This document shows, in pieces, positions 1 to 44,352 of a stretch of DNA of 44,352 bases. Below the pieces are notes generated by a model. It was given only the letters and a program-made list of their open reading frames with translations. It was not told where the DNA came from and searched no databases. The DNA is from Chromatiales bacterium (GTDB lineage Bacteria; Pseudomonadota; Gammaproteobacteria; RBG-16-57-12): positions 1 through 44,352 of the forward strand of contig JALSJH010000039.1 in NCBI GenBank assembly GCA_026989455.1. The letters run 5' to 3'. The position numbers were made by a program, and so were the translations under genes. The stretch's first letter is position 1; each line of letters begins with the position of its first letter.

Positions 1-75
1 GAGTTTGTAGGGTCGAATAGTCATAAGCCTTGAGCTGTGCACCCATTGGGTGATGGTCTGTTTTGTCGCTAACCA

Positions 76-291
76 TTATACAGCCAAGGCTTTCTTTGTT
101 TTAGGGGTTTCTAACTGCGGATCGGGGGTGATTATCTCGGTGCGAGATGTTTCGCCACCGACAAAGCTCAATGAGGTTTGAGTGACATTGCCAAAATCCT
201 GAGTGGGCCTTGCTGTATCATCTTGCGTCTGCCAGTCGATGGTAACCGCGCCATTACTGCCATCAATGCGATTAATGGTGATCTCTACCAC
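76..291 (-). pseudogene. Truncated, duplicated Calx-beta domain fragment
   Basis: The 71-residue reading frame repeats the Calx-beta segment of the lipoprotein encoded just upstream on the same strand (VEITINR, SNGAVTIDWQTQDDTAR, DFGNVTQTSLSF, GETSRTEIIT). About 160 bp here (roughly 132-292) match 1859-2019 with around nine differences by eye. After EIIT it diverges into an unrelated tail (PDPQLETPKTKKALAV) and stops, so it lacks the second half of the domain. It has no start site of its own. It begins in the last codons of the upstream gene in another frame, directly after a run of seven G (minus strand; 293-299). I read it as a duplication or recombination remnant, or an assembly junction, not an independent gene. 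Positions 1-75 show nothing I can name. Confidence 0.6.
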
Positions 292-292
292 G
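132..292. repeat. Direct repeat of Calx-beta coding DNA (copy 1; copy 2 at 1859-2019)
   Basis: About 161 bp nearly identical to 1859-2019 in the same orientation, with around nine mismatches counted by eye. The homology stops abruptly at the C-run 293-299. Copy 2 lies inside an intact Calx-beta domain, so copy 1 is the derived or displaced one. Confidence 0.8.
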
Positions 293-2168
293 CCCCCCCT
301 CCCTCAATTTTTGCAAAGCCTTCATTGCGCCACTTGATATAGTCAAAGCTCCAGCGGTAGTTTTGGTTAAAAATTTTGGTATTCCAACGAGTATTTGATA
401 GCGCAACACCTGTGGCAAACAATTGATCTGCAATATTGATATATTTCATTTCACCGTAGTGCTGAAATAGCCAAGCGTAGGCAGGTGCTATCAAAAGGTT
501 CAGATCTACGGTTGGCTGCCCAGCTAGGATATCTTCGTAGCGAAAAGTGGGATAACCCGTGCCGCCTTCATCGTTCCATGCACCACTGCGACCACCAACG
601 TCGTCTACCCACATAGACTTGCCTGTATTAATACCCGATATGACAACGGCGTCATCACGGAGATAATCTGCCATTGATTTAATCGCTTCTGGAATCGTAA
701 TCGTAGGGACAAACGCAGATTCTACTGCGGCATGCGTATACAGCGCAGTGGGGTCACGCCCATTTTCCAGTTCCCACTCATAAAACAGAATCAAAGCCTC
801 TGCGGTCAGTGCAAACATAAACGGTGCACGTCGATAAGAGTCAGGGTAGCTGAACTCACCCGTAGTCCATTCTCTAATATGATTCAACGCCATAACCAAA
901 TACCGCGCCACATCCTTTTCATCTCTCGCGTACCCAGCTTTCTCAGCAAAAATGTGCGCTTCTAAAGCATAGGCAATCTCACGCGAGTACCGCTCTTGCG
1001 TCCAGAGGGACGTAAACGCCTGAACAGGAAGAAACGAAAATGCGGGGTTATCGCGCATTTTAGCAATATTCGCGTACACGGCTGCATCGCCAGTAAGGGC
1101 ATACTCCATGTAGAGGCCTTGGGCAAAGCGTCGATAGCCAGGAAACGAGAAGTTATAACCGTAGTAGGCGTGGTAGCTATTTTCTATGTAGTTTAGGTAG
1201 ATACGCTTAGCTTCCAGCGCGTATGAATGCCAGGGCTCTTGCTCTCCTGTATACTCAGCGATCTGGTAGTACACACGCTGAGCATCGTAGTAGGTTGTTG
1301 TTTGCTCATTGTAATAACCCGTTGCAGGATGAAGGTTGGTGAGATATTGCCCCCAATGTTCGCCGTTTTCTAACATGGTGGATTCCCACTCCCTCAGCAT
1401 AGGAATCGCCTCGCCCACTGACGTTGTAAACGTCCATGAATAACCACCACTCATCGTATTACCCGTTGCACTTACGACACTGAGGGGTACTGCAACAGCA
1501 TAAGTTGTTGATACCGCTAGGCTATCGTCTGGGTCAATCGTTATTTCAGAGTTGGTACAGGTAATCAAAGCAGGTACATTCCCACTATCCCCGACAAGGG
1601 TGATCGCCTGTGAGGTTGCTGATTGACAGTTTAAAGCGGCATCAAATTCAATCACAATATTTCTATTCAACGGAATGCCGTAGGCTTGATTTGGAGGGCT
1701 GGTTGATAGAATAGATAAAAAATCAGGGGCGCTATCATCATTGATAATGGTGACCGCTGTGCTGGTAACCGCCCCCATTGATGCGCCACCGGTTGGGTTG
1801 CTCAGTAAAATATTGAAGGTTTCATCGCTCTCTACAGCGTCGTCATTAATGATGGTAATTATCTCGGTGCGAGATGTTTCGCCATCGGCAAAGCTCAGTG
1901 AGGTTTGAGTGACATTGCCAAAATCTTGAGTGGACCTTGCTGTATCATCTTGTGTCTGCCAGTCGATGGTAACCGCGCCATTACTGCCACCAGCGCGATT
2001 AATGGTGATCTCTACCACGCTTCCGTTTTCGTTAACTGAGTAGCTGGCAGTCTCAAACTCAAAGCGGCCCGCGTCACTTTCTTCCTTGCTTTCGCTGCTA
2101 CACGCCGCCAACAGTGACAGCGTTAATGCGGACAGTATAAACTTAGCTAATATCTTTGAGTAAAACAT
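285..2168 (-). CDS. Calx-beta / Ig-like lipoprotein with C-terminal alpha-helical domain
   Basis: A 627-aa exported protein. Residues 1-22 are a lipoprotein signal with lipobox LAAC (Cys22), so it is probably anchored in the outer membrane or at the cell surface. Residues about 35-145 are a Calx-beta domain (VEITINR, DWQTQDDTAR, IINDDAVESDETF). Residues about 150-250 look like a bacterial Ig-like (Big_5/SbsA) domain beginning after DFLSILSTSPPNQAYGIPL. Residues about 260-627 are rich in aromatic and helical segments and resemble an alpha/alpha-toroid of the six-hairpin glycosidase kind. I see no catalytic motif, so the substrate is unknown. The ATG has a good ribosome site (AGGTGA, 7 nt upstream). 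The 3' end may not be original: the last residues IEGGGAW are encoded across a G-run that joins the frame to a duplicated Calx-beta fragment. Confidence 0.75.
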   Translation of the reverse strand: MFYSKILAKFILSALTLSLLAACSSESKEESDAGRFEFETASYSVNENGSVVEITINRAGGSNGAVTIDWQTQDDTARSTQDFGNVTQTSLSFADGETSRTEIITIINDDAVESDETFNILLSNPTGGASMGAVTSTAVTIINDDSAPDFLSILSTSPPNQAYGIPLNRNIVIEFDAALNCQSATSQAITLVGDSGNVPALITCTNSEITIDPDDSLAVSTTYAVAVPLSVVSATGNTMSGGYSWTFTTSVGEAIPMLREWESTMLENGEHWGQYLTNLHPATGYYNEQTTTYYDAQRVYYQIAEYTGEQEPWHSYALEAKRIYLNYIENSYHAYYGYNFSFPGYRRFAQGLYMEYALTGDAAVYANIAKMRDNPAFSFLPVQAFTSLWTQERYSREIAYALEAHIFAEKAGYARDEKDVARYLVMALNHIREWTTGEFSYPDSYRRAPFMFALTAEALILFYEWELENGRDPTALYTHAAVESAFVPTITIPEAIKSMADYLRDDAVVISGINTGKSMWVDDVGGRSGAWNDEGGTGYPTFRYEDILAGQPTVDLNLLIAPAYAWLFQHYGEMKYINIADQLFATGVALSNTRWNTKIFNQNYRWSFDYIKWRNEGFAKIEGGGAW

Positions 2169-2199
2169 TGTTTGTCACCTGTCTGTTTGTCTTGCATAT

Positions 2200-2280
2200 G
2201 GAAGCTCTGATTAAGTCTGCATAAATGAGGGCGATTTCAGCTAGCATAAAATATTCATGACTTGATCAGAACCTCCTTAG
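2200..2280. repeat. Family 1 palindromic repeat, internally deleted copy
   Basis: It starts with the left terminus (GAAGCTCTGATTAAGTCTG) and jumps directly to the right arm (ATAAATGAGGGCGATTTCAG ... TTCATGACTTGATCAGA), as in the full copies at 24939-25098 and 43184-43345. The central part of about 80 bp is missing. It lies just upstream of the Calx-beta lipoprotein start, in its 5' region. Confidence 0.75.
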
Positions 2281-2564
2281 ATAGCACGTACGATTATAGG
2301 GTTGAGGCGCTCTGTATAAAACCGTGTAGTGCAGGCTTGAGCACGGAGCAGGTTTGCGTCATGTGGTTTACTATACTGGAGAGGCAAACATTACCTCTTT
2401 GATCTATTACATGCTTTTGACGGTGAATGTTGAGAAATGATGAAAATATGAGAGATGGTTCACGTTAGTGCCTATTTTGCACTTATTTGTGAGCTTTTCT
2501 ACAGTCGGCTAAACAGCTCTATATGCGATACTGGCGCTGAAAAATTCTTTATTTGGGGGTGATA
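2281..2564. other. Intergenic region between two divergent lipoprotein genes
   Basis: With the repeat at 2200-2280, this makes a gap of about 400 bp without a gene. It should hold promoters for both divergent genes. There is a TATACT hexamer at about 2388-2393, but no convincing -35 partner at the right distance. I see no terminator, RNA gene or conserved small reading frame. Confidence 0.4.
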
Positions 2565-3479
2565 ATGAATCGATTTTTATGTGTAGTGATGGTGGCGGTT
2601 TTGTTGCTTGGCTGTTCTGAGCCTCCGGCTACATCGTCGCAATCAGTTTCTGTGGCGGCGGCTGATGATGCCGCGGCGGACGTTTCTGAGAGGGTGGTGG
2701 CGTCTGCTGGCGAGAAGCGAGTGGCTCCTGTTGTGGAGGCTAAGGAGGCTCCGCTCTCTTCTACTGCTGTTTTGGCACTACCTGCGCAGGCGAGTTCGAA
2801 ACAGGTGTTGCAGCAGGTGGTTGAGCAGAAAGAGAGAGCGGCTCAAGTTGTGAGTGAGCCAGCGGCTCCGGTGCAGGTGGCGATGGTTGCTCCTATGGCG
2901 GTGATTGAAGCGACCCCGAAAAAAATAACCGTGGCTGAAGATGTGACTACGCAGCGAATTTTAAGTGCTGCGGAGGCGAGGGATGTGGCTCAGCTACCGG
3001 AGACTGATCGCTATGTTAAGGTGAGTCAAAAAGGTGATTGGCAGTTGCCACAAGAGCAGCGTTGGAGCTGCATACTGGATCGAAAAACCGGCTTGTTGTG
3101 GGAAACAAAGAGCCAAGGAAAGCTGCGTAATGCCGAATATAAGTATGTGCAGTTGGGTGCCGGTGGTCGTTGTGATGGGGGTGATTGTACTGTCGACTCT
3201 TATCTAAGCAGGGTGAATCAGGCCAAGTTGTGTGGGCGCAGTGATTGGCGTTTGCCAAAACGATTGGAGTTGTTGCAGCTGGTGGATCATGCCTATATGG
3301 ACTCTATCCCCAGTATTGATGTGCGCTATTTTTCTAATACCCAAAAAGGGCGTTACTGGAGTTCAGATCGCTTTGAATATAGTGAGAAACATGCATGGGC
3401 GGTGAGCTTTTCAGATGGATTTGATCGCATTCATGCCATGAATAAAACGGCTCATTTACGGCTGGTGAGCGGTCAATAA
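2565..3479 (+). CDS. Lipoprotein with C-terminal DUF1566 (Lcl-type) domain
   Basis: A 304-aa protein. The start is the ATG at 2565, preceded by a strong GGGGGTG ribosome site. The TTG further upstream in frame lies before that site and is unlikely. Residues 1-17 are a lipoprotein signal with lipobox LLGC. Residues about 20-150 form a low-complexity Ala/Val/Glu-rich linker. Residues about 165-304 match the DUF1566/Lcl C-terminal family: WSCILDRKTGLLWE, then CGRSDWRLPKRLELLQLVD, RYWSSD and a final LRLVSG. Proteins of this family are secreted or surface-bound, often in multiple copies, and their biochemical role is not settled. It is followed after 12 nt by a protease gene and is probably co-transcribed with it. 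Confidence 0.8.
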   Translation: MNRFLCVVMVAVLLLGCSEPPATSSQSVSVAAADDAAADVSERVVASAGEKRVAPVVEAKEAPLSSTAVLALPAQASSKQVLQQVVEQKERAAQVVSEPAAPVQVAMVAPMAVIEATPKKITVAEDVTTQRILSAAEARDVAQLPETDRYVKVSQKGDWQLPQEQRWSCILDRKTGLLWETKSQGKLRNAEYKYVQLGAGGRCDGGDCTVDSYLSRVNQAKLCGRSDWRLPKRLELLQLVDHAYMDSIPSIDVRYFSNTQKGRYWSSDRFEYSEKHAWAVSFSDGFDRIHAMNKTAHLRLVSGQ

Positions 3480-3491
3480 TTGGAAGACAAC

Positions 3492-4133
3492 ATGATGTGG
3501 AAGCTGGCTTGGTTATCTCTGTTTTTGCCTGTGCTGGGCTGGGCATCGGCTCCTGAAGTGCAGGCTATTTTGGGCAGCAAAGTGGTTATTCAGTATGAGG
3601 GGAGCCGTTTGACTTTGGGTCAGGGTGAGCAGCGCAATGGGGTGAGGTTGATCTCAATCAACGGTGAGCGGGTGACGCTGGAGGTGGCTGGCGAACAGGG
3701 GGACTATCTTCTTGGGGAGCGCCGCTCCATGAGCACCCGTTTCTCCTCTCCAGAACCCAAGGCGCTGCGCTTATATGCGGACAGCTTGGGCATGTATCGT
3801 ACTAAGGGGAGCGTTAATGGTATCCCTATCGACTTTATGGTGGATACCGGCGCGACAACCATCGCCTTAAATTCCCGTGATGCCCGTCGTTTGGGGATTG
3901 ACTACCGGCGCTTGGGTACAAAGGTGATGTTGAGTACGGCCTCCAAGCGGGAGTGGGGTTACCGCGTGACGCTGAACAAGGTTCAGGTCGGTAGTATTGT
4001 GGTGTATAACGTGATGGCGGTGGTGCTGGATAATAAGCGCTTCCCGGAGAAGGCACTGTTGGGGATGAGCTTTTTAAACAGTGTTGATATGAGTCGAACG
4101 GGTAACTCATTGGTGTTGAAGAAGCGCTGGTAG
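3492..4133 (+). CDS. Secreted retropepsin-like aspartic protease (clan AA, DTGA family)
   Basis: A 213-aa protein with an N-terminal signal peptide (MMWKLAWLSLFLPVLGWASA), so it acts in the periplasm or outside. The protease core lies at about residues 100-205. The catalytic Asp is in IDFMVDTGATTIALNS, the hallmark DTGA of single-domain retropepsin-like bacterial proteases, followed by ARRLGIDYR and the family's later GMSFLN. Such enzymes work as homodimers because each chain provides one Asp (family knowledge). The start is ATG at 3492, with GGAAG just upstream at 3482-3486. It is probably the second gene of a two-gene unit with the DUF1566 lipoprotein. No substrate can be named. The gene converges on recN, with 21 nt between stops. 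Confidence 0.8.
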   Translation: MMWKLAWLSLFLPVLGWASAPEVQAILGSKVVIQYEGSRLTLGQGEQRNGVRLISINGERVTLEVAGEQGDYLLGERRSMSTRFSSPEPKALRLYADSLGMYRTKGSVNGIPIDFMVDTGATTIALNSRDARRLGIDYRRLGTKVMLSTASKREWGYRVTLNKVQVGSIVVYNVMAVVLDNKRFPEKALLGMSFLNSVDMSRTGNSLVLKKRW

Positions 4134-4154
4134 TGTTGGAGTGGCTGCAACGGG

Positions 4155-5831
4155 TTAATGTTGCTGCCCTGATAATAACATTTCCTGCGCGTGAACCCGA
4201 GTCTGCTCTGTAATGGTGATGCCGCCGAGCATTCTGGCCAGCTCATCAATGCGGGCATTCTGATCGAGCGCCACAAGGGTGGTGGTGGTGCTGTTTTTAT
4301 CCGCTTTTTTACACACTCGCAGGTGTTGGTGTCCTTGCGCGGCCACTTGCGGCTGGTGGGTGATGCAGAGCACTTGCCGCGACTCTCCCAGTGCCCGCAG
4401 CATCTGCCCGACAATTTCTGCGGTACCGCCGCCAATCCCCACATCCACTTCATCAAATATCACGGTGGTTATGCCGTGTGCGCGGCTGGCTACCACTTGA
4501 ATGGCTAGGCTGATGCGTGAGAGTTCACCACCGGAGGCTATTTTATTCATGGGTTGTGCGGGTTGGCCTGGGTTGGTGCAGATGAGGAATTCAACGCTCT
4601 CTTGGCCATGTGGGGCGAGTTCACCTTGATTGCGTGGGGTCATGGCGATCTCAAAATGGCTACCGCTCATTGAGAGGCGTTGCAGGTTTTCGGTGACCGC
4701 TTTTTCCAGCTTTTTGGCGGCTTTAAGGCGTGTTTGAGTGAGCTTGTCTGCCAAGGTTTGATAGTGTGCGGTGGCGGTGGCTATCTCCTCTTCGAGCGAA
4801 CCATATTTTACCTCTGCACTTTCGATGTCACTCAGTTGCTGTTGCAAATGGTGTAGCCGTTCGGCGAGTTGCTGCGGTTGGCAGCTGTGCTTACGTGCCA
4901 TCTCATGAAGTTCGCTCAGTCGCTCTTCTACTTGCTGAAGCTGTTGTGGGTCTATCTCGATGCGCTCTTGGTAGTGGCGCAGTTCGGTTGCGGCTTCATC
5001 CATTTGAATAGCGGCGCTCTCTAGTAGCTCGCAAACGGGCAGTAGTTCGTGGTCGATGGCTTGTAGCTCGTTTAACGCTTGGGTCATGCGTTGGAGCTGC
5101 GAGATCAACGCACCCTGATCATCATCATGTAGCTGATGCAGTGCCTGTTGGCTCGATTCGAGCAATTGGTGGGCGTGGGCGAGACGCTGGTGCTCTTTAT
5201 CCAGCTGCTCAAGCTCATCTGTCTGTGGGTTGAGGTTTTCGAGTTCGTGAGCCTGGTAACGCAGTAGTTCGAGCTTTGCATCGCGCTGTTGTTTGTCACT
5301 GCGCAGACTCTCCAGCTCTTGACTCAGTTGTGACCAGTGACGATAGGCGTGCTCTATTTTTTTGAGTAGCGTGCCGTTGCCCGCGTATTGATCCAGCGTG
5401 TCGCGCTGTTGTTCGCGGCGTAGCAGTGCTTGATGTGCATGTTGTCCATGAATGTCTACCAGCATTTCACCCAGCTCTCGCAAGGTGGCGAGAGGTTGCG
5501 GGCGACCATTAATATACCCTTTTGAGCGGCCATCTTTGGTCAGGGTGCGGCGGATAATGCACTCGTCCTCCATCTCCAATTCTCGATTAAGTAGCCATTG
5601 TTGAGCCGCTGGCTCATTGCGTAGATCAAAGTTGGCACTGATTTCCGCACGGTCACAGCCGTGGCGAACCACGCCACTTTCGGCACGATCTCCCAACGCA
5701 AGGCTCAGGGCATCCAATACAATGGATTTGCCGGCACCCGTTTCGCCGGTGAGGCAGCTCATGCCGGGTGCGAGGTCGAGCTCTAGAAGGTCAACGATGG
5801 CGAAGTTTCGGATCTGAATATGGCTTAACAT
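4155..5831 (-). CDS. recN: DNA repair protein RecN
   Basis: A 558-aa SMC-like ATPase that acts early in double-strand break repair by bridging and tethering DNA ends. Walker A GETGAGKS is at residues 29-36, after a typical opening MLSHIQIRNFAIVD. A long Gln/Leu/Glu-rich coiled coil occupies about residues 150-350. The ABC signature ASGGELSRISLA is followed by Walker B (VIFDEVDVGIGG) and the His-loop CITHQPQVAA. The length is normal for the family. It sits 20 nt downstream of nadK on the same strand and is probably co-transcribed. RecN is LexA-controlled in many bacteria, but I find no CTG-N10-CAG box in the short nadK-recN spacer, so any SOS control would have to lie upstream of nadK. Confidence 0.97.
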   Translation of the reverse strand: MLSHIQIRNFAIVDLLELDLAPGMSCLTGETGAGKSIVLDALSLALGDRAESGVVRHGCDRAEISANFDLRNEPAAQQWLLNRELEMEDECIIRRTLTKDGRSKGYINGRPQPLATLRELGEMLVDIHGQHAHQALLRREQQRDTLDQYAGNGTLLKKIEHAYRHWSQLSQELESLRSDKQQRDAKLELLRYQAHELENLNPQTDELEQLDKEHQRLAHAHQLLESSQQALHQLHDDDQGALISQLQRMTQALNELQAIDHELLPVCELLESAAIQMDEAATELRHYQERIEIDPQQLQQVEERLSELHEMARKHSCQPQQLAERLHHLQQQLSDIESAEVKYGSLEEEIATATAHYQTLADKLTQTRLKAAKKLEKAVTENLQRLSMSGSHFEIAMTPRNQGELAPHGQESVEFLICTNPGQPAQPMNKIASGGELSRISLAIQVVASRAHGITTVIFDEVDVGIGGGTAEIVGQMLRALGESRQVLCITHQPQVAAQGHQHLRVCKKADKNSTTTTLVALDQNARIDELARMLGGITITEQTRVHAQEMLLSGQQH

Positions 5832-5851
5832 GAAGGCTCTGTATAGGGGGG

Positions 5852-6733
5852 TTAACTGGGGCGTTCGCCCCAGTGGAGTTTTGCCCGAAGTATATCAAAA
5901 AAATCATACACTTCAGGATGTATTAGCCGAACCGGGTGTTCCGTTTTTTTGATCCGCAGTACATCGCCAATCTGCAAGCTGAGGCTGATCTGCCCGTCAC
6001 AGGTGATCAGCACTTCCGATTTTTCGTGGTCGCATACTTTAACCATAATAAGGCTATCGCCAGAGACCACCAGCGGGCGGTTACTCAATGTGTGCGGGCA
6101 GATCGGCACCAGCGCAATGGCATTTAACGAGGGGTGCAGTATCGGGCCACCACTCGAAAGCGCATAAGCGGTTGAGCCGGTTGGCGTTGCAATTACCAGC
6201 CCATCTGCCCGCATGATAGAGAGAAATTTTTGGTCAACAGAGCACTCCAGCTCAATCATCCGAGCAACGTGTGATTTGTGAATAACCACATCATTGAAAG
6301 CGTTGTTTTCGGAGAGTATCTCCCCGCCACGTTCAATGGTGGTGTGCAACAAAAAACGGCTCTCTTCAACAAATTGGCCACTCAAGACTTCATCAAGGGT
6401 CTCATCAATATGCTCTTTGGATACGTCGACCAGAAAGCCGAGACGGCCGAGGTTAACCCCTAAAATAGGCACATCAGATGCGTTGAGCGAGCGAGCCGCA
6501 TTGAGCAGCGTGCCATCTCCCCCCACCACGATAACCAGGTCACACTCTTTTGCGATGGTGGCGCGATCAACCGCTTCAAATTCAGTGCTGCTGATGTCTG
6601 GGGCAGAGCCTTGGTCGATCAATACGTGACAGCCACGGCTTAGCAGGTAGCTGCCAACGGCGATAAGGGTGTCGCCACCGTGTTGATCGTTATATTTACC
6701 AATCAGGCCGATGGTGTTGAAGGTGTTTTCCAC
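5852..6733 (-). CDS. nadK: NAD kinase
   Basis: ATP-dependent NAD kinase, which makes NADP+ from NAD+ in the cytosol. The GGDGT motif (VVVGGDGTLL) and the later NNAFND and ATPTGSTAY motifs are present, as is the family's GGPILHP segment. I place the start at a GTG (6733), preceded by AAGGGAG eight nt upstream, giving 293 aa and the usual short N-terminus before NTIGLIGKYND. A longer form from a TTG at 6784 has no ribosome site and adds 17 residues that do not look conserved. It heads the nadK-recN pair, divergent from the grpE heat-shock operon. Confidence 0.95.
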   Translation of the reverse strand: MENTFNTIGLIGKYNDQHGGDTLIAVGSYLLSRGCHVLIDQGSAPDISSTEFEAVDRATIAKECDLVIVVGGDGTLLNAARSLNASDVPILGVNLGRLGFLVDVSKEHIDETLDEVLSGQFVEESRFLLHTTIERGGEILSENNAFNDVVIHKSHVARMIELECSVDQKFLSIMRADGLVIATPTGSTAYALSSGGPILHPSLNAIALVPICPHTLSNRPLVVSGDSLIMVKVCDHEKSEVLITCDGQISLSLQIGDVLRIKKTEHPVRLIHPEVYDFFDILRAKLHWGERPS

Positions 6734-6885
6734 AGCTGGCCGCTCCCTTAATCTGAGGCTGTTTGTAAGTTCTAAAGCTGACAATGGAGATTAGCACCAT
6801 TGTGGTTCAGGTTAAATGGTTTCCGCTATTTTGCCTTTATCTCATTTAATGTGGGTGAAAAGTGTAGAAAAAATGGATAAAGGTG

Positions 6886-6913
6886 TTGAATTTGCAGAAT
6901 TTGCCCTTATATT
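6886..6913 (+). promoter_or_regulatory. Candidate heat-shock (sigma-32-like) promoter of grpE operon
   Basis: GTTGAAT (TTGAAT at 6886-6891) is followed after 12 nt by CCCTTATAT (6904-6912). This resembles the sigma-32 pattern CTTGAAA-N11 to 16-CCCCATNT. The same DNA can be read as a sigma-70 promoter, TTGAAT with TATATT (6908-6913) at a 16-nt spacing. A transcript from here would start near 6920 and carry the whole 161-bp repeat in its 5' leader. No hrcA gene or CIRCE-like inverted repeat is visible next to it. Confidence 0.5.
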
Positions 6914-6926
6914 TTCTGCAGCTTAA

Positions 6927-7087
6927 CCCGGATATTTCATGAGTTTGTACAAAAATCATGCAGGATATTGGTTTTACAGGGAAATTCCTGAAAGAGTTTC
7001 GTATCAGTGATTACGGACGATAGAGGGAGTATTTCCTGTAGAATCAATAGACAAGTGAGGTTGTGCATAACGTATAAATTATCCGGG
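6927..7087 (+). repeat. Family 2 repeat, 161 bp with terminal inverted repeats (copy 1)
   Basis: The ends are inverted repeats of about 25 bp: CCCGGATATTTCATGAGTTT at the left, and at the right a sequence whose complement reads CCCGGATAATTTATACGTTA. A second copy of exactly the same length lies inverted at 31836-31996. I count about 22 mismatches in 161 by eye, mostly transitions and no indels. There is no reading frame of note. It sits between the candidate promoter and grpE. I see no clear target-site duplication. Confidence 0.85.
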
Positions 7088-7145
7088 TCAGATTGTCAGA
7101 TGATACCGCTATGGTGTCGCACAAACACAATTGTCGGAGTCAAAC

Positions 7146-7775
7146 ATGTCAAACAAGAAAAAACATACGGATGAACAGCAGCCAGAAGAGAGTATTGAAG
7201 GCGTGGTTGAGTCATCTACAGATGCGGAGAGCGCTGGAGCTGAAATGGGCGATAGTGATGTTGCCGGTTTGCAGCAGGCGTTATTGGCAGCTGAAGAGAA
7301 GGCCAATAATAACTATGAGCTGGCATTGCGCACCAAAGCAGAGGCGGAAAACCTTAAACGCCGCGCCGATCAGGATGTTGAAAAAGCGCGTAAGTTTGCC
7401 TTAGACAAGTTTGTCGACTCATTGATTCCGGTGCTAGATAGTCTGGATATGAGCCTGCAAGCCGCAACGGGTAACGATGAAAGTGTTGTTAAATTGCGTG
7501 AAGGCAACGAGATGACTTTGAAGATGTTTCTGGATGCATTACAGAAAAACGGTGTTCAGCAGATTAACCCAGAAGGTGAAGCTTTTAACCCCCAGCTACA
7601 CGAAGCGATGAGTATGCAGGAGAGCACCGAGCATGCTCCTAATAGTGTGATGGTGGTTTTTCAAAAGGGTTACGCATTGAATGACCGGCTGATTCGCCCC
7701 GCTCGCGTCGTAGTCGCTAAAGCCGCCGTGGTTGCTGAAGATCCAGTGGGCGGAAAAATAGATGAGCAAGCGTAA
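7146..7775 (+). CDS. grpE: Nucleotide exchange factor GrpE
   Basis: A 209-aa co-chaperone that releases ADP from DnaK. It has an acidic, disordered N-terminus, a long coiled coil (residues about 45-110, with ALRTKAEAENLKRRAD) and the C-terminal beta-domain with FNPQLHEAMS and VVFQKGYALNDRLIRPARVVV. The start is the ATG at 7146, with CGGAGT six nt upstream. The in-frame TTG at 7131 lies before that site. It is the first gene of grpE-dnaK-dnaJ-dapB. The gene is commonly followed or preceded by hrcA or recN in relatives; here nadK-recN diverges from it. Confidence 0.95.
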   Translation: MSNKKKHTDEQQPEESIEGVVESSTDAESAGAEMGDSDVAGLQQALLAAEEKANNNYELALRTKAEAENLKRRADQDVEKARKFALDKFVDSLIPVLDSLDMSLQAATGNDESVVKLREGNEMTLKMFLDALQKNGVQQINPEGEAFNPQLHEAMSMQESTEHAPNSVMVVFQKGYALNDRLIRPARVVVAKAAVVAEDPVGGKIDEQA

Positions 7776-7886
7776 ATATACCTTGAAATTTAATTTCACC
7801 ACCCCCATCAAGGGTATCAGGTAACGAATAAATACAATCGATAACAGTCGGTTGGTAACAAGCATTAAGAGAATTGGAGAGAGACA

Positions 7887-9824
7887 ATGGGAAAAATTAT
7901 CGGCATAGATTTGGGTACCACGAACTCATGTGTATCTGTAATGGAGGATGGCAAGCCTCGGGTTATTGAGAATGCAGAGGGTGATCGCACCACCCCTTCG
8001 GTCGTAGCCTATGTGGAAGGTGGCGAAGTGCTGGTTGGTCAGCCAGCAAAACGCCAAGCGGTCACTAATCCGAAAAACACACTGTTTGCGATTAAACGTC
8101 TGATTGGTCGTCGCTTTAAAGATAAAGAAGTGCAAAAAGATATCAAGATGGTTCCCTACTCCATCATCGAAGCCGACAACGGCGATGCGTGGGTTGAGGT
8201 GAATGGCAAGAAAATGTCGGCACCAGAAGTCTCTGCTCGCATCTTGATGAAGATGAAGAAAACCGCAGAAGATTATCTGGGTGAGGAGATTAAAGAGGCG
8301 GTGATTACAGTGCCTGCTTATTTTAATGATTCTCAGCGTCAGGCAACTAAGGATGCGGGTAAAATCGCCGGTCTGGAAGTTAAGCGTATTATCAACGAGC
8401 CAACGGCGGCGGCACTGGCTTATGGCATGGATAAGAAAGGCGGCGACCGCAAGATTGCAGTTTATGACTTGGGTGGCGGTACCTTCGATGTCTCAATTAT
8501 CGAAATTGCAGAGATTGAAGGCGAGCATCAGATTGAAGTGCTCTCAACCAATGGTGATACCTTTTTGGGTGGTGAAGATTTCGATTTGCGCCTAATTGAA
8601 TTCTTGGCTGAGGAGTTCAAGAAAGAGAGTGGCATCGATCTGCACAATGACCCTCTGGCATTGCAGCGCTTGAAAGAGGCGGCTGAGAAAGCAAAAATTG
8701 AGCTCTCATCTGCGCAGCAGACGGATGTTAACCTGCCTTACATCACAGCGGATGCTTCGGGTCCAAAACACCTGAATGTTAAGATCAGCCGCGCCAAGTA
8801 TGAAGGGCTGGTTGAGGAGTTGGTTGCACGCACCATTGAACCTTGCAAGGTTGCGTTGAAAGATGCTGGCCTCTCGGCTTCTGATATAGACGAGGTCATC
8901 TTGGTGGGTGGTCAAACCCGTATGCCTAAGGTTCAAGAAGCGGTACAAAACTTCTTCGGCAAAGAGCCACGTAAAGATGTCAACCCGGATGAAGCCGTGG
9001 CCGTGGGTGCCTCTATTCAGGGTGGTGTGCTGGGTGGTGAGGTTAAAGATGTATTGCTGCTGGATGTTACGCCACTCTCACTGGGCATCGAGACCATGGG
9101 TGGTGTCATGACCAAGCTGATCGAGAAGAACACAACGATTCCTACCAAGGCATCGCAGACCTTCTCTACTGCTGAAGATAACCAAACTGCGGTGACCGTG
9201 CATGTGTTGCAAGGTGAGCGTGAAATGGCATCAGCCAATAAATCATTAGGCCGTTTTGACTTGGGAGACATTGCACCAGCACCACGGGGTGTACCACAAG
9301 TTGAAGTCTCTCTGGACATTGATGCCAATGGTATCTTGAATGTTTCAGCCAAGGATAAAGCTACCGGAAAAGAGACCTCCATCGTGATTAAGGCCTCTTC
9401 GGGCCTCTCGGATGAAGAGGTTGAAAAGATGGTGCGTGATGCCGAAACACATGCCGAGGATGATAAAAAATTCCATGAGCTGGTAACCGTGCGTAACACC
9501 GCTGATCAGATGCTCCATGCCTGTAAAAAGTCCATGAGTGAGCTGGGTGAAGAGAAGATGGAGGCGGGCGAGAAAGAGAAGATCGACGCGGCCATTGCTG
9601 AGCTGGAAGAGGCGATGAAGGGCAATGAGAAAGAGGTTATTGAGGCCAAAACCACTGCACTTACCGAAGCTTCGGGTGAAATGATGCAGCGTGTTTATGC
9701 ACAGCAAGCCGGTGCAGAAGGTGGTGATCAGCCTGCGGCGAGTGGTGGTAGCCCAAATGCAAAAGCCAAGGATGACAATGTAGTTGATGCTGAGTTTGAA
9801 GAAGTTAAAGACGATAAAAAGTAA
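7887..9824 (+). CDS. dnaK: Molecular chaperone DnaK (Hsp70)
   Basis: A 645-aa ATP-dependent chaperone. The nucleotide-binding domain (residues 1-385) has [11 protein letters not shown] at the start, [26 protein letters not shown] and [14 protein letters not shown]. The linker [19 protein letters not shown] leads into the substrate-binding domain, and the helical lid ends in [12 protein letters not shown], the conserved C-terminal tail of bacterial DnaK. A good ribosome site (GGAGAGA) precedes the ATG. It is 111 nt downstream of grpE and 171 nt upstream of dnaJ. The latter gap contains a strong hairpin. Confidence 0.99.
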
Positions 9825-9860
9825 TTAAGCTTCCTTAACTGATAAACGAGGTGTTGCGGG

Positions 9861-9890
9861 CGGGCGCGGGCGTGAAAACGCTTGCGCCTG
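9861..9890 (+). promoter_or_regulatory. Intercistronic hairpin between dnaK and dnaJ
   Basis: GGCGCGGGCGT (9863-9873), GAAA, ACGCTTGCGCC (9878-9888) form an 11-bp RNA stem with two G-U pairs, closed by a GNRA tetraloop. It can be extended outwards by one C-G pair. No T-run follows, so it is not a typical terminator. It may stabilise the upstream dnaK mRNA or lower dnaJ expression relative to dnaK. Confidence 0.6.
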
Positions 9891-9995
9891 TTACCGTATA
9901 TGGATACCTGAATGTGGATGTTGAACGCCCTCTCTGATAATGGGGGGCTGAGTTCACAAGGCAGGTGAATAGTGAAATTTTTGCTGGTTTGAAAT

Positions 9996-11973
<1,978 letters not shown>

Positions 11974-11990
11974 CCGCTCAATGGCCTACC

Positions 11991-12023
11991 AAAGGGGTGG
12001 GCTTTACCTTTTTAACCCCTTTT
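11991..12023. terminator. Probable bidirectional terminator between dapB and yebG-like gene
   Basis: AAAGGGGT (11991-11998) pairs with ACCCCTTT (12015-12022), with a loop of 16 nt and T or A residues on either side. It lies between two convergent genes, so it could end both transcripts. The long loop lowers certainty. Confidence 0.45.
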
Positions 12024-12035
12024 ATCAGCCGCCGC

Positions 12036-12317
12036 TTACACCTTGGTCGCTGTCTTTCCAGCGTCATTATCTTCCAGGCTAATCTCGCCTAATGCCGCGC
12101 AATCACCTTTGCAGGCGCGCACTACCAGATCTTTGTTTTTAGCCAGAAGAATACCAAAAGCTTCGGCCTGTTTTGGCTCGATACCCGAAATCTGCTTCTC
12201 CATCAGAGCAGCAAACTGCTCACCCAATTCCAGCATTTTGTCATGTGCTTCGGCTTCTTTTTTGCTGTTGAACATACTGTCGTCCCGGTCACAGAGCCAC
12301 ATTGCGATAACGGCCAT
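12036..12317 (-). CDS. yebG: YebG-like SOS-inducible protein
   Basis: A 93-aa protein of the YebG family: a short N-terminal strand region, then MFNSKKEAEAHDKMLELGEQ, close to the family's SKKEADAYDKML, and a helical middle (EPKQAEAFGILLAKNKD). The tail is longer on acidic residues and has two Cys (ACKGDC). YebG is a small LexA-controlled protein of E. coli whose molecular job is unclear. Regulation here agrees: a perfect LexA-type box lies 32 bp upstream. The start at 12317 (MAVIAMW) matches the family's usual MAV opening. A GTG four codons earlier is possible but has no ribosome site. Confidence 0.85.
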   Translation of the reverse strand: MAVIAMWLCDRDDSMFNSKKEAEAHDKMLELGEQFAALMEKQISGIEPKQAEAFGILLAKNKDLVVRACKGDCAALGEISLEDNDAGKTATKV

Positions 12318-12349
12318 GATTTTTCTCACTCTATTCTGATGAACTCATA

Positions 12350-12365
12350 CTGTATATGTATACAG
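12350..12365 (-). promoter_or_regulatory. LexA (SOS) box upstream of the yebG-like gene
   Basis: CTGTATATGTATACAG matches the gammaproteobacterial LexA operator CTG-N10-CAG, with a TA-rich alternating centre and flanking symmetry (TACTGTATATGTATACAGTG). It lies 32 bp upstream of the yebG-like ATG, the expected place for repressor control. Confidence 0.9.
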
Positions 12366-12564
12366 TGTTGGTTTCAACCCTGATCCTGGGGTAGAAATGC
12401 AATGAGTTAGGGGGACAGCCAATAAGCATGGAGTATTTTGGTATTTTTACACATTTTAGAGGTGTCATAGTTCACTTACGAAAAACCTTCACCTGCTTAG
12501 TCTAGACCTTGTGAGGCAACACAGCGCCTTGCAAACAATAACTAAATAAGTGAGGGAAATACCA

Positions 12565-12987
12565 ATGAGTGAAAATATCAATCGTGCAGAGTTAGATCAA
12601 TTTGATGCTGAAATGCGAGAAATTGAGTCAGAATTTGTCGAAATGGATCTGGAAGAGAGCGAGCTCGGTAGTGAAGATCTTGAGGAGTTCACAGCACTTG
12701 ATGAGGAGATCAAGGCTGCAGGGATTATGGAATCCTCAGGTGCCGACCTGAATGCCATGGCGGAAAATGATCTGGATGTTCAGTTTCTTGGGGGTTTTTT
12801 ACGCCGTAAGGTGCTCCGGCTCATTCGATCACTGATTAGAATAATTCGTCGCCATGGTCGTCGTTGCTCACGTTGTGCGGCACTACTGAGACGGACTATT
12901 CAGTTATACCGCCGAGGCCGGTTGATTGCAGCTTTGCGATCAGCTTACGCAACCTATCGCTGCATTCGTCGTTGTATTGCAAAATAA
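12565..12987 (+). CDS. Putative cationic peptide precursor: acidic leader, Gly-Gly, Arg/Cys-rich core
   Basis: A 140-aa protein that I cannot assign to a family. Residues 1-77 are acidic (about 25 Asp/Glu against 3 Arg/Lys) and end in DVQFLGG. Residues 78-140 contain 19 Arg, 2 Lys and no acidic residue, with amphipathic runs (FLRRKVLRLIRSLIRIIRR) and four Cys in two pairs (CSRC and CIRRC). The two halves nearly cancel in charge. This is the pattern of a peptide precursor whose acidic leader neutralises a membrane-active core and is removed after a double-glycine; that reading is inference. ATG 12565 follows GAGGGA at 7 nt. Downstream are a hairpin, an acidic small protein and a subtilisin-like protease. 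Alternatives are a nucleic-acid-binding protein or a toxin with built-in inhibitor. No export transporter is encoded nearby. Confidence 0.75.
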   Translation: MSENINRAELDQFDAEMREIESEFVEMDLEESELGSEDLEEFTALDEEIKAAGIMESSGADLNAMAENDLDVQFLGGFLRRKVLRLIRSLIRIIRRHGRRCSRCAALLRRTIQLYRRGRLIAALRSAYATYRCIRRCIAK

Positions 12988-13008
12988 CCAACGATTTTGT
13001 AGTCATCA

Positions 13009-13048
13009 AATTAGTCGACAGGGGCGATCAGTCTCTGTCGACCTAATT
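13009..13048 (+). promoter_or_regulatory. Intercistronic hairpin after the precursor gene
   Basis: AATTAGTCGACAG (13009-13021) pairs with CTGTCGACCTAATT (13035-13048), a 13-bp stem with one bulged C. No T-run follows, so partial termination or mRNA-end protection is more likely than full termination. In peptide-precursor operons such a hairpin often keeps precursor mRNA in excess over the downstream genes. Confidence 0.6.
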
Positions 13049-13077
13049 AATCCAGTTTATTGGTATGGAGCGTAAAT

Positions 13078-13482
13078 ATGGTGAGTTTAATGAGTGATGA
13101 CAGTTACTTGTCGAAGGTGGAGTCTGAACTGACGAGCATGCTTAAAGGTGGCGATTTGGCGGGTTTATCTCCATCTGAAGGTGATATTGACTCTACGGAA
13201 CTCGATGATTTGGAGTTAGAGTTTTCCGAGTTGGCTGAGTTTATGGGTGAGAGCGAGGAGGGTGTAGAGCCAGGATCCAAGGTTAACGCTTTAATCAAAA
13301 CCTTGGAAAATGCACAGAGCCTGGTAGCTGCATTGCGTAGTGACTCAGAACCGGAGGATGAAGGTGATGATGCACTCCAAAAACGTCTTGATCAGGTGGC
13401 GTTGACGCTCAACCAGGCGGATGACTTGCTAAAACGCCTGGAAAATGAAGTGAGGGAAATTCGGAGAATGGTCAGTTCGTAA
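13078..13482 (+). CDS. Acidic small coiled-coil protein, unknown function
   Basis: A 134-aa cytosolic protein with no family I recognise. Residues 1-65 are acidic (STELDDLELEFSELAEF). Residues about 70-134 form a predicted amphipathic helix or coiled coil (ALIKTLENAQSLVAALR, then LDQVALTLNQADDLLKRLEN). There is no signal peptide or membrane segment. The start at 13078 has GGAG 7 nt upstream; a second Met five codons on is possible. It lies between the cationic precursor and the protease on the same strand. Its strong negative charge would suit a binding partner, chaperone or immunity protein for the Arg-rich peptide, but that is inference from context only. Confidence 0.7.
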   Translation: MVSLMSDDSYLSKVESELTSMLKGGDLAGLSPSEGDIDSTELDDLELEFSELAEFMGESEEGVEPGSKVNALIKTLENAQSLVAALRSDSEPEDEGDDALQKRLDQVALTLNQADDLLKRLENEVREIRRMVSS

Positions 13483-13483
13483 T

Positions 13484-13567
13484 ATGCCTAAAAAGTTGCC
13501 CAAAAAGAGGGTGTCGCGAGGGTATGCCAGTTTGGGTGCTAGTAGGTTCTTAAGCGAAGATGGTTAG
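13484..13567 (+). CDS. Possible 27-aa basic peptide
   Basis: A short frame begins at an ATG two nt after the preceding stop (TAATATG) and encodes MPKKLPKKRVSRGYASLGAS followed by RFLSEDG. It lies in the gap between the acidic protein and the protease. There is no clear ribosome site, although coupling to the upstream stop is conceivable. It is too short to judge, and it may be chance. Confidence 0.2.
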   Translation: MPKKLPKKRVSRGYASLGASRFLSEDG

Positions 13568-13603
13568 TGAATACTTCGATATTTTGCAACAAAGGGGGAT
13601 GTT

Positions 13604-15265
13604 ATGGTGACTAGAAAAAAGAGCAATCAACCTCAACATGAGATAACAGCACGTCAAGAACGTTTTTTGATTGGTCGACGTGCGGCTCAGACATTACCAC
13701 AGGGTGTCGAGCCTCTGGACTTGTCGTTATTAGAGAAAGCATTGGGTGCAGATGGTGATATTGAGCTGCTTGAACGCGTGGATCAGCCGCAAGGTGACGT
13801 GATGTTTGTTGTTTCGACTAGCCCAGAGCATGTTGGCCTGTTGCGACAGCGTTTTGGAGAGCAAGTTATTGTTGAAGAAGACCTTGAGTTAGAGATGTTT
13901 GAGCAACCGATGGAGTCTTGGATGGATTTGGCAAGAGACCCTGGACTGGTGGTTTCATCGGGTGATGAATCTGATGTGAAAATCAGTGTCCAGAGCAGTG
14001 CGACACCACCCGAGCCAGTGGAGGGTGCAACGGTCTACCTGATAGGAAGCTTGTTTCCAATAAAGGGAGTTACCGATAAAAAAGGCGAAGTTACTTTGAC
14101 GTTGTTTGGTGATTCGCTGGATTCGCTCAAGGGGTTGTACATCAAACCACGTGACCGATACTGGAGCTTGTGGATAGATAACCCGAGTCTCATTGCAACA
14201 CAAACCAATAGCGTCAAGCTGAGAGACCTGTCCGAAGGCCAGGGAAATTTCCCCGATAGTGAGTTTTATCCTTGGGGGCATTTGGCAATGGCGGCAGACA
14301 AGGTTAAATCGGAACTCAGAGGTGACGGCGTCAAGGTTGCGATTATTGACTCGGGGTTGTCAGTAGCGCACAGCGATTTAGACGCTAGCAGTGGTTTTGA
14401 TTTTACCGGTGACCAAGGCTCTGATACGAGCTGGCGCGAAGATGTTGTGTCGCATGGTACTCATGTTGCCGGAACCGTCTCGGCACTGCATGATGAAAAG
14501 GGGATACGTGGCTTTGCACCCGAGGCGGCACTTGTTGCATTGAAAATTTTCCCCGGTGGGCGCTTTAGTGACCTAATCAAAAGTCTGGATAAATGTATCA
14601 GTGAGCAGGTGGATGTTGTCAATCTCAGCCTGGGTAGCCGAAAAAAATCAGAGTTATTGCAACAAAAGCTTCAACAGGCCAAAGAGAGTGGCGTGGCGTG
14701 TATTGCTGCGGCGGGAAATTCGGGTAATGAAGTCCAGTATCCAGCTGCTTTTGCCGAGGTGTTGGCCATCGCCGCAATCGGTAAGTTCGGTGCATTTCCT
14801 GAAGATAGTTACCACAAACGACAGATTGGTGAACATACCAGTACCGATGGTCAATATTTTGCCGCTCGTTTCACCTGTTTTGGTGATGAAATTGACCTGT
14901 GTGCTCCCGGTGTCGGTGTGTTATCGACTGTGCCTGACGGCGGGTATGCGGCGTGGGATGGTACCTCGATGGCGTGTCCCCACGTTGTAGGTATTGCGGC
15001 TATTTTGTTACAAGCACGGAAAAATATAAGTGATATGCCGCGTGATAGTAACCGAGTCGAAGCGCTATTCTCTGCCTTGAAAAGTGGCTGTGTATCCCTC
15101 GGATTGCCAAAAACTCACCAAGGTGTTGGCATGCCAAGTGCGGTAAAACTGGGTATTGCCGAGGGTGGTAGTGAGGGCGGTGAGGTGGGTGATGGGTTTT
15201 CTGCTTGGGATCGCTTGGATAAAATTCTCACTGAAGCATTGCTGATTACTCGTAAAAACCTATAA
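13604..15265 (+). CDS. Subtilisin-family (S8) serine protease without signal peptide
   Basis: A 553-aa protease with the full catalytic triad: Asp in VAIIDSG, His in SHGTHVAGT, and Ser in GTSMACPHVVG, with the oxyanion Asn in AAAGNSGNE. Before the catalytic domain (residues about 235-515) there is a charged N-terminus with no signal peptide or membrane segment. A putative carboxypeptidase-regulatory/transthyretin-like beta-domain follows at residues about 140-205 (EGATVYLIGS, GVTDKKGEVTLTL). The C-terminus is short and Gly-rich. It therefore probably acts in the cytosol, unlike most secreted subtilases. ATG 13604 follows AAGGGGGA. The position after a leader-core type precursor suggests a maturation protease, as subtilases serve in cyanobactin (PatA/PatG) and lanthipeptide (NisP, LicP) pathways. 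That role is inference. Confidence 0.9.
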   Translation: MVTRKKSNQPQHEITARQERFLIGRRAAQTLPQGVEPLDLSLLEKALGADGDIELLERVDQPQGDVMFVVSTSPEHVGLLRQRFGEQVIVEEDLELEMFEQPMESWMDLARDPGLVVSSGDESDVKISVQSSATPPEPVEGATVYLIGSLFPIKGVTDKKGEVTLTLFGDSLDSLKGLYIKPRDRYWSLWIDNPSLIATQTNSVKLRDLSEGQGNFPDSEFYPWGHLAMAADKVKSELRGDGVKVAIIDSGLSVAHSDLDASSGFDFTGDQGSDTSWREDVVSHGTHVAGTVSALHDEKGIRGFAPEAALVALKIFPGGRFSDLIKSLDKCISEQVDVVNLSLGSRKKSELLQQKLQQAKESGVACIAAAGNSGNEVQYPAAFAEVLAIAAIGKFGAFPEDSYHKRQIGEHTSTDGQYFAARFTCFGDEIDLCAPGVGVLSTVPDGGYAAWDGTSMACPHVVGIAAILLQARKNISDMPRDSNRVEALFSALKSGCVSLGLPKTHQGVGMPSAVKLGIAEGGSEGGEVGDGFSAWDRLDKILTEALLITRKNL

Positions 15266-15305
15266 ACGATGACTTTGTCTTGAATTAAGGCTTTTTGCAC
15301 ACAAT

Positions 15306-15333
15306 GAGGTTACATGTTGCTACATGTAACCTC
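15306..15333 (+). terminator. Terminator-like hairpin after the protease gene
   Basis: GAGGTTACATGT, loop TGCT, ACATGTAACCTC: a perfect 12-bp stem 40 bp after the protease stop. A weaker second hairpin (CAGAGGCA/TGCCTCTG, 15352-15376) follows. The T-run is poor (CTTGAAT), so it may act as an mRNA 3' end rather than a strong intrinsic terminator. Confidence 0.6.
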
Positions 15334-15486
15334 TTGAATGCAAACACAGTACAGAGGCAGAAGATGAATGCCTCTGAATAGCGATAGCCTCCCTCCCGTA
15401 CTCCTGTTACCAAGCTTTACCTTGAATTGTAAGTTGGCATTCACCAACCGGCCTGATACTGAGTGTGCGGGTTAAAGCTGTCCGGA

Positions 15487-15624
15487 ATCTACTCAGCGTA
15501 TTCATCTTTTTCTTCAACTCTTGGTTACTTTCGTACTCAATCGGTCACATACTCCCTATATGCTCCCTCTCTCCGTACGAAAATGCCTCGACTTGAAGAA
15601 AAATCTAAACACGCTGAATAGATG
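15487..15624. repeat. Family 3 long imperfect palindrome (possible MITE)
   Basis: Two arms of about 50 bp (15487-15536 and 15575-15624) are imperfect inverted repeats. ATCTACTCAGCGTATTCATC at the left matches the complement of GATTTAGACACGC-type sequence at the right end, and both arms share TTTTTCTTCAA and TTTCGTAC. The centre is about 38 bp. With the hairpins at 15306-15376 it fills most of the 409-bp gap between convergent genes 13604-15265 and 15675-17900. No other copy was found in this window. Confidence 0.55.
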
Positions 15625-15674
15625 CTCATGAATAAAGAAGATATTCAGAACACTTGCCTGTTGCGATCAACTAA

Positions 15675-17900
15675 TTAATTACACTCACAGGGTGGGCAGG
15701 GCTTCGAGAGTGCAAACGCATCATGATCGAAGGCATCCAGGTTTGATAGGCGACTGTAGCCATTGGTTGCTTTAGCACTTACACGCAAGACTTCCGAAAA
15801 CGCGGCTCGGTCGCAAGCTCCCAACAACGTGGTGACCAAAAAAGACTCCCCATAATTATTTGGTAGCGTCAGGGTATAAACATGGGATGCATCATTGCTG
15901 GGAATCGAGGCTAACCCCACTCTGCCCGAAGCACTTGCAGCAGGGATATGATCGCTAGCCCCCCGCTTGACACCGAATGCTAAGTCGGCAAAACCATTGG
16001 GATGACCCGCCTTGAAACTCAAATTGGCGCGGGCACCCGCTGCATATTCGATAAAGCCACAGGGCAGGGTAGTTAAACCTACGCCGCTGACGGGCTTCAC
16101 TTTAGCGGTGCAGCAATTATTATCCACTCGCAGTACCATGCGGAAGGCCACGGTATGCCCCGCTCCATTTTTGATGCGGTGATAATTCGTGGCATTACTG
16201 GCCGTCACGGTCTCCGCACCAAAGGGTGCTGGCAAGTTGGTGACATTCAGATCAATCTCTTCCGCTGTCCAGTCGACCAGATCACCATTATCTTTGAATA
16301 GCTCCAGCTTGAGCTCATATTTTCCTGCGGCATCAAAGGCTTTTTCACAAGCATTCGCGCCATTGCCTAATGCCGTTGTGACAAAGTATCCGCTGGCAAG
16401 GTCTTCCCGCTCGTCAACCACGGTCCATTCGATGCCACCAGGCGGTACATCCGCAGGTTTGATTTCAAAGAGATTGGTTTCTGCTGCCACCGATACGGGG
16501 CCTAATATATAGGGTTCATGGGTCACTCCGCCGGTGGAAGCAGGCTTTGCATAGTGGCGTACTACCGTGCGCGTGAAGGGTGTCCATGCTCCAGGTGAGG
16601 ACAGTGGCGTGCCGTCACCTTCACTCAGACGACGGTAAGACCAACGGTAATACTGGATGTTTTTCCCATCCCGTAGGGCGGTGCGGCTGAACCAGATACG
16701 CGGCTCCAGTCTCCCTCCAAACGGGCGTCCATCGCTGGTGAGGCCTTCATTGGTCGTTGTTGCGCCAGCTCTCTGGATGTCAGAGATGCTGACACTGCGA
16801 CCCATCGAAAGAATTTGTACTTGGCTACCGGGCAGGTCAGGCTCATCGTCGCAGGCAGGCACCCGATCATCGTTAATATTAATGATCACCTCGCTGCCGC
16901 AGTTGTAATTCCAGTAAGTATTACAAGCCATCAATGGGCGATAGATCGTCTCAAGTGTGCCACTGATCTCATATTCAACCCAGAAATAAAGATCGGGTTT
17001 ATCACCTGCGCACAGATAAGGGACGACCGCTTGGAAGCGACCTAACGTATCCGTTTCAATGACCGTGATTTCATCACAACGAAAGCGCCACCACCAAGGC
17101 CAGAGGCACAAATAAGGTGTGATCAGGCGTGCTTGATCGATGAGTGCTTGTCGCACAATATGTGCGGAGGGCGATGTGAGTGCCATTTGTGCCTCGACCG
17201 GTAGCGCATTCATAGCGCTTGATGAGAGATTTTTTAGTGATGCCGGGGGTGCGGGCTGTGAATTGAGGTCGATATTGTTAAGGCGATAAATATCTTGCTG
17301 CTGATTTAAAGTCGAGCGTTCATGAGTATCGATGTCGAAGGGTGAAGGATCGGGCTGGGGGCGCGGTGGCCAGGTGATGGGGGGATCACGTAGTACTTTA
17401 ATCAGATCGTCACGTAGGCGAAGAATTTCCAGTTCCGGTAGCGTTAACAGCCAGCGCCAAACCTTATCCACCTCACAAATATGAACCCTTGCACTACAGA
17501 TCGGATGCCCGCTACCACTTTTGATGACACGACCTTGCACCCAGCAAAAACAGATTGGCCAATGGTCGATAATGATGCCCGGTACCTGGATGGTATCGAC
17601 CAACTGCCCGGACACTCTTACCACTGGCTCGTAAGCGCCAAGGCGCTGCATAACCTTGATGCTGGCTTCAACCTCAGCTAGATTATCCGGGAGGGTAGAG
17701 ATAAACAGCCGACTGCGACCCACCTCTTTTTCACTCTGTTTAAATGAAATCTGGCCATTTTTTACCTCCGTCGCTTCAAGCAGGTGACCGGCACTATCAA
17801 ATAGAAATGCAGCGGTGTTTCCTGAAAAATCGGGGCGCTCTTGAAATGATACCTTAAACGTTACCCCATCCGTAGATGAGCATGAAGTCGGTTTTTTCAT
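15675..17900 (-). CDS. Large Cys-rich protein with transthyretin/carboxypeptidase-regulatory-like segment, unknown function
   Basis: A 741-aa protein with no signal peptide or membrane segment that I cannot assign. Residues about 130-165 (WVQGRVIKSGSGHPICSARV then HICEVDK) and about 285-320 (VIETDTLGRFQAVVPYL) look like the two halves of a carboxypeptidase-regulatory (transthyretin-like) beta-fold. They are separated by a helical insertion and a Trp-rich stretch (LCLWPWWWRFRCDE). The middle contains NINDDRVPACDDEPDLPGS, and later parts are beta-rich. It ends in Cys-Pro-rich PCPPCECN. The start has GGAG eight nt upstream. It converges on the subtilase, which carries a similar small beta-domain, so the two may be functionally related, but they are on opposite strands. 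Scattered Cys suggest a cytosolic, metal-linked or late-exported protein; this is open. Confidence 0.7.
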   Translation of the reverse strand: MKKPTSCSSTDGVTFKVSFQERPDFSGNTAAFLFDSAGHLLEATEVKNGQISFKQSEKEVGRSRLFISTLPDNLAEVEASIKVMQRLGAYEPVVRVSGQLVDTIQVPGIIIDHWPICFCWVQGRVIKSGSGHPICSARVHICEVDKVWRWLLTLPELEILRLRDDLIKVLRDPPITWPPRPQPDPSPFDIDTHERSTLNQQQDIYRLNNIDLNSQPAPPASLKNLSSSAMNALPVEAQMALTSPSAHIVRQALIDQARLITPYLCLWPWWWRFRCDEITVIETDTLGRFQAVVPYLCAGDKPDLYFWVEYEISGTLETIYRPLMACNTYWNYNCGSEVIININDDRVPACDDEPDLPGSQVQILSMGRSVSISDIQRAGATTTNEGLTSDGRPFGGRLEPRIWFSRTALRDGKNIQYYRWSYRRLSEGDGTPLSSPGAWTPFTRTVVRHYAKPASTGGVTHEPYILGPVSVAAETNLFEIKPADVPPGGIEWTVVDEREDLASGYFVTTALGNGANACEKAFDAAGKYELKLELFKDNGDLVDWTAEEIDLNVTNLPAPFGAETVTASNATNYHRIKNGAGHTVAFRMVLRVDNNCCTAKVKPVSGVGLTTLPCGFIEYAAGARANLSFKAGHPNGFADLAFGVKRGASDHIPAASASGRVGLASIPSNDASHVYTLTLPNNYGESFLVTTLLGACDRAAFSEVLRVSAKATNGYSRLSNLDAFDHDAFALSKPCPPCECN

Positions 17901-18221
17901 CGCTATTCTCCTCTATGCGAAATATGAATCGATGGGCATTAGCAGATAAAGGCTAATCACCCTTTTTGGATTAAAAACCCAAAAATCGAACTTCACTTTA
18001 GAGGTCGCGTGCTTTTTCAGCTGTGAGAAAATAGGGGTAGAAAGTGTGAAATAATACCGAAATACCAGTGGAGTTTAAAAAGCCATCAATCTGGGTGACG
18101 GGCTTTTGAAGTGTGTGGTTGTGATGGTGTTAAAAGGGTAGCTCGATATCTTGGCTTTATCTGGCTAGTTGTCGGTGGGGAAGTGGCTCACGCCCCTTTT
18201 AAGTTGACATGTAAAAACCAC
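17901..18221. other. Intergenic region without recognised genes
   Basis: The region upstream of the 741-aa gene. It holds an AT-rich hairpin (TTTTTGG/CCAAAAA at about 17961-17983), which could be promoter-proximal, and otherwise no reading frame or RNA gene I can support. Confidence 0.4.
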
Positions 18222-18246
18222 AAAAAAAGGCGGTTAAAAACCGCCC
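18222..18246 (-). terminator. Rho-independent terminator of the small lipoprotein gene
   Basis: On the minus strand GGCGGTT, a TTT loop and AACCGCC form a 7-bp GC-rich stem followed by seven T (18222-18228). It lies 22 bp after the stop of the lipoprotein gene at 18268. Confidence 0.85.
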
Positions 18247-18267
18247 TTAATTAACAATTTCACCCTA

Positions 18268-18651
18268 TCAATCCATCATCGACTCAATAACAAAAAGGGG
18301 ATAAGGGGGAGCGCATAAATCTGTACGTCCGCCTCCATGAACAAATGAAACACAGACGCTGCCTTTATATTTTACCATTTGAATGCTCTCTTTGGCGATT
18401 ACCTCTACCGAATCGAACGATTTACAGGCATGCTCGCGCAGTTTGTCTTTGGGGCCAATCTCCTTGCACGTGGGTTGGCGTTCACCCGTGGCGACATCGA
18501 TCACCTGCAACTGACCATCCTGGAATATCAAGGCCACAGGTGATTTGCTCTCTTTAATGGTGCGCTCCAATTTGCTTGTTGCACAGCCTGATAAGGTGAG
18601 TGCCATTAAGGCGAGCATTAATATCGGTAGTTTTGTTATGGTTAAATTCAT
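18268..18651 (-). CDS. Small lipoprotein, unknown function
   Basis: A 127-aa protein with a lipoprotein signal (residues 1-22, lipobox LSGC). The mature part is mostly hydrophilic with three more Cys (PTCKEIG, EHACKSF, VCVSF, the last before HGGGRTDLCAPP). I recognise no family. A strong GGAG ribosome site precedes the ATG, and an intrinsic terminator follows, so it is probably a single-gene unit. It lies between the 741-aa protein and the FecR-barrel gene on the same strand. Confidence 0.75.
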   Translation of the reverse strand: MNLTITKLPILMLALMALTLSGCATSKLERTIKESKSPVALIFQDGQLQVIDVATGERQPTCKEIGPKDKLREHACKSFDSVEVIAKESIQMVKYKGSVCVSFVHGGGRTDLCAPPYPLFVIESMMD

Positions 18652-18706
18652 TTTTTTTTCTCCTATTTAAAATTATTTGTGGGTTTTCTTTTTAATTATC
18701 ACGCAT

Positions 18707-18782
18707 CCTGCGGATTTCGGAATAAATGAGAGAAATTTCCTCTCGGCCTAAATTCATCCTGACTTAATCAGAGCTTCCTTGA
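18707..18782. repeat. Family 1 palindromic repeat, half copy
   Basis: This single arm matches the reverse complement of the left arm of the copy at 24939-25098 (GATTTCGGAATAAATGAG, TTTCCTCTCGGCCTAAATTC, GACTTAATCAGAGCTTCC). It lies in the 5' region of the small lipoprotein and downstream of the FecR-barrel gene. Confidence 0.75.
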
Positions 18783-18864
18783 TGTAGATAAAAATCAACT
18801 ATAATTGATTGAAAATGCTTTATATACCTCACATTGAGTGGCAATAAATAGCGGCTTGGCTGCT

Positions 18865-21800
18865 CTAAAATTGAAGGTCAACCGTCAAATAATATGCACG
18901 TTCAGGGTTGAAGGGTGATTGTCGTTTTTCATTGCTGATAAAGTTGGTGCTTTGAAACTGAAATGTCTTATTAAACATGTTGTTTAGTGCAAACTCTATT
19001 TTTCCCCGGCGCTTAGGGAGAAGGTAAGCAAAGGAGGCGTCAGTAACCCAGAAGTGGTCTTCAGCTTTATCAAAGCCCGATACCGTGGCATGTTGAATCT
19101 GTTGATTAACATAGGTGGTGGTGATGTTTGAAGAGAATCCTGAGGGGTGAGAATAGTTCAACTCAAAGGGCAATGATTGGCTGTTTAAAAACGCTGGGAT
19201 GTCGGCATTCGCTTCACCGGCTATCGATTTGCGTGAAAAATCTTCAAAATGATAGCTCACACCCACTGCCAAGGTTGGCTGCGGCATAAAGTTAAGGTAC
19301 ATACGGTGTGATCGTTCATTTTGCTCTTCTGGTATGAGAACGCCCGATTTATTGACTAGTGTGGTGAGGCTCCGCCCCGTTAATTCGGCACCCACGAATA
19401 AGTGCGGTGAGATTTGATGGTCAGCGGCAACTCCGTAACGGATCGCATTTGTACCGAGGTTATCTTCAAAAAGCTGATTAAACCCCGCCACCTGTGTTGG
19501 CTCAATAGTCTGATTTGACAATATTTTTCTTGCGAGTGTCTTAAATACCGCCATGCGCAGGGTGGTGTTTTCATTTGGCATCAATTGCAATCCCAACTTT
19601 GGGTTGATTTGTTTGCGATTGACCCCGTTTTTTTCATTCACATCATCATAGCTAAAGCCAAAGGTTAATATATCTCTCTTATCATTTATTATTTGTGCAT
19701 AAAAATAGGTGTTTTTTTGTTCTATATCGCGTTCGGTTATTATCTTTTCGAAAAAAAATGGCGAAAGGTCAATGATGTCAGTAGTCTCAGCGTTTGAGCG
19801 TAGATAGCCTACACCGAAGGTTGTGGTGAGCTGCTTAGCACTAAATATATGCTGAATTTCACTCTGCATACCGCTGTGCTGTTTGTTCTCAGAGCGTGAA
19901 CCTTGCTTTAGGCCGCTCTCAAAATCATTGGCCATAATTGAAACGAGATAACGCTGCTGGGTAGTGGGTGCAAGGTAGAGTCCAAAGCGTACGCTATCCT
20001 GGTTTAATACTTGCCTTTTAGTGCCTCTAAAGTCATCAGGGTCAAAGCGTAACTCAAGATCACCAAACGCCGACTGCTTACGACGCACTTCAATTTGAGT
20101 GCTCAACCTAGGCGATATTTCATATTGGGCAAACAGATTATAAATATCATGTGTTAGGTCATTGTTTTGCCGAAAACCATCGGTCTTATACTGAAACTGT
20201 CCAATGCTGTATGACAGGCGATTGTGAAGAGCGGAAAATACGAGTTCATCACCTTGGGTGTTGTTATTACCCAGGATTCCGTTCGCCATCAGACTCATTC
20301 GATTGCGGGTAAATAGCGGGTTGAACTCGTTGTATGAGGCGGTTGTAGGCCCCGCGTTATCCACTAGATAAAGCGAGCCTTCAGCCAGTTGTGGGCTTGT
20401 CGGGGTATGACTTAGAGGCTGAAGTAGTTGCGCTTGTAGTACCTCGCTGGCGCGAGCCACCTCGTGCCTTGGCACCCCAGCGTAGACCTCCGATAGCAAC
20501 CTGTGTGCTGAAGAATTATTCTGCTTTAGACCGGGTGACTTCCATGTTTCGGCCATGGCAAGCTGCCCTGCACCCAGGTTCATATATAACCGTGCCAGAC
20601 TGGTGCTTCTTGCGGCAGCATCTTTATCCAGTAATAAGCGTGAGCGATAGATGGCGCGATTGTCATTGAGTTTGATGGCGTGTTGCAGATCTTGTAGCGC
20701 CTCTATCGGGCGGTTTTCGCTCTGCTTGCGGATGGCATCATAAAACCAGGGGGTCGGGTCGTTGGGGTCGAGGGCTTTAGCCATGGTTAGCTGATCGGCT
20801 GCTAGGGGGGGTCGCTTCTCTTCATAATAGGCTTTGCCGAGATAGCTACGGATGAGAGGGTTTGCTGGGTCCAGGCTAGCGGCATATTCGATTTGTCGGC
20901 GGCCACTTTCAAGCTCACCCCGACGGATCACTGCTAGTCCAAGCCCTAGTCGTGGCAGTGGGTCTGATTGATCAAGCTGGATGGCTTGATGGAAGGTTTG
21001 TATTGCCGCATAAATATCAATACGGGTTAGATGAGCAAATCCCAATACAGTTTGCACGCGTGCTAGATCAGGTGCAATCTCTGCGGCACGTTGCGCTGCT
21101 TCAAGTGCCGGGCCATGCGCGCCGAACATGAGGCGGAGTTCTGCTAGGCGCGCCCATGTTAGTGCACTCTTTGGGGCTAAGTTGACGGCACGTTCTGCCG
21201 TAGCGAGTGCCTGCTGTAGATTGAACGCTGCTTGCTGCGCATAGGATTTGGCCAGTAAGGGGGCAAAGGCCTCTGGACTGGCTTGGATGGCTTTATCTGC
21301 TAGTGTCAGTGCTTGCTCTGTTTGATTGTTTATCACTGCAATAATCGCTTTGAGCGCGATGGCTTCGCCATTGGCTGGGTTCAGTTTCAATGCATTTTCC
21401 AGATCTGAACTAGCCGGTGTGACCTGGCCGGCCATCAGATATAACCCGGCGCGATAAACAGAGATAAGGTCATTAGCAAAATCATCAGAGGGTAATGTCA
21501 GCGCTGTCAAAGCAGCGGGTATCTCTCCGGCACGGTAATGTGCAATGGAGCGTGTGAGAGCTGTGCTCCATGGCTCAGGCAGTTGTGCCGCTGGTAGGGT
21601 GGTGAAATCAGTGATTACTGGGTAGTGAAGTGCCCAACTCACGGCACTCCATGGTTGTACGTGAGTACGCAGGGCAGGCGCTTCGCCGCTACGGACGACA
21701 ACGGCTTCACTACTGCCTAAGTTGATTTCACCCTGATCATTTATAGCACGTACCCGTCCTTCTAATACGGTGACCTCGACCTGTTCATTACTCACTGCAA

Positions 21801-22257
21801 TAACGAACTCAGTACCATCGACGGCGGCATTGACATAGGGAGTGGTGACCTCAAAGCGCTGTTTTATTCGGCTGATGAAGTGAGCCATGCCCTGTTTTAA
21901 ATCTAGCCAGCTTTTCGCTTGATGGGGTGGCCCGCTGAAGGTGACAGCAGAGTGTTGGTTGAGGCGAAGGATGGTGTTGTTGCTGAGAAAAATCCCCGCA
22001 CGACTATTTGCTTGTGTGCGTATCATGTCACCGGTACAGAATGTTTCCTGCACCGTGATTTTCTTCCACATCGTACTGGATTTAACACGAACCTCGACCA
22101 CCCCCTGAATGGAAACGGCTGTTGCAACCACTTCCGCTTTACTGCATTTTTCCGCCATGACAGAGGGGGGAGCGCCCATCAACAGCATAAATGCGCCACA
22201 ACAAGCAAGGCGAAAGTGGCTAGGAAATCTTTTAAATTGAACTGTCCAGTTCAACAT
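18865..22257 (-). CDS. FecR-domain, TPR-repeat, outer-membrane beta-barrel fusion protein
   Basis: About 1130 aa from the ATG at 22257 (MLNWTVQFKRF). A TTG 26 codons earlier is possible, and neither has a strong ribosome site. A signal peptide ends near SVMA. Residues about 55-180 are a FecR domain (GVVEVRV, FCTGDMIRTQANSRAGIFLS, VDGTEFVIAV, VTVLEGRV, GEAVVVRSG-like). Residues about 215-560 are tandem TPRs with typical A-x3-A-x6-P spacing (ALKLNPANGEAIALKAI, AVNLAPKSALTWARLAELRL). Residues about 610-1130 look like an outer-membrane beta-barrel of the TonB-receptor kind, ending in NPERAYYLTVDLQF with the C-terminal Phe needed for barrel assembly. No TonB plug is seen. It follows the CHASE2 cyclase gene on the same strand, so the pair may form one signalling or sensing unit across the periplasm. 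Confidence 0.85.
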   Translation of the reverse strand: MLNWTVQFKRFPSHFRLACCGAFMLLMGAPPSVMAEKCSKAEVVATAVSIQGVVEVRVKSSTMWKKITVQETFCTGDMIRTQANSRAGIFLSNNTILRLNQHSAVTFSGPPHQAKSWLDLKQGMAHFISRIKQRFEVTTPYVNAAVDGTEFVIAVSNEQVEVTVLEGRVRAINDQGEINLGSSEAVVVRSGEAPALRTHVQPWSAVSWALHYPVITDFTTLPAAQLPEPWSTALTRSIAHYRAGEIPAALTALTLPSDDFANDLISVYRAGLYLMAGQVTPASSDLENALKLNPANGEAIALKAIIAVINNQTEQALTLADKAIQASPEAFAPLLAKSYAQQAAFNLQQALATAERAVNLAPKSALTWARLAELRLMFGAHGPALEAAQRAAEIAPDLARVQTVLGFAHLTRIDIYAAIQTFHQAIQLDQSDPLPRLGLGLAVIRRGELESGRRQIEYAASLDPANPLIRSYLGKAYYEEKRPPLAADQLTMAKALDPNDPTPWFYDAIRKQSENRPIEALQDLQHAIKLNDNRAIYRSRLLLDKDAAARSTSLARLYMNLGAGQLAMAETWKSPGLKQNNSSAHRLLSEVYAGVPRHEVARASEVLQAQLLQPLSHTPTSPQLAEGSLYLVDNAGPTTASYNEFNPLFTRNRMSLMANGILGNNNTQGDELVFSALHNRLSYSIGQFQYKTDGFRQNNDLTHDIYNLFAQYEISPRLSTQIEVRRKQSAFGDLELRFDPDDFRGTKRQVLNQDSVRFGLYLAPTTQQRYLVSIMANDFESGLKQGSRSENKQHSGMQSEIQHIFSAKQLTTTFGVGYLRSNAETTDIIDLSPFFFEKIITERDIEQKNTYFYAQIINDKRDILTFGFSYDDVNEKNGVNRKQINPKLGLQLMPNENTTLRMAVFKTLARKILSNQTIEPTQVAGFNQLFEDNLGTNAIRYGVAADHQISPHLFVGAELTGRSLTTLVNKSGVLIPEEQNERSHRMYLNFMPQPTLAVGVSYHFEDFSRKSIAGEANADIPAFLNSQSLPFELNYSHPSGFSSNITTTYVNQQIQHATVSGFDKAEDHFWVTDASFAYLLPKRRGKIEFALNNMFNKTFQFQSTNFISNEKRQSPFNPERAYYLTVDLQF

Positions 22258-22385
22258 GGTTTGATAATTCCGGAGTTGTTTTTGTGGGGCGGCAACACCC
22301 TTTCGCTTCAATGTACAGCAGCCTACGTACTGCAATCCTACGAAAATCCATAGCGATGACTCTACTTGATTGAAATACTCATCAC

Positions 22386-22400
22386 TGTGAACGATTCACA
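22386..22400. promoter_or_regulatory. Candidate Crp-like operator between cyclase and FecR-barrel genes
   Basis: TGTGAACGATTCACA is a 15-bp inverted repeat with the TGTGA/TCACA half sites of Crp, but with a 5-nt rather than 6-nt spacer. An 11-bp part (TGTGAACGATT) recurs at 22440-22450, inside the 3' end of the cyclase gene, 54 bp away. A Crp-type gene lies nearby, so local control is possible, but the spacing is not canonical. Confidence 0.3.
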
Positions 22401-22434
22401 ATTGAGCGTGTGAAAATTTAACAGAAATCTACTC

Positions 22435-24693
22435 TTATTTGTGAACGATTGGTTGGTAAGCATCCAAGTCACTATTTTTTTTCATGACGATCACCCCATC
22501 CTGAGGAGGGGTTAGCTTGTTTTGCAGATGTTGTTGACAGCGTGCAATGTAGTAGCGACTTGGCCCATCTTGAGGGTGTCCTTCGAGTACTTGCTGGAAG
22601 TTGTGTATTGCTCTCTGCCACTCATGGTGCTGATAAGCGCGGAGCCCAGCGGCAAAGCGTTCACAGTGTTGATTTATCTTTTGGCTCGCCTCACTCTGTA
22701 ACCCCAGCAATTCGTGGATAACGATCGCCTCTTGTTTGCCAGCCATGCGAAAGCTACCAAGCTTGCGGTGGATAAAACCATCCAGCCCTGAGAGTATAGC
22801 TTCCGAGACCAGTAGTGTGGTTCCAAGCTGCTTATTGAGCCCTTCGATACGCGAAGCGGTATTGACAATGTCGCCCATGGCACGATATTCATAATGGTCC
22901 AGTGCTCCGACATTTCCTAGCATAATTTCACCCGCATGCAGCCCCATGCGTGTTCGCAGGTTTGAATCAGGATTGCCCTCTGCTCGGCTGCGCAATATCG
23001 CGAGTGCGGCTAAGCATGCCTGACGGCGTAAACAGCTTTTTGGCTGTCGTGACGACCAGATGGCCAACATGGCATCACCCACGACATCAGAAATAACGCC
23101 GCCATGTGCGCGCACTGGTTTAAACAAGCGCTCATAGTAGTTGTTCATATAGATGCTGAGATCCTCGGGTGTCAGCGATTCAGCTAATGGGGTATATTGC
23201 GCCGCATCGCTGGCTAAGCACACCCCAAAGACCCGCTCACTATGGCCTCGTGCATTTCGGGCGCTGTGCGCCAGCTCTTCGACCACGTGATCAGGTAGAT
23301 AATAACCAAAAGCCTGGCGCATGTGGCGGCGCTCGCGGCCAAGCACCCAATGTCGCCATAAAAGCCCAAGAAATAATGCTAACGGTGTTTGTATTAAGAC
23401 GGGAATAAAGAGCGGTAACCAAAGTGCCATCTGTGCAAATAGATAGAGACAAAGCAAGGTGTAAAGCGCCGCGCTGGATATGATAAGAAGCAGAGATAAA
23501 GGGGGGTTGAACAAAGCGCTCAGCCATGCCAATAAAAGACCATAGCCGATGATCACCGCAATATAAACCAGTGGCGTGGGTAAGCGCAGGCTATCTTGCG
23601 CCAGTAAATTGGAAAAAGCCGTCGCCGCAATTTCAACCCCGCTTATATCCAGGCCATCGGCTTGTGAAAATGCCGTGTAGAAATTATCTTTTTGTTCCGG
23701 CTGACTCCCTCCAGCGAAGCCGACAAACACGACCTTTCCACTGAAGTGTGCAAGTTCCGCAGCTGTTGAATGCAGCACCTCGTGATAAGAGACGGTGGGT
23801 ATGCTGCCCGGAGGCCCATAGAAATTAAGATAGCGGCGATTGGGTCCCAAATACAGTGAGATTAGAGCTTGCAAGCGGTGGTTGGGCTTACTTTTAGGGC
23901 GTGTTTTCAGTTGTTCAAGTAAGGTTTGTGTGGTGGCTGTCTGTTGTTTGAAGAAATGACGTATCTGCACGATGCGTTCGGAAATACTCAAATGATCAAG
24001 TGATCTCTTCAAGACTTTTTCCTGTCGGGGTGCCACTTCAGCGAGCATTGTGAGGAGCTGTTGATGATCTTGTGCTACGTAGTACTCCAGGGCGACGCTT
24101 GGTAATGATGGCAGACTGCCAACGGAGGTGTGGAAGGTCCAAAATTGATTCACCATAATCGGAACTCTGGGCAGAGCAAACGGTGCGATAGCGGCAGCAG
24201 CTTGATGAAGAGAGGGAAGCGGCAATATCAGTTGTTCTAAATTATATGTGTCATTTTCGGCAAAACTTTGCACCTCTCGGTGTAGTTTCGCAAAAATTAC
24301 CACATTGCCTGATTGTCGCATCGCTTGCGCTAGGCGTGCATCTTGATCCGCCTCCCTTGCTTCATGGAAAAATAGATCGAAGAGGATCACCGCTGCGCCT
24401 GCTGCGCTCAATTTGTCGATTAAATCTGCATGTAGGTCACGGGGCCAGCGCCTTTGATCAATACTAAGGCTAAGATGTTGCGATGCTGCTTTATCAATGG
24501 ATACCAGTATCACACTCTCTGGCGTGGGGTTTTTCTGGCGTTGATCGAATAAAAAATTCAACGCTATACTCTCTTCCAAGCTAAAGCCTGCTGGCAATGC
24601 GTAGACCAGTAGGCCCGATACAGCAAGCAATAGTCCCATTCCCAGCGTTAAAACGCCGTTTAATTTGAGGCTTGGAAAAAGAGGCTTGGCCAT
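22435..24693 (-). CDS. CHASE2-domain class III adenylate/guanylate cyclase
   Basis: About 752 aa from ATG 24693 (MAKPLFPSLK); a longer TTG form to 24759 has no ribosome site. TM1 (about residues 15-33) is followed by a periplasmic CHASE2 sensor to about 365 (VILVSIDKAASQHL, FDLFFHEAREADQDARLAQA, GKVVFVGFAGG). Then come about three TM segments (375-450) and a class III cyclase domain (485-640). The two metal-binding Asp are present (CLASDAAQYTPL and VVGDAMLAIW), as are the transition-state Asn and Arg (MGDIVNTASRIEG). The substrate Lys four residues before the GD of the second motif is replaced by Asp (SDVVGD), so nucleotide preference is uncertain. A short TPR-like tail follows. It probably shares an mRNA with the FecR-barrel gene; a Crp-type regulator is transcribed divergently. 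Confidence 0.9.
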   Translation of the reverse strand: MAKPLFPSLKLNGVLTLGMGLLLAVSGLLVYALPAGFSLEESIALNFLFDQRQKNPTPESVILVSIDKAASQHLSLSIDQRRWPRDLHADLIDKLSAAGAAVILFDLFFHEAREADQDARLAQAMRQSGNVVIFAKLHREVQSFAENDTYNLEQLILPLPSLHQAAAAIAPFALPRVPIMVNQFWTFHTSVGSLPSLPSVALEYYVAQDHQQLLTMLAEVAPRQEKVLKRSLDHLSISERIVQIRHFFKQQTATTQTLLEQLKTRPKSKPNHRLQALISLYLGPNRRYLNFYGPPGSIPTVSYHEVLHSTAAELAHFSGKVVFVGFAGGSQPEQKDNFYTAFSQADGLDISGVEIAATAFSNLLAQDSLRLPTPLVYIAVIIGYGLLLAWLSALFNPPLSLLLIISSAALYTLLCLYLFAQMALWLPLFIPVLIQTPLALFLGLLWRHWVLGRERRHMRQAFGYYLPDHVVEELAHSARNARGHSERVFGVCLASDAAQYTPLAESLTPEDLSIYMNNYYERLFKPVRAHGGVISDVVGDAMLAIWSSRQPKSCLRRQACLAALAILRSRAEGNPDSNLRTRMGLHAGEIMLGNVGALDHYEYRAMGDIVNTASRIEGLNKQLGTTLLVSEAILSGLDGFIHRKLGSFRMAGKQEAIVIHELLGLQSEASQKINQHCERFAAGLRAYQHHEWQRAIHNFQQVLEGHPQDGPSRYYIARCQQHLQNKLTPPQDGVIVMKKNSDLDAYQPIVHK

Positions 24694-24784
24694 GGTTTGC
24701 TTAGATCTTCCTTGGGCAGATTGCGGGGGCTTTTGTGGTTTTTCGTTCAATAGGTTCAATGTTTGCTATCTAGTAGTCAACAAG

Positions 24785-24838
24785 TGCGGGCGGTTTTAGC
24801 TAGCATCAGGCATTCATGAGTTATTCAGAGCCTTTTTG
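24785..24838. repeat. Family 1 palindromic repeat, degraded right-arm copy
   Basis: GCGGGCGGTTTTAGCTAGCAT then CATTCATGAGTTATTCAGAG resembles the right arm of the other copies (GAGGGCGATTTCAGCTAGCAT, TTCATGACTTGATCAGAA) with several differences. It lies about 100 bp from the full copy at 24939. Confidence 0.5.
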
Positions 24839-24938
24839 CAGTGGCTACTCTATTCTCGGATAGCCAACTAGGGTGTTTTATAAATCTGAGTCAGGATAAA
24901 TATCAAGCAAGACGCTTTGTTGTTAATATTAAGTTAAA

Positions 24939-25098
24939 GAAGCACTGATTAAGCTTGGATGAATTTAGGCTGAGAGGAAATTGTTCTCATTTGTTCCGAA
25001 ATGCGCAGTAATAGTCGCTCTATTGGTGCGATTTTCGGGATAAATGAGGGCGATTTCAGCCAGCATAAAAACATTCATGACTTGATCAGAGCTTTCTT
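24939..25098. repeat. Family 1 palindromic repeat, full copy
   Basis: About 160 bp. The left end GAAGCACTGATTAAGCTTGG is the imperfect inverse of the right end (CTTGATCAGAGCTTTC), and the arms continue as an imperfect palindrome of about 65-70 bp around a short centre (near 25010-25030). It aligns along its whole length with 43184-43345. Together with the degraded copy at 24785 it fills most of the 475-bp gap between the divergent cyclase and Crp-type genes. No reading frame is present. Confidence 0.8.
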
Positions 25099-25168
25099 AA
25101 GCATGGATTTGTCAGGCAACCACGCAAGGCAAACAAATTAAAACTGAGTGTAAAACAGGATTACCTTC

Positions 25169-25813
25169 ATGTTAGAGAGCATCCCTTTATTTTCAGGTTT
25201 AAATGAGCAAGCGTTGCTGGAAATTAGCCAGTATGCCACCACGCGCACGTACCCTAAAAATACGGTGATTATCACAGAGGGTGATCCGGCCGAAATGCTG
25301 TATGTCATCATTAAAGGCAAAGTGAAGATTTTATTAAACGATGAGGCCGGTAAAGAGGTCATTGTTAATTGCCAAGGACCAGGAGAGTATTTTGGTGAGC
25401 TGGCTCTCATTGATGAAACGCAGCGCTCAGCCTCAGTGATGACCATGGAAACGTCAACTTTTTCGGTGATTGGTAAGCAATCTTTTCACGATATTTTGGC
25501 TAAACACCCAACTATTGCGTTGAGTCTGATTCGAGATTTAACCCTACGGGTGCGCCTCTTAACCGACAACGTCAAAAGCCTTGCTCTGTTGGATGTTTAT
25601 GGGCGCGTGGCCAAGACCCTATTGAGTATGGCCACGGAGCGTGATGGTAAATTGCACATCGAGGATAAATTGACGCAGCAGGATATTGCCAATCGCATTG
25701 GTGCCTCGCGGGAGATGGTCTCGCGAATTCTTAAAGATCTCGAGGTGGGTGGTTACATCAGTATGAAGCACAAGCATATAGTGATTAATGAAAGTCTGCC
25801 AAAACATTACTAA
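25169..25813 (+). CDS. Crp/Fnr-family transcription regulator, cAMP-binding type
   Basis: A 214-aa regulator. The N-terminal cyclic-nucleotide-binding domain (residues 1-115) has YPKNTVIITEGDPAEMLYVI and the phosphate-binding cassette GEYFGELALIDETQRSASV, with the Glu, Arg and Ser that bind cAMP in E. coli Crp. No Cys cluster is present, so it is not Fnr-type. A dimer helix follows, then a winged helix-turn-helix (TQQDIANRIGASREMVSRIL, the Arg and Glu of the recognition helix matching Crp). It lies divergent from a class III cyclase gene, and a hairpin terminator follows. It may read out the product of that cyclase; this is inference. I avoid naming it crp because several paralogues are common. 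Confidence 0.92.
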   Translation: MLESIPLFSGLNEQALLEISQYATTRTYPKNTVIITEGDPAEMLYVIIKGKVKILLNDEAGKEVIVNCQGPGEYFGELALIDETQRSASVMTMETSTFSVIGKQSFHDILAKHPTIALSLIRDLTLRVRLLTDNVKSLALLDVYGRVAKTLLSMATERDGKLHIEDKLTQQDIANRIGASREMVSRILKDLEVGGYISMKHKHIVINESLPKHY

Positions 25814-25894
25814 TTTATACCCTTCTAAAAAAAGGAGTGATGAGCAAGGCGAGTGATGGACAAAAAGAGGCCTCTGTCGTAGAATACCGCACAC

Positions 25895-25923
25895 TTACGA
25901 TCCAAACAAAAAAGTAGTATACA
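25895..25923 (+). promoter_or_regulatory. Candidate carA promoter
   Basis: TTACGA (25895-25900), a 17-nt spacer and TATACA (25918-25923). Transcription would begin near 25930, inside the left arm of the hairpin at 25927-25956, so carAB transcripts starting here would escape it. The next nearest -35/-10 pair is weaker. Confidence 0.4.
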
Positions 25924-25926
25924 AGG

Positions 25927-25960
25927 AGCGGATGAGCCGGTTAGGTATCATCCGCTTTTT
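25927..25960 (+). terminator. Rho-independent terminator between the Crp-type gene and carA
   Basis: AGCGGATGA (25927-25935), a 12-nt loop and TCATCCGCT (25948-25956) form a perfect 9-bp stem followed by TTTT. It would stop read-through from the Crp-type gene into carAB. It lies only 21 nt before the carA start. Confidence 0.75.
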
Positions 25961-25981
25961 GTGCATCTAGCGGAGGTTATC

Positions 25982-27112
25982 TTGAGAAAACCGGCCCTTT
26001 TAGCATTAGAAGATGGCTCCCTGTTTTGGGGTGAGATGATTGGCTTTGAAGGACAAAGCGTTGGTGAGGTGGTGTTTAATACCTCGTTGACCGGTTATCA
26101 AGAGATCTTGACTGATCCGTCCTATGCAAAGCAGATCATTACCCTGACTTATCCACATATCGGAAGTGTGGGTGTCAATAGCGAAGATGAGGAGAGCGCT
26201 GGTGTTGTCGCTAGTGGCTTGGTCATTCGTGATCTGCCCGCACTTGCAAGTAACTGGCGTAGCGAGATGCCGCTGGACGAATATTTGCGTAAACATCGGG
26301 TGGTTGCGATTGCCGGTATTGATACCCGCCGCTTGACACGTATTCTGCGTGATAAAGGGGCGCAAGGTGGCTGCATCGTTGCAGGTGATCACATTGATGA
26401 GGCGGAGGCCGTTGCGGCGGCCAGTGCATTTCCCGGTTTGAAGGGGATGGATCTGGCAAAAGAGGTGACTTGTGACGCGGCTAGCGAATGGCGCGAAGGC
26501 GAGTGGACGCTGGCCGATGGTTTTGTCACTCCAGAGACCCATGCCTATCATGTTGTTGCGTATGATTTTGGTGTTAAACGTAATATTTTGCGGATGTTAG
26601 CCTCCCGGGGCTGCCGACTGACGGTGGTGCCTGCTAAAACCACAGCTGCTGACGTTTTGGCGCTGAATCCGGACGGTGTTTTTCTCTCAAATGGCCCGGG
26701 TGATCCGGAACCGTGTGGTTATGCCATTGAATCGATCAAAACCCTTCTTGATAAAAGGATTCCAATCTTTGGGATCTGCTTGGGGCATCAGCTGTTGGCG
26801 CTGGCCAGTGGTGCTAAAAGTGTGAAAATGAAGTTTGGCCACCACGGTGGTAACCATCCGGTGCAGGATGACAGCAGCAAGCGGGTGATGATTACTGCGC
26901 AAAATCATGGTTTTGCGGTAGATGAAGAGACGCTTCCGGCTAATCTTAAGGCGACTCATCGCTCTCTTTTTGATGGCTCACTACAGGGTGTGCAGCGCAC
27001 CGACTGCCCCGCTTTTGGTTTCCAGGGGCATCCTGAAGCTAGTCCGGGCCCCCATGATGTTGCCCCTCTTTTTGACCACTTCATTGATCTGATTGAACAG
27101 CACAAAAAATAA
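25982..27112 (+). CDS. carA: Carbamoyl phosphate synthetase small subunit
   Basis: A 376-aa glutaminase subunit that supplies ammonia to CarB for arginine and pyrimidine synthesis. The N-terminal domain has [21 protein letters not shown] and the class I amidotransferase half has the catalytic Cys in [14 protein letters not shown], with the His/Glu pair in [12 protein letters not shown] place the start at a TTG (25982), preceded by CGGAGG at 5 nt. This gives [15 protein letters not shown], which fits the family's usual N-terminus. The GTG further upstream lies before the ribosome site. It is 10 nt ahead of carB. Confidence 0.97.
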
Positions 27113-27122
27113 GAGCTAAGCC

Positions 27123-30100
27123 ATGCCAAAACGTAGCGATTTAAAGAGTATTATGATCCTTGGAGCGGGGCCGATTGTTATCGGTCAGGCCTGTGAGTTT
27201 GACTACTCGGGTGTGCAGGCGTGTAAAGCGTTACGTGAAGAGGGTTATCGTGTGGTATTGGTGAACTCCAATCCGGCGACCATCATGACCGATCCTGAAA
27301 CGGCTGATGCGACCTATATCGAGCCTATTCACTGGGAGACGGTTGCTAAAATCATCGAAAAAGAGCGCCCTGATGCGCTGCTACCCACCATGGGCGGCCA
27401 AACCTCGCTAAATTGTGCGCTGGATCTTGATCGTGAAGGGGTGTTGGCTAAGTTTGATGTGGAACTGATTGGTGCTAAAAAAGAGGCGATTGATAAAGCA
27501 GAAGATCGTGACAAGTTCCGTAAGGCGATGATCAAAATCGGCTTGGATATGCCCAAGTCGAATGTGGCGCACAACCTAGAAGAGGCGCTTGAAGTTCAGG
27601 CGACGGTGGGTTTTCCGACCATCATTCGACCCTCGTTTACCTTGGGCGGCAGTGGCGGTGGTATTGCTTATAATAAGCAAGAATTTTTGCAGATTTGCGA
27701 ACATGGGCTGGATTTGTCACCCACCAATGAGCTGCTTATTGAAGAGTCCATTATCGGCTGGAAAGAGTACGAGATGGAGGTGGTGCGTGATCACAAAGAT
27801 AACTGCATTATCATCTGTTCCATCGAAAATCTGGATCCGATGGGGGTGCATACAGGTGATTCGATTACGGTGGCCCCTGCGCAGACGCTGACGGATAAAG
27901 AGTATCAGATCATGCGTAATGCCTCTTTGGCCGTGCTGCGTGAAATTGGTGTGGATACGGGTGGCTCAAATGTGCAGTTCGCTATCCATCCAGATACGGG
28001 CCGCATGATCATCATTGAGATGAACCCTCGGGTGTCGCGCTCTTCTGCGCTGGCTTCCAAGGCGACCGGTTTTCCGATTGCCAAAATCGCCGCCAAGCTG
28101 GCAGTGGGCTACACCCTGGATGAGTTGAGTAATGATATTACCGCCGGTGCTATGCCGGCTTCATTTGAGCCAAGTATCGATTATGTGGTCACAAAAGTAC
28201 CCCGCTTCACCTTCGAAAAATTCCCGACCGCAGATGATCGCCTGAATACACAGATGAAGTCTGTGGGTGAGGTGATGGCCATCGGCCGCACTTTCCAGGA
28301 GTCGCTACAAAAAGCATTGCGCGGCCTAGAAACGGGCAGGGATGGACTCAATAGCGTCACGGATTTGAATGCAGATGACCTAGCGTCCACCCTACAGCAC
28401 GAGCTGAGCCTTCCGGGGCCGGAACGCCTTTGGTATGTGGGCGATGCTTTTCGTGCAGGCTATACGCTGGACGCGGTGTATGAAGCCTCGCGCATCGATC
28501 GCTGGTTTTTGGTGCAGATTAAAGAGCTTATCGATATTGAAGCAGAGCTGAAGAGTAAGTCACTCTCTGATCTGGATAAAAACCGGCTCTACCGGCTCAA
28601 GCAAAAAGGCTTTGCCGATAGTCGCTTGGCGACATTGCTGGCGAGCACCCAAAAGGAGGTGCGCAATCGCCGTAAAGAGCTGGGGGTTAAGCCGGTTTAT
28701 AAACGGGTAGATACCTGTGCCGCTGAGTTTGTTTCAGACACCGCCTACATGTATTCAACCTATGAGGAGGAGTGCGAAGCCGCGCCTACAAACCGTGACA
28801 AAATAATGGTTTTGGGTGGTGGCCCGAATCGAATTGGTCAGGGGATTGAGTTTGATTACTGCTGCGTACACGCCGCTTTTGCCATGCGTGATGACGGTTA
28901 TGAAACCATTATGGTTAACTGCAACCCTGAAACAGTCTCCACCGACTACGATACCTCTGATCGTCTCTATTTTGAGCCGTTGACGCTGGAGGATGTGCTT
29001 GAAATTATCGAAATCGAGCAGCCCAAGGGCGTTATTGTTCAATACGGCGGGCAAACGCCGCTGAAGTTGGCCCGTGACCTCGAAGCGGCGGGTGCGCCGA
29101 TTGTAGGCACAACACCTGACTGTATTGATCTGGCAGAAGATCGTGAGCGATTCCAACAGCTGATTGAAAAACTGGGCTTGTTGCAGCCACCCAATCGTAC
29201 CGCCCGTGACCCCGAAACGGCGGTTAAGTTGGCGGAAGAGATTGGTTATCCGCTGGTAGTTCGTCCATCCTATGTGCTCGGTGGCCGGGCGATGGAGATC
29301 GTATATAAAGAGGAGGAGCTGCGCCGCTATATGCGAGAAGCCGTCTCGGTCTCAAACAACTCTCCGGTACTGCTAGATCGTTTTCTTGATGATGCTATTG
29401 AGGTGGATGTGGATGCGATCTGTGATGGTGATGATGTGCTGATCGGTGGCATTATGCAGCACATTGAACAGGCGGGCGTGCACTCTGGTGACTCGGCCTG
29501 TTCGTTGCCACCCTACGATCTGCCTGCCGAGATTCAAGATCAGCTGCGTATTCAGGTGGCTAAAATGGCCAAGGCATTAAACGTCATCGGTTTAATGAAT
29601 ACGCAATTTGCAGTGCAGGCTGGAAAGATATTTGTACTGGAAGTCAACCCGCGTGCCTCACGGACGGTTCCGTTTGTCTCCAAGGCGATCAATCGACCGT
29701 TGGCCAAGATTGCAGCACGCTGCATGGTCGGCCAGAAATTGTCTGATCAAGGGATGCTGGATGAGATTGTTCCCCCCTATTATTCGGTTAAAGAGGCTGT
29801 TTTTCCCTTCATTAAATTTCGTGGAGTTGACCCCATTTTGAGCCCTGAAATGAAGTCAACAGGTGAGGTGATGGGGGTAGCAAAAAGCTTTGGTGAGGCA
29901 TTTGCAAAGGCACAACTTGGCGCGGGTGAGGTGTTGCCACACGATGGTGGTCGTGCTTTCTTAAGTGTGCGAGATATTGATAAGCAGCATGTGGCTGAAG
30001 TGGGGCGTTCTTTAATTGAAGAGGGCTTTACACTTTTTGCCACCGGTGGCACCAAGGCCGTGTTGGATGATGCCGGAGTGGCTTGTCAGCGTGTAAAAAA

Positions 30101-30344
30101 GGTGACAGAAGGTCGTCCGAATATTGTTGATATGATCAAAAATGATGAAATTAATTATATTGTTAATACCGTAGAAGGTAAAAAAGCGACCGCTGACTCA
30201 TTTGAGATACGCCGGGAAGCGTTGCAACATAAGGTGAGTTACACTACCACGATTGCAGGCGCCAAGGCGACCTGCGCTGCATTAAAAGAGTTAGACAACT
30301 GGAGCGTTAATCGCTTGCAAGATCTGCATGAGGAATTGAAGTAA
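27123..30344 (+). CDS. carB: Carbamoyl phosphate synthetase large subunit
   Basis: A 1073-aa enzyme with two homologous ATP-grasp halves: the carboxyphosphate half (residues 1-400) and the carbamoyl phosphate half (about 555-935). They begin with related motifs ([20 protein letters not shown] and [20 protein letters not shown]). The oligomerisation region lies between, and a C-terminal MGS-like allosteric domain follows (about 940-1073, [11 protein letters not shown]), the site of ornithine and UMP control in E. coli. Substrate and metal motifs such as [20 protein letters not shown] and [19 protein letters not shown] are intact. It forms a complex with CarA. The last base of its stop overlaps the greA start. 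Confidence 0.98.
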
Positions 30345-30820
30345 TGGTAAGTTATCCAATGACATTGCAGGGTGCTGAGAAGCTGCGCCTTGAGTTAAGT
30401 GAATTGAAGTCGGTGGCACGGCCACAAGTTATTCAAGCGATTGCAGACGCACGTGAACACGGCGACTTGAAAGAGAATGCTGAATACCATGCAGCGCGTG
30501 AGCAGCAGGGTTTTATTGAGGCGCGTATTGCAGATATCGAAGGCAAGCTTTCAAATGCACAGGTGATCGACATTTTGGAGTTAACACCACATGGAAAGGT
30601 TGTTTTTGGTGCGACAGTTGGCCTAGTAAATGAAGAGACCGGCGAAGAGGTGACCTATCAGATTGTCGGTGATGATGAGGCGGATATTAAAGAGGGTAAG
30701 ATCTCGGTTAACTCTCCCGTTGCCAGAGCACTAATCGGCAAAGTAGAAGAAGATATCGCCACTGTGAATGCACCGGGTGGCCTTATTGAGTATGAAGTCA
30801 TCTCTGTTAAATATATTTAA
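30344..30820 (+). CDS. greA: Transcription elongation factor GreA
   Basis: A 158-aa factor that rescues backtracked RNA polymerase by stimulating transcript cleavage. The N-terminal coiled coil has the acidic tip ([17 protein letters not shown]) and the C-terminal FKBP-like domain has [19 protein letters not shown] and [11 protein letters not shown]. It starts at an ATG that shares one base with the carB stop, so translation is probably coupled. Confidence 0.98.
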
Positions 30821-30834
30821 GTCAGTCATATTTA

Positions 30835-31296
30835 ATGAATGCAGCTTCCCAATATCTAGAACGCCTTCTGTTGACGGTATGGATAGGCGCTACTTGGACG
30901 GTGGGGTACTTGGTTGCCCCGCTGCTGTTTCAGTTGCTAGATGATCGAATGCTGGCAGGCCGGTTGATGGGCGAGATGTTTGGCCTAGTGCACATTATAG
31001 GTGCCGTCTGCGCTGGCCTATTGCTGTTGATTGCAGGGTTTCATTTTGGTCGCCGTGCTCTTTACGCCTGGCAGATATGGGTGTTGGTAGTGATGTTGCT
31101 ATTGATCGCCATCATAGAACTCTCTATTCGTCCGCAGATGGTTGAGATGAAAGCCCAGGGTCTGTTTTCTAATGCACAGCTTGCCGCCGAGTTTGGGCGG
31201 CTCCATGGTATCTCTTCCGTCTGTTACCTAGTCAACAGCCTGTTGGGACTGTTGCTAATAATGACAGGTGTTCGAGGTGCTAAGCAGTTAGCTTGA
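30835..31296 (+). CDS. DUF4149 inner-membrane protein
   Basis: A 153-aa protein with about four membrane segments (LLLTVWIGATWTVGYLVAPL, then IIGAVCAGLLLLIAGF, WVLVVMLLLIAIIEL and VCYLVNSLLGLLLIM). It matches the DUF4149 family in sequence character and in its position between greA and yhbY in Pseudomonas-type genomes. The function is unknown. The stop overlaps the convergent yhbY stop by 17 nt. Confidence 0.8.
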   Translation: MNAASQYLERLLLTVWIGATWTVGYLVAPLLFQLLDDRMLAGRLMGEMFGLVHIIGAVCAGLLLLIAGFHFGRRALYAWQIWVLVVMLLLIAIIELSIRPQMVEMKAQGLFSNAQLAAEFGRLHGISSVCYLVNSLLGLLLIMTGVRGAKQLA

Positions 31297-31573
31297 TGGT
31301 GGGTTCTTTTGCTGGCTTGTAAAAAACAGCAATATGCCCGATGCGCTGAACCAGTAGTGCATTGCCCTGTAGGCAAACCTCATCAATCATGGCTTTGCGC
31401 TCATCGCGCTCTTCTGCGTTAACTCTAACTTTGATAAGCTCGTGGTGTTCGAGTTGTTCAATGATCTCATTGAGTACATTTTCAGTGAGTCCATTGTTGC
31501 CAATAATGACGACAGGTTTTAGTTTGTGAGCCAGATTACGCAGCTGGCTGGTTTGGTTTCGATTAAGTTTCAT
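31280..31573 (-). CDS. yhbY: Ribosome-associated RNA-binding protein YhbY (CRM domain)
   Basis: A 97-aa CRS1-YhbY domain protein associated with pre-50S ribosome particles in E. coli. The sequence follows the family through LAHKLKPVVIIGNNGLTENV and LEHHELIKVRV, with the GxxG loop seen as GNNG. I take the ATG at 31573 (MKLNRNQTSQL), which matches family length. A longer TTG form has no support. The ribosome site is weak. It is divergent from the short membrane gene at 31602. Confidence 0.92.
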   Translation of the reverse strand: MKLNRNQTSQLRNLAHKLKPVVIIGNNGLTENVLNEIIEQLEHHELIKVRVNAEERDERKAMIDEVCLQGNALLVQRIGHIAVFYKPAKEPTIKLTA

Positions 31574-31601
31574 AATAGTATCAACATATGGCAATGGAAA
31601 A

Positions 31602-31844
31602 GTGACGGATAGTGTACCTCATAAGAGTAAAGGCGTAATAGTAGAACCGAGTCCACTCAATCACATTAAGTTGGAATTGGGTCTGGTGCTCTGTGTCGCG
31701 GTATTGGTTTTACTGCTTTCATCATCGTTCAGCGAGTCGTTGATTGTGCAGTTGATGATCCTCCTTGGTTATGGTGTGGTTGCGAGTGGCTGGTTGATAT
31801 GGCGTATTCGCAAGACAGTGCAGGGGCTGACGGAACCCGAATAA
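31602..31844 (+). CDS. Small two-TM membrane protein, unknown function
   Basis: An 80-aa protein starting at GTG 31602. Residues about 25-65 are two hydrophobic segments (LGLVLCVAVLVLLLSSSF and LIVQLMILLGYGVVASGWL), and the ends are polar. No family is recognised with confidence. The last codons and the stop lie inside the 161-bp repeat that starts at 31836, so the original C-terminus may have been altered by it. Possibly real, judging by its membrane pattern and tight fit between yhbY and rlmE. Confidence 0.55.
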   Translation: MTDSVPHKSKGVIVEPSPLNHIKLELGLVLCVAVLVLLLSSSFSESLIVQLMILLGYGVVASGWLIWRIRKTVQGLTEPE

Positions 31845-31996
31845 TTCATAAGTTATGCACAATCTCACTTGTCTATTGATTCCACAGGAAATACTCTCCC
31901 CATCGCCCGTAATCACTGATACGGATATTTTTCGGGAATTTCCCTATGAAACCAATACCCTGCGTGATCTTTGCGCAAACTTATGAAATATCCGGG
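31836..31996 (-). repeat. Family 2 repeat, 161 bp with terminal inverted repeats (copy 2, inverted)
   Basis: The reverse complement of this stretch aligns without gaps with 6927-7087, with about 22 mismatches by eye. The ends are inverted repeats (CCCGAATAATTCATAAGTTA at the left; the complement of the right end reads CCCGGATATTTCATAAGTTT). It ends next to GGGGGAG (31994-32000), which serves as the ribosome site of rlmE, and supplies the stop codon of the upstream gene. Confidence 0.85.
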
Positions 31997-32007
31997 GGAG
32001 AAGAGTG

Positions 32008-32649
32008 ATGGCAAAGATCACAACCAACAAGAAAATGGCTGCCAGTAGTCGCCGCTGGCTAGAAGAGCACCTGAATGATGAGTTTGTGCTGCTAGCCAAA
32101 AGAGAGGGTTACCGCTCTAGGGCGGTCTATAAGCTGCTTGAGATTGATGATAAGGATAAATTGCTGCGGCCAGGGTTGACGGTGGTTGACCTGGGCGCTG
32201 CTCCCGGTGGCTGGTCGCAGGTTGCACGGCGTCGCCTTGGTAAGCGTGGCCGGGTACTGGCGCTCGATATTCTGGAGATGGATTCGCTGGCGGGGGTTGA
32301 GTTTATACAAGGCGACTTTCGTGAGGATGAAGCGATTAACGGCTTGATGGAAATGCTGGGGGATTCGACTGTAGACCTTGTAATGTCGGATATGGCCCCC
32401 AATATGTCTGGGGTGCGTGATATGGATAAGACGCGAGCCATGTATCTGGTCGAGCTGGCGTTTGATCTTTCACGGCAGATTTTGCGCCCGGGTGGTGATC
32501 TGCTCATGAAGGTGTTTCAAGGGCCAGGGTACGATCAATTGATAAAAGAGTTGCGCCACAGTTTTGACAAAGTGGTCACCCGAAAACCAAAGGCTTCTAG
32601 GGATAGATCATCAGAGGTCTATTTATTGGCTCGTGGCTTTAGGTTATAG
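32008..32649 (+). CDS. rlmE: 23S rRNA 2'-O-ribose U2552 methyltransferase RlmE (RrmJ/FtsJ)
   Basis: A 213-aa SAM-dependent methyltransferase of late 50S assembly. The Lys-Asp-Lys-Glu tetrad is visible: [30 protein letters not shown] and [11 protein letters not shown]. The SAM motif is [15 protein letters not shown]. The start is GTG (32005) or the adjacent ATG (32008). Both follow the GGGGGAG that straddles the end of the 161-bp repeat. In E. coli rlmE and ftsH form one heat-shock operon; here 265 bp separate them. Confidence 0.96.
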
Positions 32650-32914
32650 TCAGGTTTGGAGCGTTATGCTCCATTAGTGAAAAGATTTCAAATTACAGAA
32701 TTTTCCTAATCCTCAGATAGAAATGCGAGGTGGTGTGTCAGCGTTTAGTTTTACAGTGAAATGAGAAATATGAGTCGCACCCGTAGGTCCGGCGGCTATT
32801 TCCTGTTTTAGTGTGAAATTAATAGTGGGTACGATATGCGCGTCTCTATTTGAGAGTTGGGGACTTTAGTAAATCAGCAGGGTTTACCGTTGCAGGTAAC
32901 AAGAGGTTAGCGTC

Positions 32915-34864
<1,950 letters not shown>

Positions 34865-34875
34865 GAAAAAATAGT

Positions 34876-35709
34876 ATGTCACTCAAGTTGGATTGCGCAG
34901 GTCGAGTTCTTGGCCTGCAACACCCCTGTGTAATGGGTATTCTTAATATCACCCCCGACTCTTTTTCAGACGGGGGTGATTTTTTTGGTTATGAGTGCGC
35001 GTTGCAACATGCAAGAGAGATGGTTGCTAATGGCGCTGATATGATTGATGTCGGCGGCGAGTCCACTCGTCCCGGGGCGAGTGTGGTCTCAGAGCAGCAA
35101 GAGCTTGATCGTGTTTTACCCTTGATTGAAGCGCTGGCAACTGAAGTAGATGTGCCGATCTCGATTGATACCAGCAAAGCAGGGGTGATGCGTGAGGCGG
35201 TCTCTGCCGGTGCCGGCTTTATTAACGATGTTAATGCGCTTCGTTCTGAAGGCGCGCTAGCGGCGGCGGCCACTCTCTCTGTGCCCATCTGTCTGATGCA
35301 TCGGCAGGGCGTCCCCTCGACGATGCAGCAATCTCCCTCATATGATAATGTTTTGCTTGAGGTAGAGGTGTTCCTGCGTGAGCGTGTCGCCGCTTGTGAG
35401 GCGGCTGGAATTCCCCCTCAACGGCTAGTGCTTGATCCTGGTTTTGGTTTTGGCAAAACCCTCAAACACAACCTTACACTGTTTAATGGGTTGCCGCGGT
35501 TTGTTGATATGGGGTTTCCCGTTATGATCGGCGTGTCCAGAAAACGCATGATCGGCGATCTACTCAATACACCGGTAGATAAACGATGCCAAGGTGGCCT
35601 CACCTTGGCGACACTGGCCGCTTGGTGGGGTGTCTCGATTATTCGAACCCATGACGTAAAAGAAACCATAGATACATTAAAGATTTGCCGAGCGCTAAAG
35701 GATATGTGA
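34876..35709 (+). CDS. folP: Dihydropteroate synthase
   Basis: A 277-aa folate-pathway enzyme that joins 6-hydroxymethyl-dihydropterin diphosphate to p-aminobenzoate; it is the target of sulfonamides. The first loop [17 protein letters not shown] and second loop [11 protein letters not shown] are intact, as are [12 protein letters not shown] and DPGFGFGKT in the later core. The ribosome site is weak. It follows ftsH after 11 nt and overlaps the ribosome site of glmM at its stop. Confidence 0.97.
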
Positions 35710-35717
35710 GGAAAATG

Positions 35718-37067
35718 ATGAGCAAACAATATTTTGGTACCGACGGGATTCGTGGTCGAGTGGGTGATGATCTGTTTACACCCGAGTTTGTAATGAAGCT
35801 AGGCTGGGCTGCGGGGCGAGTGCTCTCGAAGCGGGGTGTCGGTACGGTTCTGATCGGTAAAGATACGCGAATATCCGGGTATATGTTCGAATCTGCTCTC
35901 GAAGCAGGTCTCTCCGCAGCCGGTGTCGATATTGAACTGCTAGGGCCAATGCCCACCCCTGCAGTTGCCTATCTGACGCGGACACTTAATGCGGTGGCAG
36001 GGGTGGTGATCAGTGCATCCCACAACCCATATTATGATAATGGCATTAAGTTTTTTTCCTCCGAAGGCACCAAGCTTTCTGATGAAATTGAACTGCAGAT
36101 AGAAGCTGAAATAAATAAAACAATGGTAACGGTACCATCCGATAAGCTGGGTAAAGCGCGGCGTATCACCGATGCGAGTGGCCGTTATATTGAGCTGTGT
36201 AAATCGACGGTACCCTCACGGTTACGTCTGGCTGGTCTGAAAATCGTCGTTGATTGTGCAAACGGAGCCACCTATCACATTGCCCCCAACGTTTTTAGAG
36301 AGCTGGGTGCCGATGTTGTCGAAATAGCGGCCGACCCCAATGGCCTGAATATCAATGACGGTTGTGGCTCCACCCATATTGAGCACCTTCAAGGGGCCGT
36401 GCTGGCCCATGAGGCAGACTTGGGCGTCGCGTTGGATGGTGATGGCGACCGGGTGATCATGGTTGATCATACGGGTGATGTGATCGATGGTGACGAGATT
36501 ATCTATATCATTGCTAGGTCGCGCCAGCGCACCGGGCAGTTGGAAGGTGCTGTTGTCGGCACTTTAATGAGTAATTTGGGGCTTGAGATAGCGCTGAAAG
36601 AGTTGGGTTTAGACTTTGAGCGTGTAGCCGTCGGTGATCGATATGTAATGCAGCGCTTGCAAGAGAGGGCGTGGGTGATCGGCGGTGAGTCCTCCGGTCA
36701 TATTCTCTGTCTGGACCGCTGCACTACCGGTGATGGTATTGTCGCTGCACTTCAGGTAGTCGCGGAGGTGGTGGATACCGATACCACACTCCACGTACTG
36801 AAATCCGCGATGAACAAATGCCCGCAAAAAATGATTAATATTCGCATCTCCTCACGGGTGGATATCACTGCAAATAAAGTCATTCAAGCGGCTGTGGCCA
36901 GTGCAGAGCAGCGCTTGGCCACATCTGGCCGCGTGTTGCTGCGTACCTCGGGTACTGAGCCGCTAGTGCGTGTGATGATTGAAGGACAAAACCTTGAGCA
37001 GGTTCACTCTGAGGTGGAAAAGCTGGCAAAAATTGTTGAAAAAGAGCTCGATGGTGAAATAGCATAA
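35718..37067 (+). CDS. glmM: Phosphoglucosamine mutase
   Basis: A 449-aa enzyme that converts glucosamine-6-phosphate to glucosamine-1-phosphate for peptidoglycan and lipopolysaccharide. Motifs in order: the N-terminal YFGTDGIRG, the phosphoserine loop [18 protein letters not shown], the metal loop [10 protein letters not shown] and the sugar loop GGESSGHI, with [15 protein letters not shown] at the end. I chose the second of two tandem ATGs (35718), six nt after GAGG; 35715 would add one Met. Confidence 0.97.
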
Positions 37068-37238
37068 TTTGAAAGAGTTATTTTTGAGATACCACGTCGT
37101 ATCTGTTGAAAAATAAGGAAACTGTGCGGTGATCGTGAGAATTGGTGTGCTTAAGTTGATAAACGCATTGATTTTATTTGTGGCTACCGTTAAGCTGCGA
37201 ACCGCTTCTGTAAATAGTGTCAACAGCGAGGACTTTAC

Positions 37239-37994
37239 ATGCGTCAACCATTGGTAGCTGGAAATTGGAAACTGAATGGCACACTTGCCAGTATCAAGGA
37301 TCTGGTTGAGGGACTGAAGTCAGGTGTTGACAGTATTGGAAATGTTGAAATGGCTGTCTGCCCGCCATTTGTCTATATTCCCGAAGTCAGCTCACTGCTT
37401 GCAGGTAGTAAAATAGCAATCGGTGCGCAAAATATGAGCCGCCACACGGCAGGTGCTTATACCGGGGAGGTCTCCGGAACCATGTTGAATGACTTTGGTG
37501 TGAAGTACGCCTTGGTTGGTCATTCTGAGCGGCGCGCCAGCTATGGTGAAACCGATGAAAAAGCGGCGCGAAAGTTCGTTGCGGTAAAAGAGAATGGCCT
37601 AGTGCCGATTCTCTGTGTTGGTGAAACGCTGGTTGAATATGAACGCGGCAACACCTTCGGTGTTGTAAAGCGTCAAATTGATGCAGTACTGGATTTTTTC
37701 GGTGTTGAGGCATTCTCGGGTGCTGTGATTGCGTATGAGCCAGTATGGGCGATTGGTACCGGTAAAACCGCGACACCTGAACAAGCACAATCAGTGCACG
37801 AATATATTCGGAGTCGTATAGCGCGATGTGATGAAGAGATTGCATCACGCATACAGATTCTTTATGGTGGCAGTGTGAAAGCCGCCAATGCAAAAGACCT
37901 CTTTTCGCAGCCCGATATTGATGGTGGTCTGGTAGGTGGGGCATCGCTTGATGCTGATGAGTTTGTTGCGATTTGTGCTGCAGCAAACAGATAA
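37239..37994 (+). CDS. tpiA: Triosephosphate isomerase
   Basis: A 251-aa glycolytic and gluconeogenic TIM-barrel that interconverts dihydroxyacetone phosphate and glyceraldehyde-3-phosphate. Catalytic Lys is in AGNWKLNG, His in VGHSERR and Glu in YEPVWAIGTGKTATPEQA, with the phosphate loop LYGGSVKAAN near the end. GAGG precedes the ATG. The 171-bp glmM-tpiA gap contains a small stem (AGATAC/GTATCT near 37088-37105) and no gene. Confidence 0.98.
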   Translation: MRQPLVAGNWKLNGTLASIKDLVEGLKSGVDSIGNVEMAVCPPFVYIPEVSSLLAGSKIAIGAQNMSRHTAGAYTGEVSGTMLNDFGVKYALVGHSERRASYGETDEKAARKFVAVKENGLVPILCVGETLVEYERGNTFGVVKRQIDAVLDFFGVEAFSGAVIAYEPVWAIGTGKTATPEQAQSVHEYIRSRIARCDEEIASRIQILYGGSVKAANAKDLFSQPDIDGGLVGGASLDADEFVAICAAANR

Positions 37995-38021
37995 AATATT
38001 CCTTGAGTTAGGTTATCGTAA

Positions 38022-38393
38022 ATGTTTACAACAGTCGTACTAAGTATTCATGTTCTGCTTGCAATTGCAGTGGTTGGGTTTGTTCTGCTGCAGCAGGGTA
38101 AAGGTGCAGATGCGGGCGCTGGTTTTGGTGCGGGGGCATCAGGGACTGTGTTTGGGAGTAGTGGTTCTTCAAATTTCCTCTCCCGCACAACGGCGACACT
38201 TGCGACACTTTTTTTTGCTACAAGCCTGACATTGGCTTATTTTTCGGGTACAACTACTGTCTCCGAAAGTGTGCTGGATCAGATTGAAGTGCAGCCTGTT
38301 AGGGAGAGTGATGTTCCTAGCATGGGTGGAGCGATGAATGACGCTGTGCCATTCGATGTTCCTGCTAAGGATGGCATTCCCGCAGTACAGTAA
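38022..38393 (+). CDS. secG: Protein translocase subunit SecG
   Basis: A 123-aa inner-membrane protein that assists SecYE in protein export. Two membrane helices ([20 protein letters not shown] and [17 protein letters not shown]) flank the family loop [20 protein letters not shown] and [11 protein letters not shown]. The C-terminal tail of about 45 residues is longer and more acidic than the core and is variable in this family. It is 27 nt downstream of tpiA and just ahead of tRNA-Leu. Confidence 0.96.
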
Positions 38394-38432
38394 AGCCCCT
38401 GATGGCAGGGCAGAAGTTTGAATTGTTTTAAT

Positions 38433-38517
38433 GCCGATGTGGTGAAATTGGTAGACACGCTATCTTGAGGGGGTAGTGGCGAAAGCTGTGCCGGTTCGAC
38501 TCCGGCCATCGGCACCA
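38433..38517 (+). tRNA. tRNA-Leu (anticodon GAG)
   Basis: 85 nt including an encoded CCA. The acceptor arms GCCGATG and CATCGGC pair. The D-loop GGTGAAATTGGTAGACACG is typical of tRNA-Leu, and the anticodon loop CTTGAGG carries GAG. The variable arm is long (GTGGCGAAAGCTGTG region) as in class II tRNAs, and the T-loop is GGTTCGACTCC. Its position after secG is shared with E. coli (leuU). Confidence 0.97.
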
Positions 38518-38611
38518 AAACAATTAAATATATTTAAGAGCTTACACCCACGTTTAAAAGGTGTGGCTTAGGTGACATGCTGGTAACAAAACAAAGGGGA
38601 AAACCTGGCCA

Positions 38612-38968
38612 ATGTTGACAGAATATCTACCCATTCTTATTTTTCTAATATTTGGCGTTATCTTTGGCGTGGTGCCCATTGCACTCGGCTATTATGCAGG
38701 GCCAAATAATCCTGATGATGCAAAGCTCTCTCCATACGAGTGTGGTTTTGAAGCATTTGAAGATTCTCGCATGAAGTTTGATGTGCGATTTTATCTTGTT
38801 GCAATCCTATTTATTATTTTTGATTTGGAAATCGCCTTCCTATTTCCGTGGGCCGTTGTTCTAGAAGAGTTGGGTATGTTTGGCTATCTGGCAATGACGA
38901 TGTTTCTTGGTATTTTGGTGATTGGTTTTATTTACGAGTGGAAGAAAGGGGCCTTGGAGTGGGAATAG
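38612..38968 (+). CDS. nuoA: NADH-quinone oxidoreductase subunit A
   Basis: A 118-aa membrane subunit of complex I near the quinone tunnel. Three TM helices are seen: the N-terminal [40 protein letters not shown] and [19 protein letters not shown]. The conserved loop [10 protein letters not shown] is present. It is the first gene of a nuo operon that runs at least to nuoG. The last codons overlap the nuoB start. Confidence 0.98.
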
Positions 38969-39438
38969 AAGGTATCCTCAAAAAAGGTGTCGTGACCACC
39001 AGTGCTGATAAATTAATCAACTGGGCGCGTACTGGCTCACTTTGGCCGATGACATTCGGTTTGGCCTGCTGTGCTGTCGAGATGATGCACGCTGGGGCAT
39101 CACGTTATGACCTAGATCGCTTCGGTATTATTTTTCGCCCGAGTCCGCGCCAATCAGATGTGATGGTTGTTGCAGGAACCCTGGTGAATAAAATGGCACC
39201 CGCACTGCGAAAAGTTTATGACCAAATGGCGGAGCCACGCTGGGTTATCTCAATGGGTTCATGTGCAAATGGTGGCGGTTATTACCACTACTCATATGCG
39301 GTCGTTCGCGGTTGTGATCGCATCGTGCCGGTTGATATCTATATTCCGGGTTGCCCACCAACGGCTGAAGCACTGCTGTATGGGATTATCCAGCTGCAGA
39401 ATAAGATCAAAAGAACGAATACAATTGCTCGTTTGTAA
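38959..39438 (+). CDS. nuoB: NADH-quinone oxidoreductase subunit B
   Basis: A 159-aa subunit carrying the terminal iron-sulfur cluster N2. Ligand Cys are in LACCAVEMM (tandem pair), GSCANGGG and [11 protein letters not shown] place the start at GTG 38959 ([19 protein letters not shown]), matching the family N-terminus, with AAGGGG upstream and overlapping the nuoA end by 10 nt. A longer form starting in nuoA has an unlikely N-terminus. Confidence 0.97.
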
Positions 39439-39462
39439 AAAGAACACATAGAGACTTTAACT

Positions 39463-40155
39463 ATGGGTAACGAAAATACAAAGTTGGCATCGCAGTTAAG
39501 TGAGCAATTTGGTGGTTTGATAGAATCGTCAGTTGTCGCTTTAGGTGAAACCACTATTGAAGTATCTAGCAGCAATATGTTGCCGCTATTTCAAGCGCTG
39601 CGTGATGAGTCTGCATTTGGCTTCGACCAACTGATTGATCTTTGCGGTGTGGACTACTCGGCATATGGTTCTGCCGAGTGGGAGACCGTTTCGGCGACTG
39701 CCGAGGGGTTTAGTCGAGGTGTTGAACGTGATCAAACCGGTGTTCCTGCATTCGAGAAGGCAGCTTGGAGCAAGCCGCGATTTGCCGTGGTCTATCACCT
39801 TCTTTCCGTTGCTAACAATCAACGCCTGCGAGTTAGAGTGTTTGCGGATGATACGGTGCCGCAAGTTGAATCAGTCACCGCTATCTGGAGTTGTGCTGAT
39901 TGGTTTGAACGTGAGGCATTTGACCTCTACGGTATCCTGTTTGCGGGTCATCCTGATCTGCGTCGTCTATTGACTGATTATGGCTTTATTGGCCACCCTT
40001 TCCGCAAAGACTTCCCACTGCTGGGTACCGTTGAGATGCGTTATGATGATGATAAAAAACGTGTCGTTTATGAGCCGCTGCAAACAGAGCTGCGTGTGCT
40101 TGTTCCTCGGGTGATTCGTGACGATCGCCACAACGAAATGGCCGAGGAGAAATAG
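39463..40155 (+). CDS. nuoC: NADH-quinone oxidoreductase subunit C
   Basis: A 230-aa peripheral-arm subunit (30 kDa type). The later half holds the family signature ([20 protein letters not shown] then RRLLTDYGF and [10 protein letters not shown]). Nothing suggests a fusion to nuoD, unlike E. coli where nuoCD are fused. One nt separates it from nuoD. Confidence 0.97.
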
Positions 40156-40156
40156 C

Positions 40157-41410
40157 ATGTCGGAGATTCGTAACTACACGCTTAATTTTGGTCCTCAGCA
40201 CCCCTCAGCTCATGGTGTTTTACGTCTGGTACTTGAGATGGATGGTGAGACCATTGACCGGGCAGATCCGCATATTGGCCTACTGCATCGTGGTACCGAA
40301 AAACTGGCAGAAACAAAGCCATTTAACGCCAACTTACCTTATATGGATCGTCTTGATTACGTCTCGATGATGTGCAATGAGCACGCCTATGTGATGTGTC
40401 TGGAAAAGATGCTCGGCTTGGAAGTGCCCGAGCGCGCACAGTACATTCGAGTAATGTTTGATGAAATTACTCGTATTTTGAATCACCTGTTGTGGTTAGG
40501 TGCCCACGCACTGGATATTGGCGCCATGACCGTGTTTCTCTACGCATTTCGTGAGCGTGAAGATCTGATGGATTGCTATGAAGCAGTCTCTGGTGCGCGG
40601 CTCCATGCCGCCTATTACCGTGTAGGTGGTGTCTATCGAGACCTGCCCGGCAATATGCCACACTACGAGCCTTCCAAGTGGCACAATGCCAAGGAAGTGG
40701 CGAAGATGAATGAGAATCGCCAGGGATCGTTGCTCGACTTTATCGAAGACTTTACCGCACGCTTCCCAACCTATGTTGATGAGTATGAAACCCTGCTGAC
40801 AGATAATAGAATCTGGAAACAACGTACCGTTGGCATCGGTGTGGTGACACCCGAGCGTGCGCTACAAATGGGCTTTACCGGGCCGATGATTCGAGGCTCT
40901 GGTATTGAATGGGATCTGCGCAAAAAACAACCTTATGAAGTATACGACAAGCTGGATTTTGATATTCCAGTGGGCAAAGAGGGTGATTGTTATGATCGCT
41001 ACCTGGTTCGTATTGAAGAGATGCGCCAGTCAAATCGCATTATCAAACAATGCGTCACCTGGCTTCGCAACAATCCGGGGCCGGTTATACTACAAGATCA
41101 CCGCTTTGCAGCACCTGCACGTGAGGACATGAAGGGTGATATGGAGTCACTGATTCATCACTTTAAACTCTTTACCGAGGGCTATTGCGTGCCAGCGGGT
41201 GAGGCTTATGCGGCTGTTGAACACCCCAAGGGCGAGTTTGGCATCTATATGGTTTCAGACGGTGCTAACAAACCTTATCGGATAAAAATAAGAGCACCAG
41301 GTTTTGCTCATATTGCGGCAACAGATGAGATGTCACGTGGCCACATGCTGGCTGATGTGGTTGCCGTGATCGGGACACAAGATATTGTATTTGGGGAGGT
41401 CGACCGTTGA
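40157..41410 (+). CDS. nuoD: NADH-quinone oxidoreductase subunit D
   Basis: A 417-aa 49-kDa-type subunit that lines the quinone pocket with NuoB. Family motifs include [40 protein letters not shown] and a C-terminal [16 protein letters not shown], with the conserved terminal Arg. I chose ATG 40157, the standard start, with GAGGAG upstream in the nuoC end. The track's longer form would run back into nuoC and is not expected. Confidence 0.97.
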
Positions 41411-41901
41411 GTTCACAGACTAGCACCGTTCTTTCTGACGCTATCATCGCTGAAATTGATAAGTACGTAGCAAAATACCCAGCAGAGCAAAAGCAGTCTG
41501 CCGTTATGGCGGCACTTCATGTGGTTCAAGATGCAAGTGGTGGATCACTTACAACGGAACTCATGGATGCGGTGGCTGATTATCTTGAGATGCCTGCGAT
41601 TGCGGTCTATGAGGTGGCGACGTTCTACTCGATGTATGAACTCAAGTCTGTTGGTAAACACAAAATTTCCATTTGTACCAATATCTCTTGCCTTCTCTGT
41701 GGATCTGACAAGATTGTTAATCATCTTAATGATAAGTTGGGTATTAAATTTGGCCAAACTAGCAGTGATGGGCAATTTACCCTGAAAGAGGTTGAATGCC
41801 TTGGTGCATGCGGTGGGGCGCCAATGTTTCAGATTGGCAAGACATATTACGAGAATCTGACCGCAGAAAAAGTGGATCAGATTCTGGATAGCTTGGATTA
41901 A
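41407..41901 (+). CDS. nuoE: NADH-quinone oxidoreductase subunit E
   Basis: A 164-aa thioredoxin-fold subunit with the [2Fe-2S] cluster N1a: Cys in [10 protein letters not shown] and [10 protein letters not shown]. It starts at TTG 41407, overlapping the nuoD stop (TTGA), with GGAGG eight nt upstream, so it is translationally coupled. The length is normal. Confidence 0.96.
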
Positions 41902-41905
41902 TATT

Positions 41906-43183
41906 ATGGCAAATGAAGTCTGCTTCCGGCTCAACCACCTTGATAAGTCATGGACACTCGATGTCTATCAGGCAAATGGTGGTTATGATGTGTGGAAAAA
42001 AATCCTCAAGGAGAAAACCTCTCCGGATGAAATTATTGACGAGCTGAAAATATCCGCTCTCCGTGGCCGAGGTGGTGCAGGTTTCCCAACAGGCTTAAAG
42101 TGGAGCTTTATGCCACGTAATACGCCGGGACAGAAATATATTGTCTGTAACTCGGATGAGGGTGAGCCAGGCACATTTAAAGATCGTGATATCCTCCGTT
42201 ACAACCCGCATCAGCTGATTGAGGGCATGGCGATTGCTGGTTACACAATTGGTGCTACCCAAGGATATAACTATATTCGTGGTGAGTTTTATGAGCCAAT
42301 TGAGCGCTTTCAATCAGCGATAGAAGAGGCACGCGCAGCCGGGCTTCTCGGTAAAAATATTATGGGTTCAGGTATTGATTTCGACCTTGAATTTCACGCG
42401 GGTGGCGGTGCTTATGTTTGTGGCGAAGAGACGGCACTGATAGAGTCGATCGAGGGTAAAAAAGGTCAGCCGCGCTTCAAACCGCCATTTCCGGCGAGCT
42501 TTGGTCTCTATGGTTGTCCAACCACGATTAACAACACCGAAACGCTGGCCTCTGTACCAATGATTCTTAAAAAGGGTGGCAAGTGGTTTCTCGAGCTGGG
42601 TAAACCAAATAATGGCGGCAGTAAGATTTTTGCGGTATCCGGCCATGTTAATAAGCCGGGTAACTACGAAGTGCCAATGGGTACGCCATTTTCTGCGCTA
42701 CTTGAAATGGCCGGTGGTGTGCGTGATGGCCACAAGCTTAAAGCGGTCATTCCTGGTGGTTCATCAACGCCCGTTCTGCCGGGCGATGTGATGATGGATG
42801 CCACAATGGATTATGATGGTATATCCAAAGCGGGTTCTATGCTGGGTGCTGGTTCTGTCATCGTAATCGATGACTCCACCTGTATGGTTAAGGCGCTGGC
42901 ACGTATATCCTATTTCTACTACGAAGAGTCATGTGGTCAGTGTACGCCATGCCGTGAGGGTACAGGTTGGTTGTCACGCATTGTCAATCGGATAGAGAAT
43001 GGTCAGGGTCGCCCGGAAGATCTGGATCTTCTTTGTAATGTTTCACGGGCCATCGAGGGGCACACTATTTGTGCCCTTGGTGAAGCGGCTGCGGCTCCGG
43101 TTACCAGTTTTGTTAAGCAGTTTCGTGAAGAGTTTGAATATCACATCGAACATAAGAAATGTATGGTCGGTGGAGCCGGTTAA
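41906..43183 (+). CDS. nuoF: NADH-quinone oxidoreductase subunit F
   Basis: A 425-aa NADH-dehydrogenase subunit that binds NADH, FMN and cluster N3. The glycine-rich loop is [15 protein letters not shown], and other family motifs are [15 protein letters not shown] and the N3 Cys in [12 protein letters not shown] with a fourth Cys in [10 protein letters not shown]. The stop is followed at once by a family 1 palindromic repeat, so nuoG lies 216 nt away rather than a few. Confidence 0.98.
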
Positions 43184-43345
43184 GGAGTCTCTGGTTAAGT
43201 CTGGATGGATTTAGGTTGAGAGTGAGTCGTTCGTTTGTTCCGAAATGCGCAGCACCCTTCGTTCTTATAGGTGCATTTTTCGGGATAAATAAGGGCAGCT
43301 TCAGCCAACAGAAAACATTCATGATTTGATCAGAGCTTCCTTGAT
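43184..43345. repeat. Family 1 palindromic repeat, full copy inside the nuo operon
   Basis: It aligns along its length with 24939-25098 (GATGGATTTAGG, TTTGTTCCGAAATGCGCAG, TTTTTCGGGATAAATAAGGGC, CATTCATGATTTGATCAGAG). The ends are inverted repeats. It starts immediately after the nuoF stop and would be transcribed as a long hairpin between nuoF and nuoG. Confidence 0.8.
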
Positions 43346-43399
43346 CGTCGGTAATAAATAATGAGGCGTCGCCTCCCTAATGGTAGATTTTGATCGGAT

Positions 43400-44352
43400 A
43401 TGACTACAGTAAATATCGAAATCGATGGCAAAAAAGTAGAAGCCCGTAACGGCTTAATGCTTATTGAGGCTGCTGACGAAGCTGGAATTGATATTCCACG
43501 CTTTTGCTACCACAAAAAACTCTCGATTGCTGCCAATTGTCGCATGTGTCTAGTTGAGGTTGAGAAGGCTGCAAAGCCTCTTCCGGCCTGTGCTACGCCG
43601 GTAACAGATGGGATGAGAATCTTTACCCGTTCACCTCGAGCGATCAATGCACAAAAAGGTGTTATGGAGTTTTTACTCATAAATCACCCCCTTGACTGCC
43701 CTATTTGTGATCAAGGTGGTGAGTGTGAGCTACAAGATATTGCAGTTAATTATGGTAATAGCGAGTCTAAATTCCGAGAAAACAAACGAATTGTCACAGA
43801 TAAGGATATTGGGCCGCTTATCGCTACTGATATGACGCGCTGCATTCACTGTACTCGCTGTGTCCGTTTCGGTGATGAAATTGCGGGTATCCGTGAAATT
43901 GGATCAACAGGTCGTGGCGAACATATGGAGATTGGGACCTATGTTGCTGGAAGTGTCACCTCCGAGGTCTCTGGGAATGTTATTGATCTCTGCCCGGTAG
44001 GTGCGCTTACCTCAAAACCTTACCGTTATAGTGCTCGTGCGTGGGAGCTGACGGTTGCTCCGGCGATTGCCGCCCACGACTGTTTAGGCTCGAATACCTT
44101 GGTTCACAGTCGTAACAACGAAGTGCTTCGCGTTGTACCTCGCGATAATGAAGCCATCAATGAATCGTGGATATCAGATCGTGACCGCTTCTCATATGAG
44201 GGTGCTAATAGTGATGAGCGCTTAACCACACCCATGATAAAGGTTGACGGTGAGTGGCAAGAGGCGGATTGGAATACTGCGCTCGAAAATGCCTCGAGGG
44301 GAGTTCAGTCGGTTGTCGATGCTTCGGGCGCTGAGCAGCTGGGTTGCCTTGT
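43400..44352 (+). CDS. nuoG: NADH-quinone oxidoreductase subunit G (partial, cut by window end)
   Basis: The ATG at 43400 opens a frame that stays open to the window end (at least 317 codons). The protein starts MTTVNIEIDGKKVEARNG and continues with the [2Fe-2S] N1b Cys in IPRFCYHK and NCRMCLVEV. It then shows the LICPICDQGGE-type segment (DCPICDQGGECELQD) and a cluster-binding CIHCTRCVRFGDEIAG stretch, as in NADH-quinone oxidoreductase G subunits. The molybdopterin-type domain begins near the window edge. The ribosome site is weak; the gene follows a family 1 repeat. Confidence 0.96.
   Translation, partial: MTTVNIEIDGKKVEARNGLMLIEAADEAGIDIPRFCYHKKLSIAANCRMCLVEVEKAAKPLPACATPVTDGMRIFTRSPRAINAQKGVMEFLLINHPLDCPICDQGGECELQDIAVNYGNSESKFRENKRIVTDKDIGPLIATDMTRCIHCTRCVRFGDEIAGIREIGSTGRGEHMEIGTYVAGSVTSEVSGNVIDLCPVGALTSKPYRYSARAWELTVAPAIAAHDCLGSNTLVHSRNNEVLRVVPRDNEAINESWISDRDRFSYEGANSDERLTTPMIKVDGEWQEADWNTALENASRGVQSVVDASGAEQLGCL

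Follow-up and report, generated by a model that had tools for sequence, protein, structure and literature searches.

Hairpin elements in front of two bacterial heat-shock operons are very probably MITEs with IS1380-type ends

In the window, which is the whole 44,352-nucleotide stretch that was analysed (contig JALSJH010000039.1 of a Chromatiales bacterium, assembly GCA_026989455.1), two copies of a 161-bp inverted-repeat element lie in front of heat-shock operons. This position leads to the question whether the element is an mRNA leader such as a thermosensor or a MITE inserted there by chance, both of which had been proposed in a first-pass annotation. The features that bear on the question are the following.

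6927 to 7087, forward strand: copy 1 of the putative MITE, 161 bp, in the grpE leader; its strongly folding strand is sense
31836 to 31996, reverse strand: copy 2 of the putative MITE, 161 bp, 8 bp before the called rlmE start; its strongly folding strand is antisense to rlmE
6923 to 6926, no strand: left target-site duplication of copy 1, TTAA
7088 to 7091, no strand: right target-site duplication of copy 1, TCAG, diverged from TTAA; YTAR consensus
31832 to 31835, no strand: left target-site duplication of copy 2, GGAA; the empty sites read GACGGAAAAGAGTAATGG in sister species G002
31997 to 32000, no strand: right target-site duplication of copy 2, GGAG, within the region now serving as the rlmE Shine-Dalgarno sequence
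6886 to 6912, forward strand: sigma-32-like promoter box of grpE, with TTGAA at 6886-6890 and CCCTTATAT at 6904-6912
7146 to 7775, forward strand: grpE (NCBIfam NF010748), followed by dnaK at 7887-9824 (NF001413) and dnaJ at 9996-11114 (NF008035)
5852 to 6784, reverse strand: nadK (NCBIfam NF002306), divergent from grpE
32008 to 32649, forward strand: rlmE (NCBIfam NF008390), followed by ftsH at 32918-34864 (NF008004)

A repeat search of the window paired positions 6927-7088 with 31835-31996 as an inverted repeat of 162 nt (86%), and the two 161-bp copies align without gaps at 139/161 identical positions, confirming the equal length and the identity of about 86% that had been estimated by eye. 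The alignment contains 22 differences, 19 of which are transitions, as the annotation had remarked. Its matching 25-bp terminal inverted repeats were upheld in part: inverted repeats are present (CCCGGATATTTCATRA and CCCGRATAATTCATAA), but they are imperfect and belong to a single long hairpin that comprises nearly the whole element. Compared with shuffled sequences, the self-folds of the two window copies have z values of -9.7 and -5.0. The NCBIfam matches corroborate that the copies adjoin grpE and rlmE-ftsH in opposite orientations. All three species compared have kept the sigma-32-like box ahead of grpE, so copy 1 indeed sits directly after it, as had been suggested; GTTGAATTTG-A-AATTTGCCCTTATAT is kept in the two element-free sister species, and on sequence comparison the box evidently predates the insertion of the element. 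As a sigma-70-like match the grpE promoter box is weak and no better than chance.

The annotation had proposed to count the copies in the full genome (2.37 Mb in 116 contigs), and there are not two but at least 25 whole or fragmentary copies (E < 0.01), the longest of the 25 showing 80-100% identity. End-like sites with up to two mismatches number 62 genome-wide, compared with 1 for a backward control pattern, and one such site is found right at the end of contig C10. A third full copy (G000:C45:5286-5448; L009, L247) is located between an ftsX-like gene and rpoH, 20 bp before the latter. With a 169-bp query, matches were obtained in 3/3 genomes of the genus and in 0/53 other relatives searched. 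Both sister species (G001 and G002) lack the element at grpE, rlmE, and rpoH and have clean empty sites there, that at grpE in G002 reading GCAGC-ATAG-TTC-GTCAG. At grpE and rlmE the occupied sites exceed the empty ones in length by exactly 165 bp, corresponding to 161 + 4, and the 4-bp target duplications are TTAA/TCAG at grpE, GGAA/GGAG at rlmE, and TTAT/TTAT at rpoH. The flanks of 101 elements from all sources follow the consensus YTAR on both sides, and the 4-bp duplications are identical in 52/101, compared with an expectation of 18.6% for flanks taken from unrelated elements.

Scattered copies, 4-bp target duplications, and insertions confined to one lineage, with the corresponding sites empty in the sister species, are typical of a transposable element and bear out the MITE reading. 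The element is short, multicopy, and non-coding, its termini are inverted repeats, targets are duplicated on insertion, and related genomes have unoccupied sites; ends common to an autonomous transposon were found only via IS1380-family elements in other genomes. It is therefore very likely that the two copies belong to a family of non-autonomous MITEs with a YTAR target, the most likely mover being an IS1380 transposase. The proposed mechanism would start from a non-coding element of about 161 bp that would fold from end to end into a single long hairpin. It would insert mostly between genes, duplicating a 4-bp target (consensus YTAR), when an IS1380-family transposase (bacterial relatives of piggyBac) acts in trans on its ends CCCGRATAWTTCATRA; this transposase would now be missing from the genome.

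Three IS1380-family transposase elements from other genomes have ends of this kind. The first (L218, 1574 bp) has a CTAG duplication and the ends CCTGGATATTTCATAA and CCTGAATATTTCACGG, the second (L219, 1688 bp) has a CTAG duplication and CCTGAATATTGCATAA at both ends, and the third (L217, 1630 bp) has TTAG/CTAG flanks and the more diverged ends CCCCAATATTGCACGA and CCAGAATATTGCACGA. Each of the three encodes a PF13701 transposase, and the L217 and L218 proteins belong to the IS1380 family by NCBIfam (NF033539). IS1380 fragments of Thiomicrospira microaerophila (L223/L233/L241) have the ends CCCGGATATTTCATAAA and CCCGAATATTTCATAAA, identical to those of the MITE over 16 bases, and the targets of the IS1380 elements are CTAG or YTAR. 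The insertion sequences thus resemble the MITE in their ends (CCYGRATATTKCATAA, 16/16 in T. microaerophila) and in the YTAR/CTAG duplication; they differ in being 1.57-1.69 kb long with a transposase gene, whereas the MITE of about 161 bp is non-coding and shares only the ends. Because the same ends and YTAR/CTAG duplications occur in IS1380 elements elsewhere, an IS1380-family transposase probably moved the element in trans. IS1380 transposases have been used as outgroup of piggyBac, which targets TTAA and variants such as CTAA, TCAA, and TTAG (PMC10813416).

No open reading frame recurs between the ends in the collected loci, so that no autonomous copy was found there, and longer stretches around the Desulfoluna copies contained only further MITEs and no autonomous element. 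An IS1380-type transposase was not detected in this genome or in G001. The transposase matches in G002 have ends that differ from those of the MITE, the main match being without such ends. The copies in this genome are therefore likely to be orphans that were mobilised in the past or by a transposase of outside origin. Three observations count against the preferred explanation: no mover with these ends is seen in this genome, G001, or G002, where the copies are, 3/11 near-full-length copies and a fragment at an Hsp20 gene lie near heat-shock genes, and the fold is more conserved than the interior of a passive MITE needs to be.

The conservation of the fold was assessed by covariation, as the annotation had recommended. 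In 38 beta/gamma copies, 34/52 consensus pairs show double compensatory changes, with 264 compensatory cells compared with 84 in shuffles and at most 51 in slid controls, and the covariation score of 0.45 exceeds that of shuffles (0.22) and of slid structures (no more than 0.14); in these counts, as in the variant counts below, the copies share ancestry and independent events are far fewer than the cells counted. When elements were oriented by sequence alignment alone, the same strand folded better in 48/48 beta/gamma elements, by about 17-20 kcal/mol. The mean fold energies of the two strands are -61.7 and -41.2 kcal/mol in the genus and -78.9 and -62.4 kcal/mol elsewhere. Among variants common to several copies, G-U exceeds A-C by 195:13, and the shared variants still give 69:9 when the predicted structure of the opposite strand is used. 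Private variants, seen in a single copy, yielded 14:20, or 26:24 when grouped differently. In the deltaproteobacterial set no clear preference between G-U and A-C emerged. The annotation had named scattered copies, an autonomous transposon with the same termini, and the lack of a conserved fold as findings that would speak against a leader. The first was found, the second was found in other genomes, and the fold turned out to be strongly conserved.

Because the G-U excess appears in shared but not in private variants, pairing seems to matter during spread while resident copies drift neutrally, which speaks against the resident copies having a function for the host. The pattern suggests a fold that was selected while the element spread, followed by neutral decay of the copies in residence, and the simplest reading is that single-stranded pairing, in RNA or in one DNA strand, matters in spreading lineages. 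It points to the element's own propagation and not to regulation of grpE or rlmE-ftsH. A tentative addition to the MITE reading, which we regard as possible, is that the single-stranded form of the fold, and not the ends alone, is needed for spread or tolerance. The compensatory pairs, the uniformly favoured strand, and the contrast between shared and private variants speak for it, but the common ancestry of the copies lowers the number of independent events, and DDE transposition is not known to require folding of this kind. Furthermore, no Rfam family matched the element at gathering score, and none did at E < 1 in a further search. In a more far-reaching and rather unlikely version, an ancient hairpin would parasitise IS1380 transposases in Beta- and Gammaproteobacteria and Desulfobacterota; its spread would need one folded strand, so that pairs would be kept in propagating lineages (G-U allowed, A-C not) while resident copies decay neutrally. 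The strand-specific covariation makes it possible to test for selection on bacterial MITE hairpins in single-stranded form.

That the element is a heat-shock leader or RNA thermosensor recruited before chaperone and protease operons is highly improbable. The idea draws on the copies before grpE-dnaK-dnaJ, rlmE-ftsH, and rpoH (the 3 of 11 near-full-length ones mentioned above), on the element fragment 254 bp before an Hsp20-like (small heat-shock-protein) gene, and on the position of copy 1 right behind the conserved sigma-32-like box. Yet the absence of the element at grpE, rlmE, and rpoH in the two sister species means that its position before orthologous genes is not conserved, and the strand that folds strongly runs sense to grpE but antisense to rlmE. 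Folding at 25-48 °C revealed no effect of the element on predicted exposure of the grpE ribosome-binding site: Shine-Dalgarno exposure with and without the element was 0.26 and 0.29 at 25 °C, 0.41 and 0.43 at 37 °C, and 0.61 and 0.60 at 48 °C. Between co-directional genes, 18 elements are sense and 20 antisense (n = 38, across genomes), giving no orientation bias relative to neighbouring genes, and mutations private to one copy do not preferentially preserve pairing.

Most other downstream genes are not related to heat shock either. In this genome about 29 of 33 upstream-positioned neighbour genes are unrelated to it, as are 10/10 genes within 300 bp of an element in the sister species; those named by eye include leuA-like, nitrite and nitrate enzyme, purD, gltB, rimO, and asparagine synthase genes, among others. 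Since two of the four heat-shock cases are those that prompted the question and the remaining neighbours are unrelated, the enrichment upstream of stress genes for which the annotation had suggested a search is not established. Of its two interpretations, the results thus favour the MITE and give no support to the thermosensor. Most probably the element landed by chance before the two heat-shock operons and does not act as a temperature sensor. Its location before grpE, rlmE, and rpoH probably serves no systematic regulatory end, although individual copies may influence the transcripts concerned.

The whole-element hairpin, the 26-bp palindromic minimal forms described below, the intergenic placement, and the one favoured strand would also fit a pair of REPIN-like hairpins mobilised by a RAYT (Y1 HUH) transposase. 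This reading is nevertheless very unlikely, as direct 4-bp target duplications are present here and the empty sites are without them, whereas Y1 transposition is not known to produce direct target duplications, and IS1380 elements have the same ends and target. Derivation from the IS701 family, suggested by its likewise exact 4-bp duplications (PMC2266710) and by IS701-type transposases in one element-rich genome (G056), is scarcely credible, because the copies examined there have the wrong ends (AATACTACTACG..., TTAATCCTACAACGACA) and the published end consensus ---YACT-Y (PMC2266710) does not fit CCCGGATATT.

The MITE family with IS1380-type ends extends well beyond the genus. At least 93 GTDB genome stretches matched a 20-base pattern of the ends CCCGRATAWTTCATRA, of which about 2 are expected by chance according to our estimate. 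Among the matches listed, the classes are Beta- and Gammaproteobacteria and Desulfobacterota, and the hosts are Nitrosomonas, Nitrosospira, Thiobacillus, Sulfuricella, Sulfuriferula, Ectothiorhodospiraceae, Thiomicrospira, Desulfobacteraceae, and others. A search of viral contigs with the end pattern gave no match, and no plasmid matched copy 1 or covered 80% of a 30-base end query. Two complete deltaproteobacterial chromosomes contain 267 and 254 ends and 0 control matches. In genomes such as bin617 and bin435 there are more than 250 element ends each, so that the family amounts to a large unannotated share of the intergenic DNA in bacteria of the sulfur and nitrogen cycles.

The same ends bound elements of 26, about 49, 160-163, 178-190, and up to 351 bp in many proteobacterial genomes, with length clusters at 26 bp, at 160-163 bp (beta/gamma), and at 178-190 bp (Desulfobacterota). 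Minimal 26-bp forms (CCCGGATATTTCATGAATTATCCGGG) and one 49-bp form, with YTAA-type duplications on either side, were found at L122, L126, L127, L143, L145, L150, L156, and L160. The 26-bp forms would match the leftover expected of a deletion between internal TTCATGAATT repeats, and both short forms are probably internal deletions of the long element. Desulfoluna limicola (L200-L211) harbours a subfamily of its own, 171-277 bp long, in which the ends are the same but the interior is unrelated and contains CTCGCCCGAAGGGTGAG.

Other intergenic repeats differ from this family. ERIC/IRU elements of enterobacteria are intergenic palindromes of about 127 bp in many species; they differ from the present element in sequence. 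The Correia elements (CREE/NEMIS) of Neisseria are 100-160 bp long, occur in many intergenic copies, and form a hairpin in transcripts, but they have different ends and TA duplications, whereas the present element duplicates YTAR, has ends of the IS1380 type, and occurs in several classes. Correia elements belong to the class of non-coding inverted-repeat elements (PMC4133298). Tn3-derived TIMEs are likewise non-autonomous and moved in trans via matching ends (PMC4133298), and differ in their Tn3-type 38-bp ends, 5-6-bp duplications, and mostly single copies. The piggyBac MITEs of animals are similar in their TTAA-type 4-bp target (PMC10813416), ends starting with CCC, and an IS1380-related transposase; they are eukaryotic, and the homology exists only at the level of the transposase superfamily. 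Literature searches, with ISfinder and subscription journals outside their scope, returned no paper with the end sequence and none on comparable IS1380-derived MITEs; relative to the searchable literature the family, its IS1380 link, and the strand-specific covariation are new. A tempting heat-shock story is thereby replaced by a testable MITE family with a nameable likely mover, IS1380.

The window contains further repeats. A second inverted-repeat element at 15487-15623 has 34-nt arms that are 82% complementary, and relatives of it are found between or beside MITE ends in L042 and L061, apparently as nested insertions or a chimeric element. Another dispersed repeat with cores such as ATTCATGACTTGATCAGAGCTTCCTT occurs in direct and inverted orientation at 2200-2278, 18703-18780, 24936-25098, and 43231-43342, and one repeat of this type lies near an element end in L038. 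Finally, a 167-bp direct repeat (127-293 and 1854-2020; 94% identical, 1727 bp apart) is situated at or inside the ends of a 627-residue reverse-strand open reading frame (285-2168).
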